From Microcystis viridis FACHB-1342 (lineage in GTDB: Bacteria; Cyanobacteriota; Cyanobacteriia; Cyanobacteriales; Microcystaceae), in the NCBI RefSeq assembly GCF_014698335.1, contig NZ_JACJSV010000031.1, forward strand, positions 1-54,149: 54,149 nt of DNA, given 5' to 3'. The translations under genes and the position numbers were made by a program. The notes beneath the pieces were generated by a model. The model was given only the letters and a program-made list of their open reading frames with translations. It did no database searches and was not told where the DNA came from. Shown piece after piece: positions 1 through 54,149 of this stretch. Within the stretch, counting starts at the first letter, position 1. Every line of letters begins with the position of its first letter.

Positions 1-11
1 AAAAATTATCT

Positions 12-599
12 ATGGCAACTACATCCGAAGACGTATGGCAAATCTTAGCCGAATTAGCCACTGCTCAAGCCGAATTAACTGCTGCTCAAAAAGAAACTGA
101 CCGACAACAGAAGGAAACCGAGCGACGACAACAGGAAACCGACCGACAACTCAGAGAATTAGGTAAACAAATTGGGGGACTCGGTGCTAAATTCGGCAGT
201 TTTACCGAAGGACTTGCCCTTCCCTCAATGGAAACGATTCTCAGACAACGGTTCGGCATGAAAGTTGTTAGTCCCAGTGTCCGAGCAAGCGAAGATGGAA
301 AACACCTAGAAATTGATGTTCTTGCCTATACTAATGGTGAGCTAAATACTGCCTATATCGTCGAGGTTAAAAGTCATGCTAGAGAGGAATCTATTACACA
401 ATTAAAAAGTATTTTGCAACGGTTTCGCAGCTTTTTCCCTGAACACAAAGATAAAAAACTCTATGGCATATTAGCAGCGGTTCATGTATCTCCAGAATTA
501 CGCGAAAAAATTCTGCAAGAGGGGTTTTATGTGGCTCGGATTCATGACCAAGTATTTGAATTAGATATTCCCGATAATTTTCAACCTCGACCTTATTAA
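12..599 (+). CDS. DUF3782-type PD-(D/E)XK nuclease-like protein
   Basis: A 195-residue protein. Residues 15-55 form a charged, Gln/Glu/Arg-rich helix with a repeated KETDRQQ-like heptad, probably a coiled coil. It is followed by a small alpha/beta domain with E100-x-D102 and E118-V-K120, which matches the D...ExK core of the PD-(D/E)XK nuclease superfamily. Proteins of this build (coiled coil plus restriction-like fold) are abundant in Microcystis and other cyanobacteria, usually annotated DUF3782 or as hypothetical; their substrate is unknown. The ATG at 12 is the only good start and the upstream region lies outside the window. Thirty bases of this gene (449-478) recur after its stop at 697-726. 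The fold assignment is motif-based; nuclease activity is inferred. Confidence 0.7.
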   Translation: MATTSEDVWQILAELATAQAELTAAQKETDRQQKETERRQQETDRQLRELGKQIGGLGAKFGSFTEGLALPSMETILRQRFGMKVVSPSVRASEDGKHLEIDVLAYTNGELNTAYIVEVKSHAREESITQLKSILQRFRSFFPEHKDKKLYGILAAVHVSPELREKILQEGFYVARIHDQVFELDIPDNFQPRPY

Positions 600-1108
600 A
601 AATTTAAATGTAATCGCTCTATCTTGCCCAAAGGCATCAACACTTTTTTCTTCATGAATCGGCAAAATTCAGTAAAATAGTAATAGACCAAATCAGAGAT
701 AAAAAACTCTATGGCATATTAGCAGCCCTGGGTAAGCGCATCTTAACAATCCTTGACAAAATGAACTTTATGTGAGTTGCCTACCCAGACGACAATTCAG
801 GCATATTTGAGTAGAATTTGCCATCTCAATTGTTAAGCAACAATCGACCAAATAGGTCGAGTTCGTAACTATTCTGATTGACTGGTATCACTTGAAATGC
901 CCACGCAAATCACAAAATTGGCCAATTGTCAATAGCCTTTGAGATGCCCTCACCCCAGTTTGGGTCTAGGTTTTAAAAATCCCACAAAAGAAGATTTATA
1001 TCTCAAATCAGCAACGCTGGAAAAATTATTGCTATGACAGGAGGTACCCCGACTCATATTCGCTCATCAAATACATAAACAAAGAAAATTATCTGTATAT
1101 TTAATTAC
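600..1108. other. Intergenic region with a 30 bp copy of the upstream gene
   Basis: No convincing gene is present. Bases 697-726 repeat bases 449-478 of the preceding gene exactly, so part of the stretch may be debris of a duplicated or rearranged copy. The rest has no open frame with recognisable protein character and no tRNA-like arm that I can see. Confidence 0.5.
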
Positions 1109-2920
1109 TTAATCAGAAACATTTACCTTTGAAATAGCAGTTTCTAAATAGGAAACCACCTCATTAATTGCTACTTCTGATGCTTTTTTACTGGCTCTTT
1201 CGACTAATTCCACCTTACCCGATTTGAGAGATTTACCCGTGACAATGCGATAGGGAATCCCAATTAAATCCGCATCTTTGAACTTAACTCCCGCACGTTC
1301 ATCCCGGTCATCTAAAAGGGTTTCAATGCCGGCTTGATTTAACTCATTGTATAAACTTTCGGCAGTTTTTACCTGCTCGGCATCGGCTAAATTAGGAATA
1401 ACCACAATCGCTTGATAGGGGGCAATAGCTACGGGCCAAATAATGCCATCTTTGTCGTAGGATTGTTCTACGGCTGCCTGGGCTAAACGCGATACTCCTA
1501 TACCATAACAACCCATACAAATGGGGGTAGATTCTCCCGCTTCATTAGTATAAAAAGCATTCATAGCTTGAGAATATTTATAACCCAATTGGAAGATATG
1601 ACCGACTTCAATTCCTCTAGCACTTTGCAAGGTTTGATTAGGATCGTGAATAGCTCGATCGCCTACCCGGGCTTTGCGTAGATCGACGATTAATTCTGGT
1701 AAGATAAAATCTTTACCCCAATTGGCTCCCACTACATGAAATCCGGTTTCATTAGCACCAGTGATAAAGTTTTCTAAGTCTGTCACTGTGTTGTCTGCTA
1801 TGCGTAAAAACTTAGGAGCTATATCGCTGGCTTTTTTGAGTAAATTATCTTCTAAGTCGGGAGCAATATAACCTAAAGGTAAAGGTTTAGTTGCCCATTT
1901 CTGTTGAGCGGCAGCATCGGGTATTTTTAAAGCCAAAATTGTTTTAGCATTGTAACAGCTCGCCTGTCTAACTAATTCATTTTGTAGTTTAACTTCATTA
2001 ACCTCTTGATCGCCGCGAATATGCAGTAAAACTAAAACAGTTATGCCGCTATCATAAAGCACTTCGTAGAGAACATTTTTGACGATGGCAGTGGCAGAAC
2101 AATCAAGAAATTTAGCTAAACTTTCGATCGTGTTGGTGTTAGGAGTCTCTTTTTTAGCAAACTTTTTAAAGGGAGAAGCCACTTTATCTGCTGGCAAAGA
2201 AACGGCTTTTTCTACATTAGCCGCATACTTTTCATCGGCAGTAAATAAAACCTCATCTTCTCCAGCATCAGCTAAGACCATAAATTCTTGGGATGCGGAA
2301 CCGCCAATCGCTCCAGAATCGGCTTCTACTGCCCGAAAAGCTAACCCACAACGGCGGAAAATATTGCGGTAAGCTATATCCATCGCTTGATAGGTTTTCT
2401 TTAAACATTCCTCGTCAAGATTGAAAGAATAGGCATCTTTCATAATAAATTCCCGTCCCCGCATTAAACCAAAACGAGGGCGAATTTCATCGCGAAATTT
2501 AGTTTGAATCTGATATAAATTAACCGGTAATTGTCGATAGGAACGAATTAAATCACGAGCGACGGCAGTAATTACTTCTTCGTGAGTCGGTCCTAATCCT
2601 AACTCCCGGTTTTGCCTGTCCGTCAGGGCAAACATAATCCCTTCTGCTTTTGTGTAGGTGTCCCAACGGCCCGATTCTTGCCAGAGTTCCGCCGGTTGCA
2701 GTTGGGGAAGTAAACATTCTTGGGCGCCGGCTTTATTCATTTCTTCCCGGACTATCTGGGAGACTTTCTGCAAAACCCGCCACATCAGAGGTAAATAGGC
2801 GTAAATACCGCTGCCGATACGACGAATGTAACCGGCACGGACTAAGCATTTATGACTGGGGATTTCCGCCTCGGCTGGATCTTCCCGGAGGGTGACAAAA
2901 AGCTGTTGAGAGAGTCGCAT
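1109..2920 (-). CDS. proS: Prolyl-tRNA synthetase
   Basis: Class II aminoacyl-tRNA synthetase that charges tRNA-Pro in the cytoplasm. At 603 residues it has the length of the bacterial form with an editing (INS) domain between class II motifs 2 and 3. Motif 2 is seen as [17 protein letters not shown] near residues 145-160, the family TxE loop as GPTHEEV, and motif 3 as [14 protein letters not shown] near residue 480. The C-terminal anticodon-binding domain contains a [16 protein letters not shown] stretch typical of HGTP-type domains. The start [13 protein letters not shown] matches the usual N-terminus of the family. It is a single gene, convergent with nothing, and an intergenic repeat lies upstream. 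Confidence 0.97.
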
Positions 2921-3001
2921 CCTATCGATATCCTTTTGAACAGAAGACTTTCTATTATCTCATCAAAGGAGAGCGACTGCAATTATCAATTACTTGTGTT
3001 G

Positions 3002-3360
3002 ACAAACAATAACAGCGATCAGTTTACCGATTCTCAGGTATTTCCCCTCATAACTTGAGACTGGTTGGAGAAGCATTGAACCTCAGTTGCAATTGCCTAA
3101 CTCCCTTGTTCTCTACTCTAGGAAATATGAGCGTTCAGGTTGATCGCTGTTATCGCCGTTATCGAGACAGAATGGAACTTTAACAGGGTTTACTCCTTTG
3201 TGAACTTGACCTTATAACCTTGCCAGTTGATCTGTCAGGGAGGCTTTTCTCTTTAGCCTCAATTATTAATATAACATCGGATCGGAGCTAGAAGTCTTTC
3301 TCTTAATTAAAGTTTACATTGCCAGGGTCAAGGAAAAGCTTAGATGTTTTGACGCTTGAC
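3002..3360. repeat. Direct repeat copy A flanking the decarboxylase block
   Basis: Two blocks (about 3002-3166 and 3252-3360) match 5332-5487 and 5529-5638 in the same orientation with only scattered differences; the bases between the blocks differ. In this copy the repeat runs directly into a decayed IS630-type reading frame at 3389, so the repeat is probably the upstream part of an insertion sequence. Confidence 0.8.
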
Positions 3361-3388
3361 CGACCATAACTCTTATTATTCAAAAATT

Positions 3389-3616
3389 ATGGCAGCAGTG
3401 ACCTCAACAGTAGTCAAAGAAAGCGCAGAAGAATTAACTAACTCAACAGAACAAAGAAGCAATCACCGCTAGGGAAAAAGACAAACTGCCCCTAAAGCAA
3501 GAAAAAGCTCCCACCCTCAAGGTGATAGCTAAAAGTTGATGGCATCATAGAAACACAGTGCCAAGGTGCTTGTGTAAATATCGTGAGCAAGGCAACGAAA
3601 AGAACTTTATAAGATG
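3389..3616 (+). pseudogene. Remnant of IS630-type transposase N-terminus
   Basis: The frame opens with MAAVTSTVVKESAEEL and is then broken by frameshifts and stops. Pieces in different frames still read as a helix-turn-helix of IS630-type transposases, for example KQEKAPTLKVIA around 3500 and RNTVPRCLCKYREQG near 3551-3595. The DDE catalytic region is absent. The end of the remnant overlaps the 3' end of the decarboxylase gene on the other strand. Assignment comes from pattern recognition, not a search. Confidence 0.55.
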
Positions 3617-5316
3617 AATCGGAACGATCCCTTAAACTTCCCGTTGCCGAGGTCCCAGTGAGACAGGTGAGTAGTATGCTTATCCACAGGGAGGCTTGAT
3701 TTGGGCGCTATATATACAACCAGTCTCAATGGCTGGCTGGTACGAATTATCGTGTCTGACTTCAAATATGTTCTTGTTCCCCAAACTGAAACATCTTTGG
3801 CCTGTTTGCCGACAAGATACAAAGCTGAAATTATTGTGGCATCCGAGGCGATGCGGACGGCGAATGGGATTGATATCGCCCCTAAAGAACTCTTCGCCTT
3901 CACCATGAACTGCAAAGTTCTTGGCGCTATGAGTTGGACTCTGGTAAATGCGTAGCCATCTGAAGATTCTCCCTGCTTGAGATAGTCACTGCTTAGTCTT
4001 TCAATGATATCGAGATCAATTTCATGATCTAGCACTTCTGAAGGGGGGTGCGTCGGCCTGGAAAATCCCAAGAAACTGTGATCGGCAAATACGTCCTCAG
4101 CAGCGTAAGCCGTTTCTATTTGACCCATTTCATCTATGGTTATATGCCCGGGCCCGTGAAACCCATTAAAGTGATTGCTTACTGAATAGCAATATGCTCC
4201 TGCGTGTTGGATTAACAATGGATCCCCACGACTCTGGCCTTCTAAATTGGTCGATGGTAGCAATATATCGCCGGCAAAACAAAGTGGCCCTCCAATAGCA
4301 TCGTCCCCTTGAGTAGGCAGGGTGCGATGATTGCGATCGATAATTTGGTGGCTCCATGAGAGGAGAGTCACCTTGATTAGCTGGTCGGAGCCAACATCAA
4401 CAATAGCCCAACGTCTGCCCCGCATCTGCTTAAGCTCGCGGATACGAGTCAACAAGGCGACGGCATTACCAACCAGTGCGTGTCCAGGCTCGACTATGTA
4501 CTCAATACCGGGTAACAAGTGTTTCTTTAATGCTTCTGTGTACTCTAGGATTGTTGGAAACTGTTGCCCGTCATGGAAGTCAATGCCAAACCCACCGCCA
4601 AGATTTAGTTTTCTCATGCAATGATTCGAGCTGGCTTCGATTAAGTTTTTCAAATGATGAATAAACTGAACCGAATTATTAAATGCCGATACATTATCCA
4701 TCTGAGTTCCAATATGGATATGCAAGCCAGCTATAGGTAGTTTGCAACTGGCCAGAGCATCTGGCAATTCCTCGGATGGGATGCCAAACTTACTGTTTGG
4801 TGAGGCGTGAGAAACCAGATCCTGCCAATCAGTATTGTGGAAATATTCCACCGGTTTTTCTGGGTTAACTCGAACCAGCAAGCTCCCACTCCAATCCTTG
4901 CCATAAAGCTTATGTTGAAGGTCATCTAATATAGCTTGAGAGTCAGCAACTACTGTTGAGCCTCCATCGAGGAGATCTACCATTAGCTGGTGGTCGGGCG
5001 CCGGACTGTTGTATGTGATCCGATTCAACGGGAATCCGCAAGAAAGGGCCAACTCAACTTCATATTTAGAAGAGCAGTCTGCGGAGCATCCCAGGGATGC
5101 CAGTTCATTCAGAATCGCCATCGACGGATTAGCCTTGATCGGGTAGGCAACCTGAGATGGACTGCCGACAAGCTCCACAAAGTGGGACAGGTTCCGACGA
5201 AGCTGACCGACGTTCAGTATGTAGAGAGGAGACCCATGGCGTTTTGCTATCTCCTCGATGTCAATTGATCGCGTCCAAGTTTCCATAATCCCTTCTATAA
5301 TCTCGCTTTTGTCCAA
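3607..5316 (-). CDS. PLP-dependent Orn/DAP/Arg-type decarboxylase with extra C-terminal domain
   Basis: Group IV (fold type III) decarboxylase related to LysA and ornithine decarboxylase. Residues 25-420 carry the alanine-racemase-like barrel. The PLP lysine lies in AYPIKANP (near residue 62), the phosphate-binding glycines in LNLGGGFGIDF (near 240), the EPGHALVG motif near 277, and the substrate-side GAYCYSVSNHFNGF near 375. The protein has 569 residues, against about 400-420 for LysA; residues ~435-569 form an added beta-rich domain that could be a hotdog-fold domain, which is a guess. The window shows no pathway partner. The gene is somewhat richer in GC than its neighbours and lies between direct repeats with an IS630 remnant, which suggests acquisition by transfer. 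The substrate cannot be told from sequence. The start at 5316 has no clear competitor except the internal Met 11 codons in. Confidence 0.8.
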   Translation of the reverse strand: MDKSEIIEGIMETWTRSIDIEEIAKRHGSPLYILNVGQLRRNLSHFVELVGSPSQVAYPIKANPSMAILNELASLGCSADCSSKYEVELALSCGFPLNRITYNSPAPDHQLMVDLLDGGSTVVADSQAILDDLQHKLYGKDWSGSLLVRVNPEKPVEYFHNTDWQDLVSHASPNSKFGIPSEELPDALASCKLPIAGLHIHIGTQMDNVSAFNNSVQFIHHLKNLIEASSNHCMRKLNLGGGFGIDFHDGQQFPTILEYTEALKKHLLPGIEYIVEPGHALVGNAVALLTRIRELKQMRGRRWAIVDVGSDQLIKVTLLSWSHQIIDRNHRTLPTQGDDAIGGPLCFAGDILLPSTNLEGQSRGDPLLIQHAGAYCYSVSNHFNGFHGPGHITIDEMGQIETAYAAEDVFADHSFLGFSRPTHPPSEVLDHEIDLDIIERLSSDYLKQGESSDGYAFTRVQLIAPRTLQFMVKAKSSLGAISIPFAVRIASDATIISALYLVGKQAKDVSVWGTRTYLKSDTIIRTSQPLRLVVYIAPKSSLPVDKHTTHLSHWDLGNGKFKGSFRFIL

Positions 5317-5331
5317 CGCCTAGCATCACCC

Positions 5332-5638
5332 GCAAACAGGGATCAGTTTATCGATTCTCAGGTATTTCCCCCCACTACTTGGGACTGGTTGGAGAAGCAT
5401 TGAACCCTAGCTGCAATTGCCTAACTCCCTTGTTCTCTACTCTAGGAAATATGAGCGTTCAGGTTGATCGCTGTTATCGTCGTTATGCCACCCTATCGAA
5501 CCATACCAAGTAAGGAAGAACCTTTTTTTTTAGCTTCAATTATTAATGTAACATCGGATCGGAGCTAGAAGTCTTTCTCTATAATCAAAGTTTACATTAC
5601 TAGGATTAAGGAGAGGCCTAGATGTTTTGACGCTTGAC
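5332..5638. repeat. Direct repeat copy B flanking the decarboxylase block
   Basis: Second copy of the repeat at 3002-3360, same orientation. Between its two conserved blocks it carries a CCTATCGAACCATACCAAG segment (from 5492) that also occurs at about 10857, just before the RTX gene. Confidence 0.8.
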
Positions 5639-6075
5639 GATAATTACCCTCAGTTCGGTATCAGAAAAGGAGGGGGTGGTAGCCTGAAAAAATACAAACG
5701 ATTCAGCACCCCCGTTCTACATTAGCCGAGTCCCGCCCTCTCGAACCGGTCATCGAGTTTTTCGCCACGCTCTGACGTAATATGAAAAATCACTTAGCGA
5801 TGGCGTACTGCTAGGCAGTGGCTTCGACATTGCAATCAACTTATGGAACAGGGTCAGACGGAAGGCGATGTTAGTCCAAAATTATTTATTTTGAATTACC
5901 ATTGTTGCACAAGTAATTATATTTTCTAAATTGTTATACTCATATCTTTGTTTTTCAATATAATTATCAAATAAATAATTTTTGTCTGGATATTTTATCG
6001 CTAAGTCTTGGCATTTTTGTTTAAGATAATTGAATTGTATTTCATACTCATCATTTTGATAACCGAACAACCCTG

Positions 6076-6165
6076 AGAACAGTTGAAGGAATTAACAATA
6101 AACTGAATGTGATTAAAAGGAGAGGCTGTGGATTTAGAAACTTTAAAAACTTTAGTCTTAGATAT
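6076..6165 (+). pseudogene. C-terminal scrap of an ISL3-like transposase
   Basis: The frame reads VEGINNKLNVIKRRGCGF followed by RNFKNF, the typical end of ISL3-type DDE transposases. Nothing upstream continues it. Only about 30 codons remain. Confidence 0.5.
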
Positions 6166-6327
6166 TTATTAAATTGGCATTTTGCTAGTTGATTTTACAT
6201 GGTAAGTTCGGAAAAACTAGAAAAATGAAAGACAAGAGTTTGAAAATCTGCGAAGACTTCTTAAAGTAGAAAGAAAGGGTAGTCGCGGGGATAAAACTTA
6301 TGAAGAAACAGCTTACTATATCAGCGG

Positions 6328-6370
6328 TCACTGAGCCTTTACATTGAGCTTGTTGAAATGTGTCGAAGTG
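6328..6370. repeat. Small interspersed repeat, copy 1
   Basis: It begins TCACTGAGCCTTTACATTG and ends TGTGTCGAAGTG. It sits directly after a GCGG tetramer inside the ISAs1-like remnant; taking it out restores the codons for I-S-G-S-L-T. Confidence 0.7.
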
Positions 6371-6415
6371 TAGCCTAACCGAATCCGCTCAAGTATTTGC
6401 CAAAATTATTCGCGG

Positions 6416-6484
6416 TCACTGAGCTTTTACATTGAGCTTTTACATTGAGCTTGTCGAAATGTGTCGAAATGTGTCGAAGTGAGG
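6416..6484. repeat. Small interspersed repeat, copy 2, internally expanded
   Basis: Same element as 6328-6370, again directly after GCGG, with the TTTACATTGAGCTT and AATGTGTCG units each duplicated in tandem. Removing 69 bases restores I-R-G-H-W-K in the transposase frame. Confidence 0.7.
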
Positions 6485-6933
6485 ACATTGGAAAATAAAA
6501 AATCAGTTACATTGGGTAAAAGATGTAATTTTTGAGGAAGATAAAAGCCAGATCAGGGATTTTCAAGCGGCAAGCAATTGGTCAATTCTCACAACTATAG
6601 GATTGAATCTTTTCAGAGGTTTGGGTTTTCTCTTAATAACAGAGGGACAAAGGTGATTAGCTGAACGTTGGGAAAAACTGATAGTTTTATCGACGTAAGA
6701 AGTAAGCAGAAAAATTAGCTAAATTAACAGGATGTACTCTCAGACAATTTCAAGAGAGATAGGCTTTTAGTGGCTTGATAACAAGCTTTATCAATCTATT
6801 CATAATAAATATTGGCAGAGGATTAAAGATTAATTGTTGTGACTAACTCTTTTAGTTAGAGAAAGATAAACTTGAGAATCTTCAGTCAAATTTATTAATT
6901 CAAAATCAGCTGTACTTAATTTAAATGAATCAA

Positions 6934-6980
6934 CCCTACCTTAATAAGGGGGCATCTGAAAGTTTTTAATACCTACCTAC
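6934..6980. repeat. Intergenic repeat (CCTTAATAAGGGGGCATC type)
   Basis: The CTTAATAAGGGGGCATCTGA core followed by a run ending in CCTACCTAC is shared with 19556-19602. It contains the inverted CCTTA/TAAGG pair. It probably belongs to a family of intergenic elements. Confidence 0.6.
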
Positions 6981-7193
6981 CCATTGATTGACTCCCTCAA
7001 TTGATTATAGCAATTATTATACTGATAAAATGCAAAATAATTACCAGAAATTAGCTATGTTTACCCAAGGAAAAGATAACAGCTATCTTAATAAGACTCT
7101 TGAAAATTTTTAGCCTGCAACTAAACAGGAATTTGATCTCTCCCAAATGTGGGACAATTGACAAAGAACTAAGAATTGTAGAATCCCCCCATC

Positions 7194-9914
7194 ATGACCT
7201 CGGAACTATCGAAGCAATACGATCCCAAGATCACAGAAACGAAATGGCAGCAATATTGGGAAAATCAAGAAATATTTACAGCAAACCCCGAAAAAGGCGG
7301 CGAAACCTACTGTATAGTTATCCCTCCTCCCAATGTTACCGGTAGTCTCCACATGGGTCACGCTTTCGAGAGTGCCTTGATTGATACACTTGTTCGCTAC
7401 AAACGCATGACCGGCAAAAATACCCTCTGGCTGCCCGGAACAGATCACGCTAGTATTGCAGTACAAGCTATACTCGATCGCCAATTAAAAGCCGAAAAAA
7501 CCGACCGTTATCAACTAGGAAGGGAAAAATTCCTCGAACGCGCTTGGCAATGGAAAGAGGAGTCAGGTAGTACCATTGTTAATCAACTGCGACGCTTGGG
7601 GGTATCCGTCGATTGGACGCGGGAACGTTTCACCATGGATGAGGGACTTTCCCATGCTGTCCGTACTGCTTTTATCAAACTCTATGAGGACGGATTAATC
7701 TATCGCGGTCAATACTTAGTTAACTGGTGTCCCGAATCCCGGTCGGCCGTTTCCGATTTAGAGGTGGAAAACAAGGATATTGAGGGAAATCTCTGGTATT
7801 TTCGCTATCCTCTCAGCGATGGTAGTGGTTATCTTCAAGTAGCCACCACAAGGCCCGAAACCATGCTCGGTGATACTGGTGTCGCTGTCAACCCGCAAGA
7901 CCCCCGTTATCGTCATTTAATCGGCAAAACCGTCACTTTACCGATAATGGGGCGAGAAATCCCGATTATTGCCGATGAATTAGTGGATCCCCAATTCGGT
8001 ACTGGTTGCGTCAAAGTTACGCCGGCCCACGATCCCAAGGATTTTGAGATGGGTAAACGCCATAATTTAGCCTTTATTAATATCATGAATTTAGACGGCA
8101 GTTTAAACGAAAATGCCGGAATATTCGCGGGTCAAGATCGTTTTGTTGCCCGCAAAAATGTCGTTAAAAAACTCGATGAAGACGGTTTTTTAGTTAAGAT
8201 TGAAGCCTATCGCCATAGCGTCCCCTATAGCGATCGAGGTAAAGTTCCCGTGGAACCCCTTTTATCTACCCAATGGTTCGTTAAAATTGAACCTTTAGCC
8301 ACAAAAGCTTTAACCTGTTTAGATCAGGAAAACTCGCCCCGTTTTGTGCCAGAAAGATGGACAAAAGTTTATCGCGATTGGTTAGTTAAACTCAAAGATT
8401 GGTGTATTTCTCGACAACTATGGTGGGGTCATCAAATTCCCGCTTGGTATATTATCAGTGAAACCAATAACGAAATTACTAACCATACTCCCTTCGTTGT
8501 TGCCTGGGATGAAACCTCCGCTTTAGCCAAGGCCAAACAAGAGTATGGAGAGGATATAATTATTCAACAAGACCCCGATGTTTTAGATACTTGGTTTTCC
8601 TCGGGATTGTGGCCATTTTCGACTATGGGATGGCCAGAAAAAACCCTTGATCTAGACACTTATTATCCCACCACAACCCTCGTCACTGGTTTTGATATTA
8701 TCTTTTTCTGGGTGGCTAGAATGACGATGATGGCGGGCTATTTTACGCGACAAATGCCTTTTAAAGATGTCTATATTCACGGTTTAGTTAGGGATGAAAA
8801 CGGCAAAAAGATGTCTAAATCTGCCAATAACGGCATCGATCCCCTAATTTTAATTGATAAATATGGAACCGATGCTTTACGATATACCTTAATTCGAGAA
8901 GTGGCAGGAGCAGGACAGGATATCAGTCTGCAATATAACCGTAAAACCGATGAATCGGAATCCGTAGAAGCTGCCCGAAATTTTGCCAATAAAATTTGGA
9001 ATGCTTCCCGTTTTGTGATGATGAATCTGGAGGGAAAAACCCCAGAAGAATTGGGTGAACCAGTTTTAGAAAATTTAGAATTAGCCGATCGCTGGATTTT
9101 ATCTCGTTATCATCAAACAGTACAAAAAACTAGAGATTATCTAGAAAATTATGGCATGGGGGAAGCGGCAAAAGGTCTATACGAATTTATCTGGCGCGAT
9201 TTCTGTGATTGGTATATCGAGTTAGTGAAAACTCGTTTATGGAAGGATAAAGAATCGGTTTCCTGTGCTACGGCCCGGCAAACTTTGGCTTTTATCTTGG
9301 CAGGAACATTAAAATTATTACATCCCTTTATGCCCCATATTACCGAGGAAATTTGGCATCATTTAACCCAAGAAAATCAGCAAGTTTTGGCTTTAGAAAC
9401 CTATCCAATAGCCGATAGTTCTCTGATCGATCTAGACTTAGAAAATACTTTTGAGTTATTAATAGAAAGTATTCGGGTGTTGCGTAATTTGCGGGCCGAA
9501 GCGGGGATTAAACCGGGAGCAACGATCACGGCAATTTTACAGACAGAAAACAGCCAAGAATTAGCTATTTTGCAACGCGGACAAGTGTACTTAAAAGACT
9601 TGGCCAAGATCGAAAACTTAATTTTGACGGCCAAATTAACCGAGGAAGTCAATCAAGCGATCGCTGGTGTTGTCGCTACGGTAGAAATCCTCATTCCCCT
9701 GTCCGGATTGGTTGATATATCGGTATTGGCCGGGAAATTAGCGAAAAATTTAGCTAAAGTAGAAGGGGAAATTAAGAGTTTGAGCGATCGCCTGAATAAA
9801 CCTAGCTTTGTCGAAAAAGCTCCAGAAGCTTTAATCCAAAAAACGAAGCAAGCTTTAGCAGAGTCCGAAAAACAAGCCCAAATTCTCCAAGAACGCTTAA
9901 AACGTCTGCAGTAG
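7194..9914 (+). CDS. valS: Valyl-tRNA synthetase
   Basis: Class I aminoacyl-tRNA synthetase charging tRNA-Val, cytoplasmic, 906 residues as usual for the bacterial enzyme. The HIGH motif appears as [11 protein letters not shown] (near residue 48), the [13 protein letters not shown] block follows, and the CP1 editing domain includes [11 protein letters not shown] near 220. [12 protein letters not shown] near 541 is the KMSKS loop. The last ~65 residues form the Val-specific C-terminal coiled coil ([15 protein letters not shown]...). [12 protein letters not shown] block also fits the family. The ATG at 7194 fits the usual N-terminus ([11 protein letters not shown]). The gene stands alone. Confidence 0.97.
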
Positions 9915-10526
9915 TTCCTTTGTACTATCTAAGTCCAGTGGGCTAGAGCAAAGCTACTGCGATCGAGATTATCCCTTAATCCATTGACTTAGTTGTTCAA
10001 GTAGTTGAAGTTAAAGGAGAGGGGCTAACCTAGGGATGACTTTGGGGAACTTAAGCATCTCATAAACTTGCTCCTCTTAACTCCCTATCTAACTCGGACT
10101 CCTTGTCCAGCAAGTCTTTCAGGAGTTTTCTGCACCACTGGGTCAATTAAGTTAGCAATTTCAAATTCCGGCTCAATAACAATAAAGCTAACCTTGACTC
10201 GCTGCATCTACGACCAAAACCTTATTTTTTTCTGTCACATTTCTAAATAAACAATCAAAATGATGATCAACAAGGATACAGTCCTTTCTGGACAACAATT
10301 AAATATTTGTTCAGCGATTTGATTGAATAATTTTTCCTTTACAAAAATACAAGAATTACTATAAAGATTTAGATAAACAAGAAAAAATATAAAGTCTTAT
10401 GGAGATTATTCAAGAATTATCTCAAAAGTCAACAATTGATGAGATTCTGGCCAGATAATGGCGATGGAGGGGTGAATCAACCTGATCCGAAAAAGAGATT
10501 GTTGTCGAGAGTCGGAGGGAAAAGCA
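9915..10526. other. Intergenic region without a convincing gene
   Basis: The only protein-like stretch is on the minus strand at about 10250-10096, reading roughly KNKVLVVDAASQVKVSFIV and ending before a stop. It lacks a start and a family I recognise, so it may be a gene fragment. No tRNA or terminator is evident. Confidence 0.4.
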
Positions 10527-10676
10527 ATGAATATCAAGGATACATTACACAATTTTGTCCAGTACCTAACAGAGGCTTTCGCTCGCATTTTTAGTCCCAA
10601 CAATGATGAATATCCCGATGTGGGGATGCAGCCTTTTGATTCTGAACCTTACCATGCTTCCAAGGGTAATTCTTAA
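10527..10676 (+). CDS. Small hypothetical protein (49 residues)
   Basis: The ORF encodes 49 residues beginning MNIKDTLHNFVQYLTEAFAR. A strong ribosome-binding site (GGAGGG at 10513-10518) is placed 8 bases before the ATG. The first half is a predicted amphipathic helix and the second half is acidic and Pro-rich (NNDEYPDVGMQPFDSEP). No domain is recognised. The good ribosome-binding site and balanced amino-acid composition argue for a real gene; function is unknown. Its location between valS and the RTX gene gives no clue. Confidence 0.6.
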   Translation: MNIKDTLHNFVQYLTEAFARIFSPNNDEYPDVGMQPFDSEPYHASKGNS

Positions 10677-11046
10677 CTATAGCGATCCTAAATTATTTTT
10701 GCTCTTCGGTTTGTGTTATGCAATGGACGGGGGTTATAAAGGATGAAACCCTTATAGAAAAAGACATTACCGCAATTTTTGTCAATTGTTTGCGATCTGG
10801 AGCGAACTAATCAATTAAATCTCTTGCCAGATAAGAATTTAGTCGATTTATACCCCCCTATCGAACCATACCAAGTAACGAAAAACCAGATACTGTAAGA
10901 TCAAACTACTTCACTTTGAGTGTCCACAATCGGTCAGTCGAGTCTGACCCCAATCGGGGGCTTAGACCATTTTTTGGATGGCCCCATTTGGCTTTCAGGA
11001 CTGGCACCGGCGCGTCAACGCAAACAACAAATTTGGAGAAAAGATT

Positions 11047-13824
11047 ATGCCTACGCGAACCATCAATGGCAACAACAGCGGCAATACGATCAACGTCCTC
11101 GACGACACAGGCGGCTATAAGGTCACCGGGTCGGGATTCACCATCTCCCCTGGGGGGTCACCTCCATTCACCGACACCGATCTGGTGATCAACACCTTGG
11201 ACACCACCGGCGGCACCGACGTCGTCAATCTGTCCGGCTTGACCACAAACTCCGGTGTCAGCTTCACCAGCATCACCATCAACGGCGGCGGCGGCACCCA
11301 GAACGTTACCGGCAGCGGCTTCGCCGAGACGATCAGCACTGGTATTAGCAACGACGCCATCAATGCCGGCGCGGGCGATGACACTCTCATAGGCGGCGAC
11401 GGTGCCGATAGCATGGATGGGGGCGATGGCAGCGACACCTACAACATCGCTGGCTCACAGCTGGGTGGCGACACCTTCAACGACACGGGCGCTAGTGGCA
11501 GCGACACGATCAACGTCACCGGCGCCCTCTCCACTTTCCTGTCCTTCGGCGTCGCGGGGACGAACTACACCCTTATCAACGGGTCTCTGCCGACCTCAGC
11601 CGGCGCGACCTATCAGGGCATCGAGACCTTCAAAGGCAACAATTTTGCCATCAACGGCACCAACAACGGCAGCGACATCTTCGACCTCTCCGGGTTCAGC
11701 AGCGCCACCGGGGTGGGCGCGATCAACACCTTTAATGCCACCGGCGGCACCGACTACGTCAACGTCTCCACTGCGGATGCTGGGGTGACCATCAACGGCG
11801 GCAGCGGCACCCAGATCGTCGTCGGCAGCAGCTTCGCCGATACGATCAGCACTGGTAGCGGCAACGACAGCATCAATGCCGGCGCGGGCAATGACACCAT
11901 CACCGGCGGCGACGGTGCCGATAGCATGGACGGGGGCGACGGCGACGACACCTTCAACATCGCTGGCTTACAGCTGGGCGGCGACACTATCATCGGCGGC
12001 ACCGGCAACGACACGATCAGGAACACGGGTGCTGGTGCGCTGAGCATATCTTCATTCGGCCCGTCGGGCAGCGGCACCACCGCCACCTATTCCAGCATCG
12101 AGACCCTGGACGGCAACAATCAGGCCATCAACGGCAGCAACGCCACCAACGAGGTGGTCAACCTAAGCCTGATCGGCCAGCTGCTGAACGTCACCGGCGT
12201 CAGCATGGCTGACGGTGCCGACACGGTTTGGACGGCGGCGAGCCACAGCGGCCAAGTCACCGTCTATGACGGCGGCAACGGTACTGACACCATCAATCTG
12301 GTGTTGACTCCCCTGCAGCTTGGGGCTTTCAGTGTCGGCGATATCGGGTCGCTCAACACTTACGTTGCTGCTCCCACGGGTAAGACCCTCGCGCCCAGTG
12401 GAGGCACCATCAATATCGCGAGCCTCCAGTTCAAGGCTAAAAACTTCGAGTCGGCCACAGCCAACGTGCTAGATGATGGCCAGGTTTACAACATCACCGA
12501 TTGCTTGATCCCGATCAACAATGTGGTGGTGATGACCACGGCTAGTTATACGGATGTAGCCGGGAAAAGTAGCCTCATTGTGGGCACCGCAGCGAACAAC
12601 ACGATTCAGGCTGGTGATGGACAAGACTTGGTGTTTGGCCTTGCCGGAAACGACTCCATTACCGGAGGTGCGGATGAAGACTGCCTATTTGGCGGTGCGG
12701 GAGACGATACCTTCTTCGCCAACCTGAGCGAGGCTGAGTTTGACAACCTGCAAGGCGGGTCGGGGACAGACACTTTACAACGCACCACCACCGGCGGCCA
12801 GGGCAATCTGGTGTTGAATCAATTCTTGGCCACCAACGGCATCGAGCGGGTCAACCTGGATGCGGGTGGCCAAAATCGCGGGATTGATGGCAACGCGAAT
12901 GGCAATGTGCTTGATTTCAGTGCCACCACCTTTCTCTCTAACGGTGTCAATGGTTTAGGCGGGGACGACACCATTACTGCCACCAACGCCTCGGCTCGCA
13001 CCTATAATGGCGATGCCGGCAATGACACCCTGAACGGTGGTACACAGAATGATATCCTGAACGGTGGTGCCGACAATGACACCATCTCCGGTGGCGGCGG
13101 CAACGACACCATCAAGGGGGGGGTTGGTGCTGACAGTCTGAACGGCGGCGATAACGACGATACCTTCCTCGCCAACCTGAACGAGGCTGAGTTTGACAAC
13201 CTGCAAGGCGGGGATGGTATCGACACCTTGCAGCGAACCACAGATGGCGGCCAGGGCAATCTGGTGCTGAATCAATTCTTGGCCACCAACGGCATCGAGC
13301 GGGTCAACCTGGATGCGGGTGGCCAAAATCGCGGGATTGATGGCAACGCGAATGGCAATGTGCTTGATTTCAGTGCCACCACCTTTCTCTCTAACGGTGT
13401 CAATGGTTTAGGCGGGAACGACACCATTACTGCCACCAACGCCTCGGCTCGCACCTATAATGGCGATGCCGGCAATGACACCCTGAACGGTGGTACACAG
13501 AATGATATCCTGAACGGTGGTGCCGACAATGACACTCTGGTTGGCGGCCTCGGCAATGACTCCCTAACTGGGGGGATCGGCAATGACACGTTCCGCTTCG
13601 CAAGTGGTTTCGGTAACGATGTCATCACTGACTTCAGTGGGGGTGGTGCTGACAAGATTGACTTGTCTGCCTTTGGTCTCGGCGGCATCGGGGCTTTGAC
13701 GATTACTGTCGGCCCTGGTGCTGGTAACGACATCATTACGAGTCCTTCTACTCCAGGCTTCGGTCAGATTACCCTTGTAGGATTTGCGGGCACGTTAACT
13801 GCTAGTGACTTCATCTTTACTTGA
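11047..13824 (+). CDS. RTX-type calcium-binding repeat protein, probably secreted by a type I system
   Basis: A 925-residue protein counted from the ATG at 11047, chosen because GGAGAA lies 7 bases upstream; an in-frame ATG at 10978 has no such site. It has no N-terminal signal peptide. It is built from Gly/Asp-rich beta-roll blocks with GGxGxDxxx nonapeptides (for example NAGAGDDTLIGGDGADSMDG near residue 110, and again near 280, 520, 660 and 830), separated by longer beta-helix-like spacers. A 151-residue unit is duplicated near the end. The final ~80 residues (NDVITDFSGGGADKIDLSAF ... GFAGTLTASDFIFT) look like the uncleaved C-terminal type I secretion signal of serralysin-like RTX proteins. 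No catalytic domain is seen, so a surface-layer or adhesion role is an inference. The gene is strongly GC-rich and I find no HIP1 site in it, unlike its neighbours. No dedicated exporter is adjacent. Confidence 0.85.
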   Translation: MPTRTINGNNSGNTINVLDDTGGYKVTGSGFTISPGGSPPFTDTDLVINTLDTTGGTDVVNLSGLTTNSGVSFTSITINGGGGTQNVTGSGFAETISTGISNDAINAGAGDDTLIGGDGADSMDGGDGSDTYNIAGSQLGGDTFNDTGASGSDTINVTGALSTFLSFGVAGTNYTLINGSLPTSAGATYQGIETFKGNNFAINGTNNGSDIFDLSGFSSATGVGAINTFNATGGTDYVNVSTADAGVTINGGSGTQIVVGSSFADTISTGSGNDSINAGAGNDTITGGDGADSMDGGDGDDTFNIAGLQLGGDTIIGGTGNDTIRNTGAGALSISSFGPSGSGTTATYSSIETLDGNNQAINGSNATNEVVNLSLIGQLLNVTGVSMADGADTVWTAASHSGQVTVYDGGNGTDTINLVLTPLQLGAFSVGDIGSLNTYVAAPTGKTLAPSGGTINIASLQFKAKNFESATANVLDDGQVYNITDCLIPINNVVVMTTASYTDVAGKSSLIVGTAANNTIQAGDGQDLVFGLAGNDSITGGADEDCLFGGAGDDTFFANLSEAEFDNLQGGSGTDTLQRTTTGGQGNLVLNQFLATNGIERVNLDAGGQNRGIDGNANGNVLDFSATTFLSNGVNGLGGDDTITATNASARTYNGDAGNDTLNGGTQNDILNGGADNDTISGGGGNDTIKGGVGADSLNGGDNDDTFLANLNEAEFDNLQGGDGIDTLQRTTDGGQGNLVLNQFLATNGIERVNLDAGGQNRGIDGNANGNVLDFSATTFLSNGVNGLGGNDTITATNASARTYNGDAGNDTLNGGTQNDILNGGADNDTLVGGLGNDSLTGGIGNDTFRFASGFGNDVITDFSGGGADKIDLSAFGLGGIGALTITVGPGAGNDIITSPSTPGFGQITLVGFAGTLTASDFIFT
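12712..13528 (+). repeat. Tandem duplication of 453 bp inside the RTX gene
   Basis: Bases ~12712-13075 and ~13165-13528 are nearly identical, offset by 453 bases (151 codons). The longest shared part covers the NQFLATNGIERVNLDAGGQ region through NGGTQNDILNGGADNDT. Confidence 0.9.
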
Positions 13825-13854
13825 AAGAGGGTATAGGGTGTGGGGTGTGGGCTT

Positions 13855-13892
13855 CGGCCGTGAGCTTTTGCGTTCGACAAAAGCTCACGCCG
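13855..13892. repeat. Strong hairpin after the RTX gene
   Basis: Arms 13855-13870 and 13878-13892 pair over 15 bases with one bulged C around the loop CGTTCGA. No T-run follows on either strand, so it is more likely a REP-like palindrome than an intrinsic terminator, though it could protect the RTX mRNA 3' end. Confidence 0.6.
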
Positions 13893-13934
13893 AGGTCTGA
13901 ACGGGTGTAGGGAAGGAAACCTCTTTCATCTCTG

Positions 13935-14065
13935 GTGGTGAAAATTTTTTCATCGGGACTGACTCCCGCGAATGGCTCGGAACGAGAAGCTCTCTGGGAT
14001 GTCATTGGCTCGATTCAAGGATTACTGATTGGGGACAAAGGATACCTTTTTTTGACCACAACAAC
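13935..14065 (+). pseudogene. Fragment of an IS982-like transposase
   Basis: The frame reads SPANGSEREALWDVIG then SIQGLLIGDKGYL (the start is written as SGLTPANG here), which resembles the conserved middle part of IS982 transposases around the second catalytic Asp (LIGDKGY). The frame then breaks. No terminal repeats could be located. Confidence 0.5.
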
Positions 14066-14226
14066 GATAAGGAACTTGCTTAGGAATAATATCCCAGCCA
14101 GAAAATCGCTCTGTAGAAGAACCAGACCAGCCAGATGGTAAATTATCAAAGCGCAAGTCCCTAACTGCTTTGAGATAAAAGTTATGGGTAGGGATAATAA
14201 CCCTACCTGATTTTATAGGAAAATAA

Positions 14227-14607
14227 TTAATCCTCTGCTTGCCAATCGGGACAACTATCACTATCCCAACCGTAGGGATGGAAACCGCAGACGAGAAGAT
14301 TGCCTCCGTAGATATAACCGTGATAATTACGGCAACCGATACAAGCAGCATGGGTATTAGGATCGGGGTTAACCTTAGGAGTGAGGGTAAAATCCGAGGG
14401 TTCGTCTAATTCCGAAAATAGGGATTCATCGAGGTTAAAAAATTCTTCTAATTCCTGGGGTAAAACCTCTTGAATAAACTGTTCCAGATCGATGATAATT
14501 TCCTCATTGATTTCTTCAATAGCTTGGGTCACTTCTTGGAAAAAATTTTCAATTCCCAGTGCCACAGTTTCGATCACTTCCCAAAAATCCTTCTGCCAAT
14601 CGTCCAT
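14227..14607 (-). CDS. Conserved cyanobacterial hypothetical protein with C-terminal Cys cluster
   Basis: 126 residues. Residues 1-70 are very acidic and helical (EVIETVALGIENFFQEV, then IEEINEEIIIDLEQF). The C-terminal 40 residues hold four cysteines in the order C-x2-C ... C ... C (CIGCRNYHGYIYGG, VCGFHPYGW, SCPDW), which could bind a metal. I recognise the type as a small protein common in cyanobacteria, without a known function. It lies 59 bases downstream of the next minus-strand gene and may be cotranscribed with it. Confidence 0.75.
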   Translation of the reverse strand: MDDWQKDFWEVIETVALGIENFFQEVTQAIEEINEEIIIDLEQFIQEVLPQELEEFFNLDESLFSELDEPSDFTLTPKVNPDPNTHAACIGCRNYHGYIYGGNLLVCGFHPYGWDSDSCPDWQAED

Positions 14608-14666
14608 GTTTATACTTGCATCCCTTGTCTGGTAATAATTAGTTATTTATCCCTAAAATCTAGGTT

Positions 14667-15032
14667 TTAATCCTGTTGCAGTTTCCGTAATTCCTCCTGA
14701 AGACGTTCCACCTTTTGCCGCAATTCATCTACTTTGGGATCAGCTGCTTTGGTGTCCTCCTCATCTTCAATAATTTCTATCCGTCGGGGTTCATGGGGAA
14801 TATTAGATTCGTTAGCTGTCACCGGTTGCTGTTGTGCCTGTTTCACCAACTCATCGACGTATTTCCTCGCTTCTTCTGCGTTTATTTCGCCGCGAGAAAT
14901 CATTTCATCGGCTAATTTTTGGGCTTGATTTCTTAATTCTTGTAAATTTACTTCAGCTTTTTCGGCGGCATAAGTAGCAATGCCTACGCCCAAATAAACT
15001 GCTTTTTTGACTAAATCACCTAAGTTGGCCAT
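14667..15032 (-). CDS. Phasin-like coiled-coil protein
   Basis: 121 residues from the ATG at 15032 (MANLGDLVKKAVYLGVGIAT), preferred over the further upstream start at 15089 because an AGGA site precedes it and the upstream codons look untranslated. The N-terminal half resembles phasin/PhaF-like helices (QELRNQAQKLADEMISRGEI, then EEARKYVDELVKQAQ), followed by an acidic linker and a C-terminal coiled coil (KVDELRQKVERLQEELRKLQ). Such proteins are found in many cyanobacteria; in other bacteria phasins coat polyhydroxyalkanoate granules. No PHA genes are in the window, so that role is only a possibility. Confidence 0.7.
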   Translation of the reverse strand: MANLGDLVKKAVYLGVGIATYAAEKAEVNLQELRNQAQKLADEMISRGEINAEEARKYVDELVKQAQQQPVTANESNIPHEPRRIEIIEDEEDTKAADPKVDELRQKVERLQEELRKLQQD

Positions 15033-15110
15033 AACAAAAATCCTGAATCGATCGCTCTTACTTCCTAGAATAAACGATCCTTCTCCCAAATGGAGATGGG
15101 TTTTGGGAGT

Positions 15111-15265
15111 CAGTGAACAGTGAACAGTAATCAGTAATCAGTGAACGCTTGCGCCGCTAATGTAACACCATGAACATTTTTCAGCCAATATCCAAGAGAG
15201 CCATCAGTGAACTGAAAACTCACATCTGATAACTGGTAACTGATAACTGGTAACTGATCACTGAT
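15111..15265. repeat. Stuttering short repeats (CAGTGAAC/AACTGATAACTGGT)
   Basis: Runs of 7-14 base units such as CAGTGAACAGTGAACAG and TAACTGGTAACTGATAACTG lie between the phasin-like gene and hemB. Related arrays occur at 30604-30752, 33638-33672 and 36889-36937. Confidence 0.8.
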
Positions 15266-15439
15266 GAGGTAAAGTTTTGTAAAGAGATGAGGTGGTGGCA
15301 ACAGCAAAAGTGATCGCTATAAAGATTAAATTTTAGTCAAATTGCTGGTTTTTCGCCCTCAAAACGACGATAAAGCCTCATTAGGTCAAAAATAATCTAA
15401 ATAGTTTGATTAAGCTCAAAATAACTAAATATTGCGGAT

Positions 15440-15465
15440 AGCTGCCGGCAGCCAGCTGCCGGCTG
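15440..15465. repeat. Overlapping palindromes upstream of hemB
   Basis: AGCTGCCGGC occurs twice within 26 bases, and GCTGCCGGCAGC is its own reverse complement. It lies about 80 bases before hemB and could be an operator or a small hairpin. Confidence 0.4.
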
Positions 15466-15543
15466 AATCGATTTGTGTTCATCCTCAGCAAAGATTTAAA
15501 CTAAAGAATCGAGACAAGATTCCCGATTTAATCACAAAAAACT

Positions 15544-16530
15544 ATGTTTCCTATTCATCGCCCCCGTCGTCTGCGTCAAACCCCTCAAATGCGCCGTCTG
15601 GTGAGTGAAACCGTCTTGACAGCCAATGACTTTATCTATCCCCTTTTCGCTACGACGGGGGAAGGTATTGCCCGGGAAGTCAAATCGATGCCGGGAGTGT
15701 ACCAATTATCAATCGATAAAATTGTTGATGAAGCCAAGGAAGTGCGGGATTTAGGAATTCCAGCGATTATTTTATTCGGGCTGCCAGAAAGTAAAGACAC
15801 AGAGGCGACGGGAGCATGGCACGATCATGGTATTGTGCAGAAAGCGGCCACAGCAATTAAAGAGGCAGTTCCCGATCTACTCATTGTCGCCGATACTTGT
15901 TTGTGTGAATATACCAACCATGGTCATTGTGGTTATCTGCAAACGGGGGATTTAACCGGCAGGGTGTTAAATGATCCCACTCTGGAATTATTGCAAAAAA
16001 CCGCCGTTTCTCAGGTAAAAGCGGGAGTGGATATCATTGCACCGTCGGGAATGATGGATGGTTTTGTGCAGGCAATTCGTCAAGGATTGGATGAGGCGGG
16101 TTATAGTGATACACCGATTCTTTCCTATACGGCTAAATATGCCTCTGCCTATTATGGGCCGTTTCGGGATGCGGCTGATTCTACCCCCCAATTCGGCGAT
16201 CGCAGAACCTACCAAATGGATCCGGGTAATGCCAGGGAAGCCTTAAAAGAGGTGGAATTAGACCTATTAGAGGGAGCAGATATGTTAATGGTAAAACCTG
16301 CCCTATCTTACCTGGATATTATCTGGAGAATCAAGGAAATGACTAATTTACCCGTGGCTGCCTACAATGTGTCGGGGGAATATTCAATGATTAAAGCGGC
16401 GGCGTTAAATGGCTGGATTGACGAAAAACGGGTGACTTTAGAGACTTTAACCAGCTTTAAACGGGCGGGTGCCGATATTATCTTAACCTACCACGCTAAG
16501 GATGCCGTGCGCTGGTTAGCAGAGGGTTAA
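15544..16530 (+). CDS. hemB: Delta-aminolevulinic acid dehydratase (porphobilinogen synthase)
   Basis: Condenses two 5-aminolevulinate molecules to porphobilinogen in tetrapyrrole (heme, chlorophyll, bilin) synthesis; cytoplasmic, usually octameric. At 328 residues it has the normal length. The active-site lysines are visible in [17 protein letters not shown] (near residue 200) and [15 protein letters not shown] (near 253). [14 protein letters not shown] near 120 carries the cysteines of the zinc-type site. [20 protein letters not shown] is also typical. The start [20 protein letters not shown] matches the family. It is a single gene. Confidence 0.97.
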
Positions 16531-16647
16531 ACTTGATGATTGAACCCACCATGCCGATTATTGAGTAGGTAGGCACAATTCATTCAAGCAACTACATAGC
16601 GCACTGCTGCAACAATTTGTAACCGATCGTGGAATCTATGATGCCTT

Positions 16648-19293
16648 TTATTTTTGGGTGTTCAAGTGCCGACGGTTCCACAGTTTTAGTCCTTCAAACC
16701 AGAAAATACTGACAACTCCAGAAACTAAGCTGACCAGCAAATCATCAGTATGTAGAAATGAAAAGCCGAACAGGTGTCGTAACAAGGGAACATAGAGAAC
16801 TAATCCCAAAAACAGCAGTCCACCGCCGATCACCCACCACAAAGCCTGATTAGGAGCTTGGAGCATTTCTGGAATCGTTCGGGACCAGGAACGATTGGTG
16901 AGAATCATAGCCAGGTTAGAGATAATCAATGTCGTAAATGCTAAGGCGCGAGCATTAAATTCACTATTGCCGTTGCTATAGGCGATCGCAAATACAATAA
17001 CCAGTACCACTAAAACGCTGGTTCCTTGAAGCAAGGCTAATCGCAACGTCCGACGACTGAACAAGGGTTCTTTAGGATTACGGGGGGGACGACGCATAAT
17101 ATCGCTTTCTGCCGGTTCAGCTTCAAACACAACCGTGCAGGCCGGATCGATAATTAAGTGCAGAAAGGCAATGTGGATCGGGAGTAGCACCAAGGGCCAG
17201 CCAAACATGACTGGAATCAAGGACATACCCGCGATCGGAACGTGAACGGCCAAGGTATAGGCCATCCCCTTTTTCAGGTTGTCAAAGATACGTCTGCCCA
17301 GTTTGACCGATTCGACAATGGATGAAAAATCATCTTTCAACAGGACCAAATCGGCAGACTCGCGCGCTACATCCGTACCTCGTTCACCCATGGCAATGCC
17401 GATATGGGCAGACTTGAGGGCCGGGGCATCGTTGACACCATCACCGGTCATGGCCACAATTTCCCCGGAGCGTTTCAGTGCATTGACAATCAATAGTTTT
17501 TGTTCGGGGACGACACGGGCAAAGATGTTGGTGCTTTGAATGCGATCGCGCAGTTCCGACTCACCCATTTGCTCCAGTTCCCTACCGGTGATCACCTTGT
17601 CTAAAGGCCTGAGTCCAATCTGACGGGCAATGTTCTGGGCTGTTACCGGATAATCACCCGTAATCATGACAACGCGAATTCCCGCACCATAGCATTCAGC
17701 GATCGCAGGTGCCACAGTAGGACGCACGGGGTCTTCCAGTCCGATCAGTCCCACAAATTCAAACTCAAAGTCGTGTTGTTGAACAGGTAAGCGATCGTCA
17801 GATTCTAAGTAGGCTAGAGGCCCGGATGACTCAAGAGCGTGAGTTTTGGGTAATGTTCCCATTTTGCGTCCTTGGGCAACTCCCAGAACTCGCAAACCCT
17901 CTCCGGCCATTGCCTGGATCTGTTCGACAAGCTCCTGTTGTTGAATCGGGCTGAAATGGCAGAGATCGGCGATCGCTTCTGGGGCCCCTTTTGCCGCAAC
18001 GGTAAGCTCCCCCGTCAGGGATTCCCAGACACAGGACATGGCCAAGAGATCGGTGGACAGGGGATATTCGCGCAGTAGTTGCCAATCGCTATGCAGGTGT
18101 TCAGTCTTGGCTAGGTAATCCCAACCAATTTGCTGCAACGCTTTCTCCATCGGGTCAAAGGGATCTTTGCGACTCGCTAGAATACCAAACTCGATCAGGG
18201 GATGAAGGACTTCGGGCAAGGGTTCGCGCTCGTGGAGCGTCACATCGTACAGATAAGCATTGGAGCCGCTGTAAACCAACAATTGTTTGACGGCCATTTG
18301 GTTCAATGTCAGGGTTCCAGTCTTATCGACACAAAGAACGGTGACAGAACCCAGGGTTTCAACCACTGGAATGCGACGGGTTAGTACCTGTTTTTGCGAG
18401 AATCGCCACGCTCCCAGAGCCAGAAAGATGGCCAGGACCACCGGAATTTCATTGGGCAAAATTGCCATCGCCAGGGCTAATCCTGCCAAAAAGCCATGCA
18501 ACCAATCGGCCCGGGTTAATCCATAAATCACGACCACCGCCGCACAAATGGCCAGCGCGATCATCGTCAATTTACCGACAATGCGACGGGTTTCTTTTTG
18601 TAAGACCGTGTCTTCCGGTTCAACCGTTTGCAGAGCTTTGCCAATTTTTCCCATTTCAGTGCCGATACCCGTTGCTTGCACCTGGGCAATGCCCTGCCCT
18701 TGTACCGCCAGAGTGCCAGAATAGACAGTGGGTAAGTCGTCTCCACCCGGTCTCAAGGTGGCTGAAAGCTGCTTCGGGTCTTCTTCTAGCTGGATGGTGC
18801 GTTTCCTGACCGGAACAGACTCTCCGGTTAACAGCGATTCATCAATCGTCAAGTGAGTGGACCACAGCAAAATCGCATCCGCAGGAACGCGATCGCCCTC
18901 CTCCACCACGATCAGATCGCCCTGTACCACTTCCCGGCCGGCAATCCGCTGCCGTTCCCCATCTCGAATCACCAAGGCCCGCGGACTGGATAAGTCCCGC
19001 AGTGCTTCTAGAGAACGTTCCGTTTTTTGCTCCTGGTAAAGATTGATGCCAATAATAAAAAAGACAAACCCCAGTAAAATTAGAGCTTCTTGTGCATCAC
19101 CCAAAAAGAGGTAGATGACACCACAGGCAATTAGGAGCAGGAAAATCGGCTCTTGGATAATGTCTAGGGCGATGGTTAAAAAAGTACGATGCTGAGTTGA
19201 GGGGAGTTCGTTGTAGCCGTGCTGTTTCAAGCGCTCACTAGCTTCTTGGCTAGACAACCCGTTAAACTGCCTATTTTGTATAGGTGCAACCAT
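16648..19293 (-). CDS. P-type cation-transporting ATPase
   Basis: An 881-residue membrane pump. The actuator motif TGES is at 156-159, the phosphorylated Asp at D323 in CVDKTGTLTLNQ, and the hinge in MTGDGVNDAPALK near 620. There is an N-terminal cation_ATPase_N domain (LSSQEASERLKQHGYNEL) and about ten membrane segments. The overall build resembles PacL/SERCA-like P2 ATPases, but the M4 motif reads PNEIP (280-284) instead of PEGLP and the M6 segment reads HLIIDPACTVVFEAE, so the ion cannot be named. It belongs to a bacterial subgroup of 'cation-translocating P-type ATPases' of unknown specificity. It stands alone and is divergent from the following repeats. Confidence 0.9.
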   Translation of the reverse strand: MVAPIQNRQFNGLSSQEASERLKQHGYNELPSTQHRTFLTIALDIIQEPIFLLLIACGVIYLFLGDAQEALILLGFVFFIIGINLYQEQKTERSLEALRDLSSPRALVIRDGERQRIAGREVVQGDLIVVEEGDRVPADAILLWSTHLTIDESLLTGESVPVRKRTIQLEEDPKQLSATLRPGGDDLPTVYSGTLAVQGQGIAQVQATGIGTEMGKIGKALQTVEPEDTVLQKETRRIVGKLTMIALAICAAVVVIYGLTRADWLHGFLAGLALAMAILPNEIPVVLAIFLALGAWRFSQKQVLTRRIPVVETLGSVTVLCVDKTGTLTLNQMAVKQLLVYSGSNAYLYDVTLHEREPLPEVLHPLIEFGILASRKDPFDPMEKALQQIGWDYLAKTEHLHSDWQLLREYPLSTDLLAMSCVWESLTGELTVAAKGAPEAIADLCHFSPIQQQELVEQIQAMAGEGLRVLGVAQGRKMGTLPKTHALESSGPLAYLESDDRLPVQQHDFEFEFVGLIGLEDPVRPTVAPAIAECYGAGIRVVMITGDYPVTAQNIARQIGLRPLDKVITGRELEQMGESELRDRIQSTNIFARVVPEQKLLIVNALKRSGEIVAMTGDGVNDAPALKSAHIGIAMGERGTDVARESADLVLLKDDFSSIVESVKLGRRIFDNLKKGMAYTLAVHVPIAGMSLIPVMFGWPLVLLPIHIAFLHLIIDPACTVVFEAEPAESDIMRRPPRNPKEPLFSRRTLRLALLQGTSVLVVLVIVFAIAYSNGNSEFNARALAFTTLIISNLAMILTNRSWSRTIPEMLQAPNQALWWVIGGGLLFLGLVLYVPLLRHLFGFSFLHTDDLLVSLVSGVVSIFWFEGLKLWNRRHLNTQK

Positions 19294-19807
19294 AACAATT
19301 ACCTAGGTTTTTCACACAGGCTATTCTCGCACACAGAGAGTGGGTAAGCTGTACTGAATTTAAACTGCGTATTAACAATTTTAGTACAAATGCTCAAACT
19401 TCCTCTCCCTGCTCCCAACTCTGACACTCCGGTGCAGTCTTAACGGCTAATTTAAGTAGCTGGTTATAATTAAATTAAAAATGGATTTTAGGTTCGATCC
19501 CCCCTGCCCCCCTTGATAAGGGGTGTGCCGATCCCCCCTTAGTCCCCCCTTTAATCCCCCCTTAATAAGGGGGGCATCTGACAACTTTTAACGCCTACCT
19601 ACTTAGATAGTCAAGAGCTTGGCCGGTCGTCAAGACCAAATTAGGTTATAAGCTCAGACGCATCTTAACCGCCTATCCTTAGATTAGCTGAATCTCCCCC
19701 AATCCTTTTACTAAGTACCTAAGCAAAATTAATTACACATATCTAACCCCCCCTTTGCCTATTGCCTATTGCCTCTCCTAACCAAGAAGTTAATTTTTTT
19801 CTAGTGC
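19294..19807. other. Intergenic region filled with repeats
   Basis: It holds a C/G-run repeat (about 19488-19602) with several GATCCCCCCTT units and inverted CCCCTTGATAAGGGG- and CCCCCCTTAATAAGGGGGG-type arms, then a 95 bp MITE. No gene. Confidence 0.7.
19488..19602. repeat. C-run/G-run intergenic repeat
   Basis: Nested inverted pairs (CCCCTTGATAAGGGG; CCCCCCTTAATAAGGGGGG) are followed by GCATCTGACAAC and CCTACCTAC. The distal half is shared with 6934-6980. Confidence 0.7.
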
Positions 19808-19808
19808 T
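19714..19808. mobile_element. MITE copy 1 (TA-flanked), inserted in a stop codon
   Basis: It starts AGTACCTAAGCAAAATTAAT and ends with the imperfect inverse of that (AGCACTAG... read on the minus strand). TA lies on both sides (19712-19713 and 19809-19810). The insertion lies in the stop codon of the recombinase gene; the codon reads TAA now and would read TAG without the element. No transposase lies inside. Confidence 0.65.
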
Positions 19809-21898
19809 TAATCATATTCTTTTGCCGCTTGTACTAAGGATAAAAGTTGTCCAGTTTGATCGGTTCCCGATACTCCTAAATCACTGTGACAGAGGATAAC
19901 TTTTTCGCTTACCCTTGCTAATAAATCCCTTAAAACTCTCTGTAAACGGTCCTGATTTTCCTCTAATTCTGCTTCCGTTGTCCAGGGTTGATAGGGACTT
20001 TTTCGCCAAAAAATTGGCGCAGCAAAAAGAGTAGCAGCACCTCCTTGTTCCCAGAGTGGGGAAGAACAATCTAGCCAAAAATGCCAACGATGACTAGAAC
20101 GAAAAGAACGATATTGAAAGATATTGCCTAGGGTAACTGCTGAGGAAGATTTAATAAATTGTCGCACAGGATAGGGATTAGCGGTAATTGTACCACGGCG
20201 CAAAAGTTGGATAAACTGACTAATAGTTTCGCTGGGACTTTGAAAAGAGGGTTCACTCTCACGCAAACGGCGATCAATCTCCCAAAAATGTTGGGCAGTT
20301 TCCATTAATTCTCGCAAAGCTGCCAAGTGATCGAAGGGCAAATTTTCCCCATCGTTTAATAATTGTTCGATCGCTTGATTTAAGACAAAAATCGGGAAAA
20401 GTTTGGCTTCCTGCTGCCGTTTTTTCATCCCTTCGATCCAGTGACAAATTCTTTCGTAGGCAGTACAAGCTTTTTGTCCTAAGCGATCCCAACGGGGAAA
20501 AGTTTCGATCGCTAATAAACGAGGATTTTCCAGATCCACTTGATAACAATGATCGGCAATTAATCCAGCGCGAACCGGATCGATATCGGGAATTAAATTT
20601 TGTTCTTCATCCCAGCGATAACGGCTAAAAATCACCAGCATTTCCGCTATAGCCTCTTGGGGGGCTAAACGCCCCAAATTTTCATAAACAAGGGCGAGAA
20701 GGGTCAATAATGCCCGAATCAGAGGACAACTGATCAGGGGTCGTTGTTCGTTCAGGGGTTGAACGGCTATCCCGGCACCGGTTAAAATTTCCATCAGGCT
20801 ATAACGGGCGATTTCGTCTAAACCGGGGGCAATAACGGCGATTTCTTCGGGTTTTACTGCCCCTTGCTTGACTGCTTGAATAATAGCTGTGGCTGTCTTC
20901 CGTAACAATTCAGCGCGAGAGGTGGTTTGCAGGGAGATGAATTGATCGGGAAGATTGCCAAGATAGTTACCGTCGCTGATTAGGGAGAGAATCGTCTCGC
21001 TAAACTGAGCAGCTAACCCCTCAGTGGTGGATAATGACATAATTTGACAGCGTTTCTCTAATTCGTGTAGATAATCGGGATCGGCAGTTAATCCTAAGCG
21101 GATTTTTCCCTGGGGATTGTAGGTAAAAACGCTAAAACAATCATGATCGAGGAAAAAACTGAGTAAATCCTTGGCAATAGCCGGATAATCGTCCACATCG
21201 TCCGCAAAAACCCCCCGGAAGCGTTTTAATAGTTGCTGTTGATAGCGACTATCAGGAAATAAATAGCGCCAATAGAGTTCGTAGATGATACCATAACTTA
21301 ATAAACCACGTTCTAGAGACCAATCACGCCATTGAATGATTAATTCTCCTACTTTTTCTGGTGTTTCCTGCTCATTAATCGCTAAAACTCGTTTTAGATC
21401 TGTTTCTGATAATCCTTCGGCTAATCTTTCGGGTATCTTTTCTGCGGGAACACCACTAGCACCGGCTAATTGTAACAAATCGAGAACTTGACGCACGAAA
21501 CGATATTCATTTATGCTAGTAAGCTGGAAGAATTCGGCGATTGCTGGTTGCCAGAGACGGGTGGCGAGTTCCTGCTCCGTTTCTGGGCGTAATCGGCGGG
21601 GAAATTGCGCTTTTAGCTCCAAAAACTCGAAAATTAACGGCCAAAACAGGATGACTTCATCGGTGAGAAAACCTAAAGGGGTTTTACAGAGAATCGGATA
21701 GCTACCCCTAACAGCAATGGCTAATCGATCAGCTAATTCCCGTTTATTATCATCGTTGGCAGCGAAAACTAAGATCGATCGAGGAAGGGGGGATGATTTT
21801 GAGCGATCGCGAGACACCCAGCGCCGAAATTCCCCGACTAAAGTGGTGGTTTTTCCTGATCGCGTGCCACCTTCGATCCAAATTGGTATGATTGACAT
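19808..21898 (-). CDS. UvrD/AddB-like helicase-type 'recombinase' protein of cyanobacteria
   Basis: 696 residues from the ATG at 21898 (MSIIPIWIEGGTRSGKTT); an in-frame start at 22012 would add 38 residues that overlap the divergent pxcA, so the shorter one is preferred. The Walker A motif is G10-G11-T-R-S-G-K16-T-T. A DDVDDYPAIAKDLLSFF block near residue 235 sits where helicase motif II falls, and IAVIAPGLDEIARYSLMEIL near 360 resembles the inter-domain region of UvrD/AddB helicases. Clear C-terminal helicase motifs were not seen, so it may be a nucleotide-binding protein rather than an active helicase. Cyanobacterial orthologues are often annotated 'recombinase family protein'. The stop codon coincides with a MITE. 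Confidence 0.65.
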   Translation of the reverse strand: MSIIPIWIEGGTRSGKTTTLVGEFRRWVSRDRSKSSPLPRSILVFAANDDNKRELADRLAIAVRGSYPILCKTPLGFLTDEVILFWPLIFEFLELKAQFPRRLRPETEQELATRLWQPAIAEFFQLTSINEYRFVRQVLDLLQLAGASGVPAEKIPERLAEGLSETDLKRVLAINEQETPEKVGELIIQWRDWSLERGLLSYGIIYELYWRYLFPDSRYQQQLLKRFRGVFADDVDDYPAIAKDLLSFFLDHDCFSVFTYNPQGKIRLGLTADPDYLHELEKRCQIMSLSTTEGLAAQFSETILSLISDGNYLGNLPDQFISLQTTSRAELLRKTATAIIQAVKQGAVKPEEIAVIAPGLDEIARYSLMEILTGAGIAVQPLNEQRPLISCPLIRALLTLLALVYENLGRLAPQEAIAEMLVIFSRYRWDEEQNLIPDIDPVRAGLIADHCYQVDLENPRLLAIETFPRWDRLGQKACTAYERICHWIEGMKKRQQEAKLFPIFVLNQAIEQLLNDGENLPFDHLAALRELMETAQHFWEIDRRLRESEPSFQSPSETISQFIQLLRRGTITANPYPVRQFIKSSSAVTLGNIFQYRSFRSSHRWHFWLDCSSPLWEQGGAATLFAAPIFWRKSPYQPWTTEAELEENQDRLQRVLRDLLARVSEKVILCHSDLGVSGTDQTGQLLSLVQAAKEYD

Positions 21899-21976
21899 CG
21901 TTTTTTCTCGATTGTATTTGTTAAGATAACTGATCGGTACTCTAGCTTTTCTCCCTTGTGGAAGTAATTGTTTCCT

Positions 21977-23314
21977 ATGAATCTTAATCGGATTTTGCAA
22001 GGTGTTAATCAATGGTTATTACAAACTCCTGAACGTTCTTTAGATGAGGCGTATCATGCAGCTTTGAAGATTAAGGAGATAGAAGACAAGCATTTTCAAG
22101 GGCGAAAAGTGGCGAATGAATTCTCGAATTATGGCCGCAGCACTAATTCCTATTTTATCGCAGAAGTTAAAGGTTATCTGCAAAAAATTAAAGTCAGATT
22201 GACGGAGTTTAAAGCTAGTCGCTCGATCGTTAATACCTTCGGACCCAATCAACCGACAATTAGTAATGGGGTGATTACTGTCACCACAGATGTTTGTCTG
22301 AAAAAACTTCAGTTTATCGATAGTGTTATCGGAAAATATCAAGATAATTATTGGCAAGAAGATATTGAAGATGTCCCCAAAAGTCTCCAGAACCGAAATT
22401 TTGAGCAGGAAACAGCCAAAAATAAAACTTCCAGGAATCGCTCTTTTTTAGCGGCGGGTAGTATTGAAGATGAGGAAATAATCAAAAGTAATAAATCCCA
22501 AAAAGCTACGGAAAAACCGGGGGTTTTGCCCCGTTCTTTTGTCAACACTTTTAATCGCATTAAACAGGAAATTGATCCCCAAGCGGAGGAATCGGAGGAG
22601 GCAGTTTTAAAGAAATTTCGCAATTCTCGTTATAAAACAGCCATTTCCCTCAAGTTTATTTTACTGTTAATTATTGTTCCTTTATTAACCCAGCAATTAA
22701 CCAAAACTTTCCTAATTACCCCCTTGGTTAATAAATATTTCCAACAACAGGAACAGTTTATTTTTATCAATCAGGATTTAGAAGAAGAAGCTTTTTCGGA
22801 ATTGAGAAGATTTGAGGAAGCTTTACATTTTCGAGGTATGATTGGTTTAGCACCCAAATTATCTAACGAAGAAATCGAGGGAGAAATTACCAAAAAAGCA
22901 GCGGTACTAAGTGAAGAATTTCGCCAACGAGGTTTAAATGCGATCGCTAATATTTTCGCCGATATTTGTTCCCTGATTGCCTTTGGTTGTGTTGTCGCTT
23001 TTAGTCGTCGAGAAATTGAGATTGTCAAGTCTTTTCTGGATGGCATTCTCTATAATCTTAGCGATTCAGCTAAAGCTTTTTTAATTATTCTTTTTACCGA
23101 TATATTTGTCGGTTTCCACTCTCCCCACGGTTGGGAAGTGATCCTAGAAGGGTTAAGTCGTCATTTCGGTTTACCAGAAAATCGCCAGTTTAATTTTCTC
23201 TTTATCGCCACTTTTCCCGTTATCTTGGATACAGTCTTAAAATATTGGATTTTCCGTTATCTCAATCGCATTTCTCCCTCGGCAGTGGCTACCTATCGTA
23301 ATATGAATGAATAG
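21977..23314 (+). CDS. pxcA: Proton extrusion protein PxcA (CemA family)
   Basis: Inner-membrane protein needed for light-induced proton extrusion in cyanobacteria, homologous to chloroplast CemA. 445 residues from the ATG at 21977. A long soluble N-terminal domain (residues 1-220) is followed by four hydrophobic segments, seen as LKFILLLIIVPLLTQQL, IFADICSLIAFGCVVAF, AFLIILFTDIFVGFHSPHGW and FIATFPVILDTVLKYWIF. The HSPHGWE motif and the C-terminal KYWIFRYLNRISPS are diagnostic of the CemA family. It diverges from the recombinase gene with a 78 bp shared promoter region. Confidence 0.92.
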   Translation: MNLNRILQGVNQWLLQTPERSLDEAYHAALKIKEIEDKHFQGRKVANEFSNYGRSTNSYFIAEVKGYLQKIKVRLTEFKASRSIVNTFGPNQPTISNGVITVTTDVCLKKLQFIDSVIGKYQDNYWQEDIEDVPKSLQNRNFEQETAKNKTSRNRSFLAAGSIEDEEIIKSNKSQKATEKPGVLPRSFVNTFNRIKQEIDPQAEESEEAVLKKFRNSRYKTAISLKFILLLIIVPLLTQQLTKTFLITPLVNKYFQQQEQFIFINQDLEEEAFSELRRFEEALHFRGMIGLAPKLSNEEIEGEITKKAAVLSEEFRQRGLNAIANIFADICSLIAFGCVVAFSRREIEIVKSFLDGILYNLSDSAKAFLIILFTDIFVGFHSPHGWEVILEGLSRHFGLPENRQFNFLFIATFPVILDTVLKYWIFRYLNRISPSAVATYRNMNE

Positions 23315-23740
23315 GGTAAAATCAGGGAGAAACTTGATAATTTACCCTTCTAATTTTGGGGGATAATTTGGCTGCATCTCAGATTTGCAGAAATACCGAC
23401 AATCAGCAATTATCAGTGACTCTTAAATTATTACAGATATATCAGCAGCTGTTTGTAAGCATCCCACCGAAAAACTAATGCACGGGGGGGTTTTCAGCTA
23501 TTTATTCCGATAAATCGACTAAAAACGTTGCCAGATAAGGATTGGAGAGAATGACATTGGAGAGAGTGAAAGAACCCTAGGGAGCGTTGATTCATGAATC
23601 AACCTACAAACCACGACGTTTTGAAAAATGCAATATCTCTCTTCAATTTAATCATAACTACTTACTTATGATAAAATGCTATCAAGGTCAGGGAGGGAAA
23701 ACTTGCAATTATTAACCCAATAAAATAACTGATAGCCGAG
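23315..23740. other. Intergenic region with an 18 bp perfect palindrome
   Basis: No gene. GTTGATTCATGAATCAAC at 23586-23603 is a perfect palindrome. Partial copies (GAATCAACC) occur at about 6927 and 10473, so it is likely part of a dispersed repeat rather than a local operator. The final 50 bases form the leader of the kinase gene. Confidence 0.55.
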
Positions 23741-25840
23741 ATGAAACCCTGTTACTGCATTAATCCCGATTGTTCTCAACCAGACCATCCGAGTAATAAT
23801 AACTCGAATACTCGTTACTGTCAAAGTTGCGGCTCTGAGTTGTTGTTAAATGGTAAATATAGGGTGAGTCGGTTATTGAGTGATACGACCGGTTTTGGCG
23901 TTGTTTATGAGGCTTTTGAAGGTTTTACAGCCAAAATCCTCAAGGTATTACAAGAAAAATGGAATAATGAACCGAAAGCAGTGGAATTATTTAAACGGGA
24001 ATATGACGTTTTATTAGAGTTGAGTCGTCAAAATGTCACCGGTGTTCCTCGCGCAGATACCTATTTTCAATATTCCACGAGGGAAGGGAAAATATTACAC
24101 TGTTTAGTTATGGAAAAAGTGGAGGGTATTGATTTAGAACAGTGGCTAAACCAGTATGATAAATTAAGTCAAAAACGAGCCTTAAAATGGCTGAGAGAAA
24201 TCACTTTAATTCTCGATAAAATTCATCAACAGAATTGGCTGCATCGAGATATTAAACCCCCTAATATCATGCTGCGGAATAGTGGCGAGTTGGTGTTAAT
24301 TGATTTTGGCACAGCAAGGGAAGAAACCCAAACCTATCATCAAAAGGTAAAAGGTCAACAGGTGACAGGTATTACCTCAGCCGGATATACACCCAATGAA
24401 CAACAACATGGCCAAGCAGTGATTCAATCAGATTTTCATGCTTTAGGACGAACTTTTGTGCATTTATTAACCGGAAAACATCCCTTAGAAATTTATGATC
24501 CGATTAATGATGTTTTACCTTGGCGAGAAGAAACGGAAAATATTCACCCGTCATTGTTGGATTTTATTGATGAGTTAATGGGAAGATTACCCAAGAATAG
24601 ACCGGCTAATACTAGGGTTATTTTACAGCGTTTGGATGAGATTGAACGACAATTAAAGTTACCTCCTATAACTCCTAATAGACCATCTCCACCAGCACCA
24701 AATCCGCCTCCTGTTGTAACTCAAAAACAACCGCCGGTTATTCCTAAGATTAATCCTTCTCCGCCAGTTTCACCTGTAGCTGTACCCAAAAAAACACCAG
24801 CACAACCGGTTAAAAATAATAATCTGAGAAATGGATTAATAGCTCTTGGTGGAGTTTTGTTATTAGGAGTAGGAATAACGCAAGGTTATGGTTATTTTAA
24901 ATATAAAAATTTTCCTGCTAGTCCTCAATTATTAATATCTGATTTATCTAGTCTTCGCTTCTTAGATAAAACCCTAACTGGTCATTCTGATACGGTTTCG
25001 TCAGTGGTATATAGTCCCGATGTCCGCTATTTAGCTAGTGGGAGTAGTGACAAAACTATCAAAATTTGGGAGGTAGCAACGGGAAAAGAATTGCGTACCC
25101 TTACTGGTCATTCTAGCTGGGTTAGTTCAGTGGTATATAGTCCCGATGGCCGCTATTTAGCTAGTGGGAGTTATGACAATACTATCAAAATTTGGGAGGT
25201 AGCAACGGGAAAACAATTGCGTACTCTTACTGGTCATTCTTTCTGGGTTAACTCAGTAGTATATAGTCCTGATGGCCGCTATTTAGCTAGTGGGAGTCTT
25301 GACAAAACTATCAAAATTTGGGAGGTAGCAACGGGAAAACAATTGCGTACTCTTACTGGTCATTCTTTCTGGGTTAACTCAGTAGTATATAGTCCCGATG
25401 GCCGCTATTTAGCTAGTGGGAATGGTGACAAAACTATCAAAATTTGGGAGGTAGCAACGGGAAAAGAACTGCCTACCTTTACTGGTCATTCTAGTGTGGT
25501 TTTGTCAGTGGTATATAGTCCCGATGGCCGCTATTTAGCTAGTGGGAGTCGTGACAAAACTATCAAAATTTGGGAGGTAGCAACGGGAAAAGAATTGCGT
25601 ACCCTTACTGGTCATTCTAGTCTGGTTTACTCAGTAGCATATAGTCCCGATGGTCGCTATTTAGCTAGTGGGAGTTATGACAATACTATCAAAATTTGGC
25701 GGGTGGCAACGGGAAAAGAATTGCGTACCCTTACTGGTCATTCTGATGTGGTTATCTCAGTAGTATATAGTCCCGATGGCCGCTATTTAGCTAGTGGAAG
25801 TGGTGACAAAACTATCAAAATTTGGCGGGTGGGACAGTAA
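23741..25840 (+). CDS. Serine/threonine protein kinase with WD40 propeller
   Basis: A 699-residue Hanks-type kinase. Residues 4-31 form a four-cysteine ribbon (CYCINPDC ... CQSC). The kinase domain follows from ~40 with the glycine loop near 43-56, HRDIKPPN from 168 and DFG at 188-190. A Pro-rich linker (~307-345) leads to one membrane segment (GLIALGGVLLLGVGIT, near 370). The C-terminal part has seven WD40 repeats of 42 residues with the pattern LTGHS..V.SVVYSPDGRYLASGS.D.TIKIW, enough for one closed propeller. The domain order puts the kinase in the cytoplasm and probably the propeller on the other side of the membrane as a sensor or binding platform, which is inference. The target is unknown. 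Confidence 0.93.
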   Translation: MKPCYCINPDCSQPDHPSNNNSNTRYCQSCGSELLLNGKYRVSRLLSDTTGFGVVYEAFEGFTAKILKVLQEKWNNEPKAVELFKREYDVLLELSRQNVTGVPRADTYFQYSTREGKILHCLVMEKVEGIDLEQWLNQYDKLSQKRALKWLREITLILDKIHQQNWLHRDIKPPNIMLRNSGELVLIDFGTAREETQTYHQKVKGQQVTGITSAGYTPNEQQHGQAVIQSDFHALGRTFVHLLTGKHPLEIYDPINDVLPWREETENIHPSLLDFIDELMGRLPKNRPANTRVILQRLDEIERQLKLPPITPNRPSPPAPNPPPVVTQKQPPVIPKINPSPPVSPVAVPKKTPAQPVKNNNLRNGLIALGGVLLLGVGITQGYGYFKYKNFPASPQLLISDLSSLRFLDKTLTGHSDTVSSVVYSPDVRYLASGSSDKTIKIWEVATGKELRTLTGHSSWVSSVVYSPDGRYLASGSYDNTIKIWEVATGKQLRTLTGHSFWVNSVVYSPDGRYLASGSLDKTIKIWEVATGKQLRTLTGHSFWVNSVVYSPDGRYLASGNGDKTIKIWEVATGKELPTFTGHSSVVLSVVYSPDGRYLASGSRDKTIKIWEVATGKELRTLTGHSSLVYSVAYSPDGRYLASGSYDNTIKIWRVATGKELRTLTGHSDVVISVVYSPDGRYLASGSGDKTIKIWRVGQ
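24974..25837 (+). repeat. Seven 126 bp tandem WD40-coding repeats
   Basis: The units are near identical in DNA; most differences fall in the few codons after GGTCATTCT and before GACAAAACT/GACAATACT. This indicates recent expansion or gene conversion. Confidence 0.9.
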
Positions 25841-26234
25841 ACTTGTGTTTGGGGTGACAGCAATAACTTTTGTCTATCAAAAATGAGCGACACTTGCGGG
25901 AAACTGCACCGATGTCTTTAAAAATGTTGGGTTTTGGCTCAAATTATTGAATCGAGCAGTTTTCTTCTAAATAGGGTATGCGGCAAAAAGTACGGGCGAA
26001 GCATTCGGATAGAAAATCTACAGTTTCACCGATAGGTTATTGTCCGAATGCTTCGCCCCTACAGGACGCGGGCCGATAAAGACGCAAGATTTTGAACGAC
26101 GATTCTCTCACAATCTTGCACCTGTGGGAGCGAGAAAAGCCACAAAATCTCTACCTTGCTTACATCTCACATTTATTCAGCAAACCCTATATAATGTGTA
26201 TATTAACAATCTACTATACACAACTAGGAATAGG
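25841..26234. other. Intergenic region with long inverted repeat
   Basis: Apart from the inverted repeat at 25994-26058 there is only the leader of vapB. An open frame runs through from 26040 to vapB, but its first 65 codons include repeat DNA and are not likely to be translated. Confidence 0.5.
25994..26058. repeat. Inverted repeat with 16 bp perfect arms
   Basis: GGGCGAAGCATTCGGA (25994-26009) and its exact inverse (26043-26058) enclose 33 bases. This is a MITE- or REP-like palindrome; no transposase is present. Confidence 0.7.
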
Positions 26235-26429
26235 ATGACGACTAACATTATCATTGATGACCAACTCATGGCTGATGCTCTTAAAGCTACTGGTTTAAAG
26301 ACTAAACAAGAAGTTGTTGAATTGGGTCTTAAGACTTTGATTCGGCTCAAACAACAGGAGAAAATTAAAGCCTTTAAAGGTAAGCTTAAATGGGAAGGAA
26401 ACCTTGAGGAAATGAGGCACAATCAATGA
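26235..26429 (+). CDS. vapB: VapB-type antitoxin
   Basis: 64 residues from the ATG at 26235. MTTNIIIDDQLMADALKATG and TKQEVVELGLKTLIRLKQQE are typical of the VapB antitoxins with a ribbon-helix-helix N-terminus (MRTNIVIDD..M..AL family). The C-terminal tail would wrap and inhibit VapC. Its stop overlaps the vapC start by four bases (ATGA). The longer open frame from 26040 is rejected because it runs through repeat DNA. It is likely autoregulated through the sequence just upstream, which is duplicated at 27578. Confidence 0.9.
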   Translation: MTTNIIIDDQLMADALKATGLKTKQEVVELGLKTLIRLKQQEKIKAFKGKLKWEGNLEEMRHNQ

Positions 26430-26839
26430 TTCTTGTGGATTCCAGTGTTTGGATTGATTATTTCAATGGTTATAATACTACGGAAACAACAGAACTTGAT
26501 TTATTGCTGGGAGTTGAGCCGATAGCTATTGGTGATATTATTCTCACCGAAGTTCTCCAAGGTTTTAGGAGTGATAAGGATTATCAAATAGCCTATCACT
26601 TACTAACTTCATTGACCATTTATGATTTACTAGGTTTGAGAATGGCATTGAAAAGCGCGGACAATTATCGCCAGTTACGCAAGAAGGGGATAACTATTAG
26701 AAAAACTGCTGATGTTATTATTGCCTCCTTTTGTATTGAAAATAATCTTCCGCTGCTTTTTTCAGATAAAGATTTTATTCCTTTCGTGAAGCACTTAAAG
26801 CTAATTTCAGCTTGTCCTACTACTAATGATGAACGATGA
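26426..26839 (+). CDS. vapC: VapC-type PIN-domain toxin
   Basis: 137-residue PIN ribonuclease. The acidic residues of the active site are visible as D4 in ILVDSSVWIDYF, E42 in ILTEVLQGF, D93-like in IRKTADVIIASFC and D112-like in PLLFSDKDF. VapC toxins cleave tRNA or rRNA when not held by VapB. It overlaps vapB by four bases and ends convergent with the DUF5615 gene, whose 3' end overlaps it by 17 bases. Confidence 0.93.
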   Translation: MILVDSSVWIDYFNGYNTTETTELDLLLGVEPIAIGDIILTEVLQGFRSDKDYQIAYHLLTSLTIYDLLGLRMALKSADNYRQLRKKGITIRKTADVIIASFCIENNLPLLFSDKDFIPFVKHLKLISACPTTNDER

Positions 26840-27176
26840 TTGAGTTGCGACTCATTTCTATTAAGGAATGTTGAGTAAAAAGTGCTTTTATTTGAGGTAA
26901 ATTATTCTGAAATAATGCTTCTAATTCAACATTCGTAATATTACCCGTAGTCACTAGCAGAAGCTTATAAGGTTCTTGACTAATCAAAAATGAATCAAGA
27001 AAATCTCTGTCTTTGGTAATGACAATTCGATTTTGTTGAATTGAAAGAGCGTTAATTTCTGCATCTGTCGTGGCATTTTGTTGGGGTAAATCTTTAGTAT
27101 GAATTGTATCATGACCAGCAGCTTGCAAAAAACGGGCTAAACGAACTGGCAATTGGGCATCGACTAAAAAGTTCAT
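26823..27176 (-). CDS. DUF5615 PIN-like protein (probable toxin)
   Basis: 117 residues. The start MNFLVDAQLPVRLARFLQAAGHDTIH with LPQQNATTDAEINALSIQ and VITKDRDFLD is the signature of the DUF5615 family, a PIN-like fold (Asp near residue 6, D35-like, and the KDRDF acidic pair). These proteins are usually paired with DUF433 antitoxins, as here: the DUF433 stop and this ATG overlap by four bases. Ribonuclease activity is inferred from the fold. Confidence 0.88.
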   Translation of the reverse strand: MNFLVDAQLPVRLARFLQAAGHDTIHTKDLPQQNATTDAEINALSIQQNRIVITKDRDFLDSFLISQEPYKLLLVTTGNITNVELEALFQNNLPQIKALFTQHSLIEMSRNSIIVHH

Positions 27177-27409
27177 GGTGCAATTTGGTAGATGCTTTTT
27201 ACCTGAGTTAATCGAGTGGCAAACAATAACGCCGCTAGAATATCCTCCCGTTCCAAATCATCGTAGTCGGCTAAAATGTCTTCGATACTCATGCCAGAAC
27301 TAAGTAATTCTAGGATAAATTCAACAGGATAACGCAATCCTCGAAGGCAAGGTTTGCCATGACAGATATTTAAATCGAGGGTGATTCGCTGCCAAAGTTG
27401 GTTTTCCAT
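27173..27409 (-). CDS. DUF433 antitoxin
   Basis: 78 residues from the ATG at 27409. WQRITLDLNICHGKPCLRGL and YPVEFILELLSSGMSIEDIL match DUF433, a helix-turn-helix family that pairs with DUF5615. A longer version from a TTG at 27469 is possible, but neither start has a clear ribosome-binding site; the ATG matches the usual start of the family. It is first gene of a two-gene operon with the DUF5615 gene. Confidence 0.85.
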   Translation of the reverse strand: MENQLWQRITLDLNICHGKPCLRGLRYPVEFILELLSSGMSIEDILADYDDLEREDILAALLFATRLTQVKSIYQIAP

Positions 27410-27577
27410 AGGTAATTCAGTTGCTTGTAATCGTCCAATCTTCTCTCCGCCTACTTCTACTATGCACAATTCTGTCTTTAAGTCAAGTTGCTTTACAAAA
27501 CTTTAAGCAATTTCTTGACAAAATTTAACCTTTTTTCTCATTTTTGAACCCTCGCAAATTAATTATGCAAGGGGTTT

Positions 27578-27777
27578 AATCTACTATACACAACTAGGGA
27601 TACTATGAGAACTAACACTGTCATTGATGACCAACTCATGGCTGATGCTCTTAAAGCTACTGGACTCTCCTATTCTTTGTGTGATAAATTTAACTTCTAT
27701 AGTAGTGATCGATCTTTGTGTCCTTTGTGTCTCTGTGGTTCGTTCCCCTCACTATTTATTGCCGGCAGTGTTCATTG
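27578..27777 (+). pseudogene. Broken second copy of vapB with its promoter region
   Basis: Bases 27578-27662 copy 26208-26294, which includes the 27 bases before the vapB start and its first ~20 codons (MRTNTVIDDQLMADALKATG). After the Gly codon the match ends abruptly and the frame runs into unrelated residues before a stop at 27777. No vapC follows. It is a remnant of a second TA locus or of a duplication. Confidence 0.75.
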
Positions 27778-27789
27778 ACTATCTAGAGC

Positions 27790-27829
27790 AAAAAAAAACC
27801 AGTCTTCCCTAATTTTTCGGGAAAACTGG
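27790..27829 (-). terminator. Rho-independent terminator of dxs
   Basis: On the minus strand CCAGTTTTCCC and GGGAAGACTGG pair over 11 bases with one G-T pair around a 9-base loop, followed directly by nine T residues. It lies 20 bases after the dxs stop. Confidence 0.9.
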
Positions 27830-27848
27830 ACAAGCTGATCTTGAGATT

Positions 27849-29759
27849 TTAACCGACGTTAGCGGTTTGTTTTTGGCTAAAAAATGCCGCTAAAACCTGT
27901 TCGGCAATCTGGGGACTGGTTAAACCCAAATCAGCGAAAGATTCCTCTGGTTTTGCGTGGTCCACTAATTTATCGGGAACCCCGAAACGTTTGACTGGAA
28001 CTAGAATATTAGCATCCTGTAAAGCTTCCAAAACCGCAGAACCAAAACCACCCATCAAACAACCTTCTTCTAAAGTCACCACCTTACCAAGACGTTGGGC
28101 AAGGGGAAAGATAAGTTCTGTATCAAGGGGCTTGACAAAACGAGCATTAACCACTGTGGCCTCGATGCCGTGTTCGCTGAGGATTTCGGCCACCTGTAGG
28201 GAAGTGTTGACCATCGTGCCGTATCCTAACAGGAGAACATCATCGCCACTGCGGAGAATTTCGCCCTTACCGATGGGTAAAGCTTCCCAACCCTCTTCCA
28301 TCAGGGGAACCCCTAAACCGTTGCCCCGGGGGTAACGCATGGCAATGGGGCCGCTGGTATGATTAATCCCCGTTACGACCATTCTTTGCAGTTCTGCCTC
28401 ATCTTTCGGGGCCATAATGGTCATATTGGGGATACAACGCAGGTAGGCGATATCGTACATCCCTTGGTGGGTCGGTCCATCAGCCCCGACAATACCGGCC
28501 CGGTCCATACAAAAGAAAACCGGTAGATTTTGAATGCAGATATCATGAATAATCTGATCAAAAGCCCGCTGCAGGAAAGTAGAGTAAATGGTGACAACCG
28601 GGCGCATTCCTTCGCAAGCAAGACCCCCAGCGAGAGTAACCGCGTGTTGTTCGGCAATTCCCACATCGATATACTGTTTCGGCAGTTTTGCCTGAAATTT
28701 ATCTAATCCTGTCCCGGTAGCCATGGCGGCGGTGATACCGATAATGCGCGGGTCATTTTCCGCTAATTTGGTGAGAGTATGCCCGAAAACTTTGGAATAA
28801 GCGGGAGGTTTCGGTTTACTGGAGGGAATCGGTTTACCCGTGGCTAAATTAAAGGGATTTTGGGCATGATAACCCACTTGATCTTTTTCGGCCCATTCGT
28901 AGCCTTTGCCTTTAACGGTGGCAACGTGGACGAAAACCGGTCCTTGGACCTTATGGGCCTGTTTAAAAGTGGCGATTAATTCGGGAATATTATGACCATC
29001 AATCGGGCCAAAATATTTAAAGCCCAATTCTTCGATGACAGCGCCGACTTTGGGAACTGCTAACCGTTTCATCCCTTCTTTGACTCGTTCCATTTCGGGG
29101 GTGAGGGAGTCACCGAAGAAGGGTAGGTGTTTCAATTGTTCTTCGAGATTATCGGCGATAAACTGGACGGGTTCGCTCAGACGCACTTTATTGAGATAGC
29201 GGGAAATTGCCCCGACGTTGGGGGAAATGGACATCTCGTTATCGTTGAGGATAACCATGATGTTGGTGTTCGGTAAATGTCCGGCATGGTTAATCGCTTC
29301 TAGGGCCATACCCCCGGTTAAAGCGCCATCCCCGATGATCGATACTACCTTGAAATCTTCCCCCTTGGCATCCCGGGCTAAAGCCATTCCTAACCCCGCA
29401 GAAATGCTCGTGGAGGCGTGTCCAGCCCCAAAATGGTCAAATTTGCTCTCGCAACGTTTTAGATAGCCCGCAACGCCATTTTTTTGGCGCAGGGTGTGAA
29501 AATCGTTATAGCGACCGGTGAGGAGTTTGTGCGGATAAGCTTGGTGTCCCACGTCCCAAAGGACTTTATCGCGATCGAGATCGAGGGTTTGGTAAAGGGC
29601 GATCGTTAGTTCTACGACTCCTAACCCCGGTCCCAAATGTCCACCGGTAGCGGCGATCGTCTGGAGGTGTTTTTCGCGAATCTGACGGGCAATATCTTCT
29701 AATTGACGGAGTGATAAACCATGTAACTGGTTGGGATGAGTAATTTCACTTAGGTGCAT
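27849..29759 (-). CDS. dxs: 1-deoxy-D-xylulose-5-phosphate synthase
   Basis: First enzyme of the MEP isoprenoid pathway: condenses pyruvate and glyceraldehyde 3-phosphate, with thiamine diphosphate and Mg. 636 residues, the normal length. [17 protein letters not shown] near residue 75 and [18 protein letters not shown] near 150 (ThDP motif with GDG...N) are present. [20 protein letters not shown] and the glutamate in [15 protein letters not shown] (near 370) belong to the transketolase-like second half. The C-terminal domain holds [14 protein letters not shown]. Supplies precursors for carotenoids, phytol and quinones. It ends at a clear terminator. Confidence 0.97.
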
Positions 29760-29832
29760 ATCGGCTTCTTTTTCAAAGTAGTTTATCCCTATACCAACTG
29801 TATAGGATTTTCAGTCTGAGATGAAGGAAAAT

Positions 29833-30603
29833 CTAGGCTAATCTTGCCGCCGTGCGTAAAATTTGGCCGGCTAACATGGCAGCCCCAAAACCATTATCTA
29901 TATTAACCACACCGATGCCGACCGCGCAGGAATTGAGCATAGTTAACAAAGGAGCAATACCGCCGAAACTGGTTCCGTAACCGATACTGGTGGGAACGGC
30001 GATCACCGGGCGATCAACTAATCCCGCTACCACACTTGGTAAGGCTCCTTCCATTCCCGCAACAACAATTAACACATCGGCGGCATCCAGTAGATGGCGA
30101 TGATTCAAGAGGCGATGAATTCCCGCTACTCCCACATCCCAGAGACGCTGCACGGAAAAACCGCATAATTGAGCAGTAACCGCCGCCTCCTCCGCTACGG
30201 GAATATCGGCAGTTCCCGCCGTTAGGATGGAAATTATCCCTTTTGGGGGATTTTCTGGAGCGGCTGCGGCAATGGCACAGATGCGGGCTAAGGGATAATA
30301 AACTAAGTCTGTTACCTGTTCCTGTAGCTGGACTGCTATCTCTGCTTCAATGCGGGTGGCCATAACCACGGGACTATTTTGACGCAAAACATGGATAATT
30401 TGGGCGATTTGAGCGGTGGTTTTACCCGGCCCCCAGATAACCTCCGGAAATCCCGTCCTTAATTGACGATGATGGTCAATTTTAGCGAAGTCTTCCACCG
30501 GTTCAAAGGCCAGATGTTTAAGTTTATCTAAGGCTGTCTCCGGGTTAATTTCTCCCCTGGCAACGGCGGTCAGCAGCGATCGCAAATCGGCAGCATGGAA
30601 CAT
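29833..30603 (-). CDS. larB: LarB-like pyridinium-3,5-biscarboxylic acid synthase (AIR carboxylase family)
   Basis: 256 residues. The N-terminus (LRSLLTAVARGEINPETALDKL) followed by FAKIDHHRQLRTGFPEVIWG, and the C-terminal PurE-like domain with ILTAGTADIPVAEEAA, VVAGMEGALPSVVAGLVDRP and SIGYGTSFGGIAPLL, match LarB. LarB carboxylates nicotinic acid adenine dinucleotide in the synthesis of the nickel-pincer cofactor of lactate racemase and relatives. No larC or larE lies in the window. Many cyanobacteria carry larB-like genes annotated as NCAIR mutase-like; the exact role here is inferred from the family. It is on the same strand as dxs, 73 bases upstream of it. Confidence 0.85.
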   Translation of the reverse strand: MFHAADLRSLLTAVARGEINPETALDKLKHLAFEPVEDFAKIDHHRQLRTGFPEVIWGPGKTTAQIAQIIHVLRQNSPVVMATRIEAEIAVQLQEQVTDLVYYPLARICAIAAAAPENPPKGIISILTAGTADIPVAEEAAVTAQLCGFSVQRLWDVGVAGIHRLLNHRHLLDAADVLIVVAGMEGALPSVVAGLVDRPVIAVPTSIGYGTSFGGIAPLLTMLNSCAVGIGVVNIDNGFGAAMLAGQILRTAARLA

Positions 30604-30752
30604 GGTCAGTTATCAGTTATCAGTTATCAGTTATCAGATTTGAGTTTTAAGTGAGCAGTATGTGTTAAGTGACCAGTATTAAATAGCAGTTTCTTGCCAT
30701 CTTTTCACTGTTTACTGATCACTGTTTACTGCTCACTGTTTACTGCTCACTG
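30604..30752. repeat. Stuttering short repeats (CAGTTAT; TGTTTACTGATCAC)
   Basis: Four CAGTTAT units at 30606-30636 and four or five CACTGTTTACTG(C/AT) units up to 30752 fill the space between rnj and larB. The array reaches to within a few bases of the rnj stop. Confidence 0.85.
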
Positions 30753-30755
30753 ATA

Positions 30756-32504
30756 TTAGGAGGCCATGGTAGCTGCGGGACGGCGGCGGCGATAAGTACG
30801 ATTGTTCGCTGGTTCCGTTGCCGCCGCTTGCAGGAGGAAAATCACTAGAGGTTGACTCTTTAACTCCCGTTTGATTAAACGCTGCAAAGTCGTCTCGATT
30901 TCGGCCCGCAAACCGGCCCAATCTGGGTCCCCCGTGGCAGTTTTAAATTCACTACTGCGATCGCTTAAACAGCGTTCGATCGCCCGAATAATTAACTGAT
31001 TCAGCAGCGGGATTTCCACTTTTGTGACCACACCGCGCAAATTAATCTCTGGAGGTGCGCTTAATTGTCCCTCACCGTTAACGAAGGATGCGATCGTAAT
31101 CACACCATCTTCGGCTAACTGTTGTCTTTCCTGCATAATGTGTTCGTGGACCACACCCGCTTGATCGACTAACTCGATTCCCGAAGGCACTGGTGTGCCG
31201 ATGGCAATGCGATCGCCAGTTAACTCGATCGTGTCACCATTTTTGACAATTACCATATTTTCGGCGGGAATCCCCATACTTTGGGCCATCTGAGCGTGTT
31301 TGACCAGCATTCGGTGTTCTCCATGCACTGGCACAAAAAACTTCGGCCGGGTCAAAGATAGCATCAATTTATGGTCTTCTTGGGAACCATGGCCAGAAAC
31401 GTGAATTCCCTTATCGCGTCCGTAAACCACGTTAGCACCCTGCATCATCAGGCGATCAATTGTATTGACCACAGCGATGGTATTACCCGGAATCGGATTA
31501 GCGGAAAAGACAATCGTATCCCCCTGACGCACGCGAATATGAGGATGTTCACCCTTAGAAATCCGCGTCATGGCCGCTAAAGTTTCTCCCTGGGATCCTG
31601 TGGTTAAAATGACGATTTTTTCATCGGCTAAATTGCGGGTCGCTTTTAAGGGTTCAAATAGATCGTCGGGACATTTGATATACCCCAAATTACGCGCATG
31701 AGCGATGACATTTAACATCGATCGACCCACTACCACCACTTTCCGGTTAAATTTCTGGGCCAATTTCAACACCAGATTAATCCGATGCACCGAGGAAGCA
31801 AAGGTAGTGATCATAATCCGTCCCGTTGCTTGGTTAAAAACCCGCTCTAAACCGGGATAAACGGAAGCTTCCGAGGGAGTATAACCGGGTACTTCCGCGT
31901 TAGTGGAATCACTCAATAAACATAGCACCCCTTTCTCGCCATGTTCGGCAATTTTTTGCAGATCAAAAAATTCACCATCGACGGGAGTATGGTCAATTTT
32001 AAAATCTCCTGTGTGAATAACTACCCCTAAAGGAGTGTGAATTGCTACACAAAAACTATCGGCGATCGAGTGGGTATTGCGGATATATTCCACCATGAAA
32101 GATTTACCTAAACGCACCATTTGCCGAGGAGCAACGGTTTCTAATTTGGTACGATTTGCCAATCCTGCTTCTTCCAATTTATCCCGCAATAAAGCCATCG
32201 CTAGACGCGGACCGTAGATAATTGGTACATCAAATTGTTTGAGATGGTAGGGAATGCCACCGATATGATCTTCGTGACCGTGGGTGACGATCATACCCTT
32301 AATTTTATGGCGATTTTCTCTTAGATAAGTCATATCGGGAAGCACTACATTGACCCCGTGCATATCATCGGAAGGAAAAGCTAAACCAGCATCCAGGAGA
32401 ATAATCTCATCATCGTATTCAAAAACACAGGTGTTTTTGCCGATTTCGTGTAATCCTCCTAGGGGAATGATCTTTAGTTTTGCTTGGGTTTTATCTTGAC
32501 TCAT
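30756..32504 (-). CDS. rnj: Ribonuclease J
   Basis: Metallo-beta-lactamase/beta-CASP ribonuclease with 5'-3' exo- and endonuclease activity in mRNA decay. 582 residues. The start MSQDKTQAKLKIIPLGGLHEIGKN is typical. The zinc site is seen as HGHEDHIGG near residue 75 and GDFKIDHTPVDGEFF near 165; the beta-CASP motifs include TFASSVHRINLVL, GSQGETLAAM and VSGHGSQEDHKLML, and HGEHRML is motif C. The last ~30 residues are Arg/Ala-rich. Same strand as asd and dapA, with 242 bp to dapA. Confidence 0.95.
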   Translation of the reverse strand: MSQDKTQAKLKIIPLGGLHEIGKNTCVFEYDDEIILLDAGLAFPSDDMHGVNVVLPDMTYLRENRHKIKGMIVTHGHEDHIGGIPYHLKQFDVPIIYGPRLAMALLRDKLEEAGLANRTKLETVAPRQMVRLGKSFMVEYIRNTHSIADSFCVAIHTPLGVVIHTGDFKIDHTPVDGEFFDLQKIAEHGEKGVLCLLSDSTNAEVPGYTPSEASVYPGLERVFNQATGRIMITTFASSVHRINLVLKLAQKFNRKVVVVGRSMLNVIAHARNLGYIKCPDDLFEPLKATRNLADEKIVILTTGSQGETLAAMTRISKGEHPHIRVRQGDTIVFSANPIPGNTIAVVNTIDRLMMQGANVVYGRDKGIHVSGHGSQEDHKLMLSLTRPKFFVPVHGEHRMLVKHAQMAQSMGIPAENMVIVKNGDTIELTGDRIAIGTPVPSGIELVDQAGVVHEHIMQERQQLAEDGVITIASFVNGEGQLSAPPEINLRGVVTKVEIPLLNQLIIRAIERCLSDRSSEFKTATGDPDWAGLRAEIETTLQRLIKRELKSQPLVIFLLQAAATEPANNRTYRRRRPAATMAS

Positions 32505-32593
32505 TAGGTATCCTTTGATGGTAAGTTATGGTGATTTTTCAGGTTGGTTTTGTGGACGGGAAATCTCAAAAAATGAATAGTTAGAATAAGTCG

Positions 32594-32616
32594 AACTAGG
32601 TAAACAACACCTAGTT
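32594..32616. promoter_or_regulatory. Perfect 8 bp inverted repeat upstream of rnj
   Basis: AACTAGGT - 7 bases - ACCTAGTT lies 90 bases before the rnj start, in the dapA-rnj gap. It could be a regulator binding site or a small 5'UTR hairpin; no T-run follows. Confidence 0.4.
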
Positions 32617-32746
32617 AAATTCACTTAGTATCAATACTTTCTGGCTGTTCTAAACTATATTTCTTTTCTTCTAGTGAAGCTATTAATATTATAACCTACT
32701 TTCTCGAAAAATCCCAGTTTAGTGGGCAAGAATTTCTAGTATTTTT

Positions 32747-33637
32747 CTAGATTAAAGCCAATTCTTGCATGATTTTTGCTAATCCTTCTTCTAACTCTGG
32801 ACTTAAGGAACATAAAGGAAGTCTTAGACCCCCCACTTCCCAACCGACTAGATTTAAGGCCGCTTTAATTGGAATTGGATTAGTGGCACAGAATAAACCT
32901 TTAAACAGGGGAAATAATTTCAAATTAATCTCGATTGCTTTGGCCGCATCTCCAGTTAAGAAAGCTTGAATCATTCCTTGAATTTCTTCTCCCACTAGAT
33001 GACTAGCAACACTGACCACTCCCACCGCACCACAGGTCATTAGGGGTAAGGTGAGAAAATCATCGCCGGAATAAATAGCGAAATTTTCAGGAGTATGACA
33101 GTAAATCTTACAGGTTTGTTCTAAATTACCACTAGCTTCTTTTACCGCCACAATATTATCAACTGCTGCCAGTTTAATAATCGTTTCCGGGGTCATATTT
33201 TGACCAGTACGACCGGGGATATTATAAAGCATTACTGGCAGATCGGGACAAGCTTTGGCAATGGCGCGAAAATGCTCATATAAACCCTCTTGGGGTGGTT
33301 TATTGTAGTAGGGAACCACTTGTAAAGAACCATCTAAACCCAGTTTAGCAGCCTGTTGGGTCGCTTCGATCGCTTCGGAAGTGGAATTAGAACCCGTCCC
33401 CGCGATCACTTTTCCCCGACCATTAACCGCTTTTTTGACAATACTAAATAGTTCGTATTCTTCCTGCCAACTTAGGGTGGGTGATTCTCCCGTCGTCCCA
33501 CAGACCACTATACCATCGCTACCGTGAGTAACTAGATAATCGGCCAATTTTTCCACCAGGGCATAATTAACTTGACCCTCGACGGTGAAGGGTGTCACCA
33601 TCGCCGTAATTACTCGTCCAAAATATGTTTCACTCAT
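32747..33637 (-). CDS. dapA: 4-hydroxy-tetrahydrodipicolinate synthase
   Basis: Condenses aspartate semialdehyde with pyruvate in the lysine/diaminopimelate pathway. 296 residues. The N-terminus [19 protein letters not shown], the [14 protein letters not shown] block near residue 48, the catalytic Tyr in [12 protein letters not shown] and the Schiff-base Lys in [12 protein letters not shown] (near 166) are all visible, as is [20 protein letters not shown]. Directly downstream of asd, which makes its substrate. Confidence 0.96.
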
Positions 33638-33672
33638 TGATTAGTTATCAGTTATCAGTTATCAGTTATCAG
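33638..33672. repeat. Short CAGTTAT stutter between asd and dapA
   Basis: Four units of AGTTATC directly before the dapA start; same family as 30604-30752. Confidence 0.75.
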
Positions 33673-33861
33673 CTTCTCAAGGCAAGAGGCAACAGAAAGA
33701 ATCTAGCAATCCTCCTACCTAAAAAGTAGGTTTTAGGTTCGGCCTTTATTATCAGTTTTTGAGCGATCAGCAATCAGCTTTCAGGCTTTACTTATCCGGT
33801 TAATTAGCTATTTTTCTAATTATTATCGCCTTGATTTAGCTGATGGCTGATAGCTTAGTTA

Positions 33862-34899
33862 TCAAACTGTTGCAAATCTTGAACCGACGAGATTTTTCTT
33901 AACTAAAAGTTCGGCAATTTGTACAGCATTTAAAGCCGCACCCTTGCGAATTTGATCGCCGCATAGCCACAATTCCAGACCGTTAGGATGGGAGATATCT
34001 TGACGAATGCGTCCCACTAATACTTCATCGCGACCGGTGGCATCAATTGGCATGGGAAAATAATTAGCGTCCCAATCTTCCACTAATCTTACCCCCGGAG
34101 CAGACTCAAGAATTTCTCTGGCCTTCACCACAGAAAAAGGCCGACTAAATTCTAGGTTAACCGATTCCGAATGGGCCCGCAGGACGGGAACCCTCACACA
34201 GGTGGCACTAACCCGCAGCTCTGGACAAGCAAAAATCTTGCGGGTTTCGTTGACCATTTTCATTTCTTCCTCGCAGTACCCTTGACCATTAATCGGGGTA
34301 TTGTGGGGAAAAAGATTAAAAGCGAGGGGATAGGGGAAGGAATTAGTGGGAGGTTGCCGATTGTCAAGAATTGCTTGTGCTTGCTGTTTTACCTCCTCCA
34401 TGGCCCGCGCTCCAGCACCACTAGCGGACTGATAAGTAGAAACTACTACTCGCTCGATCGCCTGTACTTGGTGGAGAGGCCAGATCGCCACTCCTAAAAG
34501 AATTGTCGTACAGTTGGGATTAGCGATAATGCCCCGGTGATTGTCCACACTGTCGGGATTGATTTCTGGGACAACCAGAGGCACTTCGGGATTCATGCGA
34601 AAAGCGCTGGAGTTATCGATAATCGTCGCACCCGACTCGACAATAGTTTTCGCCCAAGCTTTCGAGGTGGACCCCCCCGCAGAAGCGAGAACTATATCCA
34701 CGTCCTGAAAAGAGCGCTCGTTTACCGCTTCGATTAGGAGACTTTCGCCCCGAAAATCGAGGGTTTTTCCAGCAGAACGCTCGGAAGCCAGTAATTTTAG
34801 ACTAGCGAGAGGGAAATGACGACTAGCTAATAATTCTAGTAATTCCGTTCCCACGGCCCCAGTGGCCCCTAAAATAGCGACCCGTACTTTTTGACTCAA
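33862..34899 (-). CDS. asd: Aspartate-semialdehyde dehydrogenase
   Basis: Reduces aspartyl phosphate to aspartate semialdehyde with NADPH, the branch point to lysine, threonine, methionine and diaminopimelate. 345 residues. VAILGATGAVGTELLELL is the nucleotide-binding loop, NPNCTT (near residue 128) holds the catalytic Cys, and SATCVRVPVLRAHSE (near 235) holds the active-site His. ASGAGARAMEE is also typical. It precedes dapA on the same strand, and diverges from tig. Confidence 0.96.
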   Translation of the reverse strand: MSQKVRVAILGATGAVGTELLELLASRHFPLASLKLLASERSAGKTLDFRGESLLIEAVNERSFQDVDIVLASAGGSTSKAWAKTIVESGATIIDNSSAFRMNPEVPLVVPEINPDSVDNHRGIIANPNCTTILLGVAIWPLHQVQAIERVVVSTYQSASGAGARAMEEVKQQAQAILDNRQPPTNSFPYPLAFNLFPHNTPINGQGYCEEEMKMVNETRKIFACPELRVSATCVRVPVLRAHSESVNLEFSRPFSVVKAREILESAPGVRLVEDWDANYFPMPIDATGRDEVLVGRIRQDISHPNGLELWLCGDQIRKGAALNAVQIAELLVKKNLVGSRFATV

Positions 34900-35223
34900 A
34901 TTGTGTGACCTCCTGACGAGTTGGGTGATGATGATGATCCGAAGAAATCGTTAAAATAAAAAATCTTTTTTGTCCACCGAGTTATTCTCAAGCTTGGATT
35001 GATCGGCTTTTGATCAGCAAAATTTTCTGATTGGGCTTAACTGCCCCAAGGACGGAATAAATTAAATATACCCCATTGACCGCTAAAATAAAAAGATTGT
35101 GAGAGCTTGGGGAGCAACTGCAGCTATTCCCCTAGAATATCATGAGCGGGACGGATCCACCGCAGGCGTAAACACCGCTCACCCTATTATAAACGTTCCT
35201 TGTCGTAAGAGCTAGAAAAATCA
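34900..35223. promoter_or_regulatory. Divergent promoter region of asd and tig
   Basis: 324 bp without a gene. A TATTAT hexamer at about 35184-35190 sits 34 bases before the tig start and could be its -10 box. GAGCGG/CCGCTC (35144-35149, 35175-35180) could pair around 25 bases. Nothing else stands out. Confidence 0.4.
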
Positions 35224-36618
35224 ATGAAAGTTATTCAGGAAAAGCTTCCTGCCAGTCAGATAGGTTTAGAAATTGAAATTCCCGCCGAAACCACGAAAAA
35301 CACCCACGAGAAAGTGGTAAATAATTTAGCGAAGTCGGCCAATATACCCGGTTTTCGCCCCGGTAAGGTTCCCCGTCAGATTCTTCTGCAAAGATTGGGT
35401 TCTAAAGCTGTAAAAGCGGCGGTAATTGAGGAATTAATCGAAAATTGTCTCGAATCTGCCCTAAAACAGGAGGGGATCGAGTCCCTGGGTACTCCGCAGC
35501 TATTGTCTAAGTTTGAGGATTTGATCGCTGCCTATGAACCGGGTAAAGCTTTGACTTTTTCAGTTTCCGTGGATGTGGCCCCGACAATTATTCTCGGAGA
35601 TTACGAAAATCTGAGCGTTACTGCCGAAAAAACCGTTTATGATCCCGAATCCGTGGAAAATTGGTTTAAAGAGCGTCAAGAACAGTTAGCGACATTGGTT
35701 CCCGTGGAAGATCGCGGGGCGCAGCTAGGAGATGTGGCGATCGTTGATTATCGGGGAAAATCCGCCGAAACTGGCGAAGATATCCCAGATATTGACGGCG
35801 AAGATCTGCAGGTGGATATGGAAGCAGGACGCTTTATCGAGGGGATGGTGGAAGGAATTGTCGGCATGAAACCGGAAGAAGTCAAAGAGATGACTTTAAC
35901 TTTCCCAGAAGATTATCCCAAAGAGGATGTGGCAGCAAAAGCGGTAATCTTTACCATTACGATGAAAGAGTTAAAAGCGAAGGAATTACCAGAGCTTGAC
36001 GACGATTTTGCCCAAGAAGTCAGCGATCAGGAAACAATCGCCGAATTAAGAGCAAGTTTAGAGAAACGCTTCCAAGAACAAGCGGAGAAGGAAACCAAAG
36101 AAAGCATTTATGACGCTTTAACCAAGGAATTGGTCAAAGGTGCGACTTTAGATTTACCGGAGACGCTGATCGAAAAGGAAGTGACGCATATTTTGACCCA
36201 AAGCTTCATGGAATTTCAACAAATGGGGCTAGATGTCAACCAGTTGTTTACAAAAGATAATATTCCCAAAATGCGGGAAAGCACCCGTCCTGATGCGATC
36301 GAAAGTCTAAAAGAGACTCTCGTGGTGCAAGAATTGGCTAAAGTCGCAGGCATTGAAGTCAGTCCCGAAGCGGTAACGGAAAAAATCGCTAATATCATGG
36401 CCCAATTGTCCGATCGCGACATAGATAGGCAGCGTCTGGAACAGGTGATCACCGAAGAAATGCTGGCGGAAAACACCCTAGAATGGCTGAAAGAAAAGGC
36501 TACTATCACCCTCGTCCCCAAAGGTTCCCTAGAGGAAGAAACAAGCGAGGAGGAGGAAACAGAAGAAACCTTCGCATTCACCGAAGTGGAAGTGTTGGCA
36601 GCCGAGGAAGAACCGTAA
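35224..36618 (+). CDS. tig: Trigger factor
   Basis: Ribosome-bound chaperone with peptidyl-prolyl isomerase activity. 464 residues. The ribosome-binding signature NIPGFRPGKVPRQILLQRLG lies near residues 40-60, the FKBP-type domain near 150-250 (VAIVDYRGK ... GRFIEGMVEGIVGMKPEE), and the helical substrate-binding arms follow. The C-terminus is acidic (EEETSEEEETEETF). First of the tig-clpP-clpX cluster, a conserved bacterial arrangement coupling folding and proteolysis. Confidence 0.96.
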   Translation: MKVIQEKLPASQIGLEIEIPAETTKNTHEKVVNNLAKSANIPGFRPGKVPRQILLQRLGSKAVKAAVIEELIENCLESALKQEGIESLGTPQLLSKFEDLIAAYEPGKALTFSVSVDVAPTIILGDYENLSVTAEKTVYDPESVENWFKERQEQLATLVPVEDRGAQLGDVAIVDYRGKSAETGEDIPDIDGEDLQVDMEAGRFIEGMVEGIVGMKPEEVKEMTLTFPEDYPKEDVAAKAVIFTITMKELKAKELPELDDDFAQEVSDQETIAELRASLEKRFQEQAEKETKESIYDALTKELVKGATLDLPETLIEKEVTHILTQSFMEFQQMGLDVNQLFTKDNIPKMRESTRPDAIESLKETLVVQELAKVAGIEVSPEAVTEKIANIMAQLSDRDIDRQRLEQVITEEMLAENTLEWLKEKATITLVPKGSLEEETSEEEETEETFAFTEVEVLAAEEEP

Positions 36619-37065
36619 GGAGTTAGCAGTCGTGTTGGGGTGTTGGGGTTTTAGGGTATTGGTTGAATTCCCCCATCCCCCCATTTCCTGATAACTCAGC
36701 AATTCTAAATTTGCGCTGTAGCAAGGGTTTCAGATTTTAGTTCACGTAATACGGGGTAAAATTCAACGGGATTAACAAGTTCATTTTACGAGTCTTCAGG
36801 CTTTTAGGCATGATAGTACACTCAGAATTGCCCCAAAAACCCCCTTTTAAATGTTCTTTAAATCCCTAAAAGGCTTGCTGTGTCTAAAACTGATAACTGA
36901 TAACTGATAACTGATCACTGATAACTGATCACTGATTCCTGCCAACCGGGGAAAACTTAGGGCATAATAGATGGACAGAAGTGCTAAAGATGCTTAACAT
37001 TTGCCAGTCAAAGCTCCACAGCCAAGCAAAAACCCTAAGATTGTGATAGCGGAACCGAAAAAATT
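36619..37065. other. tig-clpP intergenic region with stuttering repeats
   Basis: Seven AACTGAT(AA/C)-type units lie at 36889-36937. A G/C-run region lies near 36620-36690. The clpP leader follows. No gene. Confidence 0.6.
36889..36937. repeat. Short AACTGATA/ATCACTG stutter
   Basis: Tandem 7-base units TAACTGA and TCACTGA, same family as at 15111, 30604 and 33638. Confidence 0.85.
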
Positions 37066-37767
37066 ATGCTCGAATCGAGATCACCTGACTACCCAATTAC
37101 CAGTAATTGTCGCCCTGCTATCTACGCCAACACGGGGAGAAACTCCCTAGCTAACGTTTTACCCGTGGTAATCGAACAGTCTGGCATGGGTGAACGGGCT
37201 TTTGATATCTATTCTCGACTCCTGCGCGAGAGAATTGTCTTTTTGGGAACTCCCGTCGATGATCAGGTCGCTGATTCGATCGTCGCCCAACTCCTCTACT
37301 TGGAGGCAGAAGATCCCGAAAAAGATATCCAACTCTATATCAACTCCCCCGGCGGTTCCGTTTATGCCGGACTAGCTATCTACGACACCATGCAACAAAT
37401 TCGCCCCGACGTGGCGACAATTTGTTTCGGTTTAGCCGCTAGTATGGGAGCATTCCTGCTTTGTGGTGGCGCGGCAGGTAAACGGATGTCCCTACCCAGT
37501 AGCCGGATCATGATTCACCAACCCCTCGGCGGCGCCCAAGGTCAAGCTAGTGATATCGCCATCCAGGCCAAAGAGATCCTCTATATTAAACAGAGACTCA
37601 ATACCATGCTGGCTCACCACACCGGTCAACCCTACGATCGCATCGCCAACGACACCGAACGGGACTTTTTCATGTCGGCCGTCGAAGCCAAAGAATATGG
37701 GTTAATCGATCTGGTGATTTCCCGTCCCGAACTGCCCGATCCTACCGTTCCCGTTACTTCCCTGTAA
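37066..37767 (+). CDS. clpP: ATP-dependent Clp protease proteolytic subunit
   Basis: Serine protease subunit that forms the ClpP tetradecamer. 233 residues, with an N-terminal extension of ~30 residues over the E. coli mature form. The catalytic Ser is in [13 protein letters not shown] (near residue 131), the His in [16 protein letters not shown] (near 157), and the Asp in [17 protein letters not shown] (near 205). Seven bases separate it from clpX, so the two are almost certainly cotranscribed. Confidence 0.95.
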
Positions 37768-37774
37768 ATAAACT

Positions 37775-39109
37775 ATGTCTAAGTACGACTCCCACCTCAA
37801 GTGTTCATTTTGCGGCAAATCCCAGGAACAAGTGCGAAAATTAATCGCCGGGCCGGGGGTCTATATCTGTGACGAGTGTGTGGAACTGTGTAACGAAATT
37901 CTCGATGAGGAATTAATGGAACCGCCCAGTCCGGTCGCCCCAGTGGAGGAACGTCCCAACAAACGGCGATCGGGCCAAAACAAAACCACTTGGGAACAAA
38001 TTCCCAAACCAAGAGAGATTAAAAAACACCTCGATGACTACGTTATTGGTCAAAATGAGGCGAAAAAAGTGCTTTCGGTGGCCGTTTATAACCATTACAA
38101 ACGCCTCAAAGATATCCAAACCCAAAAAGCCGGTGGTGGTAGTCCAGAAGATAGCATCGAACTGCAAAAATCCAATATTCTGTTAATTGGTCCCACAGGA
38201 TCGGGAAAAACCCTTCTAGCTCAAACTCTGGCTAAAATCCTCGATGTACCTTTTGCTGTCGCTGATGCCACCACTTTAACCGAGGCTGGTTATGTGGGGG
38301 AAGATGTGGAAAATATTCTCTTGCGTCTGTTACAAGTGGCAGATTTAGACGTGGAAGAAGCGCAGCGGGGCATTATCTACATCGATGAAATCGATAAAAT
38401 TGCCCGTAAGAGCGAAAATACCTCGATTACCCGGGATGTGTCCGGAGAAGGGGTACAGCAAGCTTTACTGAAAATGTTAGAGGGAACGATCGCCAATGTT
38501 CCCCCCCAAGGCGGCCGCAAACACCCCTATCAGGATTGTATTCAGATTGACACCAGCAATATCCTGTTTATCTGCGGTGGGGCGTTTGTCGGTTTAGATA
38601 AGGTGATCGATCAGCGTCTCGGTAAAAAATCCATGGGCTTTATTCAACCGGGAGATGGCCAAGCTAGTAAGGATAAGGTAGCGGCAGGGTTATTAAAACA
38701 AATGACTCCCGATGATTTAGTCAAATTTGGCATGATTCCGGAGTTTGTCGGTCGGATTCCCGTCCTAGCTGCGCTTTCACCCCTGGATGAGGAAGCTTTA
38801 ATCGCTATCCTGACGCAACCCCGCAACGCTTTGGTGAAACAGTATCAAAAACTGTTGAAGATGGACAATGTACAGTTAGAGTTTAAATCTGATGCCGTCC
38901 TAGCGATCGCCCAAGAGGCCTATCGTCGCAAAACTGGGGCCCGGGCCCTACGGGGTATTGTCGAGGAATTAATGCTCGATGTCATGTACGAATTGCCCTC
39001 GCGCAAGGACGTGAAACGCTGTTTAATCACCCGCGAAATGGTGGAAAAACGTTCCACGGCAGATCTATTGGTTCATCCTTCCTCTCTACCCAGTCAAGAA
39101 TCCGCTTAA
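37775..39109 (+). CDS. clpX: ATP-dependent Clp protease ATP-binding subunit
   Basis: AAA+ unfoldase that feeds substrates to ClpP. 444 residues. The N-terminal zinc domain has CSFCGKS and CDECVELC (residues 10-40), Walker A is GPTGSGKT near 130, Walker B is [11 protein letters not shown] near 198, the pore loop is GYVG and the sensor-2 region [11 protein letters not shown]. The IGF-like ClpP-binding loop is seen as [10 protein letters not shown] upstream of the RLGKKSMGF stretch. Partner of the adjacent clpP. Confidence 0.96.
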
Positions 39110-39130
39110 GGGGAAAAATCGAGGTTAACC

Positions 39131-39337
39131 ATGCTCAATACCGTTCCCGCAATTGTCAAAGAAGGCCGGATCGAACTCCTCGAATCCGTGCCGATTCCAG
39201 AGGGTACTAGGGTTTTAGTCACCCTCATCCCGGAGGAGACAAACTCGGATTTCTGGCAAAAAGTCAGCGAAACTGCACTGGCTAAGATTTGGGATAATCT
39301 GGAAGACGACATCTATGAACGATTACTCGAAGCTTGA
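39131..39337 (+). CDS. DUF104-type antitoxin
   Basis: 68 residues. MLNTVPAIVKEGRIELLESV and VPIPEGTRVLVTLIPEE are typical of the DUF104/AF2212-like family, small beta-barrel proteins that act as antitoxins. The start codon has AGGTTAACC just upstream. It overlaps the following PemK-like gene by 23 bases, as expected for a TA pair. Located right after clpX, a reasonable site for transcription read-through. Confidence 0.8.
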   Translation: MLNTVPAIVKEGRIELLESVPIPEGTRVLVTLIPEETNSDFWQKVSETALAKIWDNLEDDIYERLLEA

Positions 39338-39623
39338 AATCGTTCTCGTTCGTTATCCTTTTTCAGATTTAGCGGACGCTAAAATCAGACCGGTTATCAT
39401 TGTTAGTTCTCCTCACCGTTCACGGGATGTTTTTCTGGTTCCCCTTACCAGTCGCATCAATAATTTACTGGAGGGCGAGTTTTTGCTGGAAGATTGGGAG
39501 AACGAGGGATTGAATGTACCGACGGCCGTTAAGCGGGGGATATACACAATCCAACAAGATTTACTCCTTAAGAGAATCGGACGACTATCGGACACAGATG
39601 CGCGACGTTGGCAAAACTCTTGA
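39315..39623 (+). CDS. PemK/MazF-family toxin
   Basis: 102 residues. EIVLVRYPFSDLADAKIRPV with VIIVSSPHRSRDVFLVPLTS matches the MazF/PemK fold, where the RP(V/A)(L/I)(V/I) motif and the following loop carry the catalytic residues. VPTAVKRGIYTIQQDLL is the second conserved block. MazF enzymes are sequence-specific mRNA endoribonucleases. Overlaps the antitoxin gene. Confidence 0.88.
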   Translation: MNDYSKLEIVLVRYPFSDLADAKIRPVIIVSSPHRSRDVFLVPLTSRINNLLEGEFLLEDWENEGLNVPTAVKRGIYTIQQDLLLKRIGRLSDTDARRWQNS

Positions 39624-39838
39624 CGAGGATGGCTAAATAACCTGAGTTTGGGATAAGCTGAAACCCTTATGCTATCCTAGCCAGTCAACTTGATTCTTTT
39701 GCGGAAGTCATAACAAAATCGCCCTGACCCGAACAGGTGTTAAGTAAATCCCGACTACCAAATCCTTGTCAGATTAAGTATTGCCTATTGCAGGCAAGCT
39801 TGGCAATGGTTTGGGATGCAAACCTTGAACTCTTTCTC

Positions 39839-41590
39839 TCATTCACAGTCAGCAAGGCAGTCTAGTTTCAATTTCGCTAGGATTTCTTTTTTTGACTTGT
39901 CGGCTTCAGCTAAGGCTTTCCCCAGTAAATCTAAAACTTCTTTTGCTTCTTTAACTTCTTCTAATTCAGGACTATGTTTCATAGCATCTTTAAGATCAAT
40001 GACGGCTACAGAGAGAAGTCCACATATTTTGGGAGCGTATTCTTTTTCAACGTATTTTTCTTGTATTCTATCTATCCCTTTTTTATACTCTTGCAGTGCC
40101 AGCTCATAACGTTTACTGCACATTAATGCTAACGATAGATCAAACTGAAGGGAAAGTTGTATCGGGTCTTCCGTTTCCAGTAAAGATAAAGCTTGAACAA
40201 AAAACCTAGCCGCTTCACTATAGTTAGCTTGCCTGTATTCGCACCAACCCACTAAATCAAAGTAAAATTCATCTGTCCTTTGTTTTGCTTCTTCTATAAT
40301 TTTCTGGTATTCATCCTCTGCTTTTTTTCGATTTCCAAGGAGATAATAGGTTTCAGCAATTCCCTTATGTACCCAGAGATTGCTTGAATTAATCTGGAGA
40401 GCCGAGGTATAAGCTTGTTGCGCTTCTTTGATTCTTCCGAGTTTAGATAAAGCTAATCCTTGAAGATAAAAAATTTGCTCGTATTGGGAATCGCGTTGAA
40501 TAGCTTTATCAAGAACTTTAACCGTCTGTTCATACTCAGCAATATCGACTAAAATTTCTGCTTGTAGTCCCAAGAGAAAAGTATAGTCAGGCTTGGGAAG
40601 TTTTAAGGCATGATCTAGGACCTGTAAAGCTTCGGGATAGCGATCTAGTTCAGCTAAAGCGATCGCTCTGTTTTCCATGATTGTTGCGTTCTGAGGCTCA
40701 AACTTGAGGGCTTCATCAAGAACATCGAGCGCTTCTTGGTATCGTTCTAGCTGACATAAATTATCCCCTAAATCTTTATATACCCCATATAGTGTTGGCT
40801 CTCTTTTCACAGCCTCTTGTAGATTTTGTACTGCTTTTTCGTATTCCCCCATTTCAGACCAAGTTTTGCCTAATTCAGCATAAGCCCAAGCTAGACTAGG
40901 ATCAAGGGTAATAGCTTGTTGTAGGCTTTTAATTGCCTCTTCGTTACATCCTAGATTTCGTAATGCCATACCTTTCCAGCCTAAAGCCAAGGCAGCGTTT
41001 GGGTTTAATTCCAAAGCTTTATTTAGCACTTCTAGGGCTTCAGTATAATTTCTTGACCGGCAGTATTGAGAGCCGATCCTGCTTAATCCTTCTGCTAATA
41101 TGGCTAAAGTTGGAGTATCTTGCGGTTTATTTTGTTCGGCTTGTTTGAAAAAGTCGTAAGCTTTATCATAATCTTTCGATTCCAAGAATATTATCCCTTG
41201 ATTGAGCAACGCTCCAATATTATTAGGCTTTAGCTCTATAACTTGTTCAAAGCATGACAGTGCTTCATTATTCCGTCCTAATTGTCGGAGTATTTCTCCT
41301 TTAAGAAGTAGAAAATCAGCATTATGAGTTAGGGGTGTGACATCATGCTTCAGAGCGTTCAAGGCAGTCTCGACAATCCCCAAAGCATCTTCGTATTGTT
41401 GAGCTTTTAACAGATCTAATGCTAAATTTTGGTATAAGGGAAGGATATTTTGTATTTTCCCCTTAAGAACCCGTCCTAAAGATTGCGCTGCTTCAGTCAG
41501 GAACGCGGGGGCAGGTTTATTAAAAGAGCTATAGGAAAGAATATCCTTGGATAGTTCTTCCAGTTTTTTTTGGCTATCTGTTGTTTCCAT
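39839..41590 (-). CDS. Large TPR-repeat protein, last gene of the metallopeptidase operon
   Basis: 583 residues, almost wholly tetratricopeptide repeats. At least ten 34-residue units with the W/L..G.A......Y..A...F..A....P pattern are visible (for example ALGWKGMALRNLGCNEEAIK, then ALLNQGIIFLESKDYDKAYD). No catalytic domain, signal peptide or membrane segment is evident. It begins 19 bases after the stop of the preceding minus-strand gene and is probably cotranscribed with the three genes upstream. TPR arrays bind protein partners; here it may be a scaffold or sensor for the peptidase pair, which is inference. Confidence 0.85.
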   Translation of the reverse strand: METTDSQKKLEELSKDILSYSSFNKPAPAFLTEAAQSLGRVLKGKIQNILPLYQNLALDLLKAQQYEDALGIVETALNALKHDVTPLTHNADFLLLKGEILRQLGRNNEALSCFEQVIELKPNNIGALLNQGIIFLESKDYDKAYDFFKQAEQNKPQDTPTLAILAEGLSRIGSQYCRSRNYTEALEVLNKALELNPNAALALGWKGMALRNLGCNEEAIKSLQQAITLDPSLAWAYAELGKTWSEMGEYEKAVQNLQEAVKREPTLYGVYKDLGDNLCQLERYQEALDVLDEALKFEPQNATIMENRAIALAELDRYPEALQVLDHALKLPKPDYTFLLGLQAEILVDIAEYEQTVKVLDKAIQRDSQYEQIFYLQGLALSKLGRIKEAQQAYTSALQINSSNLWVHKGIAETYYLLGNRKKAEDEYQKIIEEAKQRTDEFYFDLVGWCEYRQANYSEAARFFVQALSLLETEDPIQLSLQFDLSLALMCSKRYELALQEYKKGIDRIQEKYVEKEYAPKICGLLSVAVIDLKDAMKHSPELEEVKEAKEVLDLLGKALAEADKSKKEILAKLKLDCLADCE

Positions 41591-41609
41591 TTTTTGGTTC
41601 TCCTAGTGA

Positions 41610-43052
41610 TTACTTATTTTTTTTTATAGAAGACATGGACGAATGCTGCTTTGCGGATTTTTGCGACTCTCTTTGTGTTTTAGAAGTCAGTCCTTTCCAT
41701 AAAGAAATAGCTGTCTCCGCAATTATGTCTATATCTTGATGATTTTTCAGTCGTTCATTCCAAGCTCCATTGAGAATATGGCGTAGGTCTTGCCCTATGT
41801 TTAAATTAGGATCTTTAATTTTATTCTGCCAATCATCACGAATGTTTATCCATTCTCCATGAGGATAGAGGACAAAGGTAACATCTTTAAAAGTATTCCA
41901 TACCTGTTCAACCTTTTCTTTGATGGTTTGGTCATCCGACAAACAGGAAATAGATGAACCAGTCTGCTGAATATATTCCTGCCAAGCATTTTCTAGCTGC
42001 TTAATAATTTCGCTATAAGGGTCTAGACCTTTTCCAAGAGCGTGTTCATTCATCCTGTTTAACATGGTCAGGATAACTGAGTATCTTTCCAGTGCAGAGG
42101 GCATCTGTTTAGGTCCTTGAATATCTAAGCGAAGTAAGATAACAGCACAAGCATAAGCCGGTCCAAGAATAAAGGTAGCAAAAGCATCAACGACAAGATG
42201 TCGATTTTTGGGTTCAGCGCCGTCAATATATTGTCTTAAAGCTGGAATCTTGCGCACTAAAATATATCCATATTCGCTGATAACCAAAGGCAATGTCCAA
42301 ATTGTCCATTCAGGGAATCCCACACGAATCAGACCAGCCGGAGAATTTTCTCGGGCTTCATGACGGGCAGGAATTGTTAAAGAATATTTAATAGGACCTT
42401 TCAATATCGGATATTCTGTTATTTGAGATATCAGATTATCAGCAAAATTACAAATTTCTGAGTCTAGTCCAGCCCCTCGCATTGCTAAACCACTTAGAAA
42501 TTCAATATACTCGGTAAAGATTTTTTGACTGTCTTCATCTATTTGTCTGACCTCATCCCAAAGCGAGTTGATAGACTCTCCGTTATTCTCCTGTTGTCTT
42601 TCTAATTCGCCCTGAGCCGTGTATATCCTTTCAAGTAATGTCTCTATTTTCCCACTCACTTCTGTTTCTAGTAGCTTTTTTAACCAAATTTCTGTTTTTT
42701 TACTTTGCTCTTCAAGACTCTTTATTTGGTCTTTTATTTCTATTAAACTTGTATTGAGTTCTTGCACTTTAGATTCAACTGTATTCGCCTGTGTTCTAGA
42801 AGTATTATATGGCTCTATTAGTTTATCAGGGAAGGTTATTGTTTGACAAAAATCTTGAAGAAAATTTTTGATAACACCACAATTCCTAAGTATTTCGCTC
42901 GGCAACAAATAGATTACTTCTATAGAACTTTGCAATGTCTCTATATTCTGTTGTTGTTCTTGAAAAAATTTAAAGGTTTTTAATCCACCTTGAATTCCTT
43001 CAAGATTTCTTTTTAAGGTGTCCAAATGTATTTGCAAAATTAGATTTCTCAT
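41610..43052 (-). CDS. Inactive paralogue of the HEFGH metallopeptidase-like protein
   Basis: 480 residues from the ATG at 43052, chosen because AAGAAGG lies 6 bases upstream and the previous gene stops 10 bases before. Residues 1-175 are mostly coiled coil (KVQELNTSLIEIKDQIKSLE). Residues 185-400 align with residues 90-300 of the next gene upstream: FPEWTIWTLPLV against FPEFTIWNLPIV, and DAFATFILGPAYACAVILLR against DIFATYSLGPAFAFTSILLK. Where the paralogue has HEFGH this protein has SEYGY (259-263), and the glutamate position (E213 there) is a histidine (H285). All three presumed zinc ligands are therefore lost, so it is likely a non-catalytic partner or regulator. The family is unknown to me. 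Confidence 0.75.
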   Translation of the reverse strand: MRNLILQIHLDTLKRNLEGIQGGLKTFKFFQEQQQNIETLQSSIEVIYLLPSEILRNCGVIKNFLQDFCQTITFPDKLIEPYNTSRTQANTVESKVQELNTSLIEIKDQIKSLEEQSKKTEIWLKKLLETEVSGKIETLLERIYTAQGELERQQENNGESINSLWDEVRQIDEDSQKIFTEYIEFLSGLAMRGAGLDSEICNFADNLISQITEYPILKGPIKYSLTIPARHEARENSPAGLIRVGFPEWTIWTLPLVISEYGYILVRKIPALRQYIDGAEPKNRHLVVDAFATFILGPAYACAVILLRLDIQGPKQMPSALERYSVILTMLNRMNEHALGKGLDPYSEIIKQLENAWQEYIQQTGSSISCLSDDQTIKEKVEQVWNTFKDVTFVLYPHGEWINIRDDWQNKIKDPNLNIGQDLRHILNGAWNERLKNHQDIDIIAETAISLWKGLTSKTQRESQKSAKQHSSMSSIKKNK

Positions 43053-43062
43053 AATAGCCTTC

Positions 43063-44280
43063 TTAGAGTTGTCCCTCATTAATAATTTTATGACATAAAT
43101 TAATTGCCTTTTCACTGATATCGTCTTGGGGTTTAGAATCGAGCCAGCGACATATACAAGCAGCATTTAAGACATCAATCAATTGATAATCATAATAATT
43201 AATCTCATTTTGTTCACTGAGGCAAAGGTAATTAGACAAACTTAAAGCGCGAAGCCAGTCCTCTTTAGTATAGCGAACATTAGAGACTTCCTGCATAAGA
43301 GTACTATACATTTTATCTAAGCGATCACTGAGCAACTTAGTTGTTTTTTCCTCTCTTTTTGCCTTTAGTCCAGAAATAGTAATGGTTGATTCTTCCAATT
43401 TATTCAAACTGACGTGCCAGCTTTCTCTGAGTTGCCTTATAAGATGTTGGTAATTAATGCCTTGGTTTTCTCCGGGCAATGTGTTCATTTTTTCTAGGGT
43501 TTTAAGAATGATATAAACGCGCTTGACATTACTAGGATGGATCTCTCCGTCTTGGCTTTGATTAGGGTTGAATTTTAGGAGGATACTGGTGAATGCAAAA
43601 GCCGGACCTAAACTATAGGTGGCAAATATGTCAGCTAGGTGTTCATAGAGATAATCTTCTTCCTTTTTCTTTTCATCTTCAGTTGAATTTTGTTTCCCCT
43701 CCTGTTCTATGATCTCTTTAATAAAATCTCTCTGCCCTTTTCTATCTTTGATTCTTTTTCTTAACTCCCTACCAACGAAATGTCCAAACTCATGACCAAC
43801 TATTGGTAAGTTCCAAATTGTAAATTCGGGAAAACGTAAACGGATAATTTCAGTCATGTCGGCGAAAAAATCACCTTCGCCTAAAATAGTCATTCGCGTC
43901 CACGGGATGTCGCTTCTGGAACTCAGATCAGCTAATATTTTATCTGCTATTGTGCAGACACCATTATCCAACTGAGCTTGGCGTATTAAAGCTCCTCCCA
44001 AACAAGCTAGAAATTCCTCGAAAATCGCGTCACATTCCTTTCGGTCTGCCTGTAAATCTTTCCAGACAGTGTTTAGTGCATCATCTGGAACAGAATTAGC
44101 CAATTTTAACGCAATTTCTAGTCTTCTTTCCCATTTGTTAAGTAGATTGTGGAAACGGCTGTCAATGGCTTGACGAAGCTCACTGTGAATCAAACTGTTA
44201 GAAAGTAGAATTCTTCGGGTTCGTCTTAGATCGTCTTGAAGTCCCTTGATTTGATCGATTAAATTTGAACGCTCATCCAT
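43063..44280 (-). CDS. Putative zinc metallopeptidase (HEFGH)
   Basis: 405 residues. A helical N-terminus (1-90) is followed by a conserved core with an HExxH-type zinc motif H163-E164-F-G-H167 in LPIVGHEFGHFVGREL, and a candidate third ligand E213 in LYEHLADIFATYSLGPAF. The order HExxH ... E-x2-A-D/N-x-F-A resembles gluzincin peptidases, such as the ImmA/IrrE (M78) and M48 types, but the rest of the sequence does not match a family I know. Residues 175-210 are a charged insert. There is no signal peptide or membrane segment, so it is cytoplasmic, perhaps recruited by the membrane-anchored first gene. It lies 62 bases after that gene. Peptidase activity is inferred from the motif. Confidence 0.75.
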   Translation of the reverse strand: MDERSNLIDQIKGLQDDLRRTRRILLSNSLIHSELRQAIDSRFHNLLNKWERRLEIALKLANSVPDDALNTVWKDLQADRKECDAIFEEFLACLGGALIRQAQLDNGVCTIADKILADLSSRSDIPWTRMTILGEGDFFADMTEIIRLRFPEFTIWNLPIVGHEFGHFVGRELRKRIKDRKGQRDFIKEIIEQEGKQNSTEDEKKKEEDYLYEHLADIFATYSLGPAFAFTSILLKFNPNQSQDGEIHPSNVKRVYIILKTLEKMNTLPGENQGINYQHLIRQLRESWHVSLNKLEESTITISGLKAKREEKTTKLLSDRLDKMYSTLMQEVSNVRYTKEDWLRALSLSNYLCLSEQNEINYYDYQLIDVLNAACICRWLDSKPQDDISEKAINLCHKIINEGQL

Positions 44281-44342
44281 GATTTCTCTGTTTAAGGTGG
44301 ATAGTTTTGCTTTTATCTTGTTGCCAAAATATTCTTTGCAAC

Positions 44343-45458
44343 TTAGGTTAAAGTATCGACAATTATGCCAACTCCTCTCACTAAACTAATTCCTCCTCTT
44401 GAGTCGGTGTAATCTATTCCACGAAAAATCACGAACAACAGCAGCAACCAATATAAACCAATAATTACTTGTAGTAAAGTTGGATCTGGCCAAAAGTGTA
44501 GCAATAAAGAGACAGAGAATGTTACTATGACTAAGCCCCCAACAATTTTCATCTCTTTGGTAAAGTTATTTTTTAGTTCCTTTAACTCATTACTACCGTC
44601 AATTAGGCTTTGTTCGTTTAAGTTTTGTAACAATTTTTCGTCTCTGCGGCTGCGAACATCTTCAACACCAAACGCCCAAGCTATGCTTTGTTCCAGAGGA
44701 GACCCAGATTCTTTAAATTTATCCCAGATTTCTTTGGCGGTGTTCTTGAGATTATCGATAAAGCTTCCGAGATTCGCCTCACCTAACAGTCGGAGCAGAG
44801 AATTGAAGGCTTCTTTTATAAACTGTACCCCCTGTTTAATAAGTCGTCCCACTTCGGATAATTGGTTAAGTATGTCAGAAGCAAGTCGAGTTAGCAGATC
44901 GCCTATGTTGAGCCTGTCTGTGTTTCTTGATAACTCATCAAAAATTGAAGTGGCGACGTTTGCTGCTTCATCAACAAAAGTGTTTAGGGCTTCCTCTGAA
45001 TCCTTTCGGAAAATTTCACGGGTATTTCTGTTGTCACTTGTACTTGAATCCTCAGCAAAATTTGCTAAAGTTTGTTTGATGTGTTGGGTTGTCTCCTCTA
45101 GTTGTCGAAGGGTTTGTCGCAAAATCTCTGGATCTTGTACTTCCCCTGTTTCCCCAAGTGCCTGTCCCGATGCAATTAATACGTTGGCAACCTGAATGTC
45201 ATTTAGGACACTGACTAGGGTTCCTTGAACTGCTGGTTCCTTATCGGCTTTTTCAGATTCTAGTTCAGAGAACATGAAATTACGGTAGGTTGTCCCTTCA
45301 TTGCCGTAGTCCTGAGCCGCTCGTTCTAGGTTATCAATGGCAAACTGACGCATCTCTTCTGGTTCATTGAAAAGCGCCTGTAGTTGCTGTCCCGCTTGGA
45401 CAACAGATTCCGCACGTTCTAGGTATTGATTAAGTTCGTCTTCATAAAAGGCTACCAT
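44343..45458 (-). CDS. Coiled-coil protein with two C-terminal membrane segments, first gene of the metallopeptidase operon
   Basis: 371 residues. Residues 1-300 are almost all helical, with heptad-like stretches (QTLRQLEETTQHIKQTL; DLLTRLASDILNQLSEV) and an amphipathic region FNSLLRLLGEANLGSFIDNL. Near the C-terminus two hydrophobic segments, VGGLVIVTFSVSLLLHF and LQVIIGLYWLLLLFVIF, are separated by a short WPDP turn, so both ends face the same side, probably the cytoplasm. I recognise no family. Membrane anchoring of the operon's products is the likely role. Three 14-15 bp direct repeats lie immediately upstream of its start. Confidence 0.7.
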   Translation of the reverse strand: MVAFYEDELNQYLERAESVVQAGQQLQALFNEPEEMRQFAIDNLERAAQDYGNEGTTYRNFMFSELESEKADKEPAVQGTLVSVLNDIQVANVLIASGQALGETGEVQDPEILRQTLRQLEETTQHIKQTLANFAEDSSTSDNRNTREIFRKDSEEALNTFVDEAANVATSIFDELSRNTDRLNIGDLLTRLASDILNQLSEVGRLIKQGVQFIKEAFNSLLRLLGEANLGSFIDNLKNTAKEIWDKFKESGSPLEQSIAWAFGVEDVRSRRDEKLLQNLNEQSLIDGSNELKELKNNFTKEMKIVGGLVIVTFSVSLLLHFWPDPTLLQVIIGLYWLLLLFVIFRGIDYTDSRGGISLVRGVGIIVDTLT

Positions 45459-45868
45459 ACAAATTTGATAAATTACAGCACAATTAATAAATTACAGCAC
45501 AATTAAATTAAAGCACAATATTCTCTTTTGTTTTGTAAAGATTAGCAACACAACCTTCTTATGCCTTGAGCGCATTTTCTTAACAATCATGAAAAGTAAG
45601 TATAGCAACGGTTTCGGCAATTTCCTTAACAAAGCGTCAGTTCGGGTTAAGGCGACCTTGCCATGACTTCCACCACGAAAGAAACGGGTTTTCAGGCTAG
45701 ATTAGCATAAGGGTTTCAGGGGTGCATCTGTTGTTTTGCAAAAACATCTGGAAAAACTTCTGGGCATTTCACGGTTAACCTACAAGAAACGTATAATCAT
45801 CTCATAAAACAGCTTTATCCCCCTACCAGACTACCCATCCGACCCCTAATCGCTAATCGTTAACTATC
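45459..45868. promoter_or_regulatory. Divergent promoter region with iterated AATTACAGCACAATT repeats
   Basis: AATTACAGCACAATT occurs at 45471-45485 and 45490-45504, and a variant at 45506-45519, just ahead of the coiled-coil gene on the minus strand. They could be operator sites. The rest of the 410 bp holds no gene. Confidence 0.55.
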
Positions 45869-46726
45869 ATGAAAACTCAAATAATCGATCAAACAATCAC
45901 TGTTCGCGGTGTTCCCCACTATTACGAGTGGATTCGACAGTCGGAATCTGCCCAAAAAAAGCCGGTGATGGTGTTTATTCATGGTTGGGGAGGATCGGGA
46001 CGCTATTGGCGATCAACAGCTGCGGCAATTTGCGATCGCTTTGATTGTTTATTGTACGATATGCGGGGTTTTGGTCGGTCTAAATTGCCGGAAAAATCCT
46101 CCGATCTTTCCTACGATTTAGAAGAATATGCCCTTGATTTGGCCTTGTTTTTAGATAGTTTGGAAATTGAAAAAGTCTATCTTAATAGTCACTCTATGGG
46201 GGCATCGGTGGCGACTTTTTTTATTACTATGTACCCCGAAAGAGTGGTCAAAGCAGTTTTAACCTGTAATGGCATTTTTGAGTATAATAAAGCGGCTTTT
46301 GCTGCCTTTCATAAATTCGGTAAGTATGTGGTACAGTTTCGTTATGATTGGTTTTTAAAAGTACCTTTTGCCGATCGATTATTTATGGCGAGATTTTTGC
46401 ATCGATCGATCCCAAAATCAGAAAGAATTGCTTTTTTAGAAGATTTTTTGGCGGCGGATTACGATGCCGCTCTAGGCACAATTTATACATCTGTGAGTAA
46501 AAAGGCAGTGGAAATTATGCCGGGTAAATTTGCCGAGATTAAAATACCAACTCTTTTAGTATCGGGGGAAAAAGACATTATTATCCCTGCCAAAATGGGC
46601 AAAATGGCGGCGGATTTGAATAATAATATCCAGTATGTGGAGATGGCTAATACTGCTCACTTTCCCATGTTAGAAGATGCCCCTACTTATCTAAAAAAAT
46701 TGCAAGATTTTTTGGAAATTAATTAG
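45869..46726 (+). CDS. Alpha/beta-fold hydrolase
   Basis: 285 residues. The N-terminal half has the oxyanion loop FIHGWGGSGRYWR (near residue 37), the nucleophile elbow reads SHSMGAS (Ser near 112, in place of GxSxG), the acid is in VSGEKDIIIPA (Asp near 232) and the His is in NTAHFPMLED (near 264). The family includes esterases, C-C hydrolases and haloperoxidases; the substrate cannot be told. No signal peptide. It is followed directly by the remnant of a peptidylprolyl isomerase gene and the peptide-export locus, but there is no sign that it belongs to them. Confidence 0.88.
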   Translation: MKTQIIDQTITVRGVPHYYEWIRQSESAQKKPVMVFIHGWGGSGRYWRSTAAAICDRFDCLLYDMRGFGRSKLPEKSSDLSYDLEEYALDLALFLDSLEIEKVYLNSHSMGASVATFFITMYPERVVKAVLTCNGIFEYNKAAFAAFHKFGKYVVQFRYDWFLKVPFADRLFMARFLHRSIPKSERIAFLEDFLAADYDAALGTIYTSVSKKAVEIMPGKFAEIKIPTLLVSGEKDIIIPAKMGKMAADLNNNIQYVEMANTAHFPMLEDAPTYLKKLQDFLEIN

Positions 46727-46729
46727 GGT

Positions 46730-46966
46730 TTGCTAGGGGAAATGAGTTTCAATGATGTGACTGACAAGTATATTGAGGATAAAGAGTTACGCCGTCAGGG
46801 CGGATATTTGGGGGTACAGCGTCGCCAGGATTTAAAACCAGAAATATCTGCTGCTGTGTTTGCTACGAAACCTCCTCAGTTGCTTAAACCTATTGTGAAA
46901 GCTAAAGGGATAAGCTTGATTTTAGTGGAGGAAATTATACAGCGGAATTGGATGATAAGTACCTAA
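46730..46966 (+). pseudogene. Truncated remnant of a SurA-like peptidylprolyl isomerase
   Basis: 78 codons that match the C-terminal half of the isomerase gene at 53122-53436 (MSFNDVTDKYIEDKELRRQGG against MSFYDVAHKYIEDKELRRKG; KPEISAAVFA; LILVEEII). The N-terminal half is missing, and one base is lost near 46946 so that the final residues change frame. A MITE begins at 46958. It has no start of its own that is likely to be used and is probably the trace of a second export-locus copy. Confidence 0.75.
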
Positions 46967-47050
46967 GCAAAATTAATTACACATATCTAACTACCTCTTA
47001 CCTTCTGGGCTCTTCTCAAATTTGTGTGATAATTTTTGCTTATGTAAGGT
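46958..47050. mobile_element. MITE copy 2 (TA-flanked), right end degenerate
   Basis: It opens AGTACCTAAGCAAAATTAAT after TA (46956-46957). An imperfect inverse (TAATTTTTGCTTATGTAAGG) closes it near 47050, before TA at 47051-47052. About 93 bases, no coding capacity; same family as 19714-19808 and 53000-53100. Confidence 0.55.
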
Positions 47051-47456
47051 TAAATGCTTACTGGTCAGGACTTTTAGGACTATTTTGAAAGAAGAAACTA
47101 TCAGTATAGACCTCGTTTCCACACAGAAACCAGAAGAGCCATAAATGAACAACAACACTATGTTAAGGAATGTAAAAGAGGCGGTTTTCGCTGCTGCATA
47201 CAGCTTTCTACCCTATTTACAAAACTTTATACAGCAGCGAAAACTTATGTCCGACTACTTAAACCAGAAGTATCTGGTACAATGCTCAAAAAGCATGGGC
47301 GACATACACCGTGCTAACTGCCCACCATCTGTTCTACGAGTACGAGGTAATACCCGTGTCTAATTGATTTATACCGCAAATACGCAACGCCAAATTTTGT
47401 TTTGCAAAGATGTCGCAGATTGTCCAAAATCCTCTAATGCCAATGAGTATCAGTTT
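47051..47456. other. Intergenic leader of the export locus with a 13 bp inverted repeat
   Basis: No convincing gene. A 72-codon frame from 47145 lacks a good ribosome-binding site and recognisable protein features. GTTTTCGCTGCTG (47184-47196) and its perfect inverse (47232-47244) enclose 35 bases; with one mismatch the arms extend to 17. Confidence 0.5.
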
Positions 47457-48035
47457 ATGAAATCATCTCAAACTGGTATTAATTTTCCCAATAACTCTGG
47501 TCGATTTCTCAGTGCTTTTCAGAGAAAACACTTAGAAAAAAGCCTAGAAAAAGGGTTGTCTAAGCGCCATTTTCAACGAATTCAAATTATGCTGCTGGCA
47601 GATGAGGGTAAAACCCAAACCCAAATTTGCCAAGAGTTGGGCTGTTCCCATAGTACAGCACGCCATTGGATAACCCTCGCCAAGTCTGGTCAGGCTCACC
47701 AGTGGAATAGTGGCCCAATTGGCAGACCTCAAACTGTAGACGAGGAATGCTTGCAGCGTTTGAGGAAGTTAGTCAGTCAAAGCCCTAGAGAAGTTAAAGT
47801 CCCTCACCGTGATTTTAGTTATTCGGCTTCCCGATGGACTGCTAAGAAACTCAGCGAGCACCTGAGCGCAGAATTAGGAATTAAAATCAGCGATCGCCAT
47901 ATCAACAGACTACTCAAACAAATGGGTTTATCTACCAGACCAAAATCGAATAACCTTGAAAAAAATGAGCCGAAAAAATCCAGTAAAAGCGGCATTGTGA
48001 TTAGGGACATTCCAGAGGAGGTGGCATTTTCTTAA
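47457..48035 (+). CDS. Helix-turn-helix protein related to IS630-type transposase DNA-binding domains
   Basis: 192 residues from the ATG at 47457; a longer frame from a TTG at 47364 is less likely. It contains an HTH region (KRHFQRIQIMLLADEGKTQT, then ICQELGCSHSTARHWI) and a second winged-helix-like part (RWTAKKLSEHLSAELGI, then ISDRHINRLLKQMG) as in the N-terminus of IS630-type transposases. No DDE catalytic domain is present, and the frame is closed by a basic tail. Its position directly before the C39 exporter (57 bases) suggests a domesticated transcription regulator of the export locus. Regulation is inferred. Confidence 0.65.
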   Translation: MKSSQTGINFPNNSGRFLSAFQRKHLEKSLEKGLSKRHFQRIQIMLLADEGKTQTQICQELGCSHSTARHWITLAKSGQAHQWNSGPIGRPQTVDEECLQRLRKLVSQSPREVKVPHRDFSYSASRWTAKKLSEHLSAELGIKISDRHINRLLKQMGLSTRPKSNNLEKNEPKKSSKSGIVIRDIPEEVAFS

Positions 48036-48092
48036 TCATCATGAAAAATCTATTAAGTGCTATTAAGTGTTTGCAACACTATCGAGGGAGAA

Positions 48093-50807
48093 ATGACTAC
48101 CAAAGAATATCTATCTGGTCTAATCGGTCAATTTTTATCAGAAGAGGATTTAGCCAGTTTAGTTGAGTCGGCTGAATTTTCAAAACCTAACCCCGGTTTG
48201 TTGTTGGAAAGTATCTCAGCATCCGATGGCTTATATATTTTGGTCGCTGGCAAAGTAAGACTGGTTAACAGTAGCCTGGACTTAATTAGCACCCTGCATC
48301 CGGCTCAACTATTTAGGGAATGTACTTTGTTTCCTGAAGCCGGTTTTTTAGATTATGCTGTCAGGGTTTCGCCTCAAGCAGAGCTATGTTATATTCCTGG
48401 TAAAGTTTTGCGCTCTATCATTCATAAAAATTCCCGATTTAAGGAGTATTTGTACAATTTAGCTACCGCTAAAGATAATGAACAAAAAAGTAAATTTTCC
48501 ATCAATACTCAACTAGATTTATCCGTAAACGACGACCAGGAACTAATTGCGGGAATTAGCACAATCAAAGATGAAATATATCTAAAAACCCACAAGCAAA
48601 AAGTTAACAAGGCTTATTTCCCTAGCCCCACTCAGCGCGTTACTCATCTATGGCAGCATATTACTAGACGCTATCCTTTTTTTGAGCAACAAAGTGGTTC
48701 TGACTGTGGTGCTGCTTGTTTAGTAATGGTTGCCCGTTATTGGGGCAAAAAGTTTAGTGTCAACCGCATTCGAGATATTGCTAATGTAGATGCCAATGGG
48801 GCTTCTTTGCGAGGACTATCCGCTGCGGCGGAAAGTATCGGATTTTCCACTAGACCAGTTAAAGCCAGTATTGACCAACTGGCTAAACAAAAATTACCCG
48901 CAATCGCTCACTGGGAAGGTAATCATTATATTGTCGTTTATGAAATCACTCGCAATCAAGTCATTGTTGCTGACCCTGCTATTGGTCAACGGAGTTTAAC
49001 ATATCCAGAATTTAAAACAGGTTGGCAGGGTTATACACTACTCCTACAACCGACAGCTTTAATCAAGGAACTCAAAAATCATACTACCCCATTTTGGCAA
49101 TTTTTTAATTTAGCCAGTCCTCACGGTCAAGTATTACTAGAAGTATTTATTGCTTCCTTAGTCATTCAAATTTTCGGATTAGTTACCCCACTATTTACTC
49201 AGTTACTCCTCGACCGGGTAGTTGTTCAAGGCAGTACATTAACCTTAACGGCTGTGGGATTAGGGTTAGTCATTTTTGGTTTATTTCGGGTTGCTTTGAC
49301 CGGATTACGACAATATCTCCTCGACCACACTGCCAACAAAGTAAATTTAGCCATGATTGTGGGATTTATTACCCACACTTTCCGATTACCCCTGCGTTTT
49401 TTTGAGTTTCGCTATGTGGGGGATATCATGGCCAGGGTGCAGGAAAACCGCAAGATTGAGAGATTTCTAACGGGTGAAGCCCTATCTATTGTATTAGATT
49501 TACTCACGGTCTTTATCTATGTGGGACTTATGTTCTGGTATAGCTGGAAAATGGCTTTACTGGCATTAGTCATTGTGCCACCTTTTTTCCTGCTTGCTAT
49601 CATTGCTACTCCTTTCCTACAAAAGATATCCAGAGAAATATTTGCGGCCTTAGCGGAAGAAAGTGGTTATTTAATCCAATCTTTGACTGGTGTACGCACG
49701 GTCAAATCTCTGGCAATTGAGCAAGTAGTGCGCTGGCGTTGGGAGGAGTTTCTCAACAAGTCAATTCGCAAAAACTTTTCTGGGCAGATTATTAGCAACC
49801 GACTCCAAGTATTTAGCTTAACCATTGAATCTTTAGTGACCACTGGGCTGCTTTGGTTTGGGGCTTGGTTAGTGATTCAAGGAGAATTAACCATCGGGCA
49901 GTTGGTGGCTTTTAATATGTTAATTGCCAATGTAATAAACCCTTTTCAGCGGTTAACGGTTCTATGGAATGAGTTACAGGAGGTAATTATTGCAGTGGAG
50001 CGAATTAATGATGTGATTGATACCGAACCAGAGGAAGATTTGCAATCTCAGGCTCGTTATTATTTAACAGATTTACGAGGAGATATTATTTTTGACAAGG
50101 TGACATTTCGTTACCACCCAGAAAGCGAAACTAATGTTTTAGAGAATCTCAGCTTTGAAATCAAAGCCGGACAGACTGTAGCTTTAGTGGGGCGTTCTGG
50201 TTCAGGAAAAACTACTATTTCTAAGCTAGTTTTGGGGCTATATACCCCTACAGATGGGAAGATTTTCATTGATGGTCATGACATAACTAGCATTTCTTTA
50301 TCTTCTTTGCGTCAAAGGGTTGGTGTTGTTGACCAGGATACTTTTTTATTTGGTGGCACAATTCGGGACAACTTGACCCTAGCGCGACCTTCTGCAACTC
50401 AGGCGGAAATTATCGAAGCCGCTCAATTAGCAGGTGCTGACGAGTTTATTCAAAAGTTACCGATGAGTTATGAAACCCAGATTGGTGAAGGTGGAGGGTT
50501 ATTGTCTGGTGGTCAACGGCAAAGATTAGCCATCGCTAGGGCGTTATTAGGCAATCCTCGTCTATTGATTTTTGATGAGGCAACTTCCCACTTAGATGTG
50601 GAGTCGGAGCGAATTATTCAGACTAATTTGAATAGAATTCTTAAGGGACGTACTACATTAATTATTGCCCATCGCTTATCTACCGTTAGAAATGCTCATA
50701 TAATTTTAGTTTTAGATAGAGGAGTATTAATAGAGCAAGGAAATCACGAGCAGTTAATGGCAAAAAAAGGGCATTACTACTATTTAAATCACCAGCAACT
50801 TAACTAA
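48093..50807 (+). CDS. ABC exporter with C39 leader peptidase and N-terminal cyclic-nucleotide-binding-like domain
   Basis: 904 residues from the ATG at 48093 (GAGGGAG 3-9 bases upstream; a GTG at 48057 adds 12 unlikely residues). Residues ~1-125 resemble a cNMP-binding beta-barrel (LYILVAGKVRLVNSSLDLIS). Residues ~195-325 are a C39 peptidase with catalytic C205 in QQSGSDCGAACL, H278 in GNHYIVVYE and D294 in ADPAIG. Six membrane segments follow (~335-610). The ATPase domain has GRSGSGKTT, LSGGQRQRLAIARALL and LLIFDEATSHLD. C39 exporters cut double-glycine leaders and secrete the core peptide. The likely substrate is the precursor at 53549-53707. The adaptor gene follows after 33 bases. Confidence 0.93.
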   Translation: MTTKEYLSGLIGQFLSEEDLASLVESAEFSKPNPGLLLESISASDGLYILVAGKVRLVNSSLDLISTLHPAQLFRECTLFPEAGFLDYAVRVSPQAELCYIPGKVLRSIIHKNSRFKEYLYNLATAKDNEQKSKFSINTQLDLSVNDDQELIAGISTIKDEIYLKTHKQKVNKAYFPSPTQRVTHLWQHITRRYPFFEQQSGSDCGAACLVMVARYWGKKFSVNRIRDIANVDANGASLRGLSAAAESIGFSTRPVKASIDQLAKQKLPAIAHWEGNHYIVVYEITRNQVIVADPAIGQRSLTYPEFKTGWQGYTLLLQPTALIKELKNHTTPFWQFFNLASPHGQVLLEVFIASLVIQIFGLVTPLFTQLLLDRVVVQGSTLTLTAVGLGLVIFGLFRVALTGLRQYLLDHTANKVNLAMIVGFITHTFRLPLRFFEFRYVGDIMARVQENRKIERFLTGEALSIVLDLLTVFIYVGLMFWYSWKMALLALVIVPPFFLLAIIATPFLQKISREIFAALAEESGYLIQSLTGVRTVKSLAIEQVVRWRWEEFLNKSIRKNFSGQIISNRLQVFSLTIESLVTTGLLWFGAWLVIQGELTIGQLVAFNMLIANVINPFQRLTVLWNELQEVIIAVERINDVIDTEPEEDLQSQARYYLTDLRGDIIFDKVTFRYHPESETNVLENLSFEIKAGQTVALVGRSGSGKTTISKLVLGLYTPTDGKIFIDGHDITSISLSSLRQRVGVVDQDTFLFGGTIRDNLTLARPSATQAEIIEAAQLAGADEFIQKLPMSYETQIGEGGGLLSGGQRQRLAIARALLGNPRLLIFDEATSHLDVESERIIQTNLNRILKGRTTLIIAHRLSTVRNAHIILVLDRGVLIEQGNHEQLMAKKGHYYYLNHQQLN

Positions 50808-50840
50808 TGTTCATAAATCTGAGCAAGATTTTCATAAATT

Positions 50841-52535
50841 ATGACCCAGTTTAATGAGATTAACCAAGCAGACTTAAATGGTCGTAAAAGCGACCAAAAT
50901 CTACCAGGAAGTAACCTAAATTCTTCGGCGGATTGGTCTTTTGCCACAAAGGAACTGTTGGATGCGTTACCTCAGCGGTGGACGCGAGGACTGCTCTATT
51001 TTTTAATCGTTTTTGTGGCGATCGCTTTGCCCTGGGGAATGTTGTCTCGGGTAGATGAAACGGGTAGTGCTAGGGGACGGTTAGAACCGCAAGGTGGTAC
51101 AATTAAGCAAAAGCTAAATTTAACCTATACATCTGCGGCTCTTAATTCCCAAACGGCTAAAGTTGAAATGCTAAATATTGAAGAAGGAGACATGGTAAAA
51201 GCTGGGGATATTTTAATGGAACTGGACAGTCTCCCTATTCGTGAGCGAATTACCCAACTGCAAATTCAACTACAAAGTCAAAATAATCGGCTGAATGCAC
51301 TAAAGCAACAAAAAAATCAACTAGAAACCGAACTGCGTACCCAAGAACGGCAAAATCAGTCCCAACAATTAGAGAAACTATCTCAGGTAGAACAAGCTCG
51401 ACAAACCTTTCAGTCTCTTAAGACAACATACAATTTGCAAGAACAGGAAAAACTGACTCAAATTGCTCAAGCGGAGCAAAATCTGGCAGCACTCAGAAGA
51501 ACCTTAAATTTACAAAGAGAAGAGAAACTGACTCAAGTTGCCCAAGCCAAACAACAGTTAGAGGATAGCAACACCGCTTATAATTTAGCAGAATTGCGCT
51601 TACAAAAAGCCTTGAGGGAAGTCGAACGTTACCAGAATCTTTTCCATAATGGGGTGATAGCGGAAGTTCGGGTCGTTGAACAGGAAAATATCGCCGATGA
51701 AAGACAAAGTATTTGGAAGCAAAGTCAAGCAGATATTGAGCAAGCCAGACTGCGATTAGAAGAGCAGAAAAGCAGTTATGAGAGAATTGTTAATCAAGGG
51801 AAGGCGGATATTGAGCAAGCAGAGTTACGATTAATCGAACAAAAGAGGATTTATCAGAGAATTGTTAATCAAGGGGAAGCGGACATTGAGCAAGCGAAGT
51901 TGCGTTTAGCCGAGCAAGAGAATAGTGTTCAAACCCTTACTCATGCGGGGGAAATTGCTCTGTCTAAAATTCAAGAACAGCTAAAAAGTTTGGATAGCCA
52001 AATCAGTAGTCTTAAATCTGAGGTGACGCAAACAAAGAAAGAAATTGATTCTTTGAAGTTTGAGTTAGAGAAACGGATTGTTAGAGCCCAAGAAGGAGGC
52101 ACTATTTTTAGTTTGCCGATTACTGGGGTGGGAGATGTGGTACAACAAGGAGGAATGATTGTAGAAATAGCGCCCCAAAAAGCGGATATTTTATTGAAAG
52201 CAGAAATGGCCACTACACAAAGTGGTTCATTACAGAAAGGAATGGCGGTTAAGATGAAGTTTGATGCTTATCCTTTTCAGGACTATGGCGTAGTTGATGG
52301 AAGTTTAATTAAAATTTCCCCAACCACCAAAATGCAAGAAACATCTCAGGGACGAGTAGCAATTTATGAACTAGAAATTCATTTAAATCAAACTTGTATT
52401 CCTAGTGCTAATGACTGTATTCCATTACGTCCGGGAGATACAGCTACCGCTGAGGTGGTGGTGCGTCAGCGTCGCGTTATTGATTTTATTCTTGACCCAT
52501 TCAAGAAGTTACAAAAAGGAGGTTTAGAATTGTAA
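50841..52535 (+). CDS. HlyD-family membrane fusion adaptor
   Basis: 564 residues. One membrane segment at 51-68 (LLYFLIVFVAIALPWGML) anchors it in the inner membrane. A lipoyl-like half-motif VKAGDILMELDSLPIRERI (near 115) is followed by a long coiled coil (~130-430) and then the second lipoyl half and beta-barrel (IVRAQEGGTIFSLPITGVGD). The coiled coil includes a tandem repeat, ADIEQARLRLEEQKSSYERI and RIVNQGKADIEQAELRLIEQ, of ~27 residues. It bridges the ABC exporter to an outer-membrane channel, for which no gene lies in the window. Part of the export operon, 33 bases after the exporter and 51 before the isomerase. Confidence 0.93.
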   Translation: MTQFNEINQADLNGRKSDQNLPGSNLNSSADWSFATKELLDALPQRWTRGLLYFLIVFVAIALPWGMLSRVDETGSARGRLEPQGGTIKQKLNLTYTSAALNSQTAKVEMLNIEEGDMVKAGDILMELDSLPIRERITQLQIQLQSQNNRLNALKQQKNQLETELRTQERQNQSQQLEKLSQVEQARQTFQSLKTTYNLQEQEKLTQIAQAEQNLAALRRTLNLQREEKLTQVAQAKQQLEDSNTAYNLAELRLQKALREVERYQNLFHNGVIAEVRVVEQENIADERQSIWKQSQADIEQARLRLEEQKSSYERIVNQGKADIEQAELRLIEQKRIYQRIVNQGEADIEQAKLRLAEQENSVQTLTHAGEIALSKIQEQLKSLDSQISSLKSEVTQTKKEIDSLKFELEKRIVRAQEGGTIFSLPITGVGDVVQQGGMIVEIAPQKADILLKAEMATTQSGSLQKGMAVKMKFDAYPFQDYGVVDGSLIKISPTTKMQETSQGRVAIYELEIHLNQTCIPSANDCIPLRPGDTATAEVVVRQRRVIDFILDPFKKLQKGGLEL

Positions 52536-52586
52536 AAACTTTTTGGCAATCTCTCGATGTTGTAGTTTTTTCAGGAAAAATTAATC

Positions 52587-53000
52587 ATGTCACAATCTAT
52601 TACCATTACTGCTGAAGATATTCTGAAACAAGTTAAGCTGTCTTTAAAAACTTCTGAACTCATAGAAGCAATTATTACCCGTAAAATGATCGCCAATACG
52701 GCAGAAGAGGTAGGAATCAAGCTAGAAGCTGAGGATCTTCAAGAGATGGCAGACAAATACCGAAAAATGTATAAACTTCTTAGTGAAGAGGATACCTGGG
52801 CTTGGATGAAAAAAAATCATCTGTCTTTAGATGATTTTGAAGAATTTGTGTACTATCAAGGTCTTGCCAGCAAACTAGCTGTTCATCTTTTTGCGGATAA
52901 AATTGAGCCATATTTTTATGAGCATCAATTAGATTATGCTGGGGTAGTGATGTATGAAGTGGTGTTAGAGGATGAAGATTTAGCGATGGAATTATTTTAA
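52587..53000 (+). pseudogene. N-terminal part of SurA-like peptidylprolyl isomerase, cut by a MITE
   Basis: 137 codons with the helical SurA N-terminal build (SQSITITAEDILKQVKLSLK; WAWMKKNHLSLDDFEEFVYY) and the first strand of the PPIC-type domain (GVVMYEVVLEDEDLAMELF). The stop TAA is made by host TA plus the first base of the MITE. Without the MITE the frame continues as Y-S-I-Q-E-G-E into 53122. The complete protein would have 248 residues. Such isomerases often accompany C39/HlyD exporters in cyanobacteria. The N-terminal part alone could still be made. Confidence 0.85.
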
Positions 53001-53100
53001 GTAGTCATGCAAAATAAATTTCCTAGTGAAGACAGGCAAGAGGCAATAGGCAAGAGGCAAAAGCTTTATCGAAATGTGTAATTAATTTTGCTTAGGTACT
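53000..53100. mobile_element. MITE copy 3, 101 bp, inserted in the isomerase gene
   Basis: Ends AGTAGTCATGCAAAAT (left) and ATTTTGCTTAGGTACT (right) are imperfect inverted repeats. TA flanks both sides (52998-52999 and 53101-53102), the target duplication expected of IS630/Tc1-mariner-type elements. The interior holds GGCAAGAGGCAATAGGCAAG stutters. No coding capacity. Confidence 0.85.
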
Positions 53101-53121
53101 TATTCTATTCAGGAAGGGGAA

Positions 53122-53436
53122 ATGAGTTTCTATGATGTGGCTCACAAGTATATTGAGGATAAAGAGTTACGCCGAAAAGGAGGATATCGAGGAATATTAT
53201 ATCGTAAAGATTTGAAGCCAGAGATTTCGGCTGCTGTTTTTGCGGCGACACCACCAGAGGTTCTTAAACCGATTGTGACTTCTAAGGGAGTGCATCTAAT
53301 TTTAGTCGAAGAGATTATTGAAAGGAAGCTAGACAACTGGCTTCGCAATAAAATTGCTGGAGATTTATTTAACGATTGGGTTAGTAACTCTCTGATTGAT
53401 TTCCAAGCTAATAAAAATATTGAGATTTGCAATTAA
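53122..53436 (+). pseudogene. C-terminal part of the MITE-split peptidylprolyl isomerase
   Basis: 104 codons, the rest of the PPIC-type domain: MSFYDVAHKYIEDKELRRKG, KPEISAAVFA, and IVTSKGVHLILVEEIIERKL, followed by a helical tail. The internal ATG at 53122 has GGAAGGGGAA in front and might serve as a start by chance. It is homologous to the remnant at 46730-46966. The gene converges on the precursor peptide gene, with a shared terminator. Confidence 0.85.
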
Positions 53437-53458
53437 GTTTTTTTAAAAAACATCAAAT

Positions 53459-53495
53459 AAACCGAGATAATAAAACTATCTCGGTTTCATTTTTT
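53459..53495. terminator. Bidirectional terminator between the export operon and the precursor gene
   Basis: AAACCGAGATA (53459-53469) and TATCTCGGTTT (53477-53487) pair perfectly over 11 bases around a 7-base loop, with a T-run at 53490-53495 on the plus strand and an A-run upstream (T-run on the minus strand). It serves the two convergent transcripts. Confidence 0.92.
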
Positions 53496-53548
53496 GGGAA
53501 CCTCGAAAAATCATAACAAAAGCAATTAATCAAAGTCTCCTATTCTAT

Positions 53549-53707
53549 TCACACCTCGATGCAAAACAAAGTCCACGTAATTATGACACGACAACCTCCT
53601 AATGTATCAAGCATTTCCGAATCGGTCAATTCATGCATATAACTTTCAGAATCCGAGAACAAATCTGCACCAGCAGGACGTAAGTCAGAAATAGTAATAT
53701 TAGCCAT
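53549..53707 (-). CDS. Double-glycine precursor peptide (bacteriocin/RiPP-like)
   Basis: 52 residues. The leader (1-38) begins MANITISDLRPAGADLFSDS and ends in a double glycine at G37-G38. The sites expected by C39 peptidases are present: L27 at -12, E31 at -8, M32 at -7, with Thr at -4 in place of the usual hydrophobic residue. The core of 14 residues, CRVIITWTLFCIEV, has Cys at positions 1 and 11, which could form a disulfide or thioether. The AGAGGAA sequence at 53714-53720 lies 6 bases before the ATG. Its neighbour on the opposite strand is the C39/HlyD export operon, so it is the probable cargo. No modification enzyme is in the window. Leaders starting ...SDLRPAG.DLF.DSES are, to my knowledge, a cyanobacterial type. 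Confidence 0.82.
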   Translation of the reverse strand: MANITISDLRPAGADLFSDSESYMHELTDSEMLDTLGGCRVIITWTLFCIEV

Positions 53708-53902
53708 TTTCGTTTCCTCTTGGAATAAGTTTTACTTTGAGGTAATCAGATTAATTATGCTCTTCCTTTCCCTATGACTCTTATTATTGCCTAACTCTCC
53801 AATAATGACAATAGCTTGAGCAACTTTAAGGTTCATCTAACTAGCACAATTATGTCTCAAATTCACCGACCAAAACACCGTAATTTCATGTAGATGGCCA
53901 AT
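53708..53902 (-). promoter_or_regulatory. Upstream region of the precursor peptide gene
   Basis: 195 bp between the IS30 transposase stop and the precursor start. It holds the ribosome-binding site AGAGGAA at 53714-53720. A -10/-35 pair cannot be assigned with confidence; no further small double-glycine ORF was found here. Confidence 0.4.
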
Positions 53903-54149
53903 TCAAGTCTGAATTGCATCACTGTCTGATCTACCTTTATAGAATACCTCATTCGGGGTACGATAGTCAAGACATTTTCGAGGACGATTGTTAATCAAGT
54001 TTACGGCTCTTTCCACCTCCTCTGGCTTAACGATTTTAAAATTCGTTCCCTTGGGGAAAAATTGTCTTAACAGTCCATTGGTATGCTCGTTTAATCCCCT
54101 CTCCCACGAATGATAAGGAGTAGCAAAATAAAAATCTGCTCCTAGTTTC
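53903..54149 (-). CDS. IS30-family transposase, C-terminal end (partial)
   Basis: 82 codons at the window edge, 5' part missing. ADFYFATPYHSWERGLNEHT followed by NGLLRQFFPKGTNF is the block around the catalytic Glu of IS30-family DDE transposases, and RPRKCLDYRTPNEVFY is the usual C-terminus. The stop at 53903-53905 is followed by the likely terminal inverted repeat of the element (GCAATTCAGACTTGAATTGGC lies across the stop). It sits 195 bases upstream of the precursor peptide gene, so it may supply or disturb its promoter. Confidence 0.9.
   Translation of the reverse strand, partial: KLGADFYFATPYHSWERGLNEHTNGLLRQFFPKGTNFKIVKPEEVERAVNLINNRPRKCLDYRTPNEVFYKGRSDSDAIQT

Follow-up and report, generated by a model that had tools for sequence, protein, structure and literature searches.

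The four-gene operon on the minus strand of the Microcystis viridis FACHB-1342 contig NZ_JACJSV010000031.1 raises the question of why a predicted metallopeptidase with an HEFGH motif should be encoded directly beside a homologue in which that motif is degenerate, and which of the surrounding genes belong with the two. Pairs of active and pseudo-metallopeptidases are already known, and the preliminary description of this locus had proposed such a pair, in a four-gene, membrane-linked set with a possible role in stress response or defence. We refer below to the whole stretch of DNA analysed, 54,149 nucleotides in length, as the window.

The operon and the island that carries it

The features of the locus, beginning with the genes in order of transcription, are:

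44343..45458, minus strand: two-TM orphan protein of 371 aa, the first gene of the operon, with TM-like segments within residues 302-350
43063..44280, minus strand: open reading frame for a predicted active gluzincin-type metallopeptidase of 405 aa, with HEFGH at 163-167, E213-H-L-A-D217 and H248-P249-x4-R254
41610..43052, minus strand: degenerate paralogue (pseudopeptidase) of 480 aa, with SEYGY for HEFGH, His for the distal Glu and MP for HP; BLASTP against the active protein, E = 2e-25
39839..41590, minus strand: TPR protein of 583 aa; PF07719, E = 7e-57; C-terminal region common to all three loci of the trio described below
39636..45860, no strand: genomic island of 6225 bp, containing the four genes and no others
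39658..39734, plus strand: dispersed repeat, left copy, inverted relative to the right copy
45640..45719, minus strand: dispersed repeat, right copy, inverted relative to the left copy

The coordinates, strands and spacers of 62, 10 and 19 bases agree with the preliminary description, given a start of the third gene at 43052. An alternative, longer reading frame of this gene, starting at 43166 and overlapping the HEFGH gene, was judged less likely because the homology to a Blastococcus protein begins at residue 1 of the 480-residue form. The TPR assignment is certain from the PF07719 match, and the first gene does encode two TM-like segments, as proposed. A hydropathy scan gave no TM-like segment in the three active proteins, in two of the three pseudo-copies or in the TPR protein of the window (the one TPR copy of the three loci that it covered). 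The active and TPR proteins of the window had no hydrophobic segment, and the active protein thus none of a signal-like kind; the pseudo-copy of the window has a hydrophobic stretch at residues 286-311.

The borders of the island are a feature absent from the preliminary description. Its flanks lie close together in 10 of the 11 other members of the genus, the remaining member (G257) having no flank match, and reading through the join in two genomes gave a separation of 6 bp. The dispersed repeats, which are 76-81% identical to further copies within the FACHB-1342 genome, were considered as transposon ends and rejected as such, as the two copies sit 22 and 141 bases inside the borders. Because the repeats lie off the borders and no target duplication was seen there by eye, we claim no mechanism of mobilisation.

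Recurrence of three of the genes in other phyla

A scan of the whole collection with the paralogue pair gave two relatives among 145 stretches, and one with a single protein, using unconserved peptides, gave none among 40. The ordered trio of active protein, pseudo-copy and TPR protein was found again in Burkholderiales and in a Blastococcus metagenome-assembled genome, and with the window it therefore occurs in three phyla, at three loci of which two are MAG contigs. Adjacent genes of the trio lie close to one another or overlap, with spacers of 10 and 19 bases in the window, of 14 and -4 in Burkholderiales, and of -8 and 22 in Blastococcus. The pseudo-copy of the window matches its Blastococcus counterpart over almost its full length (E = 7e-33) and the Burkholderiales locus with E = 1e-25; its TPR protein matches those of Burkholderiales (E = 1e-35) and Blastococcus (E = 3e-19) in BLASTP, and the last 125 residues alone still give E = 8e-12 and 3e-9, respectively. 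By eye, both of these loci sit among apparently ordinary chromosomal genes.

Close relatives of the window protein were not found in plasmids and phages, nor were relatives in the viral contigs scanned; plasmids likewise gave no relatives of the Burkholderiales active protein and pseudo-copy, or of the N-terminal part of the G275 relative. Two weak matches, G1119 and G311, cover the helical N-terminal part only.

Three genes of the proposed four-gene set thus stay together at the trio loci, but the fourth, encoding the two-TM protein, does not: it was absent from all fetched loci, including those of Burkholderiales and Blastococcus, and had no convincing relative among 290 other genomes of the order. 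Its one match there (L007, E = 0.009) was rejected, as the open reading frame looks by eye like an unrelated ferritin-type protein; a membrane link for the system is accordingly weak. In Burkholderiales the place of the two-TM gene, 18 bases upstream, is taken by a matrixin-like gene (PF00413, E = 1e-6), and in Blastococcus a thermolysin-like gene (PF02868, E = 6e-56) lies about 2 kb off on the opposite strand, in convergent orientation. Both other loci therefore have a metalloprotease gene beyond the trio, although the Blastococcus M4 gene may be unrelated to it. The two-TM protein is a candidate substrate or effector; as the neighbours differ between loci, we name no substrate.

Conservation and loss of the predicted zinc site

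That the HEFGH and SEYGY proteins are paralogues, as had been supposed, is confirmed by BLASTP (E = 2e-25, 25% identity), and their alignment contains the FPE(F/W)TIW and FAT..LGPA blocks in both and sets Ser, Glu and Tyr against H163, E164 and H167, and His against E213. A further motif, unmentioned in the preliminary description, is H248-P249-x4-R254; the paralogue has M-P-x4-R in its place. All three active proteins retain HExxH, the distal Glu and HPx4R, and all three pseudo-copies have lost the second His, the distal Glu and the plug His, replaced by different residues. Asp217 and Arg254 are kept in all six trio paralogues, and their retention while the ligands were lost fits a fold preserved without catalysis. 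Across a wider alignment of 10 active-type rows, seven of them with only 15-19% identity to the window protein, H163, E164, H167, E213, H248, P249 and R254 do not vary in any row. When the three active proteins were shuffled 20,000 times, the pattern HExxH...ExxxD...HPx4R, written after the proteins had been seen, never occurred.

In the tree, a single branch (support 90/88) separates the active proteins from the pseudo-copies, and does so in all 200 bootstrap trees (100%); the rows are few, the support is under the program's star and long branches are flagged. Against chance labelling, 47 of 500 shuffles were as low as the observed grouping, which with so few rows is not beyond chance, and the Burkholderiales pseudo-copy scores 91 bits against the window active protein, compared with 96 and 92 bits against the other pseudo-copies. 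The tree gives moderate support to a duplication that would predate the split of the three loci.

Assignment of the active protein to a family is less straightforward. M48 peptidases, as presented in the accessible text of PMC7950410, have HExxH, a distal Glu ligand and an HPx4R segment described as an active-site plug, and the window protein resembles them in HExxH, in the distal zinc Glu on the following helix and in HPx4R. It differs from them in having a pseudo-partner and in giving no match to PF01435 (M48), at E<=1 for the window protein and at E<=0.1 for the Burkholderiales and Blastococcus proteins; the G275 relative gave E = 0.049, below the cut-off. In hhalign, the active-type alignment scored 51.9% against four M48 proteins, over 64 columns confined to the motif region, and 17% against the wider M48 family profile. 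The set of four included G217 (L005), which had matched with E = 8e-4 and which, as an ordinary M48 protein, was not counted as a relative, and excluded L043. A structure model of the catalytic part, of moderate confidence (pLDDT 74, 6 sequences), is all-helical, and its fold matches include no metallopeptidase by title. Membership of M48 is unproven.

No Pfam or NCBIfam match at E<=1 was found for the HEFGH protein, and in Pfam, NCBIfam, PADLOC and PHROGs neither paralogue fits a family beyond weak, partial matches. Several Pfam and PHROGs matches given by the two-TM protein and the pseudo-copy (VG15, Vinculin, tape measure, Med4) look like chance similarity of coiled coils.

A parallel for the gene arrangement is offered by the mitochondrial processing peptidase and bacterial M16B enzymes, in which, according to the accessible text of PMC11266112, an active subunit is joined by a ligand-less homologous subunit, encoded in bacteria by a two-gene operon. 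Genes for an active subunit and a homologous neighbour without zinc ligands are likewise present at all three trio loci. However, the M16 motif is the inverted HxxEH, which the window protein does not carry (its motif is HExxH), the family is unrelated, and the trio has an additional TPR gene and a variable neighbour.

Possible roles of the trio

The distant relatives of the HEFGH protein include the last gene of PliAgo/PnyAgo-type Argonaute operons, which are DNA-guided and RNA-targeting. In a pairwise hhalign comparison, this peptidase family scored 97.9% (E = 3e-13; TPR control, 0.1%), with homology spanning the site, the GPA block and HPx4R. The arrangement differs from that of the trio: a single active-type gene stands beside pAgo, a PD-(D/E)XK nuclease and a small gene, and no pseudo-copy or TPR gene is annotated. 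Conversely, none of the four operon proteins matched pAgo or a PD-(D/E)XK nuclease among the families shown; the sole nuclease match, of the two-TM protein to BstXI-endonuclease, is weak (E = 0.049). One further relative is fused to a dCTP-deaminase-like domain. For these Argonautes, PMC9360449 names, in its accessible text, a nuclease, a regulator and a sigma factor, and its main text contains no word starting 'metallo'. The operon matches no PADLOC system model: the HEFGH protein gave capP only (E = 0.023), the window pseudo-copy LmuB (E = 7e-5, over 112 residues preceding the peptidase-like part) and DruC (0.017), and the window TPR protein generic TPR and other repeat models, while the two-TM protein had no match and the other four trio paralogues had none at E<=0.05. 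The stress or defence role suggested earlier is a possibility with indirect support, from the position on an island and the relatives in Argonaute operons.

The active and pseudo-peptidase reading is supported by the recurrence of both forms, side by side with a TPR gene, in three phyla, and by the different manner in which the ligands were lost in each pseudo-copy. What was observed is the order of the genes, their paralogy, the motifs kept or lost, and the island; beyond this, we would propose that a complex forms, with a role for each subunit, a substrate and a trigger, and that it probably serves in conflict with mobile elements. We give about even chances to the trio forming a cytosolic protease complex, of active subunit, non-catalytic partner and TPR receptor, that acts on swappable neighbours. 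In it, the HEFGH protein would bind zinc and catalyse the cleavage, its M48-like site perhaps being plugged by the HPx4R segment. The degenerate paralogue, having kept the fold and lost the metal, would be an obligate partner shaping, blocking or positioning the active subunit, and the TPR protein would serve as a receptor or scaffold recruiting the trigger or substrate. Once triggered, the complex would cleave a specific protein or a small number of them, most probably the product of the exchangeable neighbour, i.e. the two-TM protein here and the matrixin-like protein in Burkholderiales. Nuclease-protease pairs of bacterial immunity, in the accessible text of PMC12799240, similarly have a protease activating a neighbouring protein, and their canu loci include TPR domains; they combine trypsin- or caspase-like proteases with nucleases, and we liken them to the trio by logic alone.

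Lit, the cell death peptidase of prophage e14, is known to cleave EF-Tu, and the trio might act as a comparable abortive infection system, in which a phage frees the active subunit from its pseudo-partner and TPR sensor, a host protein is cleaved and growth stops, with the two-TM protein as an accessory or second killer. The translation of Lit from E. coli e14 (L053) indeed contains HExxH, EREAD (ExxAD, as in the window protein) and HPx4R, and the island, the Argonaute operons and the dCTP-deaminase-like fusion point the same way. We nevertheless consider this unlikely, as hhalign against the single Lit sequence gave a non-significant 0.4-1.6%, Lit is a single gene, there is no convincing PADLOC family and the other two loci look chromosomal. 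That last observation would instead suit housekeeping peptide processing or protein quality control with no role in conflict, the TPR and pseudo subunits feeding substrates to the protease. The precedent is BepA, an M48 protease that carries a TPR domain and, according to the accessible text of PMC7950410, takes part in the quality control of outer-membrane proteins; the trio shares the use of TPRs, but in BepA these are fused to the protease and exported to the periplasm, and here they are encoded by a separate gene and, like the active protein of the window, lack a hydrophobic segment in the hydropathy scan. The rarity of the operon and its island location make this role, too, improbable.

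Both paralogues could also be non-catalytic scaffolds, the HEFGH protein binding zinc or a peptide without cleaving it. Its catalysis is a prediction from sequence, and the all-helical model without a metallopeptidase among its fold matches would be consistent with such a role; the invariance of ligand, catalytic and HPx4R positions at such low identities renders it decidedly unlikely. Finally, the loss of ligands and the rarity of the operon might reflect a lineage-specific duplication followed by decay, with the SEYGY gene a pseudogene on its way out. This is already largely refuted by the Blastococcus and Burkholderiales matches, and, given in addition the open 480-residue frame and the branching of the pseudo-copies apart from the actives, we regard it as extremely improbable.

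The recurrence of the trio in other phyla suggests an undescribed protease switch, and our searches of the open-access literature gave no account of a conserved gene set that combines a protease, a pseudoprotease and a TPR protein. A bolder and more doubtful extension is that this is a horizontally moved proteolytic switch, in which a protease of M48-like type, an obligate pseudoprotease of ancient origin and a TPR sensor together set loose interchangeable effectors, either a two-TM membrane protein or a further metalloprotease. The trio would then belong to a wider protease family, one that would also equip RNA-targeting Argonaute operons and, in one case, a dCTP-deaminase-like protein, and that may amount to a hitherto unrecognised arm of prokaryotic immunity based on proteases. 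If the trio does cleave its exchangeable neighbour, it would constitute a new modular protease switch, and there would be a role to test for the homologous gene of the Argonaute operons.

Operon and catalytic-site motif

The four-gene operon claimed in the preliminary description is present, with spacers of 62, 10 and 19 bases:

44343-45458, minus strand, two-TM protein
43063-44280, minus strand, HEFGH protein (active)
41610-43052, minus strand, degenerate paralogue (pseudo-copy)
39839-41590, minus strand, TPR protein

The HEFGH protein and the product of the third gene are indeed paralogues (E 2e-25, 25% identity), and the proposed motif loss was borne out, H163, E164, H167 and E213 of the active protein corresponding to S, E, Y and H at the aligned columns. 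The alignment gives the site columns of the active protein as H163, E164, H167, E213, D217, H248, P249 and R254, where the paralogue has S, E, Y, H, D, M, P and R; columns H248, P249 and R254 go beyond those listed earlier. HPx4R is a recognised M48 signature, and for BepA it is described as an active-site plug (PMC7950410). When the active proteins were shuffled 20,000 times, the combined site pattern, composed post hoc after the proteins had been seen, never arose. The window is cyanobacterial, possibly from Microcystis; by eye, genes resembling those for trigger factor, ClpP and ClpX come before the operon.

In the predicted model, one helix (158-179) carries HExxH, a second (201-224) carries E213 and D217, and HP directly precedes a third. 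The HEFGH protein resembles M48 by its site; however, it fails the M48 profile, profile comparison is confined to the motif region, and fold comparison of the catalytic-part model (pLDDT 74, built from 6 sequences) gave no metallopeptidase among the matches listed. For these reasons we do not place it in M48.

The trio in other phyla and the age of the pair

With the HEFGH protein alone as query, matches came from 3 genomes among the 291 of the order: the window's own, G275 with a distant relative, and a third whose match is an ordinary M48. A profile of the active/pseudo pair found two loci in the genome collection, both with the trio of active, pseudo-copy and TPR genes in the same order as in the window:

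L030, Burkholderiales MAG: active 7707-8873; pseudo-copy 8888-10273; TPR 10270-13395 (start assumes the first in-frame ATG, overlapping the pseudo-copy stop)
L031, Blastococcus MAG: active 7448-8626; pseudo-copy 8619-10151; TPR 10174-13188

Profile searches found no additional trio in 386 (profile built without the MAG sequences) and 301 cyanobacteria, in 346 genomes of the Blastococcus MAG's phylum or in 349 of the Burkholderiales MAG's; these counts include genomes already known, and the cyanobacterial samples overlap at least partly. Since the collection scan relied on two short peptides, the census gives a minimum. The C-terminal 125 residues of the window TPR protein alone match both other TPR proteins in pairwise comparison (E 8e-12 and 3e-9); judged by sequence, the TPR gene is not just a repeat protein present by chance.

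Of the four genes described as neighbours, the trio stays together at three loci, but the fourth gene differs between them. The two-TM protein has no relative within the fetched loci; a search of 290 other genomes of the order gave a single weak match, judged unrelated. A matrixin/astacin-like gene (L030 6678-7688; PF00413, E 1.4e-6), whose protein has no TM-like segment, precedes the Burkholderiales active gene by 18 bases. The Blastococcus trio is faced by opposite-strand genes (L031 13216-16588) encoding three-TM-like, peptidoglycan-binding-domain (PF01471, E 1e-24) and thermolysin-like (PF02868, E 6e-56) proteins; the last looks protealysin-like by eye. With three loci, the pattern of a variable fourth gene is a lead and not a rule.

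Within a set of 19 sequences, the three actives are one another's best matches (window against Burkholderiales, E 1e-47; against Blastococcus, 2e-38). The window pseudo-copy finds its best match in that of Blastococcus (1e-31) and matches that of Burkholderiales (3e-24) no better than the window active (4e-24); the Burkholderiales pseudo-copy scores 96 and 92 bits against the other pseudo-copies and 91 bits against the window active, almost a tie. A 13-row tree puts actives and pseudo-copies on opposite sides of a single branch (support 90/88; 100% of 200 bootstrap trees), which the program left unstarred, with a long-branch warning; shuffling the labels gave a grouping as low as the observed one in 47 of 500 trials. 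These comparisons give moderate support to an old active/pseudo pair. The pseudo-copies carry SEYGY, HDLGQ and HEFGR at the HEFGH site, H, I and T for the distal Glu, and M, T and Q for the plug His, while D217 and R254 are kept in all six active and pseudo proteins. Because the ligand losses differ while frame and fold residues are retained, we would argue for the pseudo-copy as a working non-catalytic subunit rather than a product of decay.

Genomic island and Argonaute-operon relatives

DNA searches of 12 genomes of the genus restricted the operon to the window's own; the flanks lie close together in 10 of the 11 others, and G257 gave repeat matches only, without a flank match. At the join, both genomes read across (n = 2) have 6 bases against the window's 6225.

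39636-45860, island; content, the four operon genes only
39658-39734 and 45640-45719, inverted copies, near the island ends, of a dispersed repeat of about 80-110 bases

The G+C content is 38.5% in the island vs 43.8% in the remaining window. Further copies of the repeat were seen elsewhere in the window's genome and in the genus, and a PemK/MazF-like gene (39315-39623; PF02452, E 4e-8) lies directly left of the island. In four genus members (G095, G230, G588 and G279) the upstream flank match stops where the MazF-like gene starts (39316), and the site is therefore variable.

Five plasmid records with related operons, all ending in PD-(D/E)XK nuclease, Argonaute, small gene and metallopeptidase-like gene, were reached through a profile match on a plasmid of an Aphanizomenonaceae strain:

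L012, 8665-13573
L013, 4161-9164
L014, 4258-9152
L015, 4266-9116
L016, 4200-9089

Most of their genes are annotated hypothetical. The Argonautes match in 10 of 10 pairs (BLASTP, E from 0 to 2e-38), the nucleases in 9 of 10 (BLASTP, E<=0.01) and the small genes in 4 of 10. Direct family evidence for Argonaute comes from the Rhizobium (PF02171, E 1e-12; 7r8f, E 1e-172) and Runella (PADLOC pAgo_II) proteins; that of Spirosoma has no Pfam match. The entry 7r8f is PliAgo, and RslAgo comes from Runella slithyformis (PMC9360449); the portion consulted of that paper, on these Argonautes, does not mention the metallopeptidase-like last gene. Upstream of four of the five operons the annotation has a regulator or sigma gene; the cyanobacterium has none listed there. 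Multiubiquitin-ThiF-DUF6527 genes, as annotated, stand beside two of the five (L013 204-2617, L015 9429-11608); at another locus (L039 9569-11894) a ThiF-like gene, by eye, adjoins a relative, with no Argonaute seen nearby.

The last gene carries HExxH, the distal Glu and HPx4R, and profile comparison with the trio actives gave 97.9%, E 3e-13, over the site; on this sequence evidence, the last gene of these DNA-guided, RNA-targeting-type Argonaute operons is homologous to the HEFGH protein. H163, E164, H167, E213, D217, G225, A227, H248, P249 and R254 are invariant in 10 active-type rows. The G275 relative (L004 1027-2934) has a dCTP-deaminase/dUTPase-like domain (PF22769, E 7e-30) fused at its C terminus; it sits in a region rich in transposases, by eye.

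Proposed mechanism and role

Judged from titles and abstract openings, searches of the open-access literature turned up no account of such a gene set, and PADLOC gave no convincing match. Zincin-like metallopeptidases, some inactive, are described in other conflict systems (PMC7159879, PMC8195603). A functional defence island of E. coli includes a gene predicted as M48 (PMC12255303), which hints that M48-type proteases travel with defence genes.

Our preferred reading is a cytosolic protease complex. MPP and bacterial M16B pairs (PMC11266112) serve as the analogy for a pseudo-copy that would partner the active subunit, and BepA (PMC7950410) for a TPR protein that would be a receptor; the protease may activate a neighbour protein, for which nuclease-protease pairs of bacterial immunity offer a precedent (PMC12799240). 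The odds of this reading overlap with those of its rivals: the same complex could serve in a Lit-like or a housekeeping role. Lit of E. coli (L053 3196-4089) has HExxH, ExxAD and HPx4R in the same order as the HEFGH protein, although profile comparison with a single Lit sequence gave no significant similarity. For the trio's substrate, trigger and biological role we infer rather than observe. The case for a possible role in defence is built on the island, the Argonaute-operon relatives and the site pattern common to Lit.
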